Assembly (NCBI RefSeq): GCF_013155125.1
Contig: NZ_CP053564.1
Coordinates: 2,177,501-2,241,500 of the forward strand
From: Pseudonocardia broussonetiae
GTDB taxonomy: Bacteria > Actinomycetota > Actinomycetes > Mycobacteriales > Pseudonocardiaceae
DNA length: 64,000 nucleotides
Direction: 5' to 3'
Numbering within the stretch: the first letter of the stretch is position 1; every line of letters starts with the position of its first letter. This document shows positions 1-64,000 of this stretch, piece by piece. The translations under genes and the position numbers were made by a program. The notes below the pieces were generated by a model, which saw nothing but the letters and a program-made list of their open reading frames with translations, was not told where the DNA came from and did no database searches.

Positions 1-625
1 CGTTGGGCTCGTCCTCGTAGGGCACCGCGACGACCACCCGTCGCCGGGCCAGGCGCAGCATCTCGCCGACGACGACCGGGGCGAGCGCGGGCGGCAGGTG
101 CTCCAGCAGGTGCACGGCGAAGACCGTGTCGGCGCTGTCGTCGGCCAGCGGCACGGCGGTGGCATCACCGGTGAGGGTGTGCAGCGGCAGGTCGAGGGCG
201 GGCGCGACGCGGGAGAGCAGCCGGACCGTGCCCGCCGAGAGGTCGACGGCCGTGACCTCGTGGCCGGCCGCGACGAGCTGCAGCGACAGGAACCCGAAGC
301 AGCACCCCAGCTCCACCACCGACCCGAGCGCGAGCTCGACGGCGCGGTCGTGCACGGGCGCCATCCCGGCGTTCGTGCCGCCGGGGGCGCCTCCGCGGCC
401 CAGCTCGTCGAGGGTGTTGCGGTAGAACGCGGTCCAGCCCGGGTCGACCGACGCGACGACCGAGACGAACGTCCGCTCGAACGCCGACGCCTCGATGTGC
501 CCGGGCGCGACGAGGTCGTCGGCGATCCAGCCCGCGAGGTCGTTGCTGATCTCGCCCGGGCCGATGCGGTGCCGGAGCCGGCCGTCGGCGCCCATCGTGA
601 GCCGGGGCGCGGTGGCGGTGGTCAT
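1..625 (-). CDS. mftM: SAM-dependent methyltransferase, probable mycofactocin oligosaccharide methyltransferase MftM (3' end outside window)
   Basis: The gene reads leftward from an ATG at 625 and is open at base 1, so about 208 codons are seen. The class I methyltransferase motif I reads VVELGCCFGFL, followed by the acidic strand end AVDLSAGTVRLL and then DTVFAVHLLEHLP and RRRVVVAVPYEDEP. The N-terminal stretch ISNDLAGWIADDLVAPGHIEA resembles, from memory, the family annotated as MftM, which methylates the glucan chain of mycofactocin. A mycofactocin cluster starts 7.5 kb away, which supports the name. The family match is from recall and the C-terminus is missing, so it could be another small-molecule methyltransferase. 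Confidence 0.6.
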   Translation of the reverse strand, partial: MTTATAPRLTMGADGRLRHRIGPGEISNDLAGWIADDLVAPGHIEASAFERTFVSVVASVDPGWTAFYRNTLDELGRGGAPGGTNAGMAPVHDRAVELALGSVVELGCCFGFLSLQLVAAGHEVTAVDLSAGTVRLLSRVAPALDLPLHTLTGDATAVPLADDSADTVFAVHLLEHLPPALAPVVVGEMLRLARRRVVVAVPYEDEPN

Positions 626-673
626 CGTCGGAGCCTAGGCGGCGGGGGCCGCCCGGAGCACCTGCCGGAACGG

Positions 674-1246
674 TCAGGCCGTCGGCACCGCGGCCTTCGA
701 CCCGGCCCGGTGCGGCCCGGCCCCGTCGCGGGCCCCGTCGCCGTCTCCGTCCTCGTCGTCCTCGTCGTCCTCGATGCGGTCGCCGTCGGCGGCGTTCCGC
801 TCCCGCACCGTGAGCGGCACGAGCACCCACAGCGTCAGGAACACGACGGCGGCGACGGCGGCGGCGGCGATCCCGGCCAGCGGCCCGGCCACCACCTCGA
901 AGATCAGGTCGATGACCGTGACGACGGCCAGCCCGAGCACGATGAGCCCGGCCACGGCGAACCGCTGACCGGAGCGGACGAGCGGCCGCCGCGCGTTGCG
1001 CCGGAACAGCACGCGGTGCAGGACGACCGGCGCGATGAGCAGCGCCGTCGCCGTGGCCGACAGGCTGATCGCCACCAGGAACACGACGCGCTGGTGGGCC
1101 ACCAGCGCGTCGAACCGGGCCTGGAACGGCACCGTGAGCAGCAGCCCGGTGAGCAGCTGCACCCCGGTCTGCGCGACCCGGAGCTCCTGGAGGAGGTCGT
1201 CCCAGTTGCGGTTCAGGCGCTCCGTAGCGCTGCCCGTGCCACCCAT
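674..1246 (-). CDS. DUF6328-type four-helix membrane protein
   Basis: This 190-residue protein begins at an ATG preceded by a strong AAGGAGG ribosome binding site. Four hydrophobic segments are visible (about residues 27-45, 55-80, 92-118 and 122-148), followed by a very acidic tail (EDDEDDEDGDGD). The opening ATERLNRNWDDLLQELRVAQTG and the four-helix layout match the DUF6328 family of actinobacteria, whose function is not known. It lies between the methyltransferase and a siderophore-binding lipoprotein, with no overlap to either, so it is probably transcribed alone. Confidence 0.75.
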   Translation of the reverse strand: MGGTGSATERLNRNWDDLLQELRVAQTGVQLLTGLLLTVPFQARFDALVAHQRVVFLVAISLSATATALLIAPVVLHRVLFRRNARRPLVRSGQRFAVAGLIVLGLAVVTVIDLIFEVVAGPLAGIAAAAVAAVVFLTLWVLVPLTVRERNAADGDRIEDDEDDEDGDGDGARDGAGPHRAGSKAAVPTA

Positions 1247-1335
1247 GCGGACCTCCTTGCCGGACGGCGTCGTCGCCGTGGCCGGAATAGTCCCCCGTGG
1301 GGCCGGTCGTCCGGTACGGGCGATCGGGTGACCCG

Positions 1336-2337
1336 TCAGGCCGGCGGCACCGCCGTCGCCGGGTCGCCGTCGAGCGCCGCGGCCAGGCGCGGGCGCATCT
1401 CCGCCAGCGCGACGGGCAGGCTCAGGACCGACCCGAAGGACAGCGCGCCGTTGGTGGTGCTCTGCTCGGGCAGCAGGATCGCCCGCCCCTCGCGCGCGAC
1501 GCGCAGGTTCCCGAACACCGGGTCGTCGACGGTGCCGGTGGTGGCGAACGCGCCGTAGAGGCCGAGGACGAGCACGTCGGCGTCGAGCACGCCGAGCTGC
1601 TCGGGGCTCAGCTCCACCGGCGGCCGGTCCGGGCCGGTGAACAGGGCCTCGGCTGCGGGTGGGAGAGCGAGGCCGAGGTCGGCCAGGAACGCGGGCGCGG
1701 GGCCCTCGGCGTAGGCGTAGTAGGTGCCGTCCTCCAGCCGGGCGGCGAGCAGCCCGGTGCGCCCTGCGGGGATCGTCGACCGCAGGTCGGCGAACCCCTG
1801 CTCGACCGGCGCCACCAGCGCGGCCGCCTGCTCCTCGCGCCCGAGCGCGGTGCCGACGACCTCGGTGATCACCTGCCACGGGGCGCCGTAGTCGGCGTGC
1901 CCGACAGGCGGGCCGACGGTCGGGGCGATCGCGCTCAGCGTCGCGTACTCCTCCGGGGTCATCGAGTAGTTGACGCCCAGGACCAGGTCGGGCGCGAGCG
2001 CGGCGACCTGCTCGTAGCTCGGCTCGGTCACCGCCAGCACCTCCGGCACGCCGTCGGCGCGCTCCGCGGCCCACGGCCACAGGGCGCCCGGGCGCCCGCC
2101 GAACCACTCCCGCACCCCGACCGGGGTGACGCCGAGCGCGAGCACGTAGTCCTGCTCGGTGAGCCCCATGGTCACGACCCGCTGCGGGGTACCGCTGATC
2201 TCGGTGGTGCCGAGCTTGTGCGTGATCGTGCGGGTGCTCGCCTGCGGCGGCGCGGTGGTGCCGCCCGCGCAGCCGGCGAGTGCGGCGCCGAGTCCCAGTG
2301 CTCCGGCGCCGGTGAGCAGCGAACGGCGGGTGATCAC
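1336..2337 (-). CDS. Iron-siderophore ABC transporter substrate-binding lipoprotein (FecB/FhuD-like)
   Basis: This 333-residue exported lipoprotein starts at GTG 2337. It begins with twin arginines (TRRSLLTG), a hydrophobic stretch and a lipobox LAGC near residue 22, so it may leave through the Tat route and be lipid-anchored. The body fits the periplasmic-binding fold of siderophore and cobalamin receptors: PQRVVTMGLTEQDYVLALGVTPVGV, then LAPDLVLG and TLSAIAPTV. It would bind ferric siderophore outside the membrane. Its GTG overlaps the TGA of a short upstream reading frame (GTGA), so it is translationally coupled to it. A DtxR/IdeR-like box lies about 130 bp upstream. No permease or ATPase is adjacent. 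Confidence 0.85.
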   Translation of the reverse strand: MITRRSLLTGAGALGLGAALAGCAGGTTAPPQASTRTITHKLGTTEISGTPQRVVTMGLTEQDYVLALGVTPVGVREWFGGRPGALWPWAAERADGVPEVLAVTEPSYEQVAALAPDLVLGVNYSMTPEEYATLSAIAPTVGPPVGHADYGAPWQVITEVVGTALGREEQAAALVAPVEQGFADLRSTIPAGRTGLLAARLEDGTYYAYAEGPAPAFLADLGLALPPAAEALFTGPDRPPVELSPEQLGVLDADVLVLGLYGAFATTGTVDDPVFGNLRVAREGRAILLPEQSTTNGALSFGSVLSLPVALAEMRPRLAAALDGDPATAVPPA

Positions 2338-2450
2338 GTCAGGCAGAGGTAGCGGTCGGTGCCGTCGACGTCGCGGCCGCCCGGCAGCCAGCGGTGCAGC
2401 AGCGGGGCGTCCGCCACGGCGTCGACGGGTCGGAAGGTCGGCTCGGGCAC
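2334..2450 (-). CDS. 38-residue reading frame coupled to the siderophore-binding lipoprotein; possible acetyltransferase remnant
   Basis: GTG 2450 is preceded by a near-perfect ribosome binding site (AGAGGAGG then CCCC), and its stop overlaps the lipoprotein start in a GTGA junction. Both features argue that it is translated. The peptide opens PEPTFRPVDAVADAPLLHRWL, which resembles the first residues of siderophore-type GNAT acetyltransferases, then passes straight into VDGTDRYLCLT and stops. I infer either the two ends of a larger acetyltransferase joined by an in-frame deletion, or a leader peptide serving coupling. It is too short for a confident family call. Confidence 0.5.
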   Translation of the reverse strand: MPEPTFRPVDAVADAPLLHRWLPGGRDVDGTDRYLCLT

Positions 2451-2467
2451 GGGGCCTCCTCTAGGTG

Positions 2468-2486
2468 GTAGGACGCCCTAACTTAA
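2468..2486 (-). promoter_or_regulatory. Possible DtxR/IdeR iron box
   Basis: Read on the minus strand this is TTAAGTTAGGGCGTCCTAC, which agrees with the IdeR/DtxR consensus TTAGGTTAGGCTAACCTAA at 13 of 19 positions by eye, including TTAGG and CCTA half sites. It lies 18 bp upstream of the GTG of the coupled short frame and siderophore-binding lipoprotein, where iron-loaded IdeR would block transcription. The match is imperfect in the centre. Confidence 0.45.
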
Positions 2487-2548
2487 CCCAGCCTGCCCTC
2501 ACCCAATAGGGGTGGGGCGGTGTGCGAGCGCGCCCCCCGGCCCGCCGA

Positions 2549-4078
2549 TCAGCGCCCCACGAGCTCCGCCGCCATCTCGTGCGCCGCGGTCTCCAGGCCG
2601 GAGAGGTCGCGGACCACCCGCACCCGGGAGCAGTACTCGGCGTACTCGGGCAGGTCGCACGCACCGAGGCCCCACGAGTAGCGGGGCTCCGGGGTGAGCC
2701 AGATCGTCTCCCGCGCGCGACGGGTGATCTCGGCGAACGCCTCGGTGTTGGGGTCGTTGCCGTTGCCGCGCCCGTCGCCCAGGACGATCACGGTGGACCG
2801 CCGGTTGACGGCCGAGGCGTACTCCTCCTGGAACGTGCCGAAGGCCTTGCCGTAGTCGGAGTTGGCGTCCACGTCGAGGACGTCGCCGCCGAAGATCAGG
2901 CCCAGGGCCTGCTCGACGGGGTGGTCCTCGAACAGGTCGGTGACCTCGACCATGTCGGCCACGAAGGCGAACGCGCGCACCTGGCCGAACAGGTTCTGCA
3001 GCCCGTGGACCAGGTGCAGCGTGAACCGGGCCGTTGCCCGCACCGACAGCGACACGTCGGCCAGGATCACCAGCCGCGGCTTGTCCTCCGAGCGCGTGAC
3101 GGTGATCGGGGAGAACGGGATGCCGTCGAAGCGCATGTTGCGGCGCATCGTGCGTCCGGAGTCGATGCGCCCGCGGCTGGAGACCTTGCGCTTGTGCGTC
3201 AGCCCGCCGTGCAGCGTGTGCGCGAGCCGGCGGATCGACTCCTCGAGCTCCATCCGCTCGTGCTCCCCGACGCGGTCGACCTCGCGGACCTTCTCCGCCT
3301 CCGCCCCCTCGACGACCTTGTTCTCCAGCGCCATCAGCGCCTCGAGGTGCTTCTTGAGCGCCTCGGGGAGGCCGGCGAGCACGCCGGTCATGCGGCGGCG
3401 CAGGGCCGCGGCGTCGTCCTCGGTGCCGTCCTGCGACTCGCCGTCGGTGGAGTTCAGCCAGCCCAGCAGCATCTCCTGCTGCGCGACCGACAGGTCGGCG
3501 TCGACCTTCGTGCCCTGCTGCTGGGAGATGTCGCCGGGCATGCCGGCGTTGTGCAGGCTGTCGGTCTCGATCTGGACGCGCTGGCCCTCGCCGTCGATGC
3601 CCTGGCTGTCCTTGGACAGCACGATCTCGTCGGTCATCGCGGCCATGTCGATCTTGTTGGCCTCCTGGTGCAGGTTGTACTGCTGCGCCAGGTCGTCGGG
3701 GTCGAAGTAGTCGCGGATGTCGGCCGGCTTGCCGTGCTCGTGGCCCTGCTCGGGGGTGTTGCTCGGCTCCTCCGACAGCGTGAACGACTCGAGCTCGCCG
3801 GTGTCGGAGAGGTCGCCGTGGCCGTGCCCGTGGCCGTGCCCGGTCGCGTCGTCACCGACCTTCACCAGCGCGAAGAAGCGGTCGAAGATGTCGTCGAAGA
3901 CCTCCTCGTCGCGCCGGTCCTTGACCAGTGCGACGCGCAGGGCGGCGCGGAGCTGCTCCTTGTCGGCCATCATCCCGGGCTGCGCGGCGCACGCCATCGC
4001 GTCGAGGGCCTCGGGGATCGAGATGCGCATCCCGCGCAGCCGCAGGAGCCGGACGAAGCGGTGCAGCGCGTTCTCCAT
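2549..4078 (-). CDS. VWA-domain (CoxE-like) partner of MoxR ATPase, methanol dehydrogenase operon
   Basis: This 509-residue protein carries a C-terminal von Willebrand A domain with the MIDAS motif DVSLSVR, preceded by a helical region of the CoxE type. VWA/MoxR pairs act as metal-dependent chaperones that insert cofactors or activate enzymes (CoxD/CoxE in CO dehydrogenase, MoxR in methanol oxidation). The gene is third on the mno-moxR-vwa strand, 67 bp after moxR. A His-Gly tract (GHGHGHGHG) lies near residue 82, with a second short HEHG, mirroring the tract in MoxR. I infer a role in maturing or remodelling the neighbouring methanol dehydrogenase; it could also serve the downstream Mo hydroxylase. 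Confidence 0.8.
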   Translation of the reverse strand: MENALHRFVRLLRLRGMRISIPEALDAMACAAQPGMMADKEQLRAALRVALVKDRRDEEVFDDIFDRFFALVKVGDDATGHGHGHGHGDLSDTGELESFTLSEEPSNTPEQGHEHGKPADIRDYFDPDDLAQQYNLHQEANKIDMAAMTDEIVLSKDSQGIDGEGQRVQIETDSLHNAGMPGDISQQQGTKVDADLSVAQQEMLLGWLNSTDGESQDGTEDDAAALRRRMTGVLAGLPEALKKHLEALMALENKVVEGAEAEKVREVDRVGEHERMELEESIRRLAHTLHGGLTHKRKVSSRGRIDSGRTMRRNMRFDGIPFSPITVTRSEDKPRLVILADVSLSVRATARFTLHLVHGLQNLFGQVRAFAFVADMVEVTDLFEDHPVEQALGLIFGGDVLDVDANSDYGKAFGTFQEEYASAVNRRSTVIVLGDGRGNGNDPNTEAFAEITRRARETIWLTPEPRYSWGLGACDLPEYAEYCSRVRVVRDLSGLETAAHEMAAELVGR

Positions 4079-4097
4079 CAGTGCACCTCCGGTGCTC

Positions 4098-4137
4098 GTG
4101 AGCGGCGATCGTGGCCAGGGCCGCGGTCGCCGCTCAC
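4098..4137 (-). terminator. Hairpin between moxR and vwa
   Basis: An 11-bp perfect stem (GTGAGCGGCGA/TCGCCGCTCAC) with an inner GGCC/GGCC pairing fills most of the gap between moxR and the VWA gene. There is no T-run. It may act as an attenuator, an RNA-processing or a stability element within the operon rather than a full stop. Confidence 0.45.
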
Positions 4138-4145
4138 GGGGGTGG

Positions 4146-5375
4146 TCACAGCGCGCGCTTCCGGCCCAGGCCCGCGCCGAAGCTGCGGGTGCCGCGCTCG
4201 GCGGGCACCTTGGGCGGGGTGATCGGCTTCGCGCCGGTGTCGCCGCCGAGCGGGTTGCTGCCGTAGGTGTTGCCGAAGCGCCCGGGGGTGTCCTTGGCCG
4301 CGCGCACCGCGCGGCCCCCGTCGTCCTCGTCCTCGTCGTCGTCACGCGCGGAGGACTGCCGCGACGCCGGCGCGGGCGCGTCCTGGTCGTCGTGCCCGTG
4401 GCCGTGCCCGTGACCGTGTCCGTGGCCCTTCTCGGGAACGGTGGCGTTCGGGTCGACGAGCGTCGGCAGCGCGCCGATCGCCTTGCGCACGTCCTTGTCG
4501 TACTTGACGACGACCGAGACGGTGTCGGACAGGATCGTCGCGTTGAGCTCCTCGACGCCCAGCACGGCGAGCGTGCGGGCCCAGTCGATCGTCTCCGAGA
4601 TCGAGGGCGACTTGCGCAGCTCGAGCTGGCGCAGCCCGCGGACGATCCCGACGAGCTGCTCGGCGAGCGCGTCCGGCAGCCCGGTCTTCTTGCTCCGGAC
4701 GATCTCCAGCTCGCGCTCGGCGGTGGGGTAGTCGAGGAACAGGTGCAGGCAGCGGCGCTTGAGCGCGGCCGACAGGTCACGGGTGTTGTTGCTGGTCAGG
4801 ACGACGTAGGGCGGGGTCTTCGTGGTGAAGGTGCCGACCTCGGGCACGGAGACCTGGTACTCGGCCAGCGTCTCCAGCAGCACCGCCTCGAGCGCCTCGT
4901 CCGCGCGGTCGACCTCGTCGATCAGCAGGACGACCGGCTCGTCGGAGCGGATGGCCTCCAGCAGGGGACGCGAGGCGAGGAAGCGCTCGGAGAAGAACAC
5001 GCTCTCCTGGGCGCCGATGCGGTCGACCGCGTCCTCCAGCGTGGGGGCGTCGGCGACGACCTGGCCGATCTTCTCGCGCAGGATCTGGGTGTAGAGCAGC
5101 TGCTTGCCGTAGTCCCACTCGTAGAGGGCCTTGGTCTCGTCCTGGCCCTCGTAGCACTGCAGGCGCAGCAGGCGCCGGCCCGTGGCCTTCGCGAGCGCCT
5201 TGGCCAGCTCCGTCTTGCCGACGCCGGCCGGCCCCTCGATCAGCAGCGGCTTGTCGAGTCGGTTGACCAGGAACACGGTGGTGGCGAGGCGGCTGTCGGC
5301 GATGTAGCCCTGCTCGCCCAGGGCGTCGACGACCTCGTCGACGGAATCGAACTGTCCAGTGCCGGACTCGAACAC
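4146..5375 (-). CDS. MoxR-family AAA+ ATPase
   Basis: This 409-residue protein starts at GTG 5375. Walker A is GPAGVGKT (residues 48-55), Walker B VVLLIDEVD (148-156), sensor 1 VVLTSN (191-196), with an arginine finger in LKRRC (205-209), all typical of MoxR. The ATPase core ends near residue 320. It is followed by an unusual tail with six HG repeats, then an acidic and Ser/Ala-rich low-complexity linker and a conserved-looking basic end. It lies between the methanol dehydrogenase and a VWA protein on the same strand. MoxR proteins work with VWA partners to activate enzymes; the target here is probably Mno. The His-Gly tract suggests metal binding. Confidence 0.88.
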   Translation of the reverse strand: MFESGTGQFDSVDEVVDALGEQGYIADSRLATTVFLVNRLDKPLLIEGPAGVGKTELAKALAKATGRRLLRLQCYEGQDETKALYEWDYGKQLLYTQILREKIGQVVADAPTLEDAVDRIGAQESVFFSERFLASRPLLEAIRSDEPVVLLIDEVDRADEALEAVLLETLAEYQVSVPEVGTFTTKTPPYVVLTSNNTRDLSAALKRRCLHLFLDYPTAERELEIVRSKKTGLPDALAEQLVGIVRGLRQLELRKSPSISETIDWARTLAVLGVEELNATILSDTVSVVVKYDKDVRKAIGALPTLVDPNATVPEKGHGHGHGHGHGHDDQDAPAPASRQSSARDDDEDEDDGGRAVRAAKDTPGRFGNTYGSNPLGGDTGAKPITPPKVPAERGTRSFGAGLGRKRAL

Positions 5376-5399
5376 GCGCTGCTCCGATCGTGACTCGCG

Positions 5400-5431
5400 T
5401 CAGGGGCGCCGGCCACGGCCGGCGCCCCTGA
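5400..5431 (-). terminator. Strong hairpin between mno and moxR
   Basis: A perfect 15-bp inverted repeat (TCAGGGGCGCCGGCC and its complement) with a two-base centre sits in the 75-bp gap after the methanol dehydrogenase stop. There is no long T-run, as is common in actinobacteria. It probably terminates a share of transcripts, so that mno mRNA exceeds moxR/vwa mRNA. Confidence 0.6.
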
Positions 5432-5450
5432 TGACTGTAAGCGGGGTGAC

Positions 5451-6743
5451 TCAGGTGAGCAGGTCGTCCAGGTCGCCGTTCATGCAGTGGTCGACCACGG
5501 GGCGCACCGTCTCGAAGGTGCACTCCTTGGGGTTGCCCGGGGTGCAGGCGTCGCCGAGGACGTGGTTGGTGATGCGGTCGACGTCCGCCGCGTCACCCTT
5601 GATGATCGACTCGTTCTCGTAGAACTTCGTCGGGCCCTGGCCCAGCCGGTTCTTGGAGTACGAGTCCTGCTTGACGTCGACGAAGCGCTCCGGGATGCCC
5701 ACGTCGCGCAGCAGCCGGATGGACGCGGCGAGCGCGGCCTCGGCGGCCTGGACGTCGGTCATGCCGTGGGTGTCGACGCCCATGGCCGAGGCGATGTCGG
5801 CGAAGCGCTTGTAGTGCACCGGCATGTTGAACGCCCACACGCGCGGGAGCGCGACGGCGTTGTTGAGGCCGTGGTGGGTGTCGTAGAACGCCGACACCGC
5901 GTGGCTGATCGAGTGGATGATGCCCAGGCCACCGGAGTTGAACGCCTGCGCCGCGATGTACTGCGCGTTCATCATGCCCTCGCGGCCCGCGTAGGACTGC
6001 GGGTTCCACACGGCCTCGCGCAGGCTGCGCGCGGTGAGCTTGATGGCGTGCAGCGCGTTGCCCAGCGACGGGTCGAAGTTGATGCGCGAGACGTAGGGCT
6101 CCGAGGCGTGCGCGAGCACGTCGAACCCGCACTGCGCGGTGTAGTCGACCGGGCAGGAGTAGTAGAGCACCGGGTCGTCGATCGCCAGCGTCGTGACCGA
6201 GGAGTCGTCGAACGCCACGTACTTGTGGGGGTTGTCCGGGTCCGTCGTGGTGTCGGTGATGACGTAGGCCCACGAGGTCTCGGAACCGGTGCCGGCCGTG
6301 GTCGACACCGCGATGTGCGGCGGGTTCTTCGGGTTCTCGGACTTGTTGAAGCCCTCGAACTCGTTGACGTTGCGGCCGTCGTGCGCGACCGAGACGCGCG
6401 CGCCCTTGCAGGCGTCGTGCGATGAGCCGCCGCCGATGGAGACGAAGCTGTCGCAGTTGTTCTGCTGGTAGAGGCCCACAGCGTCCATGACGTTGTAGTC
6501 CTTGGGGTTCGACTCGACCTTGTCGTACACGACGACCTCGAGGCCGTGGTACTTCATCGACTCGACGATCTTGTGGACGATGTCGGAGCCGCGCAGGCCC
6601 GACGTCATCACCAGCGTCTTCTTGAAGCCCAGCTTGAGGGCCTCCGGACCGATCAGCTCGTGCGCCCCCGGACCCATGAGCGCCCGCGGGAACGGGTGGA
6701 ACTCCTTGATCGGGAACTGCGGGAGCATCTCTTCGACCTGCAT
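5451..6743 (-). CDS. mno: NDMA-dependent methanol dehydrogenase (mycofactocin-associated)
   Basis: This 430-residue type III (iron-type) alcohol dehydrogenase has GGGSSHDACKG as the nucleotide-binding loop and TTAGTGSETS next to it. Metal ligands lie in the DVLAHASE and HSISHAVSAFYDTHHG segments. Length and sequence fit the actinobacterial Mno/Mdo enzymes, which hold a tightly bound NAD(P) that does not exchange and need an external acceptor. In vivo that acceptor is mycofactocin, whose genes lie 1.4 kb away. The ATG at 6743 gives the family's usual N-terminus. It oxidises methanol and other short alcohols, and possibly formaldehyde by dismutation. The gene heads the mno-moxR-vwa strand. Confidence 0.9.
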   Translation of the reverse strand: MQVEEMLPQFPIKEFHPFPRALMGPGAHELIGPEALKLGFKKTLVMTSGLRGSDIVHKIVESMKYHGLEVVVYDKVESNPKDYNVMDAVGLYQQNNCDSFVSIGGGSSHDACKGARVSVAHDGRNVNEFEGFNKSENPKNPPHIAVSTTAGTGSETSWAYVITDTTTDPDNPHKYVAFDDSSVTTLAIDDPVLYYSCPVDYTAQCGFDVLAHASEPYVSRINFDPSLGNALHAIKLTARSLREAVWNPQSYAGREGMMNAQYIAAQAFNSGGLGIIHSISHAVSAFYDTHHGLNNAVALPRVWAFNMPVHYKRFADIASAMGVDTHGMTDVQAAEAALAASIRLLRDVGIPERFVDVKQDSYSKNRLGQGPTKFYENESIIKGDAADVDRITNHVLGDACTPGNPKECTFETVRPVVDHCMNGDLDDLLT

Positions 6744-6783
6744 GGCAGCCCTTTCTGCGTGCGGGTGTGTCGCCGCGACGCTA

Positions 6784-6798
6784 GGACCCGTGTGGTCC
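6784..6798. promoter_or_regulatory. Small palindrome upstream of mno
   Basis: GGACC-CGTGT-GGTCC lies 41-55 bp upstream of the mno start codon. A second loose symmetry, GGGGGT...ACCCCC, lies at 6827-6860. Either could be an operator or part of the mno promoter; no cognate regulator is evident nearby. Confidence 0.3.
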
Positions 6799-6909
6799 CG
6801 GGCACAGGAAAACCATGAGGAGGGACGGGGGTAGCCCGTCTGATCGGGTAGCTGACCCCCGCCTCCGGCCCCGGCCAGGCAGGTGCACAACTAGTGCGAC
6901 AGGGTGGCC

Positions 6910-7986
6910 TCAGTACGACAGGGTGGCCTGCCACGCGCGGGCCACCTCGCGGAAGCCCCGGCGGGCGTACCAGTGCCGGGGGTGCGCGGCGGCGTCGGCC
7001 TCGAGCACCACGAGGTCGCAGCCCGCGTCGCCCGCCTGCGCCAGCGCCTCGGCCAGCAGTGCGTCGCCGTGGCCGCGGCGGCGGTGCGCGGGGTCGGTCT
7101 CGACGGCGTCGAGCACGGCCGTCGCCCCGTCGACCTCGAGCACCGCCGCCGCGACGACGGCCCCGTCGTGCTCGACCGCCAGGCACCGCAGGTCGACGAC
7201 CTCGGCCTCGCGCAGCCAGCGGTCGGACAGCTGGGCCAGGGACTCCGCGTCCACGTCGGGGACCGCGCGGCGCCACGCGGCGTCGCGGAACGGGCGCAGC
7301 TCGTCGGGGTCGACGGTGCGCACGCCGGGGGAGGAGGGGCCGCCCGCCGGAGCGGCCATCACGGTCAGCGCGCCGACGGTGTGGCCGGCCGCGGCGAGCG
7401 CGGCCGCGGTGTCCTCCAGGTGGTCGCCGACCAGCAGCGCCGCAGGTCGGGGGCGGTCGCCCAGGACGCGGGCGGCGTCGGCGGCCACCGCCGCGGCGTC
7501 GGCCGGCCCGTTCACGAGCAGCTGGTTGTGCTGGTTCGAGCGGGGCACCGACGCCGTCCGCACCGCGATCCCGCCCGTCACCGGCTCCTCCGACGTGGCG
7601 GTGCGGCGCAGGACCGACGTCAGCACCGCGACGGCGCGGCCCGCGGCGTCGAGCGCGGGGAGCACCGGGGCCGTGAACTCCGGCCGGTAGGGCAGGACCG
7701 CCAGCACCGCCGACGCCGGCACCGGGCCGTAGGCGTGCGGGAACAGCATCGAGGCGGGGTCGGTGGGCAGGCCGGGCTCGTACCGGACCTCGACGCCGAT
7801 CCGCGCGGGGTCGAGCACGAGCAGGTTCACGTCGGCCCGCCCGGCGAACAGCCGCTGCGCCGGGAGGGCCACCTGGTCGGGCCCGGACAGGTGCACGAAC
7901 TCCGCGACGGACGGGCGGACCTCCCCGCGCCCGAGGTGCGTCCGCCATTCGGCGGTGGTGGCGAGGTGCAGCAGGACGTCGGTCAC
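6910..7986 (-). CDS. DUF952-GNAT fusion protein
   Basis: This 358-residue protein starts at GTG 7986; longer starts run into the mftA promoter and are unlikely. The N-terminal 100 residues match DUF952: LLHLATTAEW, FVHLSGPDQV, LLVLDP, VRYEPG and FPHAYGPVP. The C-terminal half is a GNAT acetyltransferase, with acetyl-CoA loop ETDPAHRRRGHGDALL and the ending HWYARRGFREVARAWQATLSY. DUF952 and GNAT domains are usually separate genes. The substrate cannot be told. It is divergent from mftA and shares a 129-bp promoter region with it. Confidence 0.8.
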   Translation of the reverse strand: MTDVLLHLATTAEWRTHLGRGEVRPSVAEFVHLSGPDQVALPAQRLFAGRADVNLLVLDPARIGVEVRYEPGLPTDPASMLFPHAYGPVPASAVLAVLPYRPEFTAPVLPALDAAGRAVAVLTSVLRRTATSEEPVTGGIAVRTASVPRSNQHNQLLVNGPADAAAVAADAARVLGDRPRPAALLVGDHLEDTAAALAAAGHTVGALTVMAAPAGGPSSPGVRTVDPDELRPFRDAAWRRAVPDVDAESLAQLSDRWLREAEVVDLRCLAVEHDGAVVAAAVLEVDGATAVLDAVETDPAHRRRGHGDALLAEALAQAGDAGCDLVVLEADAAAHPRHWYARRGFREVARAWQATLSY

Positions 7987-8055
7987 GGGAGCGATCCTCC
8001 GCCCCCCTCCGATCGGAGGGGCCGGGGTGGTCGATCGGCGGGCGGGTCTTGTCTT

Positions 8056-8070
8056 TGGCACCCGGTGCCA
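8056..8070. promoter_or_regulatory. Candidate operator upstream of mftA
   Basis: TGGCACC-C-GGTGCCA is a perfect 15-bp palindrome 46 bp before the mftA start, in the divergent region between the DUF952-GNAT gene and mftA. Its size suits a TetR-type dimer. MftR, the usual TetR-family regulator next to mftA, is not present here, so the binder may be encoded elsewhere. Confidence 0.4.
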
Positions 8071-8115
8071 CTTAGCGTCGTCGGCGTCCGCATCGCTCGA
8101 CGACAGGAGCCGCCC

Positions 8116-8217
8116 ATGGCCCCCGCACCCGACGCCCAGTCCGCCCCCGAGGAGCCCGTGGTCGAGGAGACCCTCGTCGAAGAGGTCTCGATCGACGGCA
8201 TGTGCGGTGTCTACTAG
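8116..8217 (+). CDS. mftA: Mycofactocin precursor peptide MftA
   Basis: This is a 33-residue ribosomally made precursor, preceded by AGGAG. It ends in IDGMCGVY, the near-invariant C-terminus of MftA, whose last Val-Tyr pair becomes the mycofactocin core. The leader is rich in Glu, Pro and Val (EEPVVEETLVEEV), as in known MftA peptides. The peptide is bound by MftB, decarboxylated and cross-linked by MftC, then cut by MftE. mftB overlaps its last codons. Confidence 0.95.
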   Translation: MAPAPDAQSAPEEPVVEETLVEEVSIDGMCGVY

Positions 8218-8539
8218 CACCGTGGCGGCTGCTTCCGACGCCGGGTCCGCGCAGGCCGCGGACCCGGCGTTCGACCCCTCGCAGCCGTTCCGCTGCAGCC
8301 CGAGCGTGGCGCTGCGCCCCGAGCCCTTCGGCGCGCTGGTCTACCACTTCGGGACGCGCAAGCTGTCGTTCCTGAAGACGCTGCCGCTCGTCGAGGTCGT
8401 CCGCGGCCTGGAGCACCACCCCGACGTGCACGCCGCCATCGAGGCAGCGGGCGTCGAGGAGTCGCAGCGTCCCGCCTACCTCCGTGCACTCGCCGGCCTG
8501 GCCGCCAGCGGCACGATCGAACCCCGCCCCACCACCTGA
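8207..8539 (+). CDS. mftB: Mycofactocin peptide chaperone MftB
   Basis: This is an RRE/PqqD-like chaperone that delivers MftA to the radical SAM enzyme MftC. The conserved part reads FRCSPSVALRPEPFGALVYHFGTRKLSFLKT, with EVVRGLEHHPDV and a helical C-terminus. I chose GTG 8207, which overlaps mftA by 11 bp and gives 110 residues. GTG 8222 (105 residues) is equally possible, and neither has a clear ribosome binding site, consistent with translational coupling to mftA. Confidence 0.92.
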   Translation: MSTSTVAAASDAGSAQAADPAFDPSQPFRCSPSVALRPEPFGALVYHFGTRKLSFLKTLPLVEVVRGLEHHPDVHAAIEAAGVEESQRPAYLRALAGLAASGTIEPRPTT

Positions 8540-8554
8540 GGGTCCACGACCCTC
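8538..8554 (+). other. Short hairpin between mftB and mftC
   Basis: GAGGGTC-cac-GACCCTC, a perfect 7-bp stem, covers the mftB stop and the 31-bp gap before mftC. It may set the stability or relative level of the mftAB and mftC messages; it is weak for a terminator. Confidence 0.35.
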
Positions 8555-8570
8555 GAAGAGCGGAGCTCCT

Positions 8571-9785
8571 GTGAAGCTGGTCGACCACTTCCAGTACGGC
8601 CTGAACTCCCCGATCTGCCTGACCTGGGAGCTCACCTACGCCTGCAACCTCGCCTGCGTGCACTGCCTGTCGTCCTCGGGCCGCCGCGACCCCCGCGAGC
8701 TGACCACCGCCGAGGCCAAGGGCGTCATCGACGAGCTGCAGAAGATGCAGGTCTTCTACATCAACATCGGCGGCGGCGAGCCCACGGTCCGGCCCGACTT
8801 CTGGGAGCTGCTCGACTACTCGATCGACCACAACGTCGGCGTCAAGTTCTCGACCAACGGGATCAAGCTCGACAAGCAGCGGTCGCAGCAGCTCGCCCGC
8901 ACCGACTACGTCGACGTGCAGATCTCGCTCGACGGCGCCACCGCCGAGGTCAACGACCACGTCCGCGGCCCCGGCTCGTACGACACCGCGATCCGCGCGC
9001 TGGAGAACCTCGCCGAGGCCGGGTTCGGCCAGCCGAAGATCTCCGTCGTCATGACGCGCCAGAACGTCGACCAGCTCGACGAGTTCAAGTCGATCGCCGA
9101 CAAGTACAACGCCCAGCTGCGGATCACGCGGCTGCGCCCGTCGGGCCGCGGCGCGGACGTGTGGGACGAGCTGCACCCGCTGCCCTCGCAGCAGAAGCAG
9201 ATGTACGACTGGCTCGTGGCCAAGGGCGACTCGGTGCTCACCGGCGACTCGTTCTTCCACCTCTCCGCGTTCGGCGAGGCCCTGCCCGGGCTCAACCTGT
9301 GCGGCGCGGGGCGCGTGGTCTGCCTGATCGACCCGGTCGGCGACGTCTACGCCTGCCCGTTCGCGATCCACGAGAACTTCCTGGCCGGCAACCTGCGCTC
9401 GCCGGGCGGCTTCCAGGAGATCTGGGAGAACTCGGAGCTGTTCACCGAGCTGCGCCAGCCTCAGACCGGTGGTGCCTGCGCCTCCTGCATGCACTACGAC
9501 TCGTGCCAGGGCGGGTGCATGGCGGCCAAGTTCTTCACCGGCCTCCCGCTCGACGGGCCCGACCCGGAGTGCGTCCGCGGGTTCGGCGAGCAGGCGCTGG
9601 CGGCGCGCGACGGGGTCGAGATCCCGAAGTCCGACGTCGACCACTCGCGCTCGGCGCCGCGGAACTCCCGCACGCCCAAGGCCCCGGTGATGCTGCAGAT
9701 CGGCATGGGCCGCCCCGACAAGTCGTGCGACCCGAGCCCGCTCGCGGCGCCCGCGGCGCTGACGCAGGCGTCGGCGCGAGCCTGA
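8571..9785 (+). CDS. mftC: Mycofactocin radical SAM maturase MftC
   Basis: This 404-residue radical SAM enzyme starts at GTG 8571 after a GGAG site. The SAM cluster motif CX3CX2C is CNLACVHC, with INIGGGEPT downstream. A SPASM-type C-terminus carries the cysteines for auxiliary clusters (CGAGRVVCLIDPVGDVYACPF, ACASCMHYDSCQGGC). MftC oxidatively decarboxylates the terminal Tyr of MftA and then forms the Val-Tyr carbon-carbon bond. The last 40 residues are Ala/Pro-rich. A palindrome follows 20 bp after the stop. Confidence 0.95.
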   Translation: MKLVDHFQYGLNSPICLTWELTYACNLACVHCLSSSGRRDPRELTTAEAKGVIDELQKMQVFYINIGGGEPTVRPDFWELLDYSIDHNVGVKFSTNGIKLDKQRSQQLARTDYVDVQISLDGATAEVNDHVRGPGSYDTAIRALENLAEAGFGQPKISVVMTRQNVDQLDEFKSIADKYNAQLRITRLRPSGRGADVWDELHPLPSQQKQMYDWLVAKGDSVLTGDSFFHLSAFGEALPGLNLCGAGRVVCLIDPVGDVYACPFAIHENFLAGNLRSPGGFQEIWENSELFTELRQPQTGGACASCMHYDSCQGGCMAAKFFTGLPLDGPDPECVRGFGEQALAARDGVEIPKSDVDHSRSAPRNSRTPKAPVMLQIGMGRPDKSCDPSPLAAPAALTQASARA

Positions 9786-9804
9786 GCGGCCCGGCTCTCT
9801 CCGA

Positions 9805-9849
9805 CGAACGGCACTCTCGCCCAGCGAGCTCGGGCGAGAGTGCCGTTCG
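9805..9849 (+). repeat. 18-bp perfect palindrome between mftC and the first OYE gene
   Basis: CGAACGGCACTCTCGCCC and its exact complement flank a 9-base loop. The repeat starts 20 bp after the mftC stop and ends 4 bp before the probable start of the next gene. It could terminate mftABC transcripts or mask the ribosome binding site of the OYE gene. The GAGTGCC-type core also occurs in the palindromes inside coding sequences at 10644 and 45555. Confidence 0.75.
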
Positions 9850-9853
9850 CTCG

Positions 9854-11803
9854 TTGGCCGGGCCCGTCGTGCTGCGCGGGCGCACCGCCCCGTCGCGCGT
9901 GCTGTTCGGCCCCCACGTCACCAACCTCGGCCACCGGCGCTCGCTGTCGCCGCGGCACGTCGCCTACTACGCGCGGCGGGCCGCCGGCGGGGCGGGCGTC
10001 GTCGTCACCGAGGCGGCGTCCGTGCGCGACTCCGACCACCCCTACGAGCGCGCCCCGCTCGCGGCCGACTGCGCCGACGGCTGGCGCGCCGTCGCCGACG
10101 CCTGCCGCCCGCACGGTGCGCTCGTGCTCGCCGGGCTCGGCCACGCCGGCGCGCAGGGCTCCTCGGCCTACGGGCAGCGGGCGCTGTGGGCCCCCTCCCG
10201 CGTCGCCGACGTCGCCTCGCGCGAGGTGCCGATGGCGATGGAGCAGCCCGAGGTCGACGCGCTGGTGGCCGGGTTCGCCGCGGCCGCCGCGCTCGCCGTC
10301 GACGCCGGGTGCGACGGCGTCGAGATCGGCGCCGGGCAGCACTCGCTGCTGCGGCAGTTCCTCTCCGGGCTGACCAACCACCGCACCGACGCCCACGGCC
10401 GCGACCGCGCGCTGCTGCTGCGCGAGGTGCTCACCGCCGTCCGGGCCGCGCTCGGTGAGGAGCCCGTGCTGGGCCTGCGCCTGTGCTGCGACGAGCTCGC
10501 GCCGTGGGCCGGCATCACGCCCGACTCGGCCGCGGAGACCCTCGCCGCACTCCCGCCCGTCGACTACGTCGTGCCGGTGCGGGGCAGCGGCCTCTCCGTC
10601 GGCGCCACCCGCCCCGACCTGCACACCCCGCCCGGCTTCAACACTTTGCTCTGCGCACTCATACGCACCGGCTCGTCCGGTGCGTATGAGTGCGCAGAGC
10701 AAAGGGCAGAGCAAAGGGCAGAGCACAGGGTGGTGCTGCAGGGGTCCGTGGTCGACCCGGCGATGGCGCAGGCCGCCCTCGACGACGGGCTGTGCGACCT
10801 CGTCGAGATGACGCGCGCCCAGATCGCCGACCCCGACCTCGTCGCCCACGTCCGGGCCGGGACACCGGAGCGGATCCGCCCCTCGACCCTGTCGAACCGC
10901 CGCACCGCCGTGCGCGACCCGCGCAACCCGATCGTCTCCGACGACGCCGAGCCCGACGCCGGGCACGAGACGGAGCCGGTGCCCGCGCCGCCCGGACCGC
11001 CGCGCGACGTGCTCGTCGTCGGCGGCGGGCCGGCCGGGCTGGAGGCGGCGCGCGCCCTCGCGCTGGCCGGGCACCGGGTGCGGCTCGTCGAGCGGGAGCC
11101 GGTGCTCGGCGGGGCGCTGCGGCTCGCGGCGGCCGTCGCCGGGCGGGCGCGGATGGGGGTGCTCGTGCCCTGGTGGGAGCGTGAGCTGGCCCGGCTCGGG
11201 GTCCGCGTCGAGACCGGGGTGACGGCCGCCCCGGCCGATCTCGTCGGCCCGGTCGTGCTCGCCACCGGCTCCCGGCCCGCGCCCCTGACCTACCCCGCCG
11301 ACGTGGCGGTGCTCGCCGCCGCGGAGTTCGAGGCGGCCGTGCTCGCCGGCGGGCCCGTGCTGCCGCCGGGTCCCGTCGTCGTCCACGACCCGGTCGGGGA
11401 CTGGACGGGCGTCGGGATCGCGGAGCAGCTCGCCGCGGCGGGCCGGACGGTCGCGCTCGTCACGCCCGACCCCGTCGCGGGCACCCAGCTCGCGCTCACC
11501 GGCGACCTGGCCCCCGCCAACGCCCGCCTCGACCGCGCGGGCGTGACGCGCGAGCGGTACGCCCGGCTCGTCGGCGTCGCCGGGGGCCGGGCGGAGCTGG
11601 AGCACGTGTGGACCGGCCAGCGGTGGGACCTCGCCTGCGCCGCGGTGGTCGACTGCGGCCACCGCCTCCCCGCCGACGCGCTGTGGCGCGCCCGCCCCGA
11701 CCTGCCCCGCGCGGGTGACTGCGTGGCGCCCCGGACGGTCCACGAGGCCGTGCTGGAGGGCCGCCGGGCGGCGTACGAAGCGGTCACGGGGCTGCCGTGC
11801 TGA
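9854..11803 (+). CDS. Mycofactocin-system FadH/OYE-family oxidoreductase 1, without Fe-S cysteines and with an in-frame palindrome insertion
   Basis: The start is uncertain: TTG 9854 gives 649 residues (LAGPVVLRG...) and GTG 9869 is the alternative. Residues 1-330 form an old-yellow-enzyme barrel (RVLFGPHVTNLG, LSGLTNHRTDAHGRDR). The C-terminal half is an FAD/NAD(P)-binding domain (VLVVGGGPAGLEAARALALAGHRV). This is the 2,4-dienoyl-CoA reductase layout, and the position after mftC fits the family known as mycofactocin OYE 1. The 4Fe-4S motif has S, S, T and D where its neighbour has four Cys (see findings). About 29 residues near residue 264 are encoded by a palindrome and 12-bp repeats. It overlaps the next gene by 7 bp. 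Confidence 0.8.
   Translation: MAGPVVLRGRTAPSRVLFGPHVTNLGHRRSLSPRHVAYYARRAAGGAGVVVTEAASVRDSDHPYERAPLAADCADGWRAVADACRPHGALVLAGLGHAGAQGSSAYGQRALWAPSRVADVASREVPMAMEQPEVDALVAGFAAAAALAVDAGCDGVEIGAGQHSLLRQFLSGLTNHRTDAHGRDRALLLREVLTAVRAALGEEPVLGLRLCCDELAPWAGITPDSAAETLAALPPVDYVVPVRGSGLSVGATRPDLHTPPGFNTLLCALIRTGSSGAYECAEQRAEQRAEHRVVLQGSVVDPAMAQAALDDGLCDLVEMTRAQIADPDLVAHVRAGTPERIRPSTLSNRRTAVRDPRNPIVSDDAEPDAGHETEPVPAPPGPPRDVLVVGGGPAGLEAARALALAGHRVRLVEREPVLGGALRLAAAVAGRARMGVLVPWWERELARLGVRVETGVTAAPADLVGPVVLATGSRPAPLTYPADVAVLAAAEFEAAVLAGGPVLPPGPVVVHDPVGDWTGVGIAEQLAAAGRTVALVTPDPVAGTQLALTGDLAPANARLDRAGVTRERYARLVGVAGGRAELEHVWTGQRWDLACAAVVDCGHRLPADALWRARPDLPRAGDCVAPRTVHEAVLEGRRAAYEAVTGLPC
10644..10729 (+). 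repeat. 28-bp perfect palindrome plus three 12-bp tandem repeats inside a coding sequence
   Basis: Arms 10644-10671 and 10677-10704 are exact complements around the loop CTCGT. The right arm runs into three tandem copies of GCAGAGCAAAGG (10694-10705, 10706-10717, 10718-10729; the last has one change). The element is AT-richer than its surroundings and keeps the OYE reading frame, adding LLCALIRTGSSGAYECAEQR and two AEQR/AEHR repeats. It sits between PPGFN and VVLQGSVVDP. Confidence 0.9.
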
Positions 11804-13707
11804 ACGAGCCGCTGCAGGTGGGGCCCCTGGTGCTGCGCAACCGCCTCGTCTTCCCCGCGCACCTGACCAACTACGCCGTCGACGGCCTCCCGACCCCGCA
11901 GCACACCGCCTACTACGCCGCGCGGGCCGCGGGCGGCGCCGGTCTGGTGATCACCGAGGAGCACGGCGTCGACCCGTACGACCGGCCCTACGAGAAGCTC
12001 ATCGAGGCCCGCGACGGCGCCCTGCCCGGCTACCGCGCGCTCACCGCCGCCGTGCACGCGGAGGGCGCCGCGGTGCTCGCGCAGCTCACCCACAACGGCG
12101 GGCAGTCCAGCGGCATGCACAGCCGCCGGCCGGTGCTCGCGCCGTCACCGGTGCCGGACCCGCTGTTCCGCGAGGTCCCGGTCGAGCTCGACGCCGCGGG
12201 CATCGCCCGGATCGTGGACGGCTACGCGGCCACCGCCGCCCGGTGCGTCGCGGGCGGGTTCGACGGCGTCGAGGTGCAGGCCGCGCACTCGTCGCTGGTC
12301 CGGCAGTTCCTCTCGCCGCTCACCAACCGCCGCACCGACGCCTACGGGCGCGACCGCAACCGGTTCCTGCTCGAGGTCGTCGACGCCGTGCGCGACGCCA
12401 TCGGGCCCGACCGCGTGCTCGGCGTGCGGCTGTGCGGCGACGAAGGGCCCGCGCACACCCTGGGCGCCCACGGCATCGGGATCGACGACGCCGTCGCCAC
12501 CGCCCTCGCGCTCGCCGGGCGCGTCGACCTCCTGAGCACCGCGATCGGCGTCGCCACCTCCACGCTCTACCTGGTCGAGGCGTCGCTGCGGTTCGCGCCG
12601 GGCTACGCGCTGTCGATCCCGGAGGCGATCAGGCACGCCGTCGACGTGCCGGTGATCGGCGTCGGGCGGTTCACCACCCCCGCGCAGGCCGAGACCGCGC
12701 TGGAGTCCGGGCGCTGCGACCTCGTCGGCGTCGTCCGCGGGCAGATCGCCGAGCCCGCGTTCGGCACCGCGCCGGTGCGGGCGTGCGTGGGGTGCAACCA
12801 GGAGTGCGTCGGGCGGGTGGGGCGCAACCGGTGGCTGGGCTGCGTCGTCAACCCGCGCGCGGGCCGCGAGTCCGTGCCGCTGCCCGCGCCCGGCGTCCCG
12901 AAGCAGGTGCTGGTGGTCGGCGGCGGACCAGGCGGGCTGCGCGCCGCCGCCACCGCCGCGGCGCGCGGGCACCGGGTCGTCCTGTGCGAGCGCGACGCCA
13001 CGACCGGCGGGGCCGTGCGGCTCGCCGCCGCCGCGCCCGGCCGCGCCGAGTTCGCGAACGTGGTGCGCGACCTGCTCGGCGAGTGCCGGGCGGCGGGCGT
13101 CGAGGTGCGGACGGGCGTGGACGTCGACCCGGCGCTGGTGGAGGCCCTGGCGCCGGACGCCGTGGTGCTCGCGACGGGCGCGCGGCCGGCCGCCCGGTGG
13201 CCCGTGCCCGGGGTGGTGGACGTGCGCGACGTGCTGTCCGGGAGGGTGGCACCCGTGCGGAACGCGCTCGTGTACGACGAGCTGGGCTTCCACCAGGCAC
13301 CCGCCGCGGCGGAGTGGCTGGCGGCGGGGGGAAGTGGCGTGGAGCTGATGACGCCGGGGCTGGTGGTCGCGCAGGACCTCGGGACGACGCTGGACGCGGA
13401 GCTGTTCCACCGGCGCGCGCACGCGGCGGGGATCGTGCTGACGACCGACCGGGTCGTCACCGGGATCGCGCCCGGCCCCGAGCCGGCCGGGCCGCTGGTG
13501 GTGACGGTGCTGCACCACACGACCGGCGCCGAGGAGCGTCGCAGCTACGACCTCGTCGTCGCGGTCGTGCCGCCCGAGCCGGACGACGCCCTGTGGGCCG
13601 CGCTGCGCGACGGGCCGCGCCCGGTGCACCGCGTCGGCGACTGCCTGGCCCCGCGCCGCGCGCACGCCGCCGTCGTCGAGGGCGACCGCGTGGCGGTGGG
13701 GCTGTGA
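11797..13707 (+). CDS. Mycofactocin-system FadH/OYE-family oxidoreductase 2
   Basis: This 636-residue paralogue of the preceding gene starts at GTG 11797, within the last codons of that gene. The OYE barrel includes RLVFPAHLTNYA, LSPLTNRRTDAYGRDR and GRFTTPAQAETAL. A complete 4Fe-4S motif CVGCNQEC...C is followed by an FAD/NAD(P) domain starting VLVVGGGPGGLRAAATAAARGHRV. It resembles 2,4-dienoyl-CoA reductase and enoate reductases and matches the family named mycofactocin OYE 2. Its place between mftC and mftE, where MftD usually lies, suggests a redox role tied to mycofactocin; the substrate is unknown. Its TGA overlaps the mftE GTG. Confidence 0.85.
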   Translation: MLNEPLQVGPLVLRNRLVFPAHLTNYAVDGLPTPQHTAYYAARAAGGAGLVITEEHGVDPYDRPYEKLIEARDGALPGYRALTAAVHAEGAAVLAQLTHNGGQSSGMHSRRPVLAPSPVPDPLFREVPVELDAAGIARIVDGYAATAARCVAGGFDGVEVQAAHSSLVRQFLSPLTNRRTDAYGRDRNRFLLEVVDAVRDAIGPDRVLGVRLCGDEGPAHTLGAHGIGIDDAVATALALAGRVDLLSTAIGVATSTLYLVEASLRFAPGYALSIPEAIRHAVDVPVIGVGRFTTPAQAETALESGRCDLVGVVRGQIAEPAFGTAPVRACVGCNQECVGRVGRNRWLGCVVNPRAGRESVPLPAPGVPKQVLVVGGGPGGLRAAATAAARGHRVVLCERDATTGGAVRLAAAAPGRAEFANVVRDLLGECRAAGVEVRTGVDVDPALVEALAPDAVVLATGARPAARWPVPGVVDVRDVLSGRVAPVRNALVYDELGFHQAPAAAEWLAAGGSGVELMTPGLVVAQDLGTTLDAELFHRRAHAAGIVLTTDRVVTGIAPGPEPAGPLVVTVLHHTTGAEERRSYDLVVAVVPPEPDDALWAALRDGPRPVHRVGDCLAPRRAHAAVVEGDRVAVGL

Positions 13708-14402
13708 CGGCGCTGCGGCTGGGCGAGCGCACCTGGACCGACCTCGACGAGCCGCGGACGGTGCTGGTCCCCGTCGGGTCGCTGGAGCAGCACGGCCCGC
13801 ACCTGCCGCTGGACACCGACGCCCGCATCGCCGCGGCCGTCGCCCGCCGCGCCGCCGACGGCGACCCGACGCTGCTGGTCGCGCCGCCCCTGGCCTACGG
13901 GGCGTCCGGAGAGCACGAGGGCTTCGCGGGAACGCTGTCGATCGGGCACGAGGCCCTGCGCGCGGTGCTGGTGGAGCTGGGGCGCAGCGCGGCGCGGTGG
14001 GCGGCGAGGCTGGTGTTCGTCAACGGGCACGGCGGCAACCTCCCGACCGTCCCCGACGCCGTCGCGCAGCTGCGCCACGAGGGGCGCGAGGTGGCCTGGT
14101 TCGGCTGCGCGGTGCCCCGCGGCGACGCCCACGCCGGGCGCACGGAGACCGCGATCCTGCTGGCGCTCGACCCGTCGGTGGTGCGTCGGGAGTCGCTGGA
14201 GCCGGGCAACACCGCCCCGCTGCGCGACCTGCTGCCCACGCTGGTCCGGGGCGGGGTGGCCGCGGCCAGCGCCAACGGCGTCCTGGGCGACCCGCGCGGC
14301 GCCACCGCCCGGGAGGGGGAGGAGCTGCTGGAGGAGATGGTCGGGCAGCTGCGCGAGCGCCTCACCCGCTGGCTCCCCGACGACCGCGGCCGCCTGGGCT
14401 GA
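13704..14402 (+). CDS. mftE: Mycofactocin peptidase MftE (creatininase family)
   Basis: This 232-residue protein starts at GTG 13704 in a GTGA overlap with the previous gene. Creatininase-fold metal ligands are visible: VPVGSLEQHGPHLPLDTD, GASGEHEGFAGTLS, FVNGHGGN and GDAHAGRTETA. MftE cuts the modified MftA and releases the terminal dipeptide-derived AHDP, the mycofactocin precursor. Length and context fit; the only unusual point is that two OYE genes, not mftD, separate it from mftC. Confidence 0.92.
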   Translation: MTALRLGERTWTDLDEPRTVLVPVGSLEQHGPHLPLDTDARIAAAVARRAADGDPTLLVAPPLAYGASGEHEGFAGTLSIGHEALRAVLVELGRSAARWAARLVFVNGHGGNLPTVPDAVAQLRHEGREVAWFGCAVPRGDAHAGRTETAILLALDPSVVRRESLEPGNTAPLRDLLPTLVRGGVAAASANGVLGDPRGATAREGEELLEEMVGQLRERLTRWLPDDRGRLG

Positions 14403-14460
14403 CCGCGAGGGGGCAGATCGGGCCCGATGAGTTCCGGCCGCGACGGCGGTCGGTCCCGGC

Positions 14461-15063
14461 ATGAGCATCGTGAGCAGTCACCTCACCGTCTCCCTCGACG
14501 GCTTCGTCGCCGGGCCCGACCAGAGCCTCGAGGAGCCCCTCGGCCGCGGCGGGGAGCGCCTGCACGAGTGGATGTTCGTGCCCGACGGCCCGGAGTCCGA
14601 CGCCCGCATCGTCGAGGAGTCGCTCAGCGGGGTGGGCGCGTTCGTCATGGGCCGCAACATGTTCGGGCCCGACCGCGGGCCGTGGGACCCCTCGTGGACG
14701 GGCTGGTGGGGCGAGGACCCGCCCTTCCACGCGCCGGTGTTCGTGCTGGGCCACCGGGAGCGGGAGCCGGTGGAGATGGCGGGCGGCACGACGTTCCACT
14801 TCGTCACCGACGGGATCGGGGCGGCGCTCGAGCGCGCGCGGAAGGCGGCGGGGGAGCGGCGCGTCGACATCGCGGGCGGGGCGAGCACGGTGCGCCAGTA
14901 CCTGGCCGCGGGCCTCGTCGACCGGCTGACGCTGCACCTCGTCCCGGTCCTCCTCGGATCGGGGGAGCGGCTGTTCGACGGCCTCGACGGGCTCGTGCTG
15001 GAGCAGGAGGAGGTCGTCGTCTCCCCGGCGGTGACGCACCTGCGCTACCGCGTCGCCCGCTGA
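14461..15063 (+). CDS. Dihydrofolate reductase-like (RibD C-terminal) protein
   Basis: This 200-residue protein has a RibD C-terminal/dihydrofolate reductase-like fold. It opens VSSHLTVSLDGFVAGPDQ and ends with IAGGASTVRQYLAAGLVDRLTLHLVPVLLGSGERLF, typical of the YyaP/YwjB-type family. The substrate is unknown and folate reduction is not implied. It interrupts the mft genes, 58 bp after mftE and convergent with the phosphodiesterase gene, and has no evident link to mycofactocin. Confidence 0.85.
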   Translation: MSIVSSHLTVSLDGFVAGPDQSLEEPLGRGGERLHEWMFVPDGPESDARIVEESLSGVGAFVMGRNMFGPDRGPWDPSWTGWWGEDPPFHAPVFVLGHREREPVEMAGGTTFHFVTDGIGAALERARKAAGERRVDIAGGASTVRQYLAAGLVDRLTLHLVPVLLGSGERLFDGLDGLVLEQEEVVVSPAVTHLRYRVAR

Positions 15064-15072
15064 GAGCCGGCG

Positions 15073-16206
15073 CTACGACCTGACCAGCAGCAGCGGCACC
15101 AGCTGCTCGGCCGTGGTGAGCGAGCCGTGCTGGCCCGGCATCCGGGAGATCAGCGGCTCGGCCTCGGACCGGATGACCGCGGCCGTGCCGCGGGTGGCGA
15201 CCACGACGTCGCCGATCCGGCTGCGCATCGCCGGGGCGACCGGCCCGAACCAGCCGTCGGCCGCGGCCTGCTCGCCCGGCACCACCCACGCGTCGTCGCC
15301 CAGGACGGCGCGCCACGCGGCCAGGACCTCGTCGGCGGCACCGGGGCGGGCGTAGACGTGGCGGGCGCGGGCGTCGCCGCCCAGCAGCAGGACGCCCTGG
15401 CGCAGGGCGTCGTCGGTGTCGGCGTCGTGGATGCGGTCGACCGACACCATCCCGTGGTCGCCGGTCACCGCCAGCACGGCGCCCGGCGGCAGGTCCTCGG
15501 CGATCCGCTGCACGAGGCGGTCGACCTGCGCGAGCTGCATCCGCCAGGCGACGCTGCCGGGGCCGTGCAGGTGGCCCATCGCGTCGAGGTCGGCGTGGTA
15601 GCCGTAGCAGAGCCGCCGCTCCGGGCCGGCGAGCGCGGCGAGCACCTCGGCGGCGAGGTCGCCCAGCGCGTGCGTGCCGCGGAACCGGCCGCCGCGCAGT
15701 GCCGCGCGGGTCAGCCCCGACCCGCGGAACACCCGCTGGGACACGACCGTGACCCCGATGCCGGCCGCCTCCGCCCGCTCGAACGCCGTCGGGGACGGCT
15801 GCACCTGCTCGGGCACCAGCGCCTCGCGCAGGTCGACGGCGTCGCCGGCGCCGTGGGAGGTCCACTTCAGCGAGTCGAGCAGCTCGCCCCCGACGCGGAA
15901 GGAGATGCCCAGGACGCCGTGCGCGCCCGGCGGCAGTCCGGTGCCGACCGAGGTCAGCGAGATGGAGGTGCTGGACGGGAAGCCGACGGTCACCGGGCCG
16001 GCGTCGGCCATCGACGACAGGAACGGGGCGTCGGCCGCGTGGGCGTCGAGCAGCTCCCGACCCAGCCCGTCGACCAGGAGCAGCGCGGCGGCCCGCGCCG
16101 GCTCGACGACGAGGTCCGACTCCGGTTCCGGCAGGCCCAGCGCGCGCAGCAGCGCGGGCAGCACCTCGGCGAGGGAGCGGTGGCCGTAGAGCGGGAGCGG
16201 GAACAC
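15073..16206 (-). CDS. Alkaline phosphatase-superfamily nucleotide pyrophosphatase/phosphodiesterase
   Basis: This 377-residue protein starts at GTG 16206. It has the metal-binding and nucleophile regions of the type I phosphodiesterase/pyrophosphatase family: LLLVDGLGRELL, the Ser/Thr nucleophile in VGFPSSTSISLTSVGTGL, YHADLDAMGHLHG, and VTGDHGMV. No signal peptide is visible, so it probably acts in the cytoplasm. It is divergent from mftF with only 36 bp between the starts, so the two promoters overlap. Confidence 0.82.
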   Translation of the reverse strand: MFPLPLYGHRSLAEVLPALLRALGLPEPESDLVVEPARAAALLLVDGLGRELLDAHAADAPFLSSMADAGPVTVGFPSSTSISLTSVGTGLPPGAHGVLGISFRVGGELLDSLKWTSHGAGDAVDLREALVPEQVQPSPTAFERAEAAGIGVTVVSQRVFRGSGLTRAALRGGRFRGTHALGDLAAEVLAALAGPERRLCYGYHADLDAMGHLHGPGSVAWRMQLAQVDRLVQRIAEDLPPGAVLAVTGDHGMVSVDRIHDADTDDALRQGVLLLGGDARARHVYARPGAADEVLAAWRAVLGDDAWVVPGEQAAADGWFGPVAPAMRSRIGDVVVATRGTAAVIRSEAEPLISRMPGQHGSLTTAEQLVPLLLVRS

Positions 16207-16242
16207 GGGTGGAGCGTGCCAGACACGCCCTAGGCTCCTGCC

Positions 16243-17706
16243 ATGCACGGAACGCCCGTCGGTGACGAGCACGCCGGGGAGCAGGGCCCCGCCAGCACGG
16301 TGCTCCCCGAGGGGCTCCGGGTGGCGCTCGACCGCCGCACCCGAAGCGTCGACGACGGCGCGGTGCTGCTGGGCGGGGCGCCCCCGCGGATGCTGCGGCT
16401 CGCCCGGGCCGGGCGCGACCTGCTGGCGCCGGGCGCGTTCACCGTCGACGGGCCGACCTCGCGCGCGCTCGCCCGCCGCCTGCTCGACGTCGGCATCGCC
16501 CACCCCGTCGGCGGTCCGGCGGGGCCGGGGCCGGACGCGGTCACCGTCGTCGTGCCGGTGAAGGACCGCGTCGACGGGCTGGCGCGGCTGGTGGCGGCGG
16601 TCGGCGAGGTCGGCGCGCTGGTCGTCGTCGACGACGGCTCGGCCGACCCTGCGGCGATCCGGGCGGCGGCGGGCCCGCGGGCGCGGGTGCTGCGCCACGG
16701 GCGCAGCCGCGGTGCCTCGGCCGCGCGCAACACCGGCCTGCGCGCCGCGTCGACGCCGCTGGTGGCGTTCCTCGACTCCGACGTCGTGCCCGAACCGGGC
16801 TGGCTCGCGCCGCTGCTGGCCGTGTTCGCCGACCCGGCGGTGGCGCTGGCCGCGCCCCGGATCGTCGCCCTCGCGCCGGTCGTCGGCTGGCTCGGCCGCT
16901 ACGAGGCCGTGCACTCCTCGCTCGACCTGGGGCCGGACCCGGCGCTCGTCGTCCCGCGCTCCCGGGTCGCGTACGTGCCGAGTGCGGCGGTCGTGGTGCG
17001 CCGCGAGGCCGTGGGCGACGGGTTCGACGAGGCGATGCACGTAGCCGAGGACGTCGACCTCGTCCTGCGCCTGCACGCGGGCGGCCACCGCCTGCGCTAC
17101 GTGCCCGACGCGCGCGTGGCGCACGACCACCGCACCACGCTGCGCGCGTGGTGGTGGCGCAAGGCGCAGTACGGCACCGGCGCGGCGCCGCTCGCGCTGC
17201 GCCACCACGGGGCCGTGCCGCCGATGGTGCTCAGCCCGACCTCGGCCGCCGTCGCCGCGCTGGCGCTGGTGGGGCGGCCGTGGGCGCTGGCCGCGGCGGG
17301 CGTCGTCGGCGCGGTGGCCGTCGAGCGCCTCTCGCGCCGGCTCGACGTGCGCCGCCCGCGGACCACCGCCGCGCGGCTGGTGGGGCTCGGCGCGCTGGGC
17401 GCGGTGTCCCAGACGGCCGACGCCGTGACCCGGCACTACTGGCCGCTGTCCCTGGCCGCCTGTGCGGTGTCGCGCCGGGCCCGCCGCCGGGTGCTGGCCG
17501 TGGCGCTGGCCGAGGGCGCGGTCGACTGGTGGCGCCACCGCGGCCGCGACGCGCGCGTGCGCCCGGACCCCGTCTCGCACCTGCTCGCGCACCGCCTGGA
17601 CGACCTCGCCTACGGCGCCGGGCTGTGGTGGGGCGCGGCCGCGCACCGCACCGCGGCACCCCTCCTACCCTCCGGACCAGCCCTCCGGGTTGGTCCGAAC
17701 GGTTGA
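16243..17706 (+). CDS. mftF: Mycofactocin glycosyltransferase MftF
   Basis: This 487-residue family 2 glycosyltransferase opens the GT-A domain with VTVVVPVKDRVDGL, has the DXD-like FLDSDVVPEPGW and the acceptor region EDVDLVLRLHAGGHRLRYVP. A hydrophobic stretch (about residues 325-360) and a basic C-terminus follow. MftF builds the beta-1,4-glucose chain on mycofactocin. It is separated from mftE by two genes that do not look mycofactocin-related, so it has its own promoter. The 3' end of the coding sequence contains a hairpin (17672-17699) that may serve as its terminator. Confidence 0.92.
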   Translation: MHGTPVGDEHAGEQGPASTVLPEGLRVALDRRTRSVDDGAVLLGGAPPRMLRLARAGRDLLAPGAFTVDGPTSRALARRLLDVGIAHPVGGPAGPGPDAVTVVVPVKDRVDGLARLVAAVGEVGALVVVDDGSADPAAIRAAAGPRARVLRHGRSRGASAARNTGLRAASTPLVAFLDSDVVPEPGWLAPLLAVFADPAVALAAPRIVALAPVVGWLGRYEAVHSSLDLGPDPALVVPRSRVAYVPSAAVVVRREAVGDGFDEAMHVAEDVDLVLRLHAGGHRLRYVPDARVAHDHRTTLRAWWWRKAQYGTGAAPLALRHHGAVPPMVLSPTSAAVAALALVGRPWALAAAGVVGAVAVERLSRRLDVRRPRTTAARLVGLGALGAVSQTADAVTRHYWPLSLAACAVSRRARRRVLAVALAEGAVDWWRHRGRDARVRPDPVSHLLAHRLDDLAYGAGLWWGAAAHRTAAPLLPSGPALRVGPNG

Positions 17707-17924
17707 TTAAGTCGGTGTGAGGCGCCCGCTCCTGCGGAGTCGTGGGGTGATTCGTTCCGCGTCTACGGATCCGTACGGACAGGCGTCCGACGAGCGCCGG
17801 ACGGCGCGCTCCAGGCCAGGGTGAGCTTTGTTGCGGGCCCCGATGATCAGCGGTGAGATGTGGGCGCTGCCACACCGGTGTGGTCGGCCACCACCTACCG
17901 ACGTCGTTGCCTAGGAGAAGACAC

Positions 17925-18443
17925 ATGGCACAGGTCCGGGTCACCGTCGACGGCGTGAACTACGCCGACGACGTCGAGCCCCGTACGTTGTTGGTCCACT
18001 ACCTGAGGGAACGCCTCGGCAAGACCGGCACCCTCGTGGGGTGCGACACCAGCAACTGCGGTGCGTGCACCGTCCACCTCAACGGGCAGAGCGTGAAGTC
18101 CTGCTCCGTCCTCGCGGTCCAGGCGGACGGCGCCGAGGTCACCACGATCGAGGGCATCGCCCGCGACGGGAAGCTGCACCCCGTTCAGGAGGCCTTCAAC
18201 GAGAAGCACGCCCTGCAGTGCGGTTACTGCACCCCAGGGATGATCATGCAGGCCATCGACCTGCTGGGGGACAACCCCGACCCCGACGAGCACGAGGTCC
18301 GCGAGGGCATCGAGGGCAACCTCTGCCGTTGCACGGGCTACCAGAACATCGTCCGGGCGGTGCAGAGCGCGGCCCAGAAGATGAAGCCCGGCGCGCACGC
18401 CCAGACCGACGCCCCGGTCCCCGTGGCCGGTGGAGGTAACTGA
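17925..18443 (+). CDS. coxS: CoxS-type [2Fe-2S] small subunit of a molybdenum hydroxylase
   Basis: This 172-residue protein has an ATG 8 bp after AGGAG. The plant-type [2Fe-2S] ligands are in [15 protein letters not shown], and the second cluster in [11 protein letters not shown] and CRCTGYQNI. It passes electrons from the molybdenum site of CoxL towards FAD in CoxM. First gene of coxSLM, 2 bp before coxL. A 218-bp non-coding gap after mftF presumably holds the promoter. Confidence 0.93.
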
Positions 18444-18445
18444 GC

Positions 18446-20926
18446 ATGACGACGACCGCTGATCCCACCACGCTCGAGTTCGGCAAGGCGCGCACCCGCA
18501 AGGAGGACGCGCGCCTCATCACCGGCCGGACCAAGTTCACCGACTCCATCAACCTCAACGGGATGCTGCACCTGCACGTGGTGCGCTCCCCGCTGGCGCA
18601 CGCCACCATCACCGGCGTCGACAAGTCCGCCGCCGAGGCCTCGCCCGGCGTCATCGGCGTCTACACCGCGGCCGACCTGGGTGTCGAGGCCGTCGGCCTG
18701 CCCTGCGCCTGGCCGATCACGCCGGACATGAAGGCCCCGCAGCGCCCGCTGCTCGCGAACACCACCGTGCACTTCGCCGGTGAGGGCGTGGCCGTGGTGC
18801 TCGCCCGCTCCGCCGCCGAGGCCCGCGACGCGGCCGACCTCGTCGAGGTCGACTACGAGCCCCTCGAGCCCGTCCTCAACATGGAGGACGCGATCAAGGA
18901 GGGTGCCACCCTGGTCCACCCGGACCTCGGCACCAACGAGAACGCCACCTGGGTGTTCGACTCCGGCGCGGCCGGCACCGGCGAGGACGTCGCCGCCGCC
19001 ATCTCCGCGGCCGAGGCCGACCCCGACTCGATCGTCGTCAAGCGCCGCTTCATCCAGCAGCGCCTGATCCCCGCCTTCATGGAGCCGCGCGCGTGCGTCG
19101 TCGACCCGACCGGTGAGCAGATCACCGTCTGGGCCGCCACGCAGGTGCCGCACATCCTGCGCACCATGACCACGGTGACGCTCGGCGTCCCGGAGTCCAA
19201 GCTGCGCGTCATCGCCCCCGACGTGGGCGGCGGCTTCGGCGGCAAGATCGGCGTCCTGCCCGAGGAGATGCTCTGCGTCGTCCTCGCGCAGAAGACCGGC
19301 AAGCCGATCAAGTGGAACGAGAGCCGGTCGGAGTCCCTGCTCGCCGCGCACCACGGCCGCGACCAGATCCAGGACCTGACGATCACCGCCAAGAAGGACG
19401 GCACGATCACCGGCCTGGACGTCCACCTGCTCGCCGACATGGGGGCCTACCTCGGCCTCGTCGGCCCGGGTGTCCCGATCCTGGGCGCGTTCATGTTCAA
19501 CGCGATCTACAAGATCCCGGCGCTCAAGTTCACCTGCACCAACGTCTTCACCACCAAGACGCTGACCGACGCCTACCGCGGCGCCGGTCGTCCCGAGGCC
19601 ACGTTCGGCATCGAGCGGATGATGGACGAGCTCGCGGTCGAGCTCGGCATGGAGCCGATGGAGCTGCGCAAGAAGAACTGGATCACCCACGAGGAGTTCC
19701 CGTTCACCACGGTCGTGGGCCTGACCTACGACTCGGGCAACTACGAGCAGGCCACCGCCCAGGCGATGGAGGCCTTCGACTACGCGGGCCTGCGCCGCGA
19801 GCAGGAGGAGCGCCGCGCCAGCGGTGACCCGGTCCAGCTCGGCATCGGCATCTCGACCTTCACCGAGATGTGCGGCCTCGCGCCCTCGCGCGTGCTGGGC
19901 TCGCTGGCCTACGGCGCCGGCGGCTGGGAGGCCGCCAGCATCCGCATGCTGGCCACCGGCAAGGTCGAGGTCATCACGGGCGCCTCGGCGCACGGGCAGG
20001 GCCACGAGACGGCGTTCAGCCAGATCGTCGCCGACCAGCTCGGCGTGCCGTTCGAGGACGTCGAGGTACTGCACGGCGACACGCAGATCTCGCCGAAGGG
20101 CCTCGACACCTACGGCTCGCGCTCGCTCGTCGTCGGCGGCATCGCGATCGTCAAGGCCGCGGAGAAGGTCGTCGCCAAGGCCAAGAAGATCGCCGCGCAC
20201 CTGCTCGAGGCGTCCGAGGACGACATCGAGTTCTCGGGCGGCACGTTCACGGTCAAGGGCACCGACAAGGGCAAGGCCATCCAGGAGATCGCGTTCGCCG
20301 CGTTCATGGCGCACGACTACCCGGAGGACATGGAGCCGAGCCTCGACGCCGACGCCGTGTACGACCCGGAGAACTTCTCCTTCCCGCACGGCACGCACCT
20401 CGCGGCCGTCGAGATCGACACCGAGACCGGTCGCGTGACGCTGCGCAAGTACGTCTGCGTCGACGACATCGGCACCGTCGTCAACCCGCTGATCGTCGAG
20501 GGCCAGGTGCACGGCGGTCTCGCCCAGGGCATCGCGCAGGCCCTGTTCGAGGAGGCCAACTACGACGACCAGGGCACGCTCGTCAACGGCACGTTCGTCG
20601 ACTACACGCTGCCCTCGGCCGCCGACCTCCCGAGCTTCGACACCTCGACGGTCTCCACCCCGGCGACGTCGAACCCGCTGGGCGTCAAGGGCGTCGGCGA
20701 GGCGGGCACGATCGCCTCGACGCCGGCCGTCGTCAACTCGGTCATCGACGCGCTGCGCCACCTCGGCGTGACCAACGTCGAGATGCCCTGCACCTCGCAG
20801 CGCGTCTGGCGCGCCATCCAGGACGCCCGCGGCGTCGCCACCCAGGAGACCCCGATCGACACCCACTCGCCGGGTGCCGGCCTGGGCTCGATCGACCCGA
20901 ACAACCCCCAGGGAGAGGTCCAGTGA
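18446..20926 (+). CDS. coxL: CoxL-type large (Mo-binding) subunit, form II
   Basis: This 826-residue large subunit of the xanthine oxidase/CO dehydrogenase family has Moco-binding motifs GGGFGGKIG and GQGHETAFSQ. The active-site loop reads AYRGAGR. True aerobic CO dehydrogenase (form I) has AYXCSFR with the Cu-binding Cys; AYRGAGR marks form II enzymes, whose physiological substrate is debated. The enzyme should therefore be called a putative form II CODH or a related aldehyde or heterocycle hydroxylase. The conserved Glu of the active site lies in GVGEAGTIA. Part of coxSLM; its TGA overlaps the coxM GTG. Confidence 0.92.
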   Translation: MTTTADPTTLEFGKARTRKEDARLITGRTKFTDSINLNGMLHLHVVRSPLAHATITGVDKSAAEASPGVIGVYTAADLGVEAVGLPCAWPITPDMKAPQRPLLANTTVHFAGEGVAVVLARSAAEARDAADLVEVDYEPLEPVLNMEDAIKEGATLVHPDLGTNENATWVFDSGAAGTGEDVAAAISAAEADPDSIVVKRRFIQQRLIPAFMEPRACVVDPTGEQITVWAATQVPHILRTMTTVTLGVPESKLRVIAPDVGGGFGGKIGVLPEEMLCVVLAQKTGKPIKWNESRSESLLAAHHGRDQIQDLTITAKKDGTITGLDVHLLADMGAYLGLVGPGVPILGAFMFNAIYKIPALKFTCTNVFTTKTLTDAYRGAGRPEATFGIERMMDELAVELGMEPMELRKKNWITHEEFPFTTVVGLTYDSGNYEQATAQAMEAFDYAGLRREQEERRASGDPVQLGIGISTFTEMCGLAPSRVLGSLAYGAGGWEAASIRMLATGKVEVITGASAHGQGHETAFSQIVADQLGVPFEDVEVLHGDTQISPKGLDTYGSRSLVVGGIAIVKAAEKVVAKAKKIAAHLLEASEDDIEFSGGTFTVKGTDKGKAIQEIAFAAFMAHDYPEDMEPSLDADAVYDPENFSFPHGTHLAAVEIDTETGRVTLRKYVCVDDIGTVVNPLIVEGQVHGGLAQGIAQALFEEANYDDQGTLVNGTFVDYTLPSAADLPSFDTSTVSTPATSNPLGVKGVGEAGTIASTPAVVNSVIDALRHLGVTNVEMPCTSQRVWRAIQDARGVATQETPIDTHSPGAGLGSIDPNNPQGEVQ

Positions 20927-21774
20927 TCCCGTCCAAGTTCGACTACGTCAAGCCGGCGTCGGTCGCCGAGGCGGTGCAGGCACTCGCCGACGGCGGTGAC
21001 GACGCCAAGATCCTGGCCGGCGGCCAGAGCCTCATCCCGGTGCTCCGGCTGCGCCTCGCGGCGCCGTCGGTGATCATCGATCTCGGGGGGATCGCGGAGC
21101 TCCGCGGCATCCGCGAGGACGGCGACCAGATCGTGATCGGCGCCATGACGCCGTACCACGACATCGTCCGGGACGACCTGGTGAAGCAGCACGTCGCGCT
21201 GCTGGGCCAGGCCACCGAGACCGTCGCGGACAACCAGGTCCGCCACCGCGGCACGCTGGGCGGCTCGCTCGCCCACGCCGACCCCGCGGGCGACCTGGGC
21301 GCCCCCACCCTGGCGCTGGACGCCCAGCTGGTCATCGCGGGCGCCTCGGGCACCCGCACGGTGAGCGCGGCGGAGTTCTTCGTCGACTACTTCACGACCG
21401 CCATCGGCGAGGCCGAGATCCTCACCGAGATCCGGTTCCCGAAGTACACCGGCTGGGGCAGCCACTACGAGAAGTTCAACCGCACGGCGCAGGCCTGGTC
21501 GATGTGCGCGGTCGCGGCGGCCGTCAAGGTCGACGGCGGCACCATCTCCGAGGCCCGCGTCGGGCTGACGAACATGGGCACCACCCCGATCCGCGCCACC
21601 GGCGTGGAGCAGGCGCTGGTGGGACAGCCGGCCACGGCCGACGCCATCCGCGCCGCGGCCGAGCACGCGACCGAGGGCACGGCGGCTCCGAGTGACGCCG
21701 ACGCCGCCGCGGACTACCGTGAGCACCTGGCCAAGGTGCTCACCGGCCGTGCGGTGCTCACCGCCGCCGGCTGA
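20923..21774 (+). CDS. coxM: CoxM-type FAD subunit of the molybdenum hydroxylase
   Basis: This 283-residue protein starts at GTG 20923 in a GTGA overlap with coxL. FAD-binding motifs AGGQSLIP and RGTLGGSLAHADPAGD are clear, and the C-terminal CODH flavoprotein domain contains the Ala-rich end. It accepts electrons from CoxS. A strong hairpin follows 21 bp after the stop, so coxSLM is the main transcription unit. Confidence 0.93.
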   Translation: MIPSKFDYVKPASVAEAVQALADGGDDAKILAGGQSLIPVLRLRLAAPSVIIDLGGIAELRGIREDGDQIVIGAMTPYHDIVRDDLVKQHVALLGQATETVADNQVRHRGTLGGSLAHADPAGDLGAPTLALDAQLVIAGASGTRTVSAAEFFVDYFTTAIGEAEILTEIRFPKYTGWGSHYEKFNRTAQAWSMCAVAAAVKVDGGTISEARVGLTNMGTTPIRATGVEQALVGQPATADAIRAAAEHATEGTAAPSDADAAADYREHLAKVLTGRAVLTAAG

Positions 21775-21794
21775 CGCCCGCTCGAACCGTTTCG

Positions 21795-21829
21795 CAGACG
21801 CCCGTCCCGGCCGCCGGGACGGGCGTCTG
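21795..21829 (+). terminator. Perfect hairpin after coxM
   Basis: A perfect 16-bp stem (CAGACGCCCGTCCCGG and complement) with a 3-base loop, followed by TCTCG, lies between coxM and coxG. It should end or strongly reduce coxSLM transcription before coxG. Confidence 0.8.
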
Positions 21830-21846
21830 TCTCGTGAGGAGACCCC

Positions 21847-22608
21847 ATGCAGCTGGAGAACAAGTTCACCATCGAAGCGCCCATCGAGAAGGCCTGGGTC
21901 GCTCTCAACACGCCCGACATGATCGCGCCCTGCTTCCCGGGTGCCACGCTCACCGAGTACGAGGGTGAGTCCTTCACCGGCACCGTGAAGGTGAAGCTCG
22001 GCCCGATCTCCCTGACCTACAAGGGCAAGGGCACCTACGTCGACCGGGACGACGCCAACCACACCGTCAAGATCGAGGCCAGCGGCCGCGACTCGCGCGG
22101 CAACGGCACGGCGAACGCCACCGTCACCGGCACGATGGTGGCCGACGGCCCGAACAAGACCGCGGTCACGATGGTCACCGACATGACCATCACCGGCCGC
22201 CCGGCGCAGTTCGGCCGCGGCGTCATCTCCGACGTGGCCGACAAGATCATCGGTCAGTTCGCGGCGTGCGTGGCGAAGAAGCTGGCGCCCGAGGTCGAGG
22301 CCCCCGCCCCGACCCCGGCGGCGGCGTCCTCGTCCGACACCGCGGCGGGCACCAACGGTGCCGCGGCCTCGGGCACCGCCGCCTCGGGCACCGCGGCGTC
22401 CGGCCCGACGCTGTCGTCGACCCCGGCCACCTCCGGCGTCACGGCCACCGCGCCCGCCAAGCAGTTCACCCCGATGAAGAGCGAGATCGACGCGATCGAC
22501 CTGCTCGACACCGCGGGCAGCCCGGTCCTCAAGCGCCTCGCCCCGGTCCTCGGCGGCGGCGCGCTGCTGTTCCTGATCGTCTTCCTGATCCGGCGCGCCC
22601 GCGCCTGA
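21847..22608 (+). CDS. coxG: CoxG-like SRPBCC protein with C-terminal membrane anchor
   Basis: This 253-residue protein has an N-terminal SRPBCC/CoxG domain (residues 1-145; LENKFTIEAPIEKAWVAL, CFPGATL). An Ala/Ser/Thr-rich linker with repeated ASGTA follows. One hydrophobic helix at the end (LLFLIVFLI then RRARA) gives a tail-anchored arrangement. CoxG proteins recruit CO dehydrogenase to the membrane in other bacteria. Lying 72 bp after coxM behind a hairpin, it probably has reduced or separate transcription. It starts with ATG 21847 after a GAGGAG site. Confidence 0.88.
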   Translation: MQLENKFTIEAPIEKAWVALNTPDMIAPCFPGATLTEYEGESFTGTVKVKLGPISLTYKGKGTYVDRDDANHTVKIEASGRDSRGNGTANATVTGTMVADGPNKTAVTMVTDMTITGRPAQFGRGVISDVADKIIGQFAACVAKKLAPEVEAPAPTPAAASSSDTAAGTNGAAASGTAASGTAASGPTLSSTPATSGVTATAPAKQFTPMKSEIDAIDLLDTAGSPVLKRLAPVLGGGALLFLIVFLIRRARA

Positions 22609-22613
22609 GCCCC

Positions 22614-22645
22614 GCGCACCGGCGACCCCGTGGTCGCCGGTGCGC
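22614..22645 (+). terminator. Hairpin after coxG
   Basis: A perfect 14-bp stem (GCGCACCGGCGACC and complement) with loop CCGT lies directly after the coxG stop. A likely terminator of coxG; it argues against the earliest ATG (22640) for the next small gene, which would lie within the stem. Confidence 0.8.
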
Positions 22646-22666
22646 CGGCCCTGTCAGCATGTGCGG

Positions 22667-22912
22667 GTGACCGAGCAGATGTCCATCACCGCCGGCGGCA
22701 TGGTCGAGGGCTGGTGGGTCGAGCTGCCGCTGGAGGGCGACGGGCCCCCCGTCTGGGCGCGCATCGGCGTCCTCCTGCCCCCGGAGCGCACCGGCGAGGA
22801 CCGCTACGCCCTGCGCCTGCACCGCGGCGACGACGTCTGGTGGGTCAAGGTCTCCGGCCGCCTGCCCTTCCCGGTCTGCGACGTCGACCCGACCCAGGAG
22901 CACTCGACCTAG
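22667..22912 (+). CDS. Small conserved-looking hypothetical protein
   Basis: This 81-residue protein starts at GTG 22667, chosen because the earlier ATG is inside the coxG terminator. It is rich in Trp and Arg: GGMVEGWWVELPLEG, VWARIGVLLPPE and DVWWVKVSGRLPFPVCDVDP. No family is recognised. It looks like a small beta-strand protein. Its TAG overlaps the stop of the converging TetR gene in a CTAG. Confidence 0.55.
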   Translation: MTEQMSITAGGMVEGWWVELPLEGDGPPVWARIGVLLPPERTGEDRYALRLHRGDDVWWVKVSGRLPFPVCDVDPTQEHST

Positions 22913-23502
22913 GAGTTCTGCGGCCCGGGCAGCAGGGCGCGCAGGACGCGGCCCGCGCGGTCGCCGTCGGGCTCCTCGCCGGTGATCACCTCGAGGTAGA
23001 CGTAGGACTCGACGACCCGCACCAGCGTGTACGCGAGGTCGTCGACCGGCACCGGGCTGCACAGCCGCCCGGCCGCCGTCTCGGCCACGATCCTCTCCCG
23101 CACCAGCGCGATCAGCCGCTGCTGGTAACCGCCGCCGCGCAGCGTGAGCAGCCGCAGCGCCGTCTCGCCCTCCTCGGAGACGAACCGGTGCATGCCCGGG
23201 TGCGCCAGCACGTCGCGGACGAACCGGGTGAGCGTCTCGGCGAGCGGCTCACCGTCGGCGCGGTCGGCCAGCGTGCGCCGCGTCAGCGACCAGACGACCT
23301 CGCGCAGCAGCAGCTCGCGCGACCCGACCCACCGGTAGAGCGTGGCCCGGTTGACGCCCAGCTCGGCGGCCAGCGCCTGCATGTCCAGGCGCTCGCCGGC
23401 CTGGAAGCCCCGGCGGGCCGCGACGAACGCGTCGAGCGCGGTGGGCCGACCGGCCGGACCGCCGGCCAGCTGGCGCTCCAGCGGTGTGGCCTGCTCCGGC
23501 AC
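22909..23502 (-). CDS. TetR-family (QsdR-like) transcriptional regulator
   Basis: This 197-residue protein has an N-terminal helix-turn-helix: MQALAAELGVNRATLYRWVGSRELLLREVVW. The C-terminal effector domain contains FVRDVLAHPGMHRFVSEEGETAL, as in QsdR-type TetR proteins. It is divergent from an esterase gene. A TGCGAC-N13-GTCGCA palindrome between them is a likely operator for both. The ligand is unknown, perhaps the esterase substrate or product. Confidence 0.85.
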   Translation of the reverse strand: MPEQATPLERQLAGGPAGRPTALDAFVAARRGFQAGERLDMQALAAELGVNRATLYRWVGSRELLLREVVWSLTRRTLADRADGEPLAETLTRFVRDVLAHPGMHRFVSEEGETALRLLTLRGGGYQQRLIALVRERIVAETAAGRLCSPVPVDDLAYTLVRVVESYVYLEVITGEEPDGDRAGRVLRALLPGPQNS

Positions 23503-23550
23503 TCCTCGCCCCGCTTCCGTTGACGCGCCCTTGTGACGCGGCTCATACTA

Positions 23551-23575
23551 TGCGACGCATCGCGCATCTGTCGCA
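23551..23575. promoter_or_regulatory. Probable TetR operator in the tetR-esterase intergenic region
   Basis: TGCGAC...GTCGCA frames near-symmetric GCATCGCGCATC in a 25-bp palindrome. A related half (GATGCGTCGCAGAT) lies nearer the esterase start at about 23594-23607. Two related sites in a 123-bp divergent gap fit autoregulation and control of the esterase. Confidence 0.5.
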
Positions 23576-23625
23576 TCCGTGCGAAGAACGGGCCGATGCG
23601 TCGCAGATCTCGACGAGGAGAGCGC

Positions 23626-24714
23626 ATGAGCATCGACACCCCCGTGGGCGCGGCCGCCGCACCCGGCCGCCTGGGCGACCCGGCGCTGACGATCGGCACC
23701 GACCCGCGGGCCGACCCGCGCATGGTCGCGGTGTTCCGGGCGTTCGGCATCGACGGCCACGGCGACGACGCGCCGCTGGGCCCGGACGCCCCGCGCGAGC
23801 AGCTGCTCGGCTTCGTCGAGGCGGCAGAGGTCGGGTTCGAGGGGCTGTTCACGGCGCTGGCCGAGGGCTCGCCGCCGCTCGAGGGCGTCACCCACGAGCT
23901 GATCACGATCCCCGGCGAGGGCGGGCACGACATCCTGCTGCACGTGCACAGGCCGGAGGGGGCGCCGGGCCCGCTGCCCTGCATCTACCAGGTGCACGGC
24001 GGCGGCATGGTCATGCTGTCCACCGAGGGGCCGCTCTACCGGCGCTGGCGCGAGGAGCTCGCCGCGGCGGGCAACGTCGTGGTCGGCGTGGAGTACCGCA
24101 ACGGCGGCGGCGTGCGCGGGTCGCACCCGTTCCCGGCCGGGCTCGACGACGTCGCCGCGGGGCTGCGCTGGGTGCACGCGCACCTCGCCGAGCTCGGCGG
24201 CACCCACGTCGTCGTCACGGGCGACTCGGGCGGCGCGAACCTGTCGCTCGCCGTGGCGCTCAAGGCCCGCCGCGAGGGCTGGGTCGACGAGATCGCCGGC
24301 GTCTACGCGCAGTGCCCCTACATCCTCGGCGCCTGGACCGACGCGCCCACCGAGCTGGCGTCGCTGCGGGAGAACGACCGGTACTGGCTCAACACGCAGC
24401 TGTTCCCGCTGCTGGCCGCCGTCTACGACCCCGAGGGCGCGAACGCCGACGACGTGACGTGCTGGCCGTACCGCGCCGGCACCGCCGACGTCGAGGGGCT
24501 GCCGCCGCACGTCGTGTCGGTCAACGAGCTCGACCCGCTCCGCGACGAGGGACTGGCGTACCACCGCCTGCTGCTGCGCTCGGGCGTCAGCTCGGTCGGC
24601 AAGGTGAACCTGGGCCTGTGCCACGTCGGCGAGCTGCTGTTCCGCGGCGCGATGCCCGACGTGTACCTGGCCGCCGTGCGCGACGTGAGCGGGTTCGCGC
24701 GGTCGCTGGGGTAG
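23626..24714 (+). CDS. Alpha/beta hydrolase, hormone-sensitive lipase-type esterase
   Basis: This 362-residue protein has an ATG after GAGGAG. The oxyanion motif HGGGM follows CIYQV, the nucleophile is in the GDSGGANLSLA elbow, and the acid lies in the VSVNELDPLRDEG segment, with His probably in LCHVGE. It hydrolyses carboxylic esters in the cytoplasm; the substrate is unknown. The divergent TetR gene and shared operator suggest substrate-induced expression. Confidence 0.85.
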   Translation: MSIDTPVGAAAAPGRLGDPALTIGTDPRADPRMVAVFRAFGIDGHGDDAPLGPDAPREQLLGFVEAAEVGFEGLFTALAEGSPPLEGVTHELITIPGEGGHDILLHVHRPEGAPGPLPCIYQVHGGGMVMLSTEGPLYRRWREELAAAGNVVVGVEYRNGGGVRGSHPFPAGLDDVAAGLRWVHAHLAELGGTHVVVTGDSGGANLSLAVALKARREGWVDEIAGVYAQCPYILGAWTDAPTELASLRENDRYWLNTQLFPLLAAVYDPEGANADDVTCWPYRAGTADVEGLPPHVVSVNELDPLRDEGLAYHRLLLRSGVSSVGKVNLGLCHVGELLFRGAMPDVYLAAVRDVSGFARSLG

Positions 24715-24744
24715 GGGAGCGCTACGGGTCGGCGCGGCACGGGC

Positions 24745-25428
24745 TCAGGGCGCGTCGTGGAAGATCACGCCGAGCACGTGCCGGCTGCCGCCGTGGACGG
24801 CGCTGACCCCGTGCCTCATCTGCACCCGGCTCCAGCCGCGCGCCCCGAGCCGGGGGCGGTGGCGCACCGGGAACAGCACGGCCTCGCCCAGGCGCGGCCG
24901 CAGCACCACCGGCCGTGACTGCTGCCGCGGCCGCTGCTCGACGAAGACGCTCTCGCCGCCGGTGAAGTCCTCGTCGGGCCGGCTCAGCAGCACCGCGAGC
25001 TGCAGCGGGAACGTGAGGTCGCCTTAGACGTCCTGGTGCAGGCAGTTGTAGCCGCCGGGCCCGTAGCGCAGCAGCAGCGGCGTCGGGCGGACCTGGCCGA
25101 GCGCGGCGCACTCGGCGCGCAGCCCCGCGTGCGTCGCGGGGAACGCGCGCTCGCCGAGGCGCTCCGCCCAGCGGTTCGCGATCGCCGCGACCGGCGGGTA
25201 CAGCACCTCGCGCAGGTGCGTGACCAGCGGCGGGAGCGGGTCGGCGAAGTAGCGGTAGCTGCCCTCGCCGAAGCTGTGCCGGGCCATCACGACGGTGCTG
25301 CGGAAGCGCTCGTCGTCGTCGAACATCGCGGCGGTCTCCGCGCACTCGTCCGGCGTCAGCAGGGGTGTGAGGGCGACGCCGTCGGCGTCGAGGCGCGCCT
25401 CCAGCGCGGTCCAGTCGGGTGTGTGCAC
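24745..25428 (-). pseudogene. 2OG-Fe(II) oxygenase gene interrupted by one in-frame TAA
   Basis: The frame runs 227 sense codons from 25428 to 24745 apart from a single TAA at 25024-25026. Upstream, 134 residues end in RYGPGGYNCLHQDV, with the iron-binding HxD. Downstream the same frame continues GDLTFPLQLAVLLSRP and carries the second His and the Arg (MRHGVSAVHGGSRHVLG) and the end FHDAP. Homologues have HQD followed by a Tyr before GDLTFPLQ, so TAC to TAA is the simplest explanation. Either a recent nonsense mutation, a sequencing error, or read-through; the rest of the frame is intact. The family (prolyl-hydroxylase-like) uses 2-oxoglutarate and O2; the substrate is unknown. Confidence 0.8.
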
Positions 25429-25490
25429 CGCCCCAGCATCGCCGCGGCCCGTCGGGCCCGCTGGCGGGAATCCGACGGCAGGATGGGCCC

Positions 25491-26465
25491 ATGGCCCTCC
25501 TCGACGCCCTGACCGACGTGCCCGGACTGCGGGTGGGCCACGCCGCCCTGGCCGGGCCGGGGGCGCTCAGCGGCACGACCGTCGTGCTCGCGCCGCCGGA
25601 GGGCGCGTTCGCCGGGGTCGACGTGCGCGGCGCCGCGCCCGGCACCCGCGAGACCGACCTGCTGCACCCCGGCGCCACCGTGCAGCGCGTGCACGCGGTC
25701 GTGCTGTCCGGGGGCAGCGCCTACGGGCTGGCCGCGGCGCACGGCGTCGTGGAGCGGCTGGAGGCCGCGGGCACCGGGTTCGCCGTGCCCGGCGGGGTGG
25801 TGCCGATCGTGCCCGCCGCCGTCGTGTTCGACCTGGGCCGCGGGGGCGACTTCTCCGCGCGCCCCGGCGCCGCGACGGGCGCGGCGGCGTTCGACGCGGC
25901 CTCCGACGGCCCGGTGGAGCAGGGTGTCGTCGGGGCCGGGACGGGGGCGGTGGCCGGCGGGCTCAAGGGCGGGATCGGCACCGCGAGCACCGCACTCGCC
26001 GGCGGGGCGGTGGTGGCGGCGCTCGTCGTCGTCAACGCGGTGGGGTCGGCGGTGGACCTGCGCACGGGGCGGCTGCTCGGCCCCGGCCCGGACCTCGACG
26101 TGGGTCCGGACGCGCTCGCCGAGCTGCGCGCGCTCGCCGTACCGGGCCCGCCCGCCGCGGGCACGGCCACGACGCTGGCCGTGGTCGCCACCGACCTCGC
26201 CCTGGACAAGGCGGGCTGCGGCCGCCTCGCCACGATGGGCCACGACGGGATGGCCCGCGCGCTGTCGCCGGTGCACACCGCGATGGACGGCGACGTCGTG
26301 TTCGGCCTGTCCACCGCCGCCCGGCCCGCCCCCGAGCTGCCCGAGCTCGTGGCCCTGCACGCGGCGGCCGCGGAGGTGGTGGCGCGGGCGATCGCGAACG
26401 CGGTGCTCGCCGCCCGCCCGGTGGGCGGGTGGCGGAGCTACCGCGATGTGGTCGGGCGGGCCTGA
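25491..26465 (+). CDS. P1-family (DmpA-like) aminopeptidase
   Basis: This 324-residue N-terminal nucleophile hydrolase of the P1 family (L-aminopeptidase/D-esterase) starts at ATG 25491. Family motifs are VPGLRVGHA, VHAVVLSGGSAYGLAAAHGV, GGLKGGIGTAS with the self-cleavage and catalytic Ser, and a Gly/Ala-rich C-terminal half. It self-processes into two chains and cleaves N-terminal residues or amides. It ends 7 bp before the convergent moaD stop. Confidence 0.85.
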   Translation: MALLDALTDVPGLRVGHAALAGPGALSGTTVVLAPPEGAFAGVDVRGAAPGTRETDLLHPGATVQRVHAVVLSGGSAYGLAAAHGVVERLEAAGTGFAVPGGVVPIVPAAVVFDLGRGGDFSARPGAATGAAAFDAASDGPVEQGVVGAGTGAVAGGLKGGIGTASTALAGGAVVAALVVVNAVGSAVDLRTGRLLGPGPDLDVGPDALAELRALAVPGPPAAGTATTLAVVATDLALDKAGCGRLATMGHDGMARALSPVHTAMDGDVVFGLSTAARPAPELPELVALHAAAAEVVARAIANAVLAARPVGGWRSYRDVVGRA

Positions 26466-26472
26466 GCGGGGC

Positions 26473-26742
26473 TCAGCCGCCTGCGAACGGCGGCAGGACG
26501 TCGAGGACGGCGTCGGGGCCCAGCGGGACGGCCTGGTCGCGCACGGCGACCTCGTCGAGCAGGAAGCTGCACCGCGCCAGCACCACGGCGAACTCCGGGC
26601 CGTGCTGGGCCCGGAGCGCGTCGAGGGCGGCGGCGACGGTGGAGCCCGTCGGGAGCTGGACCTTCTCGGCCTCGGTGCCCGCGGCGGCCCGGGCGGCCGC
26701 GAAGTAGCGCACCGTGACGGTGGTGGTGGTCATGGTGTCCAT
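26473..26742 (-). CDS. moaD: MoaD/ThiS-family sulfur carrier
   Basis: This 89-residue beta-grasp protein ends in the PPFAGG di-glycine that is adenylated and thiocarboxylated. The fold signature is VRYFAAARAAAGTEAEKVQLP and DEVAVRDQAVPLGPDAVLDVLPP. It is the small subunit of molybdopterin synthase. It lies 4 bp after moaA on the same strand, so the two are co-transcribed. It fits the need of the nearby Mo hydroxylase for Moco. Confidence 0.85.
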   Translation of the reverse strand: MDTMTTTTVTVRYFAAARAAAGTEAEKVQLPTGSTVAAALDALRAQHGPEFAVVLARCSFLLDEVAVRDQAVPLGPDAVLDVLPPFAGG

Positions 26743-26746
26743 CCTC

Positions 26747-27811
26747 CTAGCCCCCGATCGCGCTCATCGGACGGTCCGGCTGCAGGAAGCCCGGGTCGTC
26801 GATGCCGTGGCCGGCGAGCTTGCCCCACATGGCGTCGCGCCAGGACCCGGCGATCTCGGCGTCGGAGCAGCCGCCGCGGAGCATCGCGCGCAGGTCGGTC
26901 TCGGTGCGGGCGAACAGGCACGAGCGGACCTGGCCGTCGGCGGTGAGGCGGGTGCGGTCGCAGGCGCCGCAGAACGGGCGCGTGACCGAGGCGATGACGC
27001 CGACCGCGGCCGGGCCGCCGTCGACGATCCAGCGCTCGGCCGGGGCGCCGCCGCGGGCGACGGAGTCGGGCGTGAGCGTGAACTCGGCCTGCAGCTTCTC
27101 CAGGATCTCGCCCGCCGTGACCATCTCGGTGCGCTCCCAGCCGTGCTGGGCGTCGAGCGGCATCTGCTCGATGAAGCGCAGCTCGTAGCCGCCCTCGACG
27201 GCGAAGCGCAGCAGGTCGCAGGCCTCGTCGTCGTTGAGGCCGCGCAGCAGCACGGTGTTGATCTTGACGGGGCCGAGACCGGCGGCGCGGGCGGCGGCGA
27301 GGCCGTCGAGCACGTCGGAGAGGCGGTCGCGCCGGGTGATGGTGGCGAAGCGCTCGGGGCGCAGCGTGTCCATCGAGACGTTGAGCCGGTTGACGCCCGC
27401 GGCCGCCAGCGACTCGGCGCGGCGCGCGAGGCCGATGCCGTTGGTCGTGAGCGAGATGTCGGGGCGCGGCTCCAGCGCGGCCGAGGCCGACACGAGCCCC
27501 TCCAGCCCCTTGCGGAGCATCGGCTCGCCGCCGGTGAAGCGCAGCTCCTCGATGCCGAGATCGCGCACGGCGATCCCGATGAGGCGCAGCAGCTCCTCGT
27601 CGGTGAGCTGCTCGTCGCGCGGCATCCAGTCCAGGCCCTCGGCGGGCATGCAGTAGGAGCAGCGCAGGTTGCAGCGGTCGGTCAGCGAGATCCGGAGGTC
27701 GGTGGCGACCCGCCCGAACGTGTCGATCAGGCGGGCGTCGTCGGGGCGTGCCGGGTCTCGGGTGGTGGCCCTCCGCACAGCGGGGAGGCCGAGCTCGGAT
27801 GGCGTCACCAC
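26747..27811 (-). CDS. moaA: GTP 3',8-cyclase MoaA
   Basis: This 354-residue radical SAM enzyme has the motif CNLRCSYC after RISLTDR and a second cluster in CGACDRTRLTADGQVRSCLF. The C-terminal GG required for catalysis is present (SAIGG). It converts GTP to 3',8-cyclo-7,8-dihydro-GTP, the first step of molybdenum cofactor synthesis. It is in an operon with moaD; modABC and coxSLM lie nearby. Confidence 0.93.
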   Translation of the reverse strand: MVTPSELGLPAVRRATTRDPARPDDARLIDTFGRVATDLRISLTDRCNLRCSYCMPAEGLDWMPRDEQLTDEELLRLIGIAVRDLGIEELRFTGGEPMLRKGLEGLVSASAALEPRPDISLTTNGIGLARRAESLAAAGVNRLNVSMDTLRPERFATITRRDRLSDVLDGLAAARAAGLGPVKINTVLLRGLNDDEACDLLRFAVEGGYELRFIEQMPLDAQHGWERTEMVTAGEILEKLQAEFTLTPDSVARGGAPAERWIVDGGPAAVGVIASVTRPFCGACDRTRLTADGQVRSCLFARTETDLRAMLRGGCSDAEIAGSWRDAMWGKLAGHGIDDPGFLQPDRPMSAIGG

Positions 27812-27956
27812 ACGAGAGTAGCGGCCCCGTCCTCTGGTCCATTCGGCCCATGACCTGCACGGATGTCGCGTTCCGCAGAAGCGGATCGGATGCCCTCAGC
27901 GTGCCGCAGGTGCCCGGCTCGACGCCCTCCAAAAGGTGAGCCGGGCCACGCCGCGG

Positions 27957-29171
27957 TCAGTTGTGGCGGCCGAGCTCCTGCCGGGCGACGGTGCGCAGGT
28001 GGACCTCGTCGGGTCCGTCGGCCAGGCGCAGCGCGCGCGCCCAGACGTAGAAGTAGGCCAGCGGGGTGTCGTCGCTCATGCCGGCGCCGCCGTGGACCTG
28101 GATGGCGCGGTCGATGACGTCGCAGGCGATCCGCGGGGTGATCACCTTGATCGCCGCGATCTCGGTGGCCGCGCCCTTCGCGCCGAACCGGTCGATCAGC
28201 CACGCGGTCTTGTAGACCAGCAGCCGCGCCTGCTCCACCTCGATGCGCGACTGCGCGATCTGCTCGCGCACCACGCCCTGCTCGGACAGCGGACGGCCGA
28301 ACGCGACGCGGGACTGCGCGCGCCGCACCATGAGGTCGATCGCGCGCTCGGCCATGCCGATCAGGCGCATGCAGTGGTGGATGCGGCCGGGGCCCAGCCG
28401 CGCCTGGGCGATGGCGAACCCGCCGCCCTCCTCGCCGAGCAGGTTCGAGACAGGCACGCGGACGTCCTCGAAGACCAGCTCGGAGTGCCCGTGCTGGTCC
28501 TGGTAGCCGAACGTCGGCAGGTTGCGCGTGATCGTCAGCCCGGGGGTGTCGCGCGGCACCAGCACCATCGACTGCTGGCGGTGCGTCGCCGCCTCCGTGT
28601 CGGTCTTGCCCATGACGATGAAGATCTTGCAGCGCGCGTCGGCGGCGCCGGAGATCCACCACTTGCGCCCCGAGATCACGTACTCGTCGCCCTCGCGGCG
28701 GATCGTGGTCTGGACGTTGGTGGCGTCGGAGGAGGCGACGTCGGGCTCGGTCATCGCGAACCCGGACCGGATCTCGCCCGCCAGCAGCGGCTCCAGCCAC
28801 TCCGCCTTCTGCTCGGGCGTGCCGAACAGGTGCAGCGTCTCCATGTTGCCGGTGTCGGGGGCCTGGCAGTTGATCGCCTCGGGCGCGATCACCGGCGACC
28901 AGCCGGACACCTCGGCCACCTGGGCGTACTCGAGGTTGGACAGCCCGGACACGGCGGGCAGGAACAGGTTCCACAGGCCGCGGGCCCGCGCGTCGGCCTT
29001 GAGCTCCTCGACCACCGGCGGCAGGTCCCACTCCTGGGGCGTGCCCCGGCGCTCGGCGCGGAAGGCGTCGTAGACGGCCTCGGCGGGGAGCACCTTCTCG
29101 TCGAGGAACGCGCGCATGCGCTTCGTGTGGTCGGCGGCGACGGCACTCGGTTCGAAGTCCACGACAGGCAT
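27957..29171 (-). CDS. Acyl-CoA dehydrogenase
   Basis: This 404-residue acyl-CoA dehydrogenase has SGFAMTEPDVASSDATN and YVISGRKWWISGA at the flavin site, and IQVHGGAGMSDDTPLAYFYVWARALRLADG at the C-terminus. It resembles the ACAD10/11-like actinobacterial group. It oxidises an acyl-CoA with FAD; chain preference cannot be read from sequence. ATG 29171 gives a normal N-terminus. It stands alone, divergent from modA. Confidence 0.9.
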   Translation of the reverse strand: MPVVDFEPSAVAADHTKRMRAFLDEKVLPAEAVYDAFRAERRGTPQEWDLPPVVEELKADARARGLWNLFLPAVSGLSNLEYAQVAEVSGWSPVIAPEAINCQAPDTGNMETLHLFGTPEQKAEWLEPLLAGEIRSGFAMTEPDVASSDATNVQTTIRREGDEYVISGRKWWISGAADARCKIFIVMGKTDTEAATHRQQSMVLVPRDTPGLTITRNLPTFGYQDQHGHSELVFEDVRVPVSNLLGEEGGGFAIAQARLGPGRIHHCMRLIGMAERAIDLMVRRAQSRVAFGRPLSEQGVVREQIAQSRIEVEQARLLVYKTAWLIDRFGAKGAATEIAAIKVITPRIACDVIDRAIQVHGGAGMSDDTPLAYFYVWARALRLADGPDEVHLRTVARQELGRHN

Positions 29172-29294
29172 TGCACCACACGACGGGGGTCCCCTGGTCA
29201 AACTCGCAACTGCGCCCTTAGTATCCCTGTCGTGCCGCAGTTCAGGATCGCCGACGCCGTCCGTCCCGTCGCCGAGACCCCCCGGAGGAATCCC

Positions 29295-30071
29295 GTGAAG
29301 GTGCGTCTGCTGGCCGTCGGTGCCGCCGTGCTGGTCCTGGCCGGCTGCGGGGGGAGCGCCACCGGCTCCGCACCCGCGGAGCCGGGTCCCGGGGCGCGCA
29401 CGCTGACGGTGTTCGCCGCCTCGTCGCTCACCGACGTGTTCACCGAGCTCGAGGCGCGGTTCGAGGCCGCCGAACCCGGCGTCGACGTCGTCCTCAACTA
29501 CGGCGCCTCCTCCGACCTCGCCCAGCAGCTCGTCAACGGCGGGCCGGCCGACGTGTTCGCCTCCGCGAGCACCGCCACGATGACGACGGTCGTCGACGCG
29601 GGCCTGCTCGACGGCGAGCCGACGGTGTTCGCGCGGAACCGGCTGGAGATCGTCACCGCGCCGGGCAACCCCGAGGGCATCACCGGCTTCGCCGACCTCG
29701 CGCGCCCGGACCTGCAGGTCGTCGTCTGCGCGCCGCAGGTCCCGTGCGGCGCCGCGGTCGAGAAGATCGAGACGGCCACCGGGATCACCCTGGCGCCGGT
29801 CAGCGAGGAGCCCGACGTCCGCTCGACGCTGGGCCGGGTCACCACCGGCAACGCCGACGCCGGCCTCGTCTACGTCACCGACGTGGCGTCCGCGGGCGGC
29901 GCGGTCGAGGGCATCGCGTTCCCCGAGGCCGACCAGGCCGTCACCGACTACCCGATCGCCGTCCTCGCCTCGGCCCCGCAGGCCGAGCTGGCGCGGGCCT
30001 GGACGGCGCTGGTCACCGGCGCCGACGGCCGGGCCGTGCTGGCGGACGCCGGGTTCGTCGGGGCGCCGTGA
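29295..30071 (+). CDS. modA: Molybdate ABC transporter substrate-binding lipoprotein ModA
   Basis: This 258-residue protein starts at GTG 29295 after GGAGGA. The signal with lipobox LAGC lies near residue 17. The mature protein begins [21 protein letters not shown], the hallmark of ModA, with oxyanion-binding Ser residues in AASSLT and [10 protein letters not shown]. It captures molybdate or tungstate outside the membrane. It overlaps modB by 4 bp. Confidence 0.93.
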
Positions 30072-30895
30072 CCACAGCCTCCGCCTCGCGGACCGCGCGC
30101 CGTGACGGCCACGACGCCGCGGTCGGCCTGCCCCGGTTCCTGTGGGTCCCGGCCGGGATCGCGTTCGCGCTGATCGCGCTGCCCGTCGTCGGCCTCGTCC
30201 TGCGCACCGACCTCACCCGGCTGCCCGAGCTGCTGCTCAGCCGGGCGTCGCTGAGCGCGCTGCGGCTCTCGCTGGTCACCGCGGCCGTGTCGACGCTGCT
30301 GTGCATCGCCCTGGGCGGCCCGCTGGCGGTGGTGCTCGCCCGCGGCCGGCTGCCGGGGATGCAGTTCCTGCGCTCGGTCGTCCTGCTGCCGCTGGTGCTC
30401 CCGCCCGTCGTCGGCGGGCTGGCGCTGCTCTACCTCGTCGGCCGGACCGGGCTCGTCGGGCAGGGGCTGGAGCTGGCGTTCGGGATCACGGTGCCGTTCA
30501 CGACGGGCGCGGTGGTGCTCGCGCAGACGTTCGTGGCGCTGCCGTTCCTCGTCGTCAGCCTGGAGGGGGCGCTGCGCACGGCCGGGCAGCGCTACGAGTC
30601 GGTGGCCGCCACGCTCGGGGCCTCGCCGTGGCTGGCGTTCAGGCGGGTCACGGTGCCGCTGGTGCTGCCCGGGCTGCTGTCGGGCGCGGTGCTGGCGTTC
30701 GCCCGGTGCCTCGGCGAGTTCGGGGCGACGATCGCCTTCGCCGGCAGCCTGGAGGGCACCACGCGGACGCTGCCGCTGCTCGTCTACCTCGCCCGCGAGT
30801 CCGACGTCGACGCCGCCGTGGCGCTGTCGCTGCTGCTCGTCGTCGTCGCGGTCGTGGTGATCGCGGTGGCGCGGCCGCGGGCGGTGCTGTCATGA
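30068..30895 (+). CDS. modB: Molybdate ABC transporter permease ModB
   Basis: This 275-residue permease has six predicted membrane segments and the EAA-type loop [35 protein letters not shown] conserved [12 protein letters not shown] follows. GTG 30068 overlaps the modA stop. It forms the membrane channel for ModA-delivered molybdate. Confidence 0.93.
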
Positions 30896-30905
30896 GGTGG
30901 CTGTC

Positions 30906-31997
30906 ATGAGCACCGGCGTCGAGGCGTGCTTCGTCGTCCGCCGTCCCGCGTTCACCCTCGACGTGGCGCTGTCGGCCGCGCCCGGCGAGGTGCTGGCGGT
31001 GCTCGGACCCAACGGCGCGGGCAAGTCGACGCTGCTCGGCGTCCTGGCGGGCCTGCTGCGCCCCGACGAGGGCTCGGTGCGGGTGGGAGAGCGGGTCGTC
31101 ACCGACACCGCGGCGGGCGTGCACGTGCCGCCGCACCTGCGCGGGGTCGGCCTGCTCGCCCAGCAGGCGCTGCTGTTCCCGCACCTCACCGCGCGCGACA
31201 ACATCGCCTTCGGCCCCCGCGCCCACGGCGTGCCGCGCCGGGAGGCCCGGGCGCGGGCGGACGAGCTGCTCGCGGGCGTCGACGCGACCGCGCTCGGCGA
31301 CCGCAGGCCGTCGCAGATGTCGGGGGGCCAGCAGCAGCGGGTCGCGCTGGCCCGCGCACTGGCCCCCGAGCCCGGGCTCCTGCTGCTCGACGAGCCGCTG
31401 GCCGCGCTCGACGTCGACGCCACCCCGGCGATGCGCGGGCTCCTCCGGCGCGTCATCCGCGAGGCGAAGCAGACCGCCGTGCTCGTCACGCACTCCGCGC
31501 TCGACGCCCTGGTCCTGGCCGACCGGGTCGTCGTGCTCACCGCCGGGCGGGTCGTCGAGGAGGGCCCGGTGCGGGAGGTGCTGGCCCGCCCGCGCAGCGC
31601 CTTCACCGCGCGGATCGCCGGCCTGGACCTCGTGCCGGGCGTCCGCGACGGGGCCGGCCTGCGCACCCCCGACGGCCTGCTGGTCTCGGGCCGGGCCGAG
31701 GGCGTGGAGCCCGGGGAGGCGGCGGTGGCGGTGTTCCCGCCGTCGGCCGTGGCCGTCCACGCGACCCGCCCCACCGGCAGCCCGCGCAACGTGCTGCCGG
31801 TGCGCCTGGCCGCCATCGAGCCCCGCGGGGACGTGGTGCGGCTGCGGGCGGGTGCGGTGCCGGGGGGGCCGGTGTGGGTCGAGGGGCTGGCCGCCGACGT
31901 CACGCCGGCGGCGGTCGCGGACCTGGCCGTGGAGCCGGGCGACGACCTGTGGTTCGCGGTGAAGGCCACGGAGGTGGCGATCCACGCGGCGGGGTGA
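30906..31997 (+). CDS. modC: Molybdate ABC transporter ATPase ModC
   Basis: This 363-residue ATPase has Walker A GPNGAGKSTLL, signature SGGQQQRVALARALA and Walker B LLLLDEPLAALD. A C-terminal Mop/TOBE domain (about residues 295-360) binds molybdate and regulates transport. I chose ATG 30906, 10 bp after modB; GTG 30897 is possible. It powers molybdate uptake for Moco enzymes such as the cox-type hydroxylase. A repeat array follows its stop. Confidence 0.92.
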   Translation: MSTGVEACFVVRRPAFTLDVALSAAPGEVLAVLGPNGAGKSTLLGVLAGLLRPDEGSVRVGERVVTDTAAGVHVPPHLRGVGLLAQQALLFPHLTARDNIAFGPRAHGVPRREARARADELLAGVDATALGDRRPSQMSGGQQQRVALARALAPEPGLLLLDEPLAALDVDATPAMRGLLRRVIREAKQTAVLVTHSALDALVLADRVVVLTAGRVVEEGPVREVLARPRSAFTARIAGLDLVPGVRDGAGLRTPDGLLVSGRAEGVEPGEAAVAVFPPSAVAVHATRPTGSPRNVLPVRLAAIEPRGDVVRLRAGAVPGGPVWVEGLAADVTPAAVADLAVEPGDDLWFAVKATEVAIHAAG

Positions 31998-32013
31998 GGT
32001 GGTTGCCTGCCTG

Positions 32014-32056
<43 letters not shown>

Positions 32057-32082
32057 GCTGCGGGAGCGGGAGCGGCGCGGGG

Positions 32083-32172
32083 GCGGGCCCGGCGGCGGGG
32101 TCGGGCTCGGCGGCGGGGTCGGGCCCGGCGGCTGGGTCGGGCCCGGCGGCTCGGTCGGGCTCGGCGGCGGGG
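32083..32172 (+). repeat. 18-bp GC-rich tandem repeat
   Basis: Five copies of an 18-bp unit close to TCGGGCTCGGCGGCGGGG follow the 6-bp repeat; the second and fifth copies are identical and the others differ by one to three bases. Extremely GC-rich and strongly strand-biased (G-runs). Confidence 0.9.
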
Positions 32173-32177
32173 TCGCC

Positions 32178-32757
32178 GCGAAGATCGCCGGGAAGGTGCC
32201 GCCACGGTCGTCCGCACGACCGTCACGTCGCGCTCCCGCCGATCACCGGCCTGGCACCGCCAGGAATGTGACACCAGCGCCCCCGCGACGACCGCCAGGT
32301 CGCACTTCCGGCGATCACCGGCCTGCCGCGGCCAGGAATGCGACACCAGCGCCCCGGCGACGACCGCCACGTCACACTTCCGACGATCAAGGGCTCCGGC
32401 CGGCGGGGCGGGGCCCGGCGGCCCGCCACTGCGGAGATCGCCGAGGTGGTGCCGTCACGGACGTCCGCGCGGCAGCCACGTCGCACGTCCGCCGCTCACC
32501 GGCCGACGGCGCCGCCGGGAACGTGACACCACCGCGGCGACGACCGCCAGGTCACACTCCTGGTGATCATGGGTCCGGCCGGCCGGAGCGCGGCCCGGCG
32601 GCGGGTTGGTCGCGAAGATCGGCGAGAACGTGACGTGGCGGTCGTCCGCAGGACCGCCACGTCACACTTCCGACGATCACCGGCCCGCGGCCACCAGGAC
32701 CGTGACACCACCGCCCCCACGACGACCACCACGTCGCACTCCCGACGATCGGGATCG
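32178..32757. repeat. Degenerate array of about 180-250-bp units with GTGAC/GTCAC hairpins
   Basis: The block between modC and the lipoprotein gene has no credible gene. Three units begin with GAAGATCGCCG-like sequence (about 32178, 32430, 32612). At least seven copies of a shorter motif near CGACGACCGCCACGTCRCAC then YTCCGRCGATCACCGGCC occur, with intervening GRCACCASCGCCCC. One copy forms a perfect 14-bp hairpin, GTGACGTGGCGGTC/GACCGCCACGTCAC, at 32629-32664. This looks like a REP-type or degenerate palindromic repeat cluster. Confidence 0.75.
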
Positions 32758-32759
32758 GG

Positions 32760-33374
32760 CTAGTGCGCCACGTCGATCACCAACCGCGGCGGGCCGTTGA
32801 GCGTGCTCACCCGGAAGCCGGTGCGCTCCCGCACCCCGGCGGCCCACACCAGCACCCGCTCGAAGTCGCCGAGATTCACCAGCTCGGTGACCTGCGAGGT
32901 GTCGCCCCCGGCGATCCGGCGGGCCACGGGGTAGGCGGGCTGGGGGTCGCCGAGCTGGGCGTAGGCGCTCGACCCGATCAGCGACACCTGCAGCGCGGCG
33001 CCGCCGGCCAGCGGGACCTCCTCGCCCGCGGGGTCGGAGGTGACCGGGAGGTCGGCGTAGGAGATGCGGTAGCCGGGGACGGCGCCGTCGAACTCGAACA
33101 CGATCCGGTCGACGCCGTCCTGCCCGGCCAGGCGCACGGCCTTCAGCAGGCCGAAGCCGGGGCTGTCGGCGGAGGCCTCGGTGACGAGGTCGGCGGGGTC
33201 GGCCGGGGCGGTGGCGGTGGTCGTGTCCGCGGGCGCGGTGGTGGCGGCGACGGGCGCGGTCGACGCCGGCGCGGGCAGCGGCGGGACCGGGGTGGGGGAG
33301 GTCGGGGCGCCGGCGCAGCCCGCGGCGAGCAGGAGTCCGGCCAGCGCCAGCGCGGGCGGACGGAGCGTGGTCAT
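32760..33374 (-). CDS. AMIN-like domain lipoprotein
   Basis: This 204-residue secreted lipoprotein has a signal peptide ending in lipobox AAGCAG near residue 19, then a Pro/Ala/Thr-rich spacer to about residue 60. The AMIN-like domain has DRIVFEFDGAVPGYRISYA, VSLIGSSAYAQLG and the end RLVIDVAH. AMIN-type domains bind cell-envelope polymers. It stands alone between the repeat array and a subtilase gene that is divergent from it. Confidence 0.82.
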   Translation of the reverse strand: MTTLRPPALALAGLLLAAGCAGAPTSPTPVPPLPAPASTAPVAATTAPADTTTATAPADPADLVTEASADSPGFGLLKAVRLAGQDGVDRIVFEFDGAVPGYRISYADLPVTSDPAGEEVPLAGGAALQVSLIGSSAYAQLGDPQPAYPVARRIAGGDTSQVTELVNLGDFERVLVWAAGVRERTGFRVSTLNGPPRLVIDVAH

Positions 33375-33517
33375 CGGGCGGAGCGTAGGGCGTCGCCCCG
33401 GTGGAGCGACCGCTCCCGGGCACGTCAACCCAGCGTCACACCATCAGGCACACACGTCACCCGAGCCCCGATCGTGTCACTGTCGGCGACCGCGCGGTGA
33501 ACGTAGCGTCGCTCCCC

Positions 33518-34693
33518 GTGACCCGCCTGATCCTGCGCCTCGCCCCCCTGGTGATCGCGCTGCTGTGCCTGACGACGGTGCTCGGCCCGGCCGCGAGCGC
33601 CGGCCAGCCCGAGCCCGACGCCGGCTCGGACTACGTCGTGCACGCCCGCACGGTGGCCGAGGCGCGGGCCGCGGCGCGGGCGCTCGGGGTGGAGCCGACG
33701 GTGCTGTTCGAGCGCGCGTTCTCCGGCTTCGCCGCGCGGCTCTCGCGGGTGCAGGTGCAGGAGCTGCAGGACCGTCCCGGCGTCATCGGGGTGGAGGAGG
33801 ACCTGCGGATCACGCCGCTCGAGCCGCGCTCCCGCCGCACCAGCGACGCCCTCACCGAGGGCGTGCAGCGCAACCCGCCGAACTGGGGCCTGGACCGCAT
33901 CGACCAGCGCGCGCTCCCGCTCGACAACACCTACACGACCCGGGCGACGGGCGCGGGCGTCACGGTCTACGTGCTCGACACCGGCGTCGACGTCACCCAC
34001 CCGCAGTTCGGGGGCCGCGCGAGCGAGGCCGTCAACACCGTCGACGACATCTCCGGCGACTGCGACGGCCACGGCACCGTGGTGGCCGGCATCGCCGCCG
34101 CCCGGGACTACGGCGTGGCGAAGGAGGCGCAGGTGCGGTCGGTCAAGGTCCTCGACTGCTCCGGCGCCGGCACGCTGTCCTCGCTGCTCACGGGCATCGA
34201 CTGGGTGGCGCGCAACCGCCGGGGCCCGTCGGTCGCCGTGATGTCGTGGAGCTACGGCCCGTCCGACGTCCTGCTCAGCGCCGTCAGCTCGCTCGTCGGC
34301 GACGGGGTCTTCGTCGCCTCCTCGGCGGGCAACACCGGGGCGGACGACTGCGGCGTCGCGCCCCGCGCGTCGGACGGGGTGCTCGTCGTCGCCAACTCGA
34401 CGATCGACGACCAGCGCGCCTCCTCCTCGAGCACCGGCAGCTGCGTCGACCTCTACGCCCCCGGCACCGGCATCGTCTCCAGCGTCCCCGGCGGCGGCAC
34501 GGCGTCCTACACGGGCACCTCGATGGCCGCACCGCACGCGGCGGGGGTCGCCGCGCTCTACAAGGCGACCTACGGCGACGCCTCGAGCGCCGACGTCGAG
34601 CGCTGGCTCGTCGCCAACGCCACCCCCGGCGCGGTACGCGGGGGCGACGACGGCGGGACGGCGAACCGGCTGCTGAGCACCGGCGGCCTCTGA
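33518..34693 (+). CDS. Secreted subtilisin-family (S8) serine protease
   Basis: This 391-residue protein starts at GTG 33518 (GTG 33497 possible). The signal peptide ends ASA at residue 28, and an inhibitor I9 propeptide runs to about residue 100. The catalytic domain has Asp154 (DTGVD), His185 (GHGTVVAG, with Val where His is usual), oxyanion Asn272 (SSAGNTG) and Ser335 (GTSMAAPHAAG). It is probably exported and self-activated. It is monocistronic, divergent from the AMIN-like lipoprotein. Confidence 0.9.
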   Translation: MTRLILRLAPLVIALLCLTTVLGPAASAGQPEPDAGSDYVVHARTVAEARAAARALGVEPTVLFERAFSGFAARLSRVQVQELQDRPGVIGVEEDLRITPLEPRSRRTSDALTEGVQRNPPNWGLDRIDQRALPLDNTYTTRATGAGVTVYVLDTGVDVTHPQFGGRASEAVNTVDDISGDCDGHGTVVAGIAAARDYGVAKEAQVRSVKVLDCSGAGTLSSLLTGIDWVARNRRGPSVAVMSWSYGPSDVLLSAVSSLVGDGVFVASSAGNTGADDCGVAPRASDGVLVVANSTIDDQRASSSSTGSCVDLYAPGTGIVSSVPGGGTASYTGTSMAAPHAAGVAALYKATYGDASSADVERWLVANATPGAVRGGDDGGTANRLLSTGGL

Positions 34694-34720
34694 CCGTCGG
34701 TGGCTTGGGCCGGGGCGGGC

Positions 34721-35986
34721 CTACGCCGGGCTGAGGACGTCGAACCCGGTGTAGGGGACGAGCGCCTCGGGGATCCGGACCGACCCGTCGGCCTGCTGCC
34801 CCTGCTCCAGCAGCGCGACGAGCGTGCGGCCGATCGGGAGCGCGGAGCTGTTGAGCGTGGCCGCGAACCCGCGGGTGCCGTCCTTGGCCTTCGTCCGGAT
34901 GCCGGCGCGTCGGGCCTGGAACGTCCCGAAGTCCGACGCCGACGCGATCTCGCGGTAGGCCTGCTGGCCGGGCAGCCACACCTCGATGTCGTAGGTGTAC
35001 TCCGAGGAGAAGCCGATGTCGCCCGCCGCGAGCCGCACGACGCGGTAGGCCAGGCCCAGGCCCTGCAGCACGGCCTCGGCGTGGGTGAGCAGCAGCTCCA
35101 GCTCCTCGCGCGAGCGGGCCGGGTCGACGAACCGCACGAGCTCGACCTTGGAGAACTCGTGCACGCGGATCATCCCGCGGGTGTCGCGGCCGTAGGACCC
35201 GGCCTCGGAGCGGAAGCACGGGGTGTGCGCGGTGTAGGCGAGCGGGAGGGCCTCGGCGTCGAGGGTCTCCTTGGCGTGCAGGTTCGTGAGCGGCACCTCG
35301 GCGGTGGGGATGAGGTAGAGCGCGCGCTCGTCGACGCCGGTGCGGAACAGGTCCTGCTCGAACTTGGGCAGCTGCCCGGTGCCCGTCATCGTGGTGGCGT
35401 TGACGAGCGTGGGCACCGAGAACTCGGTGTAGCCGTGCTGCTCGGCGAGGTCGAGGAAGTAGCGGGCGAGCGCGCGCTCGAGCTTCGCGCCCTTCCCCTT
35501 GAGCACGACGAACCGCGGGCCGGCGAGCTTGGTGGCGCGCGGGAGGTCGAGGATGCCGAGCCTCTCGCCGAGGTCGACGTGGTCGAGCGGGGCGTCGATC
35601 ACCGGCGGCTCGCCCCAGCTGCGGACCAGCTCGGCGTCGGCGTCGGAGGTGCCGTCGGGCAGCTCGTCGGCGGGCAGGTTCGGGATGCCGAGCAGCAGGT
35701 CCTGCAGCTCCGCCTCCAGCGTCCGGTGCTCCTCCTCCGCCGCGGCGACGACGGCCTTGAGCTCGCGGGCGCGCTCGACCAGCGCGGGGCGCTCCTCTGG
35801 GGAGGCGCCCTTCACCGACGTGGCGACGCGCTTGGCCTCCCCGCGCGCGTCGTCGCCCCGGCCGATCGCGGAGTTGCGCGCGGCGAGCAGCTTCTCGAGC
35901 GCGGCGACGTCGAGGGAGTGGCCGCGCCGGGCGAGCCGGCGGACGGCGTCGGTGGCGGGATCGAGCAGGACGCGGGGGTCGTGCAT
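34721..35986 (-). CDS. serS: Seryl-tRNA synthetase
   Basis: This 421-residue class II synthetase has the N-terminal tRNA-binding coiled coil (about residues 25-105), motif 2 [25 protein letters not shown], the [14 protein letters not shown] segment and motif 3 [13 protein letters not shown]. It charges tRNA-Ser. ATG 35986 is the only good start. Full length with no visible defects, so probably the housekeeping copy. Confidence 0.95.
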
Positions 35987-36111
35987 CGGACCAGGGTATC
36001 GGCGCGGCGCCACCGCCTTCCGGGTGGCGTCTCCCCATCCGGAGGTGGCGACGCGGCGCGTCCCCGTCGCAGGATGTGCGCGAACCACGCCGTCGTGTGA
36101 AAGGTCTTCCC

Positions 36112-37770
36112 GTGTCCCTCGCCCCCGCCGTCCCCTCCTACGCCTCCGGTACGTCGGAGGTCCCGCTGCTCGGCGACACGATCGGCGACAACTTCGACCG
36201 CACCGCGCTCGCGCAGCCGGACGTCGACGCGCTGGTCGAGGTCCCGACGGGCCGGAGGTGGACCTACGGGGAGCTGCGCACGGAGGTCGACGCCGTGGCG
36301 CTCGGTCTGGTCGCGGCGGGCCTGGAGAAGGGCGACCGCCTCGGGATCTGGGCGCCCAACGTCGCCGAGTGGACGCTCGTCCAGTACGCCACGGCGAAGA
36401 TCGGCGTGGTGCTGGTCAACATCAACCCGGCGTACCGCACGCACGAGCTCGAGTACGTGCTCAAGCAGGCCGGGATCTCGGTGCTGGTGGCGGCCACCGC
36501 GTTCAAGACGTCCGACTACGCGGCGATGATCCAGGAGGTCCGGCCGAACTGCCCCGACCTGCGCCAGGTGGTGCTCATCGGCACCCCCGACTGGGACGCG
36601 CTCGTCGAGCCCGGCCGCACCGGCGACGCCGCCGAGCTCGCGCGCCGCCAGGCCGACCTGAGCCCGGACGACCCGATCAACATCCAGTACACCTCGGGCA
36701 CCACGGGCTTCCCCAAGGGCGCCACGCTGAGCCACCACAACATCCTCAACAACGGCTACAACGTCGGCCGGCTCTGCGGCTACGGCCCCGAGGACCGCGT
36801 CTGCATCCCGGTGCCCTTCTACCACTGCTTCGGCATGGTCATGGGCAACCTCGCGTGCACCTCCAACGGCTCGACGATGGTGATCCCCGGCCAGGGCTTC
36901 GACCCGAAGGCCACGCTGCACGCGGTGCAGCAGGAGAGGTGCACCTCGCTCTACGGCGTGCCCACGATGTTCATCGCCGAGCTCAACGACCCCACCTTCG
37001 GCGACTACGACCTGTCGTCGCTGCGCACCGGGATCATGGCCGGCTCGCCGTGCCCGGTGGAGGTGATGAAGCAGGTCGTCGACCGGATGGGGATGACCGA
37101 GGTCTCGATCTGCTACGGCATGACCGAGACGTCGCCGGTGTCGACGCAGACCCGCGTCGACGACTCGCTGGAGCGCCGCGTGGCCACCGTCGGCCGCGTC
37201 GGGCCGCACCTGGAGGTCAAGGTCGTCGACCCGGAGACCGGCCTGACCCTGCCCCGCGGGGAGCCCGGCGAGCTGTGCACCCGCGGCTACTCGGTGATGC
37301 TGGGCTACTGGAACGAGCCCGACAAGACCGCCGAGTCGATCGACGCGGCCCGCTGGATGCACACCGGCGACATCGGGATCATGGACGACGAGGGCTACCT
37401 CAACATCACCGGCCGCATCAAGGACATGGTCATCCGCGGCGGCGAGAACGTGTACCCGCGCGAGATCGAGGAGTTCCTCTACACCCACCCCGACATCCTC
37501 GACGCCCAGGTCATCGGCGTGCCCGACGCGAAGTACGGCGAGGAGCTGTGCGCCTGGGTGACGCTGCGCGACGGCGCCGAGGAGCTGACGGTGGAGAAGG
37601 TGCGCGAGTTCGCCACCGGCAAGCTCGCCCACTACAAGATCCCGCGCTACGTGATGGTCGTGGACGAGTTCCCGATGACCGTCACGGGCAAGGTCCGCAA
37701 GGTCGAGATGCGGGAGAAGAGCGTGGGCCTGCTCGGGCTCGAGGACGCGGCGGCGGTCAGGAACGCCTAG
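36112..37770 (+). CDS. AMP-forming acyl-CoA synthetase (fatty-acid/AMP-binding family)
   Basis: This 552-residue protein starts at GTG 36112. The ANL superfamily motifs are [15 protein letters not shown] (A3), [11 protein letters not shown] (A5), [14 protein letters not shown] (A7), [16 protein letters not shown] (A8) and the catalytic Lys in [11 protein letters not shown]. It activates a fatty or other carboxylic acid to its CoA ester. The sequence resembles FadD35/AcsF2-like ligases. Its TAG overlaps the P450 stop of the opposite strand in a CTAG. Confidence 0.9.
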
Positions 37771-38939
37771 GCGATCCGCACCGAGAGCTCGCGGTAGGTC
37801 GGGACGAGGGCGCGGCGGGCGGGTGCCCGCCGCACCACCGTCCACGGCCGCCCGGCGGCCGTGACCGCCTCCAGCAGCGCCCCCAGCTCCGCGCGGGCCA
37901 GCGGGGCGCCCAGGCAGAGGTGGCGGCCCGCGCCGAACCACAGCTGGCGGTTCTCGGGCAGGTAGGGGCGGTCGAGGTCGAAACCGCCGGGGGCGGTGTT
38001 GGCCGTCCAGGTGAGCAGCACGATCCGCTCCCCGGCGCGTAGCCGCCGCCCGGCCACGGTGACGTCGCGCCGCACCGACCGCCCGATCACCGGGGCGGGC
38101 GTGGTGACGCGCAGCCCCTCGCGGACGGCGTCGGGCAGCGCGGCGGGGTCGGCGAGCAGGCGGTGCTGGGCGCCGGTGTCGTGCAGCAGCGCGACCGTCC
38201 GCCCCATCGCCGACGCCGCGGTCTCCGTGCCCGCCACCATCAGCAGCGCCGAGAGCCCGGTGGTCTCCCGCAGCCCGAGGCCGAGCGCGCGGCAGCGGCC
38301 CAGCAGCGTCTCCGGGCCGGCGTGCGCCCACGCGTCGGGGACGCCGCGGGTGAGGTCGTCGACGATCGCCTTCGCCCCGGCCACCGCGGCGGGCGTCAGC
38401 GTGGTGTCGGCGGCGCTGCCCAGCGCCGTCGCGGCCAGGCGCTCGCCGGTGGCGAACAGCGCGCGGGCGCGGTCGTCGTCGAGGTCGCCCAGGCCGAGCA
38501 GCGAGGCGAGCATCCGCCCGACCAGCACGCGGGCGAGGTCGGCGACGTCGACCGTCTCCCCGGCCGCGAGCGCCTCCCGCGCCTGCGCGAGGCGCTGCGA
38601 CCACGCGCCCCGGACCAGCGCCGCGGCCGTCGCCTCGGTGAACAGGTCGCGCGCGCGGGTGCGCAGGTCGTGGTGGCCGGCGCCGTCGAACAAGTCGTAG
38701 ACCCAGTCGCCCAGCACCTGCGCCCACAGGTGCCCGACGCCGCCCTCGCCGAGCAGGGTGAACGAGCGGTGGTCGGTGAGCACCTCGCGGGCGACCAGCG
38801 GGTCGGCGCTGACCCAGCCCAGCCGCGGGACGCGGCGGAGGGGGACGGCCGCGCGCCCGCCGAGCAGGAGCGCGGCCAGCGCGGGCCGGGCGGCGAGCAG
38901 CAGCCGCCACTCGTGCCGGGTCGCGGCGTCGGGGTGCAT
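37767..38939 (-). CDS. Cytochrome P450
   Basis: This 390-residue soluble P450 has the I-helix [10 protein letters not shown], ExxR in [11 protein letters not shown] and the heme-binding [17 protein letters not shown]. Somewhat divergent and Ala-rich. No ferredoxin or reductase gene is nearby. The substrate is unknown; the convergent acyl-CoA ligase is not evidence of a shared pathway. Confidence 0.9.
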
Positions 38940-39113
38940 CCGGGCATCCTCGCGGCCGCTGCACGGACGGGTGCCGCCGGGCTAAGCTGGTGCGACGCGT
39001 CCCGGTGTCGGCAGGTGGGCCCAGAAGGCGGCCCAGGCATCAGGGCGCGTTCGTCGTGCGGTCGCGAGGACGCGGGGCACGAGGACCGACGATCGAGGAA
39101 CGGGTGAGACCAG

Positions 39114-39503
39114 GTGCCGAGCGGCAGGGTCAAGTGGTACGACGCCGGCAAGGGATTCGGTTTCCTCGCCCAGGACGGCGGCGAGGACGTCTACGTCCGC
39201 AAGGCGGCGCTGCCCGCCGGGGTGGAGGCCCTCAAGCCGGGCCAGCGCGTCGAGTTCGGGATGGCCGAGGGACGACGCGGCCCGCAGGCGCTGCAGGTGA
39301 AGCTGGTGGACTCCCCGCCGTCGGTGGTGGAGGCCACGCGCCGCCCCGCCGAGGACCTGCACAGCCTGATCGAGGACATGATCCGGCTGCTGGACACCAA
39401 GGTGCAGCCCGACCTGCGGCGCGGCCGCTACCCGGAGCGGAAGACGGCGAAGCTGGCGGCCGAGGTCGTCCGCGCGGTGGCGCGCGACCTCGACGGCTCC
39501 TGA
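39114..39503 (+). CDS. Cold-shock-domain protein with C-terminal extension
   Basis: This 129-residue protein starts at GTG 39114. The first 68 residues are a CspA-type domain: [32 protein letters not shown] includes RNP1 (KGFGFL) and RNP2 (DVYVR). A helical extension ([32 protein letters not shown]) is common in actinobacterial CspB-like proteins. It binds single-stranded RNA or DNA. The group DUF2771-MFS follows on the other strand. Confidence 0.9.
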
Positions 39504-39521
39504 CCCGCGCTCGACCGGATC

Positions 39522-39989
39522 TCAGCCGGCGACGGTCAGCACCCAGCTCGACCGGATCGGGAACACGACCTCGCCGGTGGCCTCGTCGATCTCCGGGGGC
39601 GGCCCGTACTGCTGCACCTGCGCGGTGAGCAGGCGGGCGTCCGCGGGGAGCTCCAGCGCGTAGGACTCCTGCGCCTGCGGGGCGAACACCGTGGTGCGCT
39701 CGTCGACCTGCTCGCCCGCGCCGTCGCGGTAGGTGAACACGATCTGCCACGGCGTCTCCGACACCGCGGGCGGCACCGTGACCAGCAGCGCGGTGCCCGG
39801 CGGCACCGGCAGCGTGACGGGCGCGGTGGCGTCGTTCGTGCAGGTCACGAAGTCGTCCTCGCAGTACTGGGTGGGCCCGGCGACGGCGCTCTGCGCGCCC
39901 GCGGCGAACGTGACGTCCGGCGGGGCCCCGGCGCCGCACGCGGCCAGCAGCGGGGCGGCGAGGGCCAGCGGGACGAGTCGGCGGAGCAC
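39522..39989 (-). CDS. DUF2771 family lipoprotein
   Basis: This 155-residue protein has a signal and lipobox (LAACGAG) near residue 18. The mature part matches the actinobacterial DUF2771 family: QYCEDDFVTCTNDATAPVTLPVPPG, VSETPWQIVFTYRD and IRSSWVLTVAG. Function unknown; probably on the outer face of the membrane. It lies 9 bp after the MFS gene on the same strand and is likely co-transcribed with it. Confidence 0.85.
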   Translation of the reverse strand: MLRRLVPLALAAPLLAACGAGAPPDVTFAAGAQSAVAGPTQYCEDDFVTCTNDATAPVTLPVPPGTALLVTVPPAVSETPWQIVFTYRDGAGEQVDERTTVFAPQAQESYALELPADARLLTAQVQQYGPPPEIDEATGEVVFPIRSSWVLTVAG

Positions 39990-39998
39990 GGGCCCACC

Positions 39999-41708
39999 CT
40001 ACGGACGGGTGCGGGCCGGCTCCGACCGCGGCGCCAGGAACGGCAGGATGCTGCGCCCGCGCGCGATCAGCGCGGTCTGCACGCCGCCCAGCCCCACCAC
40101 CGTGGCCGCGACGACGAACCCGAACCCGTACGTGTCGTGCGGCAGCAGCACGCCCAGCGCGCCGCCGAACACCCAGGCGAGCTGCAGCACGGTCTCCGAC
40201 CGGCCGAACGCCGACGCCCGTGACTCCTCGGGCAGGTCGCGCTGGACCACCGCGTCGAGGCAGACCTTGGCGAGCGCGCTGCAGGTGGAGGCGACCAGCG
40301 CGACGACCGCGGCCGTCGCGATCCCCGGCAGCACCGCCGCCACCACGGCCGCGGTGACGGCCACCGCGATGCAGGAGACGATGACCGTGTCGGCCCGGCC
40401 GAAGCGCTGCCGCGACCCGGCCGCGTTGCCGGTGAACGAGCCGATGCCGGCCGCCGCGCCCACGATCCCGATGAGGAACAGCTGGCGCGCCGGGTCGTCG
40501 CCCGCCTGCGCCCGCACCGTGAAGGCGACGAACAGCGTGAGGAACCCGGTGAGCACGCGCATCGAGCCGTTGCCCCACAGCGCCACGACGACACCGCGGC
40601 TGACCGACCGCCGCGGCCCCCGCACGGTGCTGCGCAGCGAAGCGGGCACCTCGCCGGCCGTCGACTCCACCCAGCGCGGGATCCGCAGGCACAGCAGCAT
40701 CCCGGCCACGGCGATCGCGGCGGTGAAGAACAGCGCCCCCGGCGAGCCGAACAGCGCGGCGATCCCCGCGGCGATCCCGCCGAACACGCCGCCGGAGACG
40801 AGCCCGAACGTGGTGATCCGGGAGTTCGTGGTGGCCAGGGTGATCGTCGCGGGCAGCACCCGGGGCGTGACGGCCGCCTTGAGCACCTGGAACGACTTGC
40901 TCAGCACCATCACGCCGAGCGCGGCGGGGTAGAGGCCCCAGTTGTCGTAGTTCAGCGCCATGACGACGGCCAGCACCGCGCGCCCGCCGAACGAGACCGC
41001 GAGCGCGGCGCGGCGGCCGCGCTGCAGGCGGTCGAGCAGCGGGCCGATCACCGGGGCGACCACGGCGAACGGCGCCACGGTGATGGCCAGGTAGAGCGCG
41101 ACGTTGGTGACGCTCTCGGCCTTCGCGGCGGCGAAGAACAGCGTGTTGGCCAGTGCGACGGCCACCGCGGCGTCGACAGCGTAGGTCATCATCGTGGCGT
41201 AGGTGAGCGCCGTGAGCCCGGAGCGGTCGGCCCCGTCGGCGGAGGCGGCGCGGTGGAACGCGCGGATGCCGTTGCCGGTGATCTGGCGGCTGCGCAGGGC
41301 GGCCACGCGCGTGACGGTGAGCTTGCGCGGCATCCGGACGGTCGTCGGCGGCTCCGCCTTCCCGGTCGTCGGCGCGTCCTCCGCCACCGGCGGCGGCCCG
41401 GCCTCGGTCCAGCGCACGTCCTCGCGGGCGTCCGGCGGCGCGGGGGAGACCCAGGTCCGCGACGCCGGGGCGGGCGGCGGCGACCACTGCGGGGGCGGCG
41501 GCGGCGTGCGGCGGTGCAGCGCGGGGTCGTAGTCGGGGTCGTCGTGCCAGGGGTAGCGCCGGCGCGGGGCGTAGCGGTCGGCGGGGTCGACCGGGGCGGC
41601 CGGGACCGGCGCGGCGGGGCGCGGGGGCGACGCCGGCGGCCGGGAGGACGTGCCGCGGCGGCGGAGGAAGGGGAACCCGCGGCGCGCCACGCGCTCATTC
41701 TGACGCAT
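39999..41708 (-). CDS. Major facilitator superfamily transporter with proline-rich N-terminus
   Basis: This 569-residue protein has a cytoplasmic N-terminus of about 150 residues, very rich in Pro, Arg and Ala, followed by 12 hydrophobic segments. The loop LLDRLQRGRRAALAVSFGGRAVLA and the second half QRFGRADTVIVSC fit MFS exporters. The substrate is unknown. ATG 41708 is used; upstream frames have no good start. It heads the pair with the DUF2771 gene. Confidence 0.85.
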   Translation of the reverse strand: MRQNERVARRGFPFLRRRGTSSRPPASPPRPAAPVPAAPVDPADRYAPRRRYPWHDDPDYDPALHRRTPPPPPQWSPPPAPASRTWVSPAPPDAREDVRWTEAGPPPVAEDAPTTGKAEPPTTVRMPRKLTVTRVAALRSRQITGNGIRAFHRAASADGADRSGLTALTYATMMTYAVDAAVAVALANTLFFAAAKAESVTNVALYLAITVAPFAVVAPVIGPLLDRLQRGRRAALAVSFGGRAVLAVVMALNYDNWGLYPAALGVMVLSKSFQVLKAAVTPRVLPATITLATTNSRITTFGLVSGGVFGGIAAGIAALFGSPGALFFTAAIAVAGMLLCLRIPRWVESTAGEVPASLRSTVRGPRRSVSRGVVVALWGNGSMRVLTGFLTLFVAFTVRAQAGDDPARQLFLIGIVGAAAGIGSFTGNAAGSRQRFGRADTVIVSCIAVAVTAAVVAAVLPGIATAAVVALVASTCSALAKVCLDAVVQRDLPEESRASAFGRSETVLQLAWVFGGALGVLLPHDTYGFGFVVAATVVGLGGVQTALIARGRSILPFLAPRSEPARTRP

Positions 41709-41728
41709 CGACGGCCCCGAGCGGCGGA

Positions 41729-42505
41729 TCAACCGGCGGGCACCAGCCGCACCCGGAACGTCGAGGGCCAGAGCTTGCCCGTGAGCAGCAGCTCGCCTCC
41801 GCCGGCGTCCGCGATGCCGTTGAGGACGTCGGTCGCGGCGCGCTGCTCGGGGTCGAGCAGGCCGGAGGCGTCGACGACGGCGGTGACCCGCCCGTCGGCC
41901 GGGTCCACCCGCACGATCCGGTCGGTCTGCCAGACGTTCGCGTAGACCTGCCCGTCGACGCACTCGAGCTCGTTGAGCCGCGTCACCGGCACCCCGTCCT
42001 GCGTGACGTCGACGGCCCCGGTCTCCGCGAACGTCACCGGGTCGTGGAAGCGCAGGCGGGCGGTGCCGTCGGAGCGGACCAGCCGCCCGTCGTCGCCGGC
42101 GCACAGGCCCCAGCCCTCGCCGGCGAGCGGGACCTCGCGGACCCGCGTCAGCGACGCGCGGTCCCACTCGTAGGCGACGCCGTCCTGCCAGGTGAGCTGC
42201 CAGATCCGGTCGCCGACGACGGTGATGCCCTCGCCGAACACGTCGTCGGGCAGCGGCGCGGAGCGCAGGACGGCCCCGGTCGACGGGTCCAGCTCGCGCA
42301 GCTGCGAGGCGCCGACGAGCCCGGTGCCCTCGTACAGGACGCCGTCGGCGATCTCGAAGCCCTGCGTGAAGGCCGTCGGGTCGTGCGGGACCTCGGCGAC
42401 CACCTCGGCCCGCAGCACCGGCACCGCGGCGGGCCCGGGGGCCGCCGCGCCGCAGCCCGCCATCGCCAGCACCGCTGCGCAGAGGAGCGCGCGCCCGAGG
42501 GTCAT
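41729..42505 (-). CDS. Glutaminyl-peptide cyclotransferase
   Basis: This 258-residue protein of the plant/bacterial glutaminyl cyclase family (beta-propeller) has lipobox MAGCGAA near residue 18. Propeller motifs include HDPTAFTQGFEIADGVLYEGTGL, WQLTWQDGVAYEWD and LNELECVDGQVYANVWQTDRIVRVDP. It converts N-terminal Gln to pyroglutamate on exported proteins. It reads away from the DUF3027 gene, with 27 bp between the starts. Confidence 0.87.
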   Translation of the reverse strand: MTLGRALLCAAVLAMAGCGAAAPGPAAVPVLRAEVVAEVPHDPTAFTQGFEIADGVLYEGTGLVGASQLRELDPSTGAVLRSAPLPDDVFGEGITVVGDRIWQLTWQDGVAYEWDRASLTRVREVPLAGEGWGLCAGDDGRLVRSDGTARLRFHDPVTFAETGAVDVTQDGVPVTRLNELECVDGQVYANVWQTDRIVRVDPADGRVTAVVDASGLLDPEQRAATDVLNGIADAGGGELLLTGKLWPSTFRVRLVPAG

Positions 42506-42532
42506 GCCCGGCAGGGTGGCACAATCACGGCG

Positions 42533-43324
42533 GTGAGCGCCGAACCCACCACTCCCGCCCGGCTCGTTCACGCCGTCGAGCTCGCCAGGGCCGCCGCCGT
42601 CGAGGACGCCACCGCCGACCTGGGCCGCGCGAGCGCCGAGAGCGCCGTCGGCGAGCACCTCGACGCCGTCGTCGAGGACCCGGGCACGCTCACCCACTAC
42701 TTCGCCGCCGAGCACGGCGGCTACCGGGGCTGGCGCTGGTCGGTCACGGTCGCGTCGGGCTGGGAGGGCGACCCGGACGAGGGGCCGATCACCGTCTGCG
42801 AGGTCGTGCTCCTGCCCGGCCCGGACGCCGTCGTCGCGCCCGCGTGGGTGCCGTGGCACGAGCGGATCCGCCCGGGCGACCTCGGCGTCGGCGACCTGCT
42901 CCCCGCCCCCGACGACGACGAGCGCCTCGTGCCCGGCTACCTCGGCCCCGACGACGGCTCGCTCGGCACCGAGATCCTCGTCGAGGTCGGGCTGGGGCGC
43001 ACCAAGGTGCTCTCGCGCGCCGGTCGCGACGCCGCCGCCGACCGCTGGTACGGCGGGCCGCACGGCCCCGGCGCCGACATGGCGAAGGCCGCCCCCGGCT
43101 CGTGCGGCAGCTGCGGGTTCTACCTCTCGCTGGCCGGCTCGATGCGCGGCGCGTTCGGCGTGTGCGGCAACGAGTACGCGCCCGCCGACGGGGCCGTCGT
43201 CGCCGTCGGGTTCGGCTGCGGCGCGCACTCCGACGTCGTGGTCGAGGCGGCGTCGCCGGTCGCGGTCGCCGAGCTCGTCTACGACGACGGGGTCGACCTG
43301 GAGCCGGTGCCCTCGCCCTCGTGA
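42533..43324 (+). CDS. DUF3027 family protein
   Basis: This 263-residue protein starts at GTG 42533. The sequence matches the actinobacterial DUF3027 family: LTHYFAAEHGGYRGWRWSV, CEVVLLPGPDAVVAPAWVPW, then SCGSCGFYLSLAGSMRGAFGVCGNEYAPADG with four Cys that may bind zinc. Function unknown. Its TGA overlaps the GTG of the large ATPase gene. Confidence 0.88.
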   Translation: MSAEPTTPARLVHAVELARAAAVEDATADLGRASAESAVGEHLDAVVEDPGTLTHYFAAEHGGYRGWRWSVTVASGWEGDPDEGPITVCEVVLLPGPDAVVAPAWVPWHERIRPGDLGVGDLLPAPDDDERLVPGYLGPDDGSLGTEILVEVGLGRTKVLSRAGRDAAADRWYGGPHGPGADMAKAAPGSCGSCGFYLSLAGSMRGAFGVCGNEYAPADGAVVAVGFGCGAHSDVVVEAASPVAVAELVYDDGVDLEPVPSPS

Positions 43325-46194
43325 CCGCCCCGTCCGGCGCCGACCCGTTCGGCACCGCCGCTCTCCGGGCCGCCGTCCTCGACGCCTGGGCGTCCTCGCC
43401 CACGCGCTTCCGCGAGGACGCGAACGTCGAGGAGGACCTGCGCCTGGGCGGCTACGCCGACGCGTGGTTCGTCGAGCTGGCCCAGAACGCCGCCGACGCC
43501 GCCCGCGCGGCCGGCGGGCCCGGCCGGATCGCGGTGTCGGTCGTCGACGGTGAGCTGCGCGTCGCCAACACCGGCGCCCCGCTGGACGCGGCGGGCGTCG
43601 CCGCGCTGGCGTCGCTGCGGGCCTCGGCCAAGCGCGACGCCGACGCGGTGGGCCGGTTCGGCGTCGGGTTCGCGGCGGTCCTCGCCGTCACCGACGCGCC
43701 GCAGGTCGTGTCCACGACGGGCGGGGTCGCGTTCTCCGCGGCCCGCACCGCCGACGCGGTCGCCGGCCTGCCGGGTGCGGCCGCCGAGCTCGCGCGCCGC
43801 GACGAGCCGCCGGTGCTGCGCCTGGTCTGGCCCGTCGACGGGGCGCCGGACACCGGGTTCGACACCGAGGTCCGGATGCCGCTGCGCCCCGGGCTCGACC
43901 CCGCCGCGCTGCTGGCCCGCGCCCGCGCCGACGCCCCCGACCTGCTGCTCGCGCTGCCCGACCTGCAGGAGATCGCCGTCGGCGGCGAGGTGCTGCGCCG
44001 GTCGTCCGACGGGCCCGACACGGTCGTCGCGGGGCGGCGCTGGCGCCTCGCGCGCCGCTCCGGGCGCCTCGCCGCGGCGGCCGACGAGGCCGTCGAGCAG
44101 CGCGGGCGCCTCGACTGGTCGGCCACGTGGGCGCTCCCGCTCGACGGCGCACTGGGCGAGGACGAGGTCCTGCACGCGCCCACCGCCACCGGCGAGCGCC
44201 TCGGGCTGCCCGCGCGGCTGATCGCGACCGTGCCGATGGAGCCCGACCGGCGTCGCGCGCGCACGGGTCCGGGCGCCGACGCCGTGCTGGCCGGGGCCGT
44301 CGACGCCTACCTCGACCTGGTCCGCGCCACCCCGCCGGCCGAGCGGGCCGCCCTCGTCCCCGCGCCCGGTTTCCCCCGGTCCCCGCTCGACGGGCGGCTG
44401 CGGGAGCTCGTCGTCGACGCCCTGCGGACGGCGGCGTGGCTGCCCGGCGCCGACGGCTCCGAGCTCGTGCCCGCCCGCGCGCGGTGGCTCGACCTGCCCG
44501 GCTCCGAGGAGCTGGTCGCACTGCTCGGGTTCGCCGACCTGGCCGCGGCCCCGCCGCCCGCGGCGCTGGAGGTGGAGCGGCTGTCCCCGGCCGGGCTGGT
44601 GGAGCGGCTCGGCGGGGTGGAGCGGCCGCCGTCGTGGTGGCGGGGGCTGTACGCCGCGCTCGAGCCCCTGGCCGGCGCCGTCCCCGGCCTGGCCGACGAC
44701 CTGCGCGCGCTGCCCGTCCCGCTCGCCGACGGCCGCGTCGCGCACGGCCCGCCGACCGTCCTGCTGCCCGCGGGCGCCGATCTCTCCGCGTCGCTGTTCT
44801 CCGTGTCGCTGCCGGGCCTGCACCTCGCGCACCCGGACGCGGTCCACCCGCTGCTCGTGCGCCTGGGCGCCCGGGAGGCCGACGCCCGCGCACTGCTGGA
44901 GCACCCGGCGCTGCTCGCGGCCGTCGAGGGCTCGCTCGACGACGCCGACGCGGGGCTCGACGTCCGCCCGCTGGCCGAGGCGGTGCTCGCACTGGTGGAA
45001 CGGGTCGGCAGCGCCCCCGACGGCTACGGCGCGCTGGCCCTGCCCGCCGACGACGGCCTCCCGGCCCGGGCCGACGAGCTCATGCTGCCCGACGCCGCGC
45101 TCGCGCCGCTGCTCGGCGACGACCCGCCCCTGGGCGTCGTCGACGCGCCGTGGGCCGACCGGGCCGCGCTCGTCGCCGTCGGGGTGGTGGACGGGTTCGC
45201 GGTCGTCGTCGACGAGGAGCCGACCGGCCCCGACCACGACCTCGACGACCAGGAGCGCTGGTGGGACGCGCAGCCGGAGCCGCCGCGACGGGTGGTGGCC
45301 GTGCGCGACCTCGACCTCGTCGCCGACGACGCCTGGCCCGCCGCCCTCGCCCTCCTCGGCTCCGTGCGCGAGACCCGCGAGGCGCTGCGGGAGGGCTACA
45401 CGCCCTGGTGGCTGGCCCGGCACGTGCGGCTGGGCGGGCGGCGGGCCGACCACTGGCGGCTGCCCTCGGCGACGGGCATCGCGGCCCTCTACGACCCGTG
45501 CGCGGCAACCGTGGCCCCAGCCACGATCGCCACTCACGACCTCGAGCCGTGCGCGGATACGAGTGCCCCGGCACTCGTATCCACTCACGGGTCGGAGGAG
45601 GTGTGGCGCGCCGTCGGGGTGCGCGCCGACCTCACCGTCACCGACGCCCGCGGCGCCGCCGACCTCCTCGACCGCCTCGCCGACCCCGCCCGCCACCCGG
45701 ACGTCGCGCTGGTCGCCGACGCGCACATCGCGCTGACCGACGCCGTCACCGCCGGGCGGGTCGACCCGGCCGACCTCGACGCCCCGGAGCGCGTGCGTGC
45801 GCTCGACGGGACGGTCGTGTCCGTCGACGTCGCCGTGGTGCTCGACGCCCCCTGGCCCGCCTCGGTGCTCCCCGCCGGCGAGCTCGTGGCGGGCGGCGAC
45901 CCCGTCGTGCTGGCCGACCTGCTCGACCTGCCGCTCGCCACCGACGTCGTCGGGGGCACGGTCGAAGGGGCGGGGACGGCGGTGCCGTGGGCCGACGTCG
46001 CCGAGGTCGTCGTGGCGTGCCACACGCTCGGCGTCGCCGTCCCGCCGGGCTCGGTGGTCCGCCACGACGAGCTGTGGGTGCAGGTCACCCGGCCCGTCAC
46101 CGGCCGGTTCCGCGTCCCGGTGTGGCCCGACGGCGTCGGCGGCTGGCACGCCGAGGACCCCCTGCGGGCGCTGCTCGCGCTGCTTGCCGGGTGA
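43321..46194 (+). CDS. Large sacsin-like ATP-binding (GHKL) protein
   Basis: This 957-residue protein starts at GTG 43321, coupled to the DUF3027 gene by GTGA. The N-terminus is an HSP90/sacsin-type ATPase: [15 protein letters not shown] (N box), [11 protein letters not shown] (G1) and [13 protein letters not shown] (G2). The remaining 750 residues have no motif I recognise and are Ala/Leu/Asp-rich. A tandem 17-residue repeat near residue 728 is encoded by two palindromes. Sacsin-like ATPases act as chaperone-type proteins; a role here is not known. Confidence 0.82.
45497..45590 (+). repeat. Two tandem 51-bp palindromic units inside the sacsin-like gene
   Basis: The units start at 45497 and 45548. 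Each has the form CGTGCGCGG-stem-CCACTCACG. The second stem is perfect over 13 bp (45555-45567 with 45570-45582, loop CC) and has an outer CCGTG/CACGG pairing. The first stem (GGCAACCGTGGC...GCCACGATCGCC) is imperfect. A 51-bp period keeps the frame and yields [14 protein letters not shown] and [14 protein letters not shown]. Confidence 0.88.
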
Positions 46195-46216
46195 AGGACA
46201 CGTGCTACACAGAGGT

Positions 46217-47500
46217 GTGACTCTCCAGCGCCGGCCCCGTCGCGTCAGCGTGCTGTCCGTGCACACCTCGCCGCTGGAGCAGCCGGGCACGGGCGACGCG
46301 GGCGGGATGAACGTCTACATCGTCGAGACCGCGCGGCGGATGGCGCAGCGGGGCGTCGAGGTGGAGGTCTTCACGCGCGCCACGTCGTCGGAGCACCCGC
46401 CGGTGGCGGAGCTCGCGCCCGGCGTGCTCGTCCGCCACATCGCCGCCGGGCCGTTCGAGGGGCTGGGCAAGAACGACCTGCCGAGCCAGCTCTGCGCGTT
46501 CACCGCGGGCGTCCTGCGCGCCGAGGCCCGCCACGACCCCGGCCACTACGACGTCGTGCACTCCCACTACTGGCTCTCCGGTCAGGTCGGGTGGCTGGCC
46601 CGCGACCGCTGGGGCGTCCCGCTCGTGCACAGCGCGCACACGCTCGCCCGCGTCAAGAACGCCGCCCTGGCCGCGGGCGACGAACCCGAGCCGATGGTCC
46701 GCGTCATCGGCGAGGACCAGGTCGTCGCCGAGGCCGACCGGCTGATCGGCAACACCGAGTCCGAGGCCCGCGAGCTGGTCGAGCTCTACGGCGCCGACCC
46801 CGGCCGCGTCGTCACGATCCCGCCGGGCGTCGACCTCGACCGGTTCGTCCCCGGCGACCGCGCCGCCGCCCGCCGCGCCCTGGGGATCGCGCCCGGCGCC
46901 GTCGTGCTCGCGTTCGTCGGGCGCATCCAGCCGCTCAAGGCCCCCGACGTGCTGCTGCGCGCGGCCGCGGAGATGCTGCGCCGCGACCCGGGCCTGCGCG
47001 CCCGGCTCGTCGTCCTGGTGGCGGGCGGGCCGTCGGGCAGCGGGCTGGCCGAGCCGACGTCGCTGCAGCAGCTGGGCGCGAGCCTGGGCATCACCGACGT
47101 GCTCCGGTTCCTGCCGCCGCAGCGCGGCGCGGGCCTGGTCGACGTCTACCGCGCGGCCGACCTCGTCGCCGTCCCGAGCCACAACGAGTCGTTCGGGCTC
47201 GTCGCGCTGGAGGCGCAGGCGTGCGGCACGCCGGTCGTGGCCGCGCGCGTCGGCGGGCTCCCGGTCGCCGTCGCCGACGGGCGCTCCGGCCTGCTCGTGC
47301 CCGGTCACGGCTCGGGGCAGTGGGCCGACGCCCTGCGCGCCGCGCTTCTGCGGCGCGACGTCCTCGGCGCCGCCGCGGTGGGCCACGCGCGCCGCTTCTC
47401 CTGGGACCGCACCACCGAGTCGCTGCTCGACACCTACGCGGGTGCGGCAGCCGAGTTCGCCGAGCGCCAGGGGGTGCCGGCGGGGATGATCGCGCTGTGA
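46217..47500 (+). CDS. mshA: D-inositol-3-phosphate glycosyltransferase MshA
   Basis: This 427-residue GT-B enzyme of family GT4 has [22 protein letters not shown] at the donor/acceptor loop, [23 protein letters not shown] and the E-x7-E region [20 protein letters not shown]. It makes GlcNAc-inositol-phosphate, the first step of mycothiol synthesis. The GTG is at 46217. mshA is followed by a ybjN-like gene, as in many actinobacteria. Confidence 0.95.
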
Positions 47501-48012
47501 CGCCCGAGATGCCCGAGATCCCGAACAGCCCCGGCAGCGACACCGACGCCGTCATCGCCGCCGCGCTCGCCGACCTCGACGTCGACCACCACCGCCGCGA
47601 GCCCGGCCAGTTCCTCGTCACCCTCCCCGGCACCGCCCGCCTGCAGACCCACTGCTGGCTCGTCGTGCGCGACCACGCCGTGTTCGTGCAGGCGTTCGTG
47701 TGCCGGCGCCCGGACGAGGAGTTCGAGAACGTCTACCGGTTCCTGCTGCAGCGCAACGCCCGGCTCTACGGCGTGCACTACACACTCGACCGGATCGGCG
47801 ACATCCACCTCACCGGCCGCATCGCGCTGCACGCCGTCACCCCCGACGAGATCGACCGCCTGCTCGGTCAGGTCCTCGAGGCCGCCGACGGCGACTTCAA
47901 CACCCTCCTGGAGCTGGGTTTCGCGAGCTCCATCCGCCGCGAGCACGCCTGGCGGTCCGAGCGCGGGGAGTCCACCGCTAACCTCCAGGCCTTCGAGCAC
48001 CTGTTCCGGTAG
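47497..48012 (+). CDS. YbjN-domain protein
   Basis: This 171-residue protein starts at GTG 47497 and overlaps the mshA stop (GTGA). The YbjN fold resembles type III secretion chaperones: [49 protein letters not shown] and [20 protein letters not shown]. The mshA-ybjN pairing is common in the phylum; its role is undefined. Confidence 0.88.
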
Positions 48013-48036
48013 CGCTCCCACTCCCCAGGAGACCCC

Positions 48037-48423
48037 ATGACCACCACCGCTCGGCGGGCCGTGCCCGCCACCACCTGGGCGCTGCGCGCCACGGCGGCGC
48101 TGTCCGCGCTCGGGGTGCTGTACCAGGGCGTCACCGCGAGCGGGGTGGTCAACTCGGTGAGCGGGGCGTACGGGTCGCACCAGACGGGCGCGATCCTGCT
48201 GCACGTCCTCACCGGCCTGATGGTGGTCGCCGCGGCCCTCGACTGGCGCCTCTCCGGCGGCACCCTCGCGCCGGCGGTGCTGTCGTCCGTCGTCTTCGCG
48301 TCCACGTTCGTGGAGGCCACGCTCGGCGCGGACACGACGCTCTGGGTGCACGTCCCGCTGGCCATGCTGATCACCGCGGCGACCGTGGTGGTCCTGGTCG
48401 GCGCCTGGCGCCGCCCGGCCTGA
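48037..48423 (+). CDS. Small four-helix membrane protein
   Basis: This 128-residue protein has an ATG after AGGAG. Four hydrophobic helices are visible: about residues 12-34, 48-66, 76-92 and 102-122. No family is recognised; the layout resembles small DoxX-like or DUF-type membrane proteins. Confidence 0.7.
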   Translation: MTTTARRAVPATTWALRATAALSALGVLYQGVTASGVVNSVSGAYGSHQTGAILLHVLTGLMVVAAALDWRLSGGTLAPAVLSSVVFASTFVEATLGADTTLWVHVPLAMLITAATVVVLVGAWRRPA

Positions 48424-48487
48424 GGGCCCGTCACCCGATCGTGACCCGGCCCGGCCAACCCGCGAGGGCCGGTCCGCCGTCCCTCCC

Positions 48488-49504
48488 GTGACACCCCGGA
48501 GCGACCGGGGGCACGAGGAGGCGGTGACCGTGGCGCTCTGGCGGCGGTGGACGACCCGGCGGGCGGGACTGGTGCTCGGCGCGGTCGTCGTGGGCCTGGT
48601 CCTGCTGGGATCGGTGCTGGTGGCGGTGGGTGGCGGCGACGGCGGGTCGTCGTCCTCGCCGTCCGCGTCGTACGAGACCGCGGAGCCCGCGATCGGGCGG
48701 AGCACCGAGGAGTACGCCGGGTCGGCCGACGCCGCCGCGCCGCTCGTGGCCCCGGCGGCGCCCGCGCCGGACGGCGCCACCGGGGCGGGGTCCCAGGGGG
48801 TGTCCCAGGGGGTGTCGCAGGGGGTCCCGGTCGGGTCCGTGCAGCGCTCGCTGGTGCGGACCGCGCAGCTCACCGTCGAGGTGGGCGACGCGGCGACCGG
48901 CGTGCGGGACGTGCGGGCGGCCGCGGCCGCCGCGGGCGGCTTCGTCGCGGAGGAGAGCGCGGGCGACCGCGGCGGCTGGGTGGTGCTGCGCGTCCCGGCC
49001 GACGCGCTGGACGCCGTGCTCGACCGGATCGCGGCGGTCGGGACGGTCACCGACCGCTCGTCGTCGGTCGTCGACGCGACGGAGGAGGTCGTCGACCTCG
49101 ACGCCCGGGTCGCCAGCCAGCAGGCGAGCGTCGCGCGCGTCCGGGCGCTGCTCGCCGAGGCGACCTCGATCGGCGACGTCGTCGCCATCGAGTCCGAGCT
49201 CGCCCGCCGGGAGGCCGACCTCGACTCGCTGACCGGGCGGCTGTCGGCGCTGCGCGACCAGGTCGCGTTCTCGACCGTCACCGTCGACCTGCGCGTCCCC
49301 GGGGCGGGCGTCGACGACCCGGTGCCCACCGCCGCCGGCTTCGGCCCCGGGCTCGCCGCCGGCTGGGAGGGGCTGATCGCGCTCGGCACCGCCGCCGGCA
49401 CCGTGCTCGGCTTCCTGCTGCCGTTCCTGCCGCTGGTCGCGCTGGTCGCGGGACTGGTGTGGCTGGTGGTACGCCGACGCCGCCGGTCGGCCCAGGCGGC
49501 GTAA
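48488..49504 (+). CDS. DUF4349 domain membrane-anchored protein
   Basis: This 338-residue protein starts at GTG 48488. A membrane helix lies at residues 27-48, followed by a Ser/Ala linker with three repeats of SQGV or QGV. The DUF4349 domain has RTAQLTVEVGDAATGVRDVRAAAAAAGGFVA and a coiled coil (VVDLDARVASQQASVARVRALLAEA). A second membrane helix (GFLLPFLPLVALVAGLVWLVV) ends in a basic tail. Probably an envelope protein; function unknown. Confidence 0.85.
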   Translation: MTPRSDRGHEEAVTVALWRRWTTRRAGLVLGAVVVGLVLLGSVLVAVGGGDGGSSSSPSASYETAEPAIGRSTEEYAGSADAAAPLVAPAAPAPDGATGAGSQGVSQGVSQGVPVGSVQRSLVRTAQLTVEVGDAATGVRDVRAAAAAAGGFVAEESAGDRGGWVVLRVPADALDAVLDRIAAVGTVTDRSSSVVDATEEVVDLDARVASQQASVARVRALLAEATSIGDVVAIESELARREADLDSLTGRLSALRDQVAFSTVTVDLRVPGAGVDDPVPTAAGFGPGLAAGWEGLIALGTAAGTVLGFLLPFLPLVALVAGLVWLVVRRRRRSAQAA

Positions 49505-49532
49505 CGCCTGCTGGGGGAGTTGCGACAGGGGA

Positions 49533-49928
49533 ATGACGTCCGGGGGGACGTCGCTCGCGACGACGGGAGCCGGGCTCGTGACCGACATGCAGCAGCAGGG
49601 GTACCAGGGAGCGGTGCCGCCGCAGCGCGGACCGCGCGACGGGTACGGGCACCCGTACCCGCCCTCGCAGCCGTTCGCCCAGGCGGCCCCGCCGGTGCAG
49701 ACCCGCACGAAGACGATCATCATCCCGCCGCGCGACGGCCGCGCCGTCACCGCGCTGCGGGTCACCGCCTACGTGCTCACGTCGCTGGCGAGCCTGCTGT
49801 TCATCGCCGTCGTGGTCTACGGGGCGGTGCAGCTGAACCGGGCGCAGGCCGCGCTGGAGCAGCTGGGCTCGTCGGTCCCGTCGTTCGAGCTGCCGCCCAC
49901 GCCCGACGTGCCGCTGCCGCCCGGCTGA
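49533..49928 (+). CDS. Single-pass membrane protein with Gln/Pro-rich N-terminus
   Basis: This 131-residue protein starts at ATG 49533 (GTG 49578 also possible). A Gln/Gly/Pro/Tyr-rich cytoplasmic region precedes KTIIIPPRDGRAVTALRVTAY and one helix (LTSLASLLFIAVVVYGAVQL). It ends in a Pro-rich tail. No family recognised. Confidence 0.65.
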   Translation: MTSGGTSLATTGAGLVTDMQQQGYQGAVPPQRGPRDGYGHPYPPSQPFAQAAPPVQTRTKTIIIPPRDGRAVTALRVTAYVLTSLASLLFIAVVVYGAVQLNRAQAALEQLGSSVPSFELPPTPDVPLPPG

Positions 49929-50236
49929 GCGCGGGGCGGCGCGGAGTGGCCCGCGCCCGGGAGGGGGAGTCGGAGTCGGGCCACCCCGCGTGGAGCCGCC
50001 CTGGAGGGCCGCGCGGTCGGGGGCGCCGCGGAGCCACAGGGCACCGGGCGGCGCGGGGGCACCGCCCGTACGGTCCGGCCGGGTGGGTGACCCGTCCGTC
50101 CGACGCCGCCACGATGACAGCGCGTGACGATCAAGGCAACCCTTCCGGGCTACCCAGTTGGTGTCACCTCCGGCCGGTCTAGAGTTGGACGCCCGTCGGA
50201 GCAGGTCCGCACGGGCGTGCCCGAGGGAGTGCAGCA
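49929..50236 (+). other. Non-coding gap before the 4CL-like gene
   Basis: This 308-bp stretch has no credible gene. It holds a promoter-like pair described separately near its end; otherwise I see nothing distinctive. Confidence 0.6.
50158..50185 (+). promoter_or_regulatory. Possible sigma-70-type promoter of the 4CL-like gene
   Basis: TTGGTG, a 16-bp spacer and TAGAGT lie 52 bp before the start codon in a 308-bp non-coding gap. The spacing is right but both hexamers are only partial matches. Confidence 0.35.
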
Positions 50237-51808
50237 ATGCCCGTTCGCAGCCCGTTCCCGGACGTCGAGATCCCCGAGGTCCCGCTGTTCGACTTCCTGT
50301 TCTCCGACTTCGGCGGCCGCGACGCCGAGCCCGCGCTGATCGACGGGTCCTCCGGTGCGTCGATCTCCTTCGCCGAGCTGCGGGGGATGACCGAGCGGAT
50401 CGCGGCGGCCCTGGCCGAGCGCGGCATCGTCAAGGGCGACGTCGTCGGCATCTTCTCGCCCAACACGCCGTACTACGCGGCGGTGTTCCACGGCATCCTG
50501 CGCGCCAACGCGATCGTGACCAGCGCCAACTCCCTCTACAGCCCCGGCGAGCTCGCCCACCAGCTCAAGGACTCGGGCGCCAAGCTGCTGTTCACGGCGT
50601 CGCCGTTCCTGGAGCGCGCGGCCGCGGCCGTCGAGCAGGCGGGGCTGCCCGCCGACTCGATCATCGTGCTGGACGGTGCCGAGGGCTACGCGTCGCTGCG
50701 CGACCTGCTCGCGAGCACCGCCGAGGTGCCCGCGGCCGACGTCGTCCCGACCGACACCGCCGTGCTGCCCTACTCCTCGGGCACCACGGGCCTGGCCAAG
50801 GGCGTCATCCTCACGCACCGCAACCTCGTCGCGAACCTCGTGCAGATGGACGGGGTCATGAAGGTCGGCCCGGAGACGCGGATCCTCGCGGTCCTGCCGT
50901 TCTTCCACATCTACGGCATGACCGTGATGATGAACCACGGCCTGCACCGCAACGCCACCGTCATCACGATGCCGAAGTTCGACCTGCCGGAGTTCCTCCG
51001 GATCGTGTCGGAGTACAAGATCCAGCGGCTCTACATCGCCCCGCCGGTGGCGGTGGCGCTGGCCAAGCACCCGATGGTCGACCAGTACGACCTGTCGTGC
51101 GTCGACGTCATCTTCTCCGGCGCGGCCCCGCTCGACGCCGAGCTCGGCAACGCGATGGGCAAGCGGCTGGGCTGCACGGTCCTGCAGGGCTACGGGATGA
51201 CCGAGCTGTCGCCGGTGAGCCACGCGATGCCCGACGACCGCCCCGACCTCGACCTCAACTCCTCGGGCTTCGCGCTGCCCAACATCGAGTGCAAGCTCGT
51301 CGACCCGGAGACGGGCGAGGAGGTCGGCCCCGGCGGGCGCGGCGAGCTGTGGGTCAAGGGCCCGAACGTGATGGTCGGCTACCTCAACAACCCCGAGGCC
51401 ACCGCCGCCACCCTGGACGACGAGGGCTACCTGCACACCGGCGACGTCGCCGAGGTCACCGAGGAGGGCGTCTTCTCGATCGTCGACCGCGTCAAGGAGC
51501 TCATCAAGTACAAGGGCTACCAGGTGCCGCCGGCCGAGCTGGAGGCGCTGCTGCTCACCCACCCGAAGATCGCCGACTCGGCCGTCATCGGGGTGAAGGA
51601 CGCGGAGGGCGAGGAGGTGCCCAAGGCGTTCGTGGTGCTGCAGGACGGCGCCGAGCTCAGCGCCGACGAGGTCATGGCGTTCGTCGCCGAGCGCATCGCC
51701 CCGCACAAGAAGGTGCGGGTGGTGGAGTTCATCGACGTCATCCCGAAGTCGGCGTCCGGGAAGATCCTGCGCAAGGACCTCCGCGCTCGGGAAGCCGCCA
51801 ACGCCTGA
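50237..51808 (+). CDS. 4-coumarate-CoA ligase-like acyl-CoA synthetase, AICE integration target
   Basis: This 523-residue ANL ligase has PYSSGTTGLAKGVILTHRNL, GYGMTELSPVS, HTGDVAEVTEEGVFSIVDRVKELIKYKGYQVPPAELE and the catalytic Lys in SASGKILRKDL. It activates an aromatic or fatty acid to the CoA thioester. Its last 14 codons (from ATC 51764) lie on the element side of attL and are supplied by the integrated element. The original 3' end survives at 63504-63548 and would encode the same residues except Asn to Thr near the end. A hairpin after the stop is also duplicated. Confidence 0.9.
   Translation: MPVRSPFPDVEIPEVPLFDFLFSDFGGRDAEPALIDGSSGASISFAELRGMTERIAAALAERGIVKGDVVGIFSPNTPYYAAVFHGILRANAIVTSANSLYSPGELAHQLKDSGAKLLFTASPFLERAAAAVEQAGLPADSIIVLDGAEGYASLRDLLASTAEVPAADVVPTDTAVLPYSSGTTGLAKGVILTHRNLVANLVQMDGVMKVGPETRILAVLPFFHIYGMTVMMNHGLHRNATVITMPKFDLPEFLRIVSEYKIQRLYIAPPVAVALAKHPMVDQYDLSCVDVIFSGAAPLDAELGNAMGKRLGCTVLQGYGMTELSPVSHAMPDDRPDLDLNSSGFALPNIECKLVDPETGEEVGPGGRGELWVKGPNVMVGYLNNPEATAATLDDEGYLHTGDVAEVTEEGVFSIVDRVKELIKYKGYQVPPAELEALLLTHPKIADSAVIGVKDAEGEEVPKAFVVLQDGAELSADEVMAFVAERIAPHKKVRVVEFIDVIPKSASGKILRKDLRAREAANA
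51765..51780 (+). repeat. attL core
   Basis: TCCTGCGCAAGGACCT lies within the last codons of the 4CL-like gene and is identical to the sequence at 63505-63520. After the core the two flanks continue to encode the same residues (KDLRAREAA) with different codons, which is the pattern of attL against attR rather than of chance. The int gene ends 222 bp away. Confidence 0.85.
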
Positions 51809-51942
51809 GACGGCGGACCAGCCGGAACGGGGCTCTGACCAGCACGAACGCCCGACCACTCCCGCTTCCCCCTCTGTGAGGGACCGGCGGAGTGCCGGGT
51901 GATCTGGGGTCATCCACGGGACCGGTACGGAACGCGGAGATG

Positions 51943-51984
51943 CCCCGGCGTCCACAGTGGAATTGTCACCGTGGACCGCCGGGG
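51943..51984 (+). terminator. Element-side copy of the 4CL-gene terminator
   Basis: CCCCGGCGTCCACAGTG pairs with CACCGTGGACCGCCGGGG across a 7-base loop, with one bulge and one mismatch. The following CCTCTGCCG is shared with the copy at 63559-63600. It lies between the reconstituted stop codon and int on the other strand, and can stop both transcripts. Confidence 0.75.
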
Positions 51985-52002
51985 CCTCTGCCGTTCCCGC
52001 CC

Positions 52003-53397
52003 TCATCCGTCGAGCAGCGTCGTGATGCGGTCGTTGTAGGCCGAGCGCTGACCGTCCAGACACTTTGCGTAGACCGTCAACAGCACCTTGACGGAGTTCC
52101 CCGCGCGCTCGGCTACCTCGGTGGGCGGGACCCCCGCGGCCAACCAGCTCGACAGAGCGGCATGGCGGAGGTCGTACGGACGACGGGCGAGCGGGGACAC
52201 CTCCTGCGCCGGGCTGAGCCCGATCTGCCGGGCCTCCTCCCACACCCGGGAGTAGACCGAGCCCGGCACGTTCTCTCCCGACTCGACGCCGGAGAACAGC
52301 CGGCCGTCCCGCGTCGTCCCGAACTCCGCCAGGTGCGCGCGCAGGATCTCGACGAGCGTGGGCGGGATCGGCACCGGCCGGACCTCCTCCGCCGCGCGAC
52401 GCTTCAACGGACGCTCGTGGTGACGCTTCCCCCGCGGCGCGTAGTAGCCGGCGCTGACCTCCGAGCGCGATCCCGTGAGCACCAGCTCGCCCCAGCCCGA
52501 GGTGGGCAACGTGCAGTCCGCCTCCCGCAGCAACTGGACCTCGCCGGGCCGCAGACCGGCGTAGTAGATGCAGGCGAAGAACGCATGCAGCCGCCGACCA
52601 CGGTCCCGATCCTGGAGCCGCCGGCCCCTGACGTAGGTCACCGCTGCGAGCAGTTGGCGCGCCTGCGCCGGGTTGACCACCACGCGTGGGTCGACGATCT
52701 GCGGCCCGCTGTGGCGCACGACGTGGCGCCGACCGGTGAGCGGGTTGACGTCGATCCACCCCGACGACCGCGCGAACTCCACCGTGCGGTGCAGCACCGC
52801 CCGACGCTTGTCCCACGTCAGCGACGTCACCGAGCGCCCTGAGACGGTCTTGCCGAGCGCCGTCAGCAACTCCGAGGCCACGATGTCATCGCCCAGATCG
52901 GCGACTGGTCGAGATGCTCGGACCACCCAGCTCGCTGCCGCGGTCTGCGCCGCAGTCAACGGCTCACCACGACGAGGCGGCGGGAGCAGGCGCGTCGACA
53001 GCAGCCGCTGCAGAGCCGCCGGATCGGGCGCGTGATCGAGTTGCCGGACGAACAGCGGCACGATCGCGGCCATGCTCGTCACGACGCCCTTACGCGTGTT
53101 CGGAGGTGCGCCGCTGGCCCACAACCAGTCGACGTAGCTCGTCGCCACCTCCAGGAGCGTCCGCGCGTTCCGCTTGCGCGCGAGCGACACCGGGAGCCCG
53201 CTCTGCACCTCGAACGCCTCACCCGCCCGCTGAGCCCGTTGCAGGTCCGACCGGAACGACTCCGCCAGCGCCTTGGTCGCGTACCACTCCGAGTGCTCCC
53301 GCCCCTCGGTCTTCCATCGGACGCCGTACCGACGGCGCGAGGCGTGCTTGACGACGTTCCACACGCTCACGCGGTAGGTCGTCGGCCGCTCGCTCAT
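52003..53397 (-). CDS. int: AICE tyrosine-recombinase integrase
   Basis: This 464-residue integrase has an N-terminal arm-binding region with basic Arg/Lys residues and a core-binding helical domain (about residues 80-215). The catalytic domain has Arg283 (YYAGLRPGE), Arg411 (YDLRHAALSSWL) and Tyr443 (VYAKCLDGQ). Tyr408 and Asn434 stand where His is usual (YDLR and AGNS), which from memory is frequent in AICE integrases. ATG 53397 overlaps the xis stop. Site choice is unusual: a protein gene rather than a tRNA gene. Confidence 0.92.
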   Translation of the reverse strand: MSERPTTYRVSVWNVVKHASRRRYGVRWKTEGREHSEWYATKALAESFRSDLQRAQRAGEAFEVQSGLPVSLARKRNARTLLEVATSYVDWLWASGAPPNTRKGVVTSMAAIVPLFVRQLDHAPDPAALQRLLSTRLLPPPRRGEPLTAAQTAAASWVVRASRPVADLGDDIVASELLTALGKTVSGRSVTSLTWDKRRAVLHRTVEFARSSGWIDVNPLTGRRHVVRHSGPQIVDPRVVVNPAQARQLLAAVTYVRGRRLQDRDRGRRLHAFFACIYYAGLRPGEVQLLREADCTLPTSGWGELVLTGSRSEVSAGYYAPRGKRHHERPLKRRAAEEVRPVPIPPTLVEILRAHLAEFGTTRDGRLFSGVESGENVPGSVYSRVWEEARQIGLSPAQEVSPLARRPYDLRHAALSSWLAAGVPPTEVAERAGNSVKVLLTVYAKCLDGQRSAYNDRITTLLDG

Positions 53398-53603
53398 GCC
53401 GCCCGTCCCGGCGCGTCCCGCAGGCCCTCCAGCCAGTCCAGCAGGTCACCCCGCCGCACCCGGAGGTGCCCGTTGGGCAGACGGAAGCAGGGCGGAGCGG
53501 TCCGCTTCTCCCGCCACTCGTAGAAGGTGTCCCGAGAGACGCCCCCAAGCAGTTCGAGCACCTGCCGGACACTCAGCAGCTCGTCACGGTCGATCGCCTT
53601 CAC
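53394..53603 (-). CDS. xis: Excisionase / MerR-like DNA-binding protein
   Basis: This 69-residue protein starts at GTG 53603, within the rep stop (GTGA). The winged helix-turn-helix LLSVRQVLELLGGVSRDTFYEWREKRTAPP is followed by RLPNGHLRVRRGDLLDWLEGL, the AlpA/Xis type. It would bend attachment-site DNA and drive excision by Int. Coupled to int by ATGA. Confidence 0.9.
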   Translation of the reverse strand: MKAIDRDELLSVRQVLELLGGVSRDTFYEWREKRTAPPCFRLPNGHLRVRRGDLLDWLEGLRDAPGRAA

Positions 53604-55249
53604 GCCGCTACCTCCTCGGTTGCCGAACGCTCGTCGGGCAGGTCGCCGGCCAGGGCTTGGGCGGCGGTGTAGTCGGCTTTCCAGCGTTGTCGCTGGGAGA
53701 TCGCGTGTAGCAGCAGCGCCGGTCTTGTCGGGACGTCCGGGTCGCCGGGCCGGGTCTTCTCCCACTCGAACGGCCCGTCATCCACTGCGTAGCCGGGCCG
53801 GACTCCGGCGGTGTGGAGGAGTTGCCGAACGAACGCGGCCCGTTCGGCCTGGTGGTCGTCGAGGGTCTTGCCCGACCACTTGCGCGAAACGAGGACGCGG
53901 CGGCCGCCGATGCCCAGGTGTTCGGGGCGGTGGGCCTTGCCCTTGCACTGCCCGGGCACGGCGGTGTGCCGGACCTTCTTGGGCTGGACCCCGTAGAGGA
54001 GCCAGATCGGGCACTGCGGGGAGCACGGGGTGCGGTCGAGTTCGGCGACGAGACGGCGGCGGTGCTCGCGTTGCCGAGCGGTCGGGTCCTCGACGAGCCC
54101 GGCGGCCTGGGAGACGGACTTGGTGAGGTACTTGGTCAGGTAGCCGATGTGGCGCCCGGCCTCCTCGGTGCCGCCGAGGATGCCCTTGACGTGCACCTGG
54201 GCGCCGAACGTGACCGTGTGCCCGGGAGTCAGCAGCACCTCCGGGTCGGTGGCCTCCTCCCAGGTGGGGAGTTCGGCGCCGGTGTCGGGGTCGACGAAGC
54301 CGTGGGCGTCGTCGTTCCACACGGGCGCGTGGTCGCCGCAGTAGACCTGCTGGTCGTGCTCGGGCCACCACACCTGGTGGTAGGTCGCGGCGGTGATCGC
54401 CCGCAGCTCCGCGCGCGGGATGGTGCCCCTGATCGCGGCGTGGAAGTGCGGCGCCCCGCGCTTCTGGGGCTCGATGGTCCCGAAGTACTGGACCTCCCAC
54501 CCGACGCAGCGGCGGGTGTTCTGCCAGAACCGATCGACAATCTTGGGGAAGTGGATCGCGTCGCGGGCAGCGCGGCGGTAGTCGTAGCCGTCCGGGTCGA
54601 GCGCAGCTCCGTCCCCGTCCACCCGCCCGTAGGAGTCCAGGGTGAGGGTGAGGAAGGTGGAGGGCCGGTACTTGCCGCCGAACACCTGCCCGAGCGTGCG
54701 CTTCTCCACCGGCCGCCGGGGCAGGTTCGGAGCGTCCTGCCGTCGCCGGGTCGAGCGCTTCACCGTCGGCCGCTCGGGCGGGTCGAGCGGTTCCAACCGG
54801 CCCGTCACGCCGGCCCGGCGCAGCTCTTCGTCGAGGACGGCGACGGTGTCGCGGATGGCCTCGCGCTCGGATTCCTCGTCCTCCTCCTGGTAGACCGCGT
54901 GCAGGTCCGCCCGGACCGCCAGCAGCTCCTTCTGGGTCTCGGTCGGTGTGGGTCGGGTGGGGATGGGTTCGTGCTCGAGGTGCCAGCCCTCCCGGCACTG
55001 GGTCATCCGGGTGCGGCGGCACTTGTCCGCGCACGGCTTGCAGACGTCATCCCGCCGGGATCCGCAGGGAACGGGGACGACGTCGACCCGCCCGGTGGTC
55101 AGGTCGAGCCGGCGCATGGCCAGCGGGCGGACGCAGACGCCGTGGTCTTCGGCGAGCTGCTGGGCGACGTCCCCGGACAGGGACATCAGGGCCTTCTGCG
55201 CGCGGGTGAGCTGGTCGTAGTCGACGGTCACCGGTTCGGTGGTGGTCAT
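53600..55249 (-). CDS. repSA: RepSA-like replication initiator
   Basis: This 549-residue protein has a Cys cluster (CKPCADKC and nearby C, residues 62-85) that may bind zinc. Rolling-circle motifs follow: FLTLTLDSYG (199-208), the HUH-type PHFHAAI (267-273), and GYLTKYLTKS, whose tyrosines may nick DNA. It resembles RepSA of pSAM2, which starts rolling-circle replication at a double-strand origin in or near its own gene. It overlaps xis and the tra gene by 4 bp each. Confidence 0.88.
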   Translation of the reverse strand: MTTTEPVTVDYDQLTRAQKALMSLSGDVAQQLAEDHGVCVRPLAMRRLDLTTGRVDVVPVPCGSRRDDVCKPCADKCRRTRMTQCREGWHLEHEPIPTRPTPTETQKELLAVRADLHAVYQEEDEESEREAIRDTVAVLDEELRRAGVTGRLEPLDPPERPTVKRSTRRRQDAPNLPRRPVEKRTLGQVFGGKYRPSTFLTLTLDSYGRVDGDGAALDPDGYDYRRAARDAIHFPKIVDRFWQNTRRCVGWEVQYFGTIEPQKRGAPHFHAAIRGTIPRAELRAITAATYHQVWWPEHDQQVYCGDHAPVWNDDAHGFVDPDTGAELPTWEEATDPEVLLTPGHTVTFGAQVHVKGILGGTEEAGRHIGYLTKYLTKSVSQAAGLVEDPTARQREHRRRLVAELDRTPCSPQCPIWLLYGVQPKKVRHTAVPGQCKGKAHRPEHLGIGGRRVLVSRKWSGKTLDDHQAERAAFVRQLLHTAGVRPGYAVDDGPFEWEKTRPGDPDVPTRPALLLHAISQRQRWKADYTAAQALAGDLPDERSATEEVAA

Positions 55250-56838
55250 GCCTGGCCTCCGATCGGTTGCAGCGCCGGAACGGGTGCCGCGAACGGCCCG
55301 CCCTGCACGGGGATGGCCAGCGGGGGCGAGGCGGGGGAGTGGACGAAGTGCTCCAGGTCCTTGATGACGTGGTCGGGCACCCAGGCCGAGCGGACCCGGA
55401 GGGGTTCGCGGATGCCTTCGCCGAACAGGTAGCCGATCCCGGGTTCGTGTTCGCCGATGCGGTTGGCCCAGGCGCCGCGGTCGTAGGCGTGCTCGCCGAG
55501 CACCATCGATACGTGGGACTTGCTCGCCACGCGCAGGCAGATCCGGCGGGGGAACAGCTCGCGGACCGGGACGGTGTCCTTGGTCGGTTCCTGGACGTAG
55601 CCGCGGACGGAGTACCCGAGTGCGCGGCCCTGGGTGGTGAGCAGTGCGACGCGTTCGACGATGGCTTCGCGGGTCTTGCGGTCGCCGACGTAGCGGACCA
55701 GGGCGCCGATCTCGTCGAACTCGACCAGCTCCAACGGAAACTCCCGACTGATCGGGACGACCCGCTTGTGGGTGGAGAACTGCTCCTTGCGGGCGGTCAT
55801 GCCGTCGATCAGGTCGTCCAGCAGCGCCAACGCGTCCTTCGACGTGGAGGCGTAGCGGTGGAATACCCGCCGGCCGTAGGCCAGCTCCATGCCCTTGGGG
55901 TCGATGCCGGAGACGCGGACCAGGCCGTCGCGGATGGCCGGGGCCAGGGAGATGATCGGAGCCCAGGTGAAGGAGTTTTTGCCCGCGCCGGTGGAGCCGG
56001 CGACGAGGGTGTGGCTGCCTTCGATGGCCTGGAACCAGTCGGTGCCGTACTCGCTGCGCCCGGACCACACGCGGCGGAAGTCGACGTGTTCGCCGCGGAC
56101 CCAGGTCAGGTTCCCGAGGTGTTGGCACGGGACGACCGAGGCGAGGCGGTCGTGGCGCTGGAAGTCGATCGACACCAGGTCCGGTCCGAGCTCGCGAACC
56201 TGGCAGCGAGCGACCCCGCGGGCGACGGCCAGTGAGCGGGCGGCGAGGTCGAAGTCCTCCGGGGTCTGCCCGGGCACGAGCCGTACCCGCACTTCGTCCC
56301 AGGACCCGCCCGAGCGGACCCCGACCACGCGGGGTGTGCGGCCCGCGCCGGGCTTCACCTTCGGCTGGACCGCGGACCGCCGGAACGGGTTGACCTGGAC
56401 GTGCACGCCGGGATCGCGGTCGGCGACGGTCAGCCCGCAGGCTCGCAGCCAGCCGGGCATCTTCCGGGCGTAGAGCACCCACCGCAGCCACCAGGCCCGC
56501 AGGTGCCGACCGGCCCAAGGCTCGAAAGAGTCGCGGCCGAGCTGCCACCACCCGAGCAAGCCGAGCCCGATGACCGCGGCGGTGATGGCGAGCGAGGGCC
56601 AGCCCAGCAGGTAGCACCAGGCCGCTGCAACGGCGGTGCTGACACTGGTCCGCCAGTGCTTCACGACTTGGCGTCCTGCCCACAAGACGCCCTTGACGAT
56701 CAGCCAGAGCGTCACGAACACGACGGCGATCGCGGCCAGGGCTTCCAGGAGCTGGGTCAACCAGCGCCCGACCTTGTGCAGCACCCACAGCCCACCCCCG
56801 GCCACGAGGGCGACCAGAACGATCTGCGCGGTACTCAT
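55246..56838 (-). CDS. FtsK/SpoIIIE-type DNA translocase (Tra)
   Basis: This 530-residue protein has three hydrophobic segments in the first 100 residues, then an FtsK-like motor. Walker A is GSTGAGKNS (residues 281-289, Asn in place of the usual Ser/Thr after Lys, then Ser). SGIDPKGMELAYG and Walker B LELVEFDEIGAL follow. It is the likely conjugative pump that moves double-stranded element DNA between mycelial cells. ATG 56838 abuts the preceding gene's stop in TGATG. Confidence 0.9.
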   Translation of the reverse strand: MSTAQIVLVALVAGGGLWVLHKVGRWLTQLLEALAAIAVVFVTLWLIVKGVLWAGRQVVKHWRTSVSTAVAAAWCYLLGWPSLAITAAVIGLGLLGWWQLGRDSFEPWAGRHLRAWWLRWVLYARKMPGWLRACGLTVADRDPGVHVQVNPFRRSAVQPKVKPGAGRTPRVVGVRSGGSWDEVRVRLVPGQTPEDFDLAARSLAVARGVARCQVRELGPDLVSIDFQRHDRLASVVPCQHLGNLTWVRGEHVDFRRVWSGRSEYGTDWFQAIEGSHTLVAGSTGAGKNSFTWAPIISLAPAIRDGLVRVSGIDPKGMELAYGRRVFHRYASTSKDALALLDDLIDGMTARKEQFSTHKRVVPISREFPLELVEFDEIGALVRYVGDRKTREAIVERVALLTTQGRALGYSVRGYVQEPTKDTVPVRELFPRRICLRVASKSHVSMVLGEHAYDRGAWANRIGEHEPGIGYLFGEGIREPLRVRSAWVPDHVIKDLEHFVHSPASPPLAIPVQGGPFAAPVPALQPIGGQA

Positions 56839-57155
56839 CACGCCACCTCCCCAGCGACAGGGGCGGACCATCGCTGGTGCGCGGCCTGCCGGGTAACGCC
56901 GAGTCGGGCGGCGATCTCGCCCCAGGAGTAGCCGGCCTCTCGGAGCCCGGTCACGGCGTCGCTGATGGCGGCGTCAAGTTCCACGGAGAGGGCGGCGAGG
57001 TCGGGCAGAGCGTCCACGTCACCGGCAGCGATCCGACGGCCGGCGGCTCGGATGACCCGACGGCCGAACGCGGCGAACTCCGAGTTCTCCACCACCCGCG
57101 CCGTTCGTCCATTCGTCAAGGTGGCGTTAACGCGGGATCGGGTCCGGGCGCTCAC
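56838..57155 (-). CDS. Small helix-turn-helix protein of the AICE
   Basis: This 105-residue protein starts at GTG 57155. A C-terminal helix-turn-helix (SWGEIAARLGVTRQAAHQRW) follows an N-terminal DNA-inert-looking helical part. It probably regulates the transfer operon. It is coupled to whiB by GTGA and to the tra gene by TGATG. Confidence 0.75.
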   Translation of the reverse strand: MSARTRSRVNATLTNGRTARVVENSEFAAFGRRVIRAAGRRIAAGDVDALPDLAALSVELDAAISDAVTGLREAGYSWGEIAARLGVTRQAAHQRWSAPVAGEVA

Positions 57156-57457
57156 GCAGCCACCGCCCCAGTCGGCCCGATCAGTGGACGCTGCCCGAGG
57201 AACAGGGCCGTCCGCTCGTCCGGGGTGAGGCCGGCTGTGATGCCCCAGCGCCGGGCCGGGCTCTCGGACGCCATGACGTCGGCGAGGCACGGCACCCGGA
57301 CCGGGCACCCCGTGCAGATCCGGCGGGCCGCGGTGACGGCCGGTCCTGTGGGGGTCAGGTCGAGCGGGTAGAAGGTCTCCGGGTCGGCGGCGGCGCAGGC
57401 CGCGAGCTGGCGCCAGTCCCATCCGGCGAGGTCGGCGAGGTGGACCGGGGCGGTCAT
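57152..57457 (-). CDS. WhiB-family transcriptional regulator of the AICE
   Basis: This 101-residue protein has four Cys for a 4Fe-4S cluster: the first in LAACAAADPETFYP and three in RRICTGCPVRVPCL. The WhiB turn appears as RWGITAGLTPDER rather than the usual GVWGG form. It may sense redox state or oxygen and control element genes. Element-borne WhiB proteins are common in actinobacteria. Confidence 0.88.
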   Translation of the reverse strand: MTAPVHLADLAGWDWRQLAACAAADPETFYPLDLTPTGPAVTAARRICTGCPVRVPCLADVMASESPARRWGITAGLTPDERTALFLGQRPLIGPTGAVAA

Positions 57458-57861
57458 GCCGTCACCCCCAGCTCGGCCCAGTTGGACAGCGCTCCGGCGG
57501 CGTCGGAGGTTGGCCGGTGGTCGGTGCGGGCGCGCCAGTCCGCGGCGGTGTCGCGCCAGAACCGGGACCGTTCCTGCTGCCTGTGCCCGGCCGCCAGGGC
57601 CGCCTTGCCGTGTAGCCGGTCGAATCCGGCGCGGTAGGTCCAGCGGGCCAGGACCCGCCACCACGCCGCCCGCCGGGCACAGACCCGCGCCAGGGCGAGC
57701 GCGCGGTGGGCGTGCTCGACGTTGCTGGTGTGCGGCATCCGGGCCGCGAGGTCGTAGGCGTCGTCCAGCTCGGCCAGGGCGGTGACGATGTGGGCCGGGA
57801 TGTCCGGGACGACTCGCGTCGCCGCCGAGTCAGCGGGTGGGGCGATCAGGGGTGTGCGCAT
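57454..57861 (-). CDS. Hypothetical AICE protein
   Basis: This 135-residue basic, Ala/Arg-rich protein starts at ATG 57861 and is predicted helical (HRALALARVCARRAAWWRVLARW). No family recognised. It heads the seven-gene minus-strand unit and is coupled to whiB by ATGA. Confidence 0.65.
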   Translation of the reverse strand: MRTPLIAPPADSAATRVVPDIPAHIVTALAELDDAYDLAARMPHTSNVEHAHRALALARVCARRAAWWRVLARWTYRAGFDRLHGKAALAAGHRQQERSRFWRDTAADWRARTDHRPTSDAAGALSNWAELGVTA

Positions 57862-57922
57862 CTAAGGTCGGTGTCCTTCCGGGACTCGGTTCCTTGCCAG
57901 GGGTTGGGCTCGTGGAAGGTCA

Positions 57923-57957
57923 GGAGGGGAGCCCGGTTGCAGCCGCGGCTCCCCTCC
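57923..57957 (-). terminator. Terminator after pra
   Basis: A perfect 11-bp stem (GGAGGGGAGCC and complement) with a 13-base loop follows the pra stop and separates it from the tra-int unit. Confidence 0.65.
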
Positions 57958-57967
57958 GCCATGTCGC

Positions 57968-58402
57968 TCAGGCGGCCTCCCCGGTGTGCGCGCGGGGCGT
58001 CGGCTTACCCGCGCCGGCCTGTTGCGGGGCGCGCATCGCCGAGGCCCGAAAGCTGTAGGCGATACGGGTCCGGCCGCCGTTCTCGTTGAGATAGGGCGTG
58101 ACGGTGAGCCCGTCGAACTCCACCGGACGGAACGGCATCCCCGCGATCGCCTCCGGCGGGACCGGCTGATGCGGGGCGGCGATCTTCACGGTGACCGTCT
58201 TGGCGTCCTTACGGGCGTCCGGGTCGGGGTCGAGCACCGACACCGACCACACCAACTGGCCGGTCTCCTTGTCGGTGGCCTGCACCGGCCGCTCTCGGGT
58301 CGAGCGCTCGAAGTCCCGGACCGGCTCGACCTCCCCGACGACGTAGGCGCCGTGCGGGAACACGTCCCCGTGGTTGACCTTGAACTTGCCGTTGATCGCC
58401 AT
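57968..58402 (-). CDS. pra: Pra-like replication/integration/excision activator
   Basis: This 144-residue protein begins AINGKFKVNHGDVFPHGAYVVGEVEPVRDFERS and has PFRPVEFDGLTVTPYLNENGGRTRIAYSFRA. It matches, from memory, the proteins annotated as plasmid replication, integration and excision activators in AICEs (Pra of pSAM2). It would switch on rep, xis and int. Its promoter carries a perfect palindrome that also occurs, in part, before korSA, as known for pSAM2 KorSA. Confidence 0.75.
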   Translation of the reverse strand: MAINGKFKVNHGDVFPHGAYVVGEVEPVRDFERSTRERPVQATDKETGQLVWSVSVLDPDPDARKDAKTVTVKIAAPHQPVPPEAIAGMPFRPVEFDGLTVTPYLNENGGRTRIAYSFRASAMRAPQQAGAGKPTPRAHTGEAA

Positions 58403-58431
58403 TGCGCCTCCTGAGTGTGCGGCAGGCTGTC

Positions 58432-58469
58432 TGGCCTATGCCACTTACCACTATAAGTGGCATAGGCCA
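58432..58469. promoter_or_regulatory. KorSA operator in the pra promoter
   Basis: TGGCCTATGCCACTTA and its exact complement are separated by CCACTA, 30 bp upstream of the pra start. CCTATGCCACTTACCACTATAAG within it matches 20 of 23 positions of a site before korSA. In pSAM2, KorSA represses both pra and korSA through such a shared site. Confidence 0.75.
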
Positions 58470-58510
58470 CTGAGGCAATGGGGGTGTGGATGACTTGCCC
58501 ACGGCCGGGG

Positions 58511-59257
58511 CTACCGGGCCAGCGGGTACTCCTGGCGGAAGGCCCAATGATCGGGTGGGTAGGTGGCCTCGTCGAACTGGATCGGCTGGTCCGAGCTGCC
58601 GTAGGCGGTCAGTCGGTAGACCAGGACGGCGGCCGGGCGGGGGAGTTCGAGCAGTCGACGTTCCTCGGCCGTTGCCAGGCGCGCCGCAACCTGGTCCCGG
58701 GCGTACTCGGAGTCGCGGCCGGTCACCTCGGCGATGTACTTGCCCGTCCCGCCCAGCAGCCGTTCCGGGTGCAGCAGCCGCGGGGCCGGCCCGGCGAGCT
58801 GAGGGGCGAACCACGATGTCGACAGCTCGATCGGTCGGCCGCCCTCACCGCGCAGCAGACGAGTGCGGCGGATGACCTCGCTGCCGGTCGGGAGCTGTAG
58901 CGCCTCGACGACGTGATCGGCGCCGGTCACGATGTCGGTGGCGAGGAACTCGACGGACTCGGCCGCCCCGTACATCGTGCCCAGGTCGCGGCCCCGCTCG
59001 TAGCGCTCACGCGCCCGGGGAGCGGCCTGACTCGCCCGCACGTAGGTGCCCGACCCCTGCCGGGACTCCACGAGACCCTGAACGCGCAGCGACTCCAGTG
59101 CGCGGGCCGCGGTCGGGCGGGCCACGCTCCACCGCACCGCCAGCTCACGCTCCGACGGGACCTCATCACCGGGGTTGAGGTCTCCGCGCACGATCTGGTC
59201 GCGGATGTGGCCGGCTATCTGCAGGTACTTCGGGAGCACCTTCTGGATCTCGGGCAT
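58511..59257 (-). CDS. korSA: KorSA-type GntR/UTRA repressor
   Basis: This 248-residue protein has the GntR winged helix (YLQIAGHIRDQIVRGDLNPGDEVPSERELAVRWSVARPTAARALESLRVQGLV) at residues 11-65. A UTRA effector domain follows (IRRTRLL, STSWF, VYRLTAYGSSDQPIQFDEATYPPDHWAF). It should keep pra off and the element integrated. Sites in its own promoter suggest autoregulation. Confidence 0.87.
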   Translation of the reverse strand: MPEIQKVLPKYLQIAGHIRDQIVRGDLNPGDEVPSERELAVRWSVARPTAARALESLRVQGLVESRQGSGTYVRASQAAPRARERYERGRDLGTMYGAAESVEFLATDIVTGADHVVEALQLPTGSEVIRRTRLLRGEGGRPIELSTSWFAPQLAGPAPRLLHPERLLGGTGKYIAEVTGRDSEYARDQVAARLATAEERRLLELPRPAAVLVYRLTAYGSSDQPIQFDEATYPPDHWAFRQEYPLAR

Positions 59258-59284
59258 CTGCCCCTCGCTGGGCTCATCAACTGT

Positions 59285-59307
59285 CCTATGCCACTTGCCA
59301 CTGTAGG
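59285..59307. promoter_or_regulatory. KorSA operator between korSA and the DUF1152 gene
   Basis: CCTATGCCACTTGCCACTGTAGG lies in the 88-bp divergent gap and differs at three positions from the pra site. It can repress korSA and, from the other side, the DUF1152 gene, so this cargo may be induced when the element is. Confidence 0.65.
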
Positions 59308-59345
59308 CGCCTATCGTTCACTGGAGTTCACGTAGGGTCGCGCAG

Positions 59346-60437
59346 GTGGGGACCCTCACTGTGGCCGCCGGAGGCGGTGGCGACGCCATCACCGGCGCCG
59401 CGATTGCCGGCCGCCACGCCACAGCCGGCCCGCCGATCGTCATGACCTACTCATGGGACCGACTTATGATCGACCCACTCCCCGGACCACGCACCGCCGC
59501 CGACTTCACCGGACTGCGCAAGCTCGCTCCGAACGTGCTCGAAGTGGTCGCCACGACCACGCCCATCGGCGGCGCCGGCTCGTCGCTCCCGAGGCTCGCA
59601 GCCGAGCTGCCCGCGCGGCTCCTGCTGCTCGATCCGAGCGGGGGAGCGGTCGGCATGGCCCACCAGATCGTGGCAGCGGTCGAGTACTTCCAGCTCGACG
59701 ACGTAGACCTGATCGACGTTGGAGGCGATGCCCTCACCAACGGCGCGGACCTGGGGCTGCGCAGCCCGCTCGCGGATCAGCTGGCACTCGCCGCATGCGT
59801 TCGGACTGGAATCCCGACCCGGCTACTCATCGCCGGTGCCGGTCTCGACGGCGAGCTGCCGGCCGCCGTGATTGCGGAGCGCCTGACCCAGCTCGACGCG
59901 CAGGACCTTCCCGCGCTTGACGCCGAATCCATCGCCGCCGTCCGCCATGTGTTCGGGTGGCACCCGTCCGAGGCATCTGGGCTGCTTGCCGCGGCCGCCG
60001 CGGGACGCCGCGGAAGTGTCGAAGTCCGTGACGCAGGCGATCACGTCGAGATGACAGACGCCACGACGCTTCTGTCCGCGGTCGACGCGAAGCGAGCCGC
60101 CGAAGTGACCCCCGCTGCGCAGATACTCGACGCCAAATCGCTTGATGACGCAGAGCGGTCAATCCGCGAAGTCACCGGAATCTCCGAGATTGCGTACGAG
60201 ACCCAAAAGGCTAAACGGCTGGCCACCGGTCATGCTCACGAGCCCACCGAAGCCGATCTACCCGTCGTTGATCGCTTCGCCGACAGCGCCCGCCTGCACG
60301 GAGCAGAGTTCATCAGTGTCCGCCGCCTGTCGGAACTCGTCGGCGCAACGACACTTTCTACGTTTACCGCCCTAACTGATCTGCTCGCGACCAATCGTTC
60401 TAAACGGTATGAACCGTCGTTGTATCGAACCACGTAG
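59346..60437 (+). CDS. DUF1152 family protein (AICE cargo)
   Basis: This 363-residue protein starts at GTG 59346. It matches DUF1152: LTVAAGGGGDAITGAAIA (N-terminal glycine loop), SWDRLMIDPLPGPRT, LLLDPSGGAVG, DVGGDALTNGADLGLRSPLADQLALAA, AGAGLDGEL and LDAKSLDDAERSIREVTG. The last 60 residues extend beyond the pattern I know. Function is undescribed; the glycine loops suggest nucleotide or sugar-phosphate binding. It is divergent from korSA and 55 bp before an AT-richer membrane-protein gene. Confidence 0.82.
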   Translation: MGTLTVAAGGGGDAITGAAIAGRHATAGPPIVMTYSWDRLMIDPLPGPRTAADFTGLRKLAPNVLEVVATTTPIGGAGSSLPRLAAELPARLLLLDPSGGAVGMAHQIVAAVEYFQLDDVDLIDVGGDALTNGADLGLRSPLADQLALAACVRTGIPTRLLIAGAGLDGELPAAVIAERLTQLDAQDLPALDAESIAAVRHVFGWHPSEASGLLAAAAAGRRGSVEVRDAGDHVEMTDATTLLSAVDAKRAAEVTPAAQILDAKSLDDAERSIREVTGISEIAYETQKAKRLATGHAHEPTEADLPVVDRFADSARLHGAEFISVRRLSELVGATTLSTFTALTDLLATNRSKRYEPSLYRTT

Positions 60438-60492
60438 GCGGTCGCTCTCACGGGTCCAGTAGAGTAGGTCCCTTCAAAGGAGTAGGGGACTG

Positions 60493-61173
60493 ATGCTACA
60501 GCCGACGCGGGTAACTGTTTCACGAAAGCTGCGGCCTAAGAGATTGACAGGCGGGGAGCTTTCGGAGCTGATCGCTCTCGCTATTGACGGCGCAAGCCGC
60601 GTTATCACGTCAGCCGAGTGGCGAGGTGGAGAACAGACACGCTCTACAGATGTGACCAAGCTAGTGGAGGTCCACCGTCCGCACGACCTGATCAAAATGG
60701 ACTTGCTGGTGTTCTACCCCGACGACTCCGCTCTTGATTTCGAATTGATCGGAACCTTTGATCAGTCGGCAGAAGCCAGCACTGGAACGGCCCTTGCTCG
60801 CGCACATCAGATTGAAAGCCGGTACTCCGCGATTCCGACGCGCCGTGCGGCGCTACTGGTTGCCCGGGCACTGCTCTGGGCCAGCCTCCTTGTAGGAGTC
60901 CTAGTCTGTTGGAGCTTGCTCTCCCGGCTGATTGATTTAAATTCGCTCCCATTCCCGGTGTCGGTATCCATCATGGGCATATTTTTGGCTGTGGTTGCAG
61001 TAGTTGCTTGGCTAACAGCAAGCAGGGTATGGGAGCTTGCTCCAAGCAGAACATCCGTTATTCCTATCGATTTGTCATGGTTTCGCAATCCAGCAATTAT
61101 GGTGCCTCTTTTTGGGGCATCAGCAACAGCGGTCACGGCAACGGTTGCAGCCATTACGCTCCTCACGCGCTAA
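60493..61173 (+). CDS. Three-TM protein downstream of DUF1152 (AICE cargo)
   Basis: This 226-residue protein starts at ATG 60493 after AAGGAG. A soluble N-terminal domain of about 115 residues (ELSELIALAIDGASRVITSAEWRGGEQ, KMDLLVFYPDDSALDFELIGTFD) precedes helices at about 117-142, 150-172 and 197-222. Codon use is visibly AT-richer than the rest of the window, pointing to separate origin. No family recognised. The cytosolic domain plus membrane bundle resembles membrane effectors of defence systems, but that is inference. Confidence 0.72.
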   Translation: MLQPTRVTVSRKLRPKRLTGGELSELIALAIDGASRVITSAEWRGGEQTRSTDVTKLVEVHRPHDLIKMDLLVFYPDDSALDFELIGTFDQSAEASTGTALARAHQIESRYSAIPTRRAALLVARALLWASLLVGVLVCWSLLSRLIDLNSLPFPVSVSIMGIFLAVVAVVAWLTASRVWELAPSRTSVIPIDLSWFRNPAIMVPLFGASATAVTATVAAITLLTR

Positions 61174-61487
61174 CGCTCGCACCCAACGTCGCGGTGTGTG
61201 GCGTCGACGAGCTTTAACGCTCGCCGCCACGCTGCGGGTCGTTCGACCGTGGTAGCCCCTGCGCTCCGGGCGACGCCTCCCCTGGCCACCCACCGCGCTT
61301 CGGCGGGCGTCACCAGCAGTGCTGCCGAATCTGTCTCTTTAGGATCAAGCGCGCCGCCTCCGGCGGCGCGGGGCCGGCCACGCCGGCCCCGGCACTCGCT
61401 CACTACACCTCCGGCCCGTTCGCGGCGCCGTGGCCGCCTACCCGGCCCCACTGCCAGAAGACGAGCGAGCGTGCTCCCAGGACTGAT
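61174..61487. other. Non-coding region with two adjacent GC hairpins
   Basis: No credible gene in 314 bp between convergent cargo genes. At 61351-61390 two hairpins stand side by side: GCGCCGCC-tcc-GGCGGCGC and GGGGCCGG-ccacg-CCGGCCCC. They follow TCTCTTTAGGATCAA. They may be back-to-back terminators or an origin/transfer-related structure. Confidence 0.55.
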
Positions 61488-61793
61488 TCAGCGACGAACG
61501 ACCCGACGAAGCTCATCCAGCGACGGCGCGCCGGACACCCCGTCCGCAGACCGATAGACCCGACACGACAGGTTCGCCGCCGGCGTCGCCTGCTCCGCGA
61601 ACGGATCCACCCCATCGATCAGGACCGTGGGCGACCCAGCGAACGCAGCCGCCGATCCGATCGAGTCCTCAGTGAGCGTGCGGACCATGATCAAGGTGTC
61701 GGAGCGCCCGGTATCATCGAGCGCCCGACGCAGACGTTCGTAGGCCGGCGCTTCGTTCGGGCAGTCCGACACAACCAGCAGCTCGACCCGCAT
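61488..61793 (-). CDS. Thioredoxin-like small protein (AICE cargo)
   Basis: This 101-residue protein has a thioredoxin-like fold with a single-Cys motif in VVSDCPNEAPAYERLRRAL. FAGSPTVLIDGVDPFAE and NLSCRVYRSADGVSGAPS complete the pattern. From memory such proteins often lie near mercury or thiol-stress genes in actinobacteria. Probably redox or thiol chemistry; no merA or merB is present. Confidence 0.75.
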   Translation of the reverse strand: MRVELLVVSDCPNEAPAYERLRRALDDTGRSDTLIMVRTLTEDSIGSAAAFAGSPTVLIDGVDPFAEQATPAANLSCRVYRSADGVSGAPSLDELRRVVRR

Positions 61794-61843
61794 AGCCGCA
61801 AGTGTGCCTGGCTCAGCCCCCCGAGGGGCAGCCGGTGAACGCT

Positions 61844-62329
61844 TTAGTCGTTGCGGCCCATCCGGATCAGATTGCCGCTCGGATCCTTCACGTTGAACTC
61901 GACCATCCCCCATGGCTCGATCACGACGTCGCTCACCGGCAGGCCCTGCTCCTTCCACTGCCGATTCCACTCGACGGGATCAGCGACGTGCACGTAGCAG
62001 GCTGCGGCGTTGCGCTCCGGGTCCAGATCCGCCCGCAGATCCAGGTGCAGGATCTCGGCCTCCCCGTGCATGACGAAGGCGTACTCGGGGCTGTACTCAT
62101 CGACGCGCAGCCCGGCCCGAGTCCAGAACTCGCGAGCGGCGGCCATGTCGTGCACAGCAAAGATTGGAGTGATCGCAGGACGGGCGACGACGCGGCCGGC
62201 CATGTTGTGGAGGCAGCTACCGCACACGGCGATCTCGGGGTGCAGTCCCAACCTCGAGACGTCTTCCGCAGGCCGGGGTTCGCCGCAGCAACCGCATGCC
62301 ACGGTGGTCGGGCCCACTTCGTCGGTCAT
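61844..62329 (-). CDS. VOC/glyoxalase-family protein with N-terminal zinc ribbon (AICE cargo)
   Basis: This 161-residue protein starts at ATG 62329. CGCCGEP and CGSC near residues 11-38 look like a treble-clef or zinc ribbon. The rest is a VOC domain of bleomycin-resistance type: TPIFAVHDMAAAREFWTRAGLRVDEYSPEYAFVMHGEAEILHLD and WGMVEFNVKDPSGNLIRMGR. Could bind or modify an antibiotic, or be an enzyme; the substrate is unknown. Confidence 0.8.
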   Translation of the reverse strand: MTDEVGPTTVACGCCGEPRPAEDVSRLGLHPEIAVCGSCLHNMAGRVVARPAITPIFAVHDMAAAREFWTRAGLRVDEYSPEYAFVMHGEAEILHLDLRADLDPERNAAACYVHVADPVEWNRQWKEQGLPVSDVVIEPWGMVEFNVKDPSGNLIRMGRND

Positions 62330-62425
62330 GGCGCCCCCTCGGCCTCGCCGTGAGCGTAGCGGGAGCACCTCGGCGGGCAGGCTGACTTCACAGACGAGCC
62401 GCGCGGCACAGCTCCACGAGACTCG

Positions 62426-62707
62426 TCAGTCGTCGGACGCGTGGACCCTGCGCCACCGCCGGCTCGCCGAGCGCTCTTCGCGTACGAACTCCTCGGCCCG
62501 CGCTGCCGCCCGCCGCAGATGATCAGCCCGAGTCGGATCGGGATGGGCATCGGCTCGCTCGCGCAGGAGCTTGGCTAAGCGCTCGGAAGTGCGGGCCACC
62601 TCGTCGGCAAGCCGAGCGACATCGCCGGCGAGCTCCTGGGATGTGCGCCGAACCTCACTGGACGAGGTCACCAGCTCGGGACCCCCACTGAGGCCACGAG
62701 TAGTCAC
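62426..62707 (-). CDS. Small coiled-coil protein coupled to RsbW-like ATPase
   Basis: This 93-residue protein starts at GTG 62707, overlapping the ATPase stop (GTGA). Heptad-like SEVRRTSQELAGDVARLADEVARTSERLAKLLRE predicts one long coiled coil with an Arg/Glu-rich end. No family recognised. Coupling suggests it works with the ATPase. Confidence 0.62.
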   Translation of the reverse strand: MTTRGLSGGPELVTSSSEVRRTSQELAGDVARLADEVARTSERLAKLLRERADAHPDPTRADHLRRAAARAEEFVREERSASRRWRRVHASDD

Positions 62708-63093
62708 GGTGCCTCCCCGGATCTCGCCTGAACCTCTGCCCAGACCGTCTTCCCTCCCGGTAAGACGACGTAGCCCCAGTTGCGACTCAGTGCGGCCACC
62801 AGTCGCAACCCGCAGGCCGGTTCATGCTCCGACATGGACAGTCTGAGCCGGGGAATGTCGGGTGAGAAGTCGATGACGCGGATCACCGCGACCTCGCCGT
62901 CATGCCCGACGTGGACCTCGCCCGGCGTGCCCGCATGCTCGATGACGTTGGTGACCAGCTCGTTCAGGACGAACATCACGTCATCCCGGTCTCTCGGAGC
63001 GACGCCCCACTGGTTCAGCGCTGAGGTGAGGTGTCTTCGGATCCCCGCGGGCGCGGTGATCTGAGGTTCGAACCGCCACGACGCTTCAGCCAC
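62704..63093 (-). CDS. RsbW/SpoIIAB-like histidine-kinase-type ATPase
   Basis: This 129-residue HATPase_c protein starts at GTG 63093. The N box is FVLNELVTNVIEHAGTPGEV. The G1 region is weak (VIDFSPDIPRLR), and the glycine loop is ACGLRLVAALSRNWGYVVLPGGKTVWAEV. Such single-domain ATPases bind sigma factors or their antagonists in streptomycetes. A target is not evident. Confidence 0.85.
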   Translation of the reverse strand: MAEASWRFEPQITAPAGIRRHLTSALNQWGVAPRDRDDVMFVLNELVTNVIEHAGTPGEVHVGHDGEVAVIRVIDFSPDIPRLRLSMSEHEPACGLRLVAALSRNWGYVVLPGGKTVWAEVQARSGEAP

Positions 63094-63504
63094 CTGTACC
63101 CGGGCTCCCTGCGTCGGCTGTTGGTCGATAGCTCATCCATGCGTGCCCGGTGAGAATCGCATCAAACTCTGGCCTGCAGATCATGCGGGCTCCGCCCGCG
63201 CCCGGCACCGCTCGGAGATCGGGGGAGTGCGGCGGGGTGGTGATCTCGCCGCGGCACGCCGAGACGGCTACCGGGTCGAGGGGCGGGGCACAAGGCGGGA
63301 AGACGTGCCTTGCACCCCGCCCCTCGACCCGGAAGGGTTCCACCCGCGCCGCGACGAGATCACCACCAGCATCCGGCGTGCAGGAAGGTCGTAGAGCGTT
63401 TCCCGCACCGTCTACGGGACCGGCACGTAACGACCACCGGCAGCGACATGATCAAAATCAGCGCTGTCGCAGGTCGAGGGCCGTGTGTCGCCGAGGCCCG
63501 CGGT
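63094..63504. other. Non-coding region of the AICE next to attR
   Basis: 411 bp without a supported gene. It contains a long inverted repeat (63236-63367), a small hairpin (GCGGGC-tcc-GCCCGC at about 63184-63198), and about 135 bp before attR where arm-type Int sites would be expected but cannot be identified by eye. Confidence 0.6.
63236..63367. repeat. 132-bp long inverted repeat
   Basis: Outer arms 63236-63255 and 63348-63367 match over 20 bp with one mismatch (GGTGGTGATCTCG core). Inner arms 63271-63288 and 63315-63332 are perfect over 18 bp. The two unpaired stretches between them are both 15 bp, and the centre pairs again through CAAGGC/GCCTTG. The structure can fold into one long hairpin or cruciform. 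Confidence 0.85.
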
Positions 63505-63548
63505 TCCTGCGCAAGGACCTGCGGGCGCGGGAGGCGGCCACCGCCTGA
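63504..63548 (+). pseudogene. Displaced original 3' end of the 4CL-like gene at attR
   Basis: The frame reads FLRKDLRAREAATA then TGA, matching the C-terminus of the gene at 50237-51808 (ILRKDLRAREAANA). The codons differ from the attL side (for example CTG/CTC, GCG/GCT, GAG/GAA). The host terminator follows at once, so this is the chromosomal original cut off by integration. Confidence 0.85.
63505..63520 (+). repeat. attR core
   Basis: TCCTGCGCAAGGACCT is identical to attL at 51765-51780. It marks the far end of the element; the next base onward is host gene end and terminator. Confidence 0.85.
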
Positions 63549-63558
63549 GGCGGACCGG

Positions 63559-63600
63559 CCCCGGCGTCCACGGTGGAACTGCCACCGTGGCCCGCCGGGG
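63559..63600 (+). terminator. Original terminator of the 4CL-like gene
   Basis: CCCCGGCGTCCACGGTG pairs with CACCGTGGCCCGCCGGGG around a 7-base loop. It lies 10 bp after the TGA of the displaced gene end and is the better-paired partner of the copy at 51943-51984. Confidence 0.75.
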
Positions 63601-63661
63601 CCTCTGCCGCTCCGTCCCGGCAGCACCCGCGCGACGTTCGACGGGTCGCGGCGCGCACCGG

Positions 63662-64000
63662 TCAGACCGGCCGGCGTGGCGCCCCGGCTGCGGCGAGGAC
63701 CGCCGTTGCGGCGGCGGCGGCCCGACGTGCCGCCTCCTCGACCGGCAGCGCACGCAGCTGCGGGGTGTTGACCTCCACGCACCACGGCCCGGTGAAGCCG
63801 GCGCGCAGCACGGCGCGGACCAGGCCGACGACGTCGAGGTCGCCCTCTCCGGGCAGCCGGCGCGTGGCGCGGGCGTGGGCGAGGAAGTCCGCGTGCACCC
63901 GCGGTCCGTCGTTGAGCTGGACCGCGGCGACCGGCCCCGTCAGCGCGGCGGGTTCTCCGCCGTTGTGGGAGAAGTGCCAGACGTCGATGAGGCTCCCGAC
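63662..64000 (-). CDS. Sugar-phosphate isomerase/epimerase-like TIM-barrel protein (5' end outside window)
   Basis: The frame is open to the right edge. 112 codons of the C-terminus are visible: SLIDVWHFSHNGGEPAAL, VAAVQLNDGPRVHADFLAH, RRLPGEGDLDVVGLVRAVLRAGFTGPWCVEVNTPQLRALP. This is the xylose isomerase-like AP endonuclease 2 superfamily (IolE/IolI-type). The metal site residues in LND and the Glu of VEVN are present. The substrate is unknown. Confidence 0.82.
   Translation of the reverse strand, partial: VGSLIDVWHFSHNGGEPAALTGPVAAVQLNDGPRVHADFLAHARATRRLPGEGDLDVVGLVRAVLRAGFTGPWCVEVNTPQLRALPVEEAARRAAAAATAVLAAAGAPRRPV

Follow-up and report, generated by a model that had tools for sequence, protein, structure and literature searches.

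An AICE in the 3' end of an acyl-CoA ligase gene of Pseudonocardia broussonetiae and the association of its integrase clade with ligase catalytic-motif DNA

An acyl-CoA ligase gene of Pseudonocardia broussonetiae is occupied near its 3' end by an AICE that carries a replacement for the gene end it displaces. Very probably this is a ligase-site element, whose integrase belongs to a clade that recombines attP with the A10-motif DNA of such ligases while the element supplies the end of the ORF. AICEs in protein genes are already known; what is new here is that a whole clade uses the DNA of the ligase catalytic motif, and does so in three different ligase genes.

The window, that is, the whole 64-kb stretch of DNA analysed, comprises positions 2177501–2241500 of contig C1 in the 7.29-Mb genome of this strain (G000). 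The features that define the site, in window positions, are as follows.

50237..51764, strand +, host-encoded body of a 4CL-like acyl-CoA ligase (PF00501, E 2.8e-89; PF13193, E 3.6e-19), ending at 51764 with the first base of the codon that follows the presumed catalytic lysine
51765..51780, strand +, attL core, 16 bp, exact copy of the attR core
51781..51808, strand +, element-borne end of the ligase ORF (RAREAANA, stop), the same protein tail as in relatives
63505..63520, strand +, attR core, 16 bp, exact copy of the attL core
63521..63548, strand +, displaced host end of the ligase ORF (RAREAATA, stop), collinear with the unoccupied loci of G052 and G049

The element measures 11,740 bp between the cores and is bracketed by the exact 16-bp direct repeat TCCTGCGCAAGGACCT (51765–51780 and 63505–63520), which lies inside a 49-nt stretch of 86% identity. 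A whole-genome pattern search of the 7.29 Mb found the exact sequence in two places, the two element ends. At up to two mismatches there were 45 places, compared with 41 for a reversed-pattern control, so the remaining 43 are at chance level. No tRNA gene was found within the 64-kb window; the 3' end of a tRNA gene is the usual, though not a defining, AICE site, and the site here is the ligase ORF. The best solved relative of the ligase is 4-coumarate-CoA ligase 2 (5bsw), and the alignment to it places the start of the core in the codon that follows the SGK lysine, which we take to be the catalytic lysine of the A10 motif.

All of the ORF beyond the core is element-borne, which bears out the claim of the first-pass annotation that the element restores the ligase C terminus. 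That annotation described 14 restored codons with other synonymous choices. By eye, the element tail and the displaced host tail differ by five synonymous codon changes and one replacement (N/T). The synonymous recoding is thus present, but the count was too generous: the first residue (I/F) falls outside the core, CTG CGC AAG GAC is shared codon for codon by the two tails and one change is the N/T replacement. The element tail had been placed on the att side adjoining the ligase body, and this holds, as the attL tails of G000 and its sister Pseudonocardia oceani KRD185 (G023) agree whereas their attR tails differ. The assignment of attR as the host side fits because the attR end of G000 is collinear with unoccupied loci (74% over 143 bp in G052; 63% over 447 bp in G049).

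Between the cores, the following genes were recognized.

52003..53397, strand -, integrase of the tyrosine recombinase type (PHROG integrase, E 1.4e-20)
53394..53765 (ORF as listed), strand -, Xis-like HTH_17 protein (PF12728, E 1.5e-9; PHROG excisionase, E 3.4e-7)
53600..55249, strand -, RepSA replication initiator (PF20199, E 4.9e-99 over 53762–55186), start inferred from the ORF
55246..56871, strand -, FtsK/SpoIIIE (TraB-like) transfer protein (PF01580, E 3.9e-10)
57152..57664, strand -, WhiB-like protein (PF02467, E 1.7e-13)
58511..59257, strand -, GntR/UTRA regulator (PF00392, PF07702), KorSA-like by domain content alone
59346..60437, strand +, cargo DUF1152 protein (PF06626, E 7.9e-66)
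60493..61173, strand +, cargo ORF without a Pfam or PHROG match
61844..62368, strand -, cargo glyoxalase/VOC-fold protein (PF00903, E 5.8e-6)
62704..63093, strand -, HATPase_c_2 (anti-sigma-like) protein (PF13581, E 9.7e-10)

The integrase (Int) reaches only E 0.16 against Pfam PF00589 (Phage_integrase), under the family cut-off, and no solved structure matches the profile of the integrase alignment at E 1e-3. The true start of the Xis-like ORF probably lies near 53600. The FtsK/TraB-like protein also matches NCBIfam plasmid_TraB (E 5.5e-6), far under the cut-off of that model. The lowest G+C fraction in the 18 kb profiled, 0.589 at 60000–60999, covers part of the unmatched cargo ORF. The region therefore combines an integrase, RepSA, an FtsK/SpoIIIE transfer protein and att-flanked chromosomal integration, the module set by which AICEs are recognized (Ghinet et al., 2011, PMC3218068). 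Together with the exact 16-bp core in the ligase, these modules confirm the first reading of the region as an AICE inside a protein gene. Like the pSAM2-type AICEs described in that survey, it has Int, RepSA, an FtsK/SpoIIIE Tra protein, GntR-type regulation and integration at the 3' end of a gene (PMC3218068).

An orthologous ligase (at least 80% DNA identity) is present in 48 of 62 genus genomes, and 46 of these loci were studied, G015 and G038 being left out. Relatives with the same target, a search for which had been proposed at the outset together with one for unoccupied orthologous sites, were found in the genus and in Actinomycetospora. Unoccupied orthologous ligases exist as well; in G018, a conserved downstream block follows about 121 bp after the core.

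Both ends could be mapped in seven ligase elements. In addition to that of G000, P. oceani KRD185 carries a 12,594-bp element at the same place in the same ligase. The first 6.6 kb and the last 2.2 kb of these two elements are alike and the middle is exchanged; they are probably one ancestral insertion, and for this reason are not independent cases. The element of P. ammonioxydans (G006), also in this ligase, measures 15,352 bp and has a 51-bp repeat; Actinomycetospora straminea and A. lemnae have elements of 13,321 and 13,523 bp, again in the same ligase and with exact 22-bp cores. The 12,332-bp element of P. endophytica (G012) lies in a second ligase, with matches of 34 and 24 bp and one synonymous mismatch between them, and the 14,547-bp element of P. 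sp. ICBG1293 (G043, contig 49) lies in a third, with a 101-bp repeat. The second and third ligase genes both match PF00501 and PF13193. At the ligase locus of G001, only Int fragments remain. With one exception among the seven elements, the repeat opens within the Ile/Phe codon that follows the lysine, at its second or third base; in P. ammonioxydans it begins 5 bp earlier than in the other six.

Translated by eye, the tail at attL reads RAREAANA in G000, G023, G001 and both Actinomycetospora strains, and the attR host tails differ in the four elements with a mapped attR (AATA, AAQA, NAPA and TANA, by eye). The codon differences between the G000 and Actinomycetospora tails are synonymous. In this small sample, the pattern fits selection on the element tail as protein. 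P. ammonioxydans differs in that its element and host tails are identical.

The putative attP arms share a fixed geometry, and in the window the arm sequences are these.

51816..51850, strand +, two arm-1-like repeats, GACCAGCNNGAACG
51916..51933, strand +, left arm-2 site, ACGGGACCGGTACGGAAC, a direct repeat with an 11-bp period at +151 from the core
63414..63431, strand +, right arm-2 site, ACGGGACCGGCACGTAAC, which departs from the pattern at one position and lies 91 bp ahead of the attR core

Look-alikes of GACCAGCNNGAACG occur, by eye, in tRNA-targeting relatives. Arm-2 is an 18-bp direct repeat with an 11-bp period (ACGGRAC-N4-RCGGAAC). All seven two-sided ligase elements have the left arm, at +150/151 except in P. 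endophytica, where the tail is longer and the arm lies at +163. All seven also have the right arm, at -90 to -92, with one mismatch in G000, G023 and G012. Since arm-2 lies there in attP layout, the stretch between the ligase stop and int is read as the P' arm. The same layout extends to Actinokineospora globicatena, where an 11,707-bp element with a 16-bp core occupies a DDAH-like gene (PF19420, E 2.1e-6) and arm-2 stands at +160 and -90 with one mismatch each.

The choice of target was followed through the integrase family. Among 390 family genomes scanned at E 1e-112 or better, with the best four candidates per genome scored, there were 42 integrase matches in 39 genomes. Targets were called from flanking ORFs, tRNAs and arm position, and comprised an acyl-CoA ligase (12), a DDAH-like gene (8), tRNA-Arg (8) and tRNA-Met (1), with no call for 13. 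Within the best four candidates per genome, every integrase at least 62% identical to that of G000 (ten of ten, its own included) adjoins an acyl-CoA ligase gene at its 3' end. The next closest, in G270 (57–58% identity), is among the 13 without a target call. Genus relatives at 37–47% identity mostly adjoin tRNA-Tyr, tRNA-Leu or tRNA-Arg; 23 of these 25 loci (L014–L038) contain a tRNA according to ARAGORN, further away in the case of L031. Four records of a plasmid collection match Int at 39–45% identity. A phage origin of Int was also considered; no phage record matched at E 1e-30, and no Int relative was found in IMG/VR with the two patterns used.

In a tree of 61 rows, which included 17 of the 25 genus loci L014–L038 and omitted the tRNA-less L033 and L037, the ten ligase-site integrases form one clade (bootstrap 100, SH-aLRT 100). 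This nests in a group of 26 rows (100/98) that contains 13 ligase, eight DDAH-like, five uncalled and no tRNA rows. With L033 and L037 left out, the 47 assigned rows used need one change between tRNA and protein targets. A three-state count (tRNA, ligase, DDAH), with G144 taken as ligase, gives three changes, one above the least possible, which makes more than one origin of ligase targeting likely. A single origin of all ligase targeting (12 rows) was not rejected (p-AU 0.39). The integrases of Kutzneria sp. 744 (G068), G294 and G144 stand at the same kind of ligase end; because they fall outside the clade of ten, the ligase end was probably chosen more than once. Target and clade are thus not one-to-one. 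The target is a property of an integrase clade and extends across three ligase genes. The idea that the element evolved with this one host gene finds no support, since the clade also uses two other ligases.

The locus itself is a hot spot. Arm-2 occurs 60–260 bp past the core in 10 of 46 loci, compared with 13 of 4573 control windows. The match in G017, one of the ten, looks spurious. Between the ligase and the conserved downstream block there is anything from about 0.1 kb (G018) to more than 20 kb (G000) of DNA; in G000, attR and this block are about 10 kb apart, with other DNA between them. The isomerase gene next to attR, which the first-pass annotation had used to mark the host original, was rejected as a marker on this account, and also because in G023 the flank immediately after attR has neither the isomerase nor the hairpin and aligns to a stretch of G000 that lies about 1.1 kb further along.

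Second copies of core plus tail without an integrase were found in G011 (+1279), G008 (+1628 and +4197, degenerate) and contig 7 of G043 (approximately +1740, degenerate). The clearest case is G011, where a unit of 1,279 bp holds a single ORF, a methyltransferase (Methyltransf_11, PF08241, E 3.3e-20), with arm-2 at +151 (one mismatch) and -91 (no mismatch) and no Int match in the ligase locus. With att sites at both ends and no integrase between them, it has the make-up of a CIME or non-autonomous unit. Its second tail resembles the unit-free ligase end of G016 (86% over 88 bp). Contig 7 of G043 has a short-chain dehydrogenase ORF between the core copies and a right arm-2 at -90; its second core is altered at the start, and a left arm-2 was not found. 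Neither the second nor the third copy in G008 is preceded by a good arm.

Each core of the G000 element is followed by a predicted hairpin.

51942..51985, element-side hairpin, between arm-2 and the int stop
63557..63602, host-side hairpin

The pair, which had been described as a copied terminator, is real. The regions 51934–52002 and 63550–63618 are 86% identical over 69 nt, and CCTCTGCCG follows both. Their folding energies, -42.8 and -50.7 kcal/mol, are far better than those of shuffled sequences (z -6.7 and -6.9). A 21-nt hairpin pattern at up to three mismatches has five matches in the genome, and the mismatch-free ones are the element and host copies only. This likeness indicates that both hairpins share an origin. 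The claim of terminator mimicry is less settled, as the element copy adjoins int and similar hairpins occur in 8 of 46 ligase loci (at up to four mismatches; 11 of 46 at up to five). In G000, G023, G001 and G003, the hairpin begins a few bases past arm-2, at about +176, and in G009 it begins at +166. From its position between the arm repeat and the int stop, the element hairpin may be the int terminator. Across the 62 genus genomes, a 20-nt pattern at up to two mismatches gave 212 matches, compared with 103 for the reversed control (summed by hand); four of the five mismatch-free matches listed are at the ligase locus (G000 twice, G001 and G023) and one is elsewhere (G019). A widely dispersed terminator was considered and is disfavoured by the few pattern matches per genome.

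Two directions of copying can be envisaged. The host-side hairpin could be the scar of an older family element whose arm region was deleted, the copy having passed from element to host. In G061 and G022, a similar hairpin is preceded, by eye, by a partial or whole arm repeat, the excess of arm-2 matches marks the locus as a hot spot, and GCGGACC(A/G)GCC is common to the attR flank and the element tail region. However, a similar hairpin stands soon after the ligase stop in G049 and G052, both of which lack any arm match. Such a scar is a real possibility, though short of probable. Conversely, the element could have taken both ligase end and terminator from this host gene, the pair being kept for ligase function and insulation. 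The arm-free hairpins of G049 and G052, the collinearity of the G000 attR end with G052, the 86% likeness of the two copies and the lack of any further mismatch-free copy in the genome speak for such capture. It is nevertheless rather doubtful: the element hairpin sits directly after the arm repeat and adjoins int in G000, G023 and G001 (an int fragment in G001), no similar hairpin (up to five mismatches) was found within 400 bp of attR in G023 or G006, whereas G000 has one, and the recurrence in 8 to 11 of the 46 loci also weighs against it. That the flanking repeat is instead an old segmental duplication, with no integration scar, is very improbable, as nothing beyond the repeat itself speaks for it, and the integrase beside one end, the AICE module set and the two-sided insertions mapped in three ligases with the same arm geometry all speak against it.

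Replacement of a protein-gene end by an element-borne end is familiar from phages at icd and from ICESt1/3, with its CIMEs, at fda. Those systems have other hosts, other integrase families and, as far as is known, one target gene each.

As far as the AICE survey describes them, the vast majority of tyrosine-integrase AICEs occupy tRNA 3' ends, the pSLS subfamily being the exception (Ghinet et al., 2011, PMC3218068); unlike most of these, the present element has ligase coding DNA as its target. For Streptomyces, Choufa et al. (2022, PMC9513070) give 36 tRNA, 14 protein-gene and one intergenic site, with AICE03 in rlmN; they also report decayed elements, accretion and shifts of target through integrase exchange. 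The ligase elements resemble the protein-gene elements of that set, including AICE03, in having their site in a protein gene, but no ligase was found among the sites described there. In the account of Tommasini et al. (PMC10111431), which also mentions icd, an HE-PICI integrase clade repeatedly targets phage late genes. A tandem doubled motif in attP is common to HE-PICIs and the ligase elements; HE-PICIs, however, disrupt genes without a replacement sequence or gene restoration, whereas the ligase elements bring the gene end with them. SV1 likewise targets a 4CL-like gene in an actinomycete, but does so with a serine integrase that interrupts the putative 4CL gene and, as described, with no compensating fragment, unlike the ligase-restoring AICE (PMC4068962). 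No AICE in an acyl-CoA ligase was found in the published literature searched; the supplementary tables of the AICE surveys may list one.

The element boundaries, restored ORFs, arm geometry and association of clade with target are read from the sequences themselves, and from them a mechanism can be proposed in which arm binding by Int, excision, transfer, ligase activity and mobility are predicted steps. Int would recombine attP with DNA encoding the C-terminal catalytic (A10) motif of AMP-forming acyl-CoA ligases, bridging the core and two arm sites (the 18-bp direct repeats at about +151 and -91). Integration would split the ligase ORF just past the catalytic lysine. With the replacement end from attP, the ligase ORF would again be full length but with a tail encoded by the element, and the original host end would come to lie at attR. 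Xis would drive excision, RepSA would replicate the element by the rolling-circle mode and the FtsK-like protein would carry out transfer. Specificity would belong to the integrase clade, which has settled in three ligase genes. A more tentative extension is that the clade reads catalytic-motif DNA as a gene-family target, much as related integrases read tRNA genes, and so can move between paralogous ligases. One-gene units at the hot spot in the main ligase with both attP arms and no integrase, such as that of 1,279 bp in G011, might be moved in trans by resident AICEs, and element tails may tune the ligase.

These elements point to a route by which AICE integrases related to tRNA-targeting ones can adopt protein genes. 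The sites newly adopted are likely to be conserved because they encode active-site residues, and each element brings its own copy of the end that it displaces. The natural pairs of integrase and target (three ligases, one DDAH-like gene and several tRNAs) could serve for mapping the determinants of target choice, and the elements are possible sources of integration vectors for Pseudonocardia, Actinomycetospora and Kutzneria. They also provide a natural set of ligases whose ends past the catalytic lysine have been swapped.

The middle of the element in the ligase gene is swapped between P. broussonetiae and P. oceani (G023) at one site (window about 58402-61322), and measures about 2.9 kb in the former vs 3.8 kb in the latter. 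The kilobase of lowest GC in the profiled stretch (0.589) includes an ORF at window 60493-61173, for which Pfam and PHROG searches returned no match.

At ligase locus L120 (genome G011, contig C3, 0-1323 past the ligase core), a 1,279-bp unit has one ligase core at each end and contains both predicted arm sites and a methyltransferase ORF (PF08241); an integrase is absent from between the two cores. An additional arm-2 site is present beyond the second core. Close to the ligase, a segment of ~600 bp recurs, in one orientation or the other, at loci of genomes G001, G011, G016, G033, G034, G055 and G061, and the G033 copy codes for a RibD_C-family (dihydrofolate-reductase-like) protein.

Locus L172 of Amycolatopsis regifaucium encodes an integrase of 45% identity, with a matching arm-2 site. 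It is flanked by a 27-bp repeat in apparently non-coding DNA, and a neighbouring TTAGCACTC stretch resembles CIRCE.

At loci L169 (Actinokineospora globicatena), L183-L185, L187, L188, L191 and L207, related integrases are located at a DDAH-like gene, at its 3' end; among these loci, two-sided mapping was successful for L169 only. The gene end at these loci is SGGGPKCCTMELR or similar. As in the ligases, the site is a conserved C-terminal stretch, here one with cysteines.
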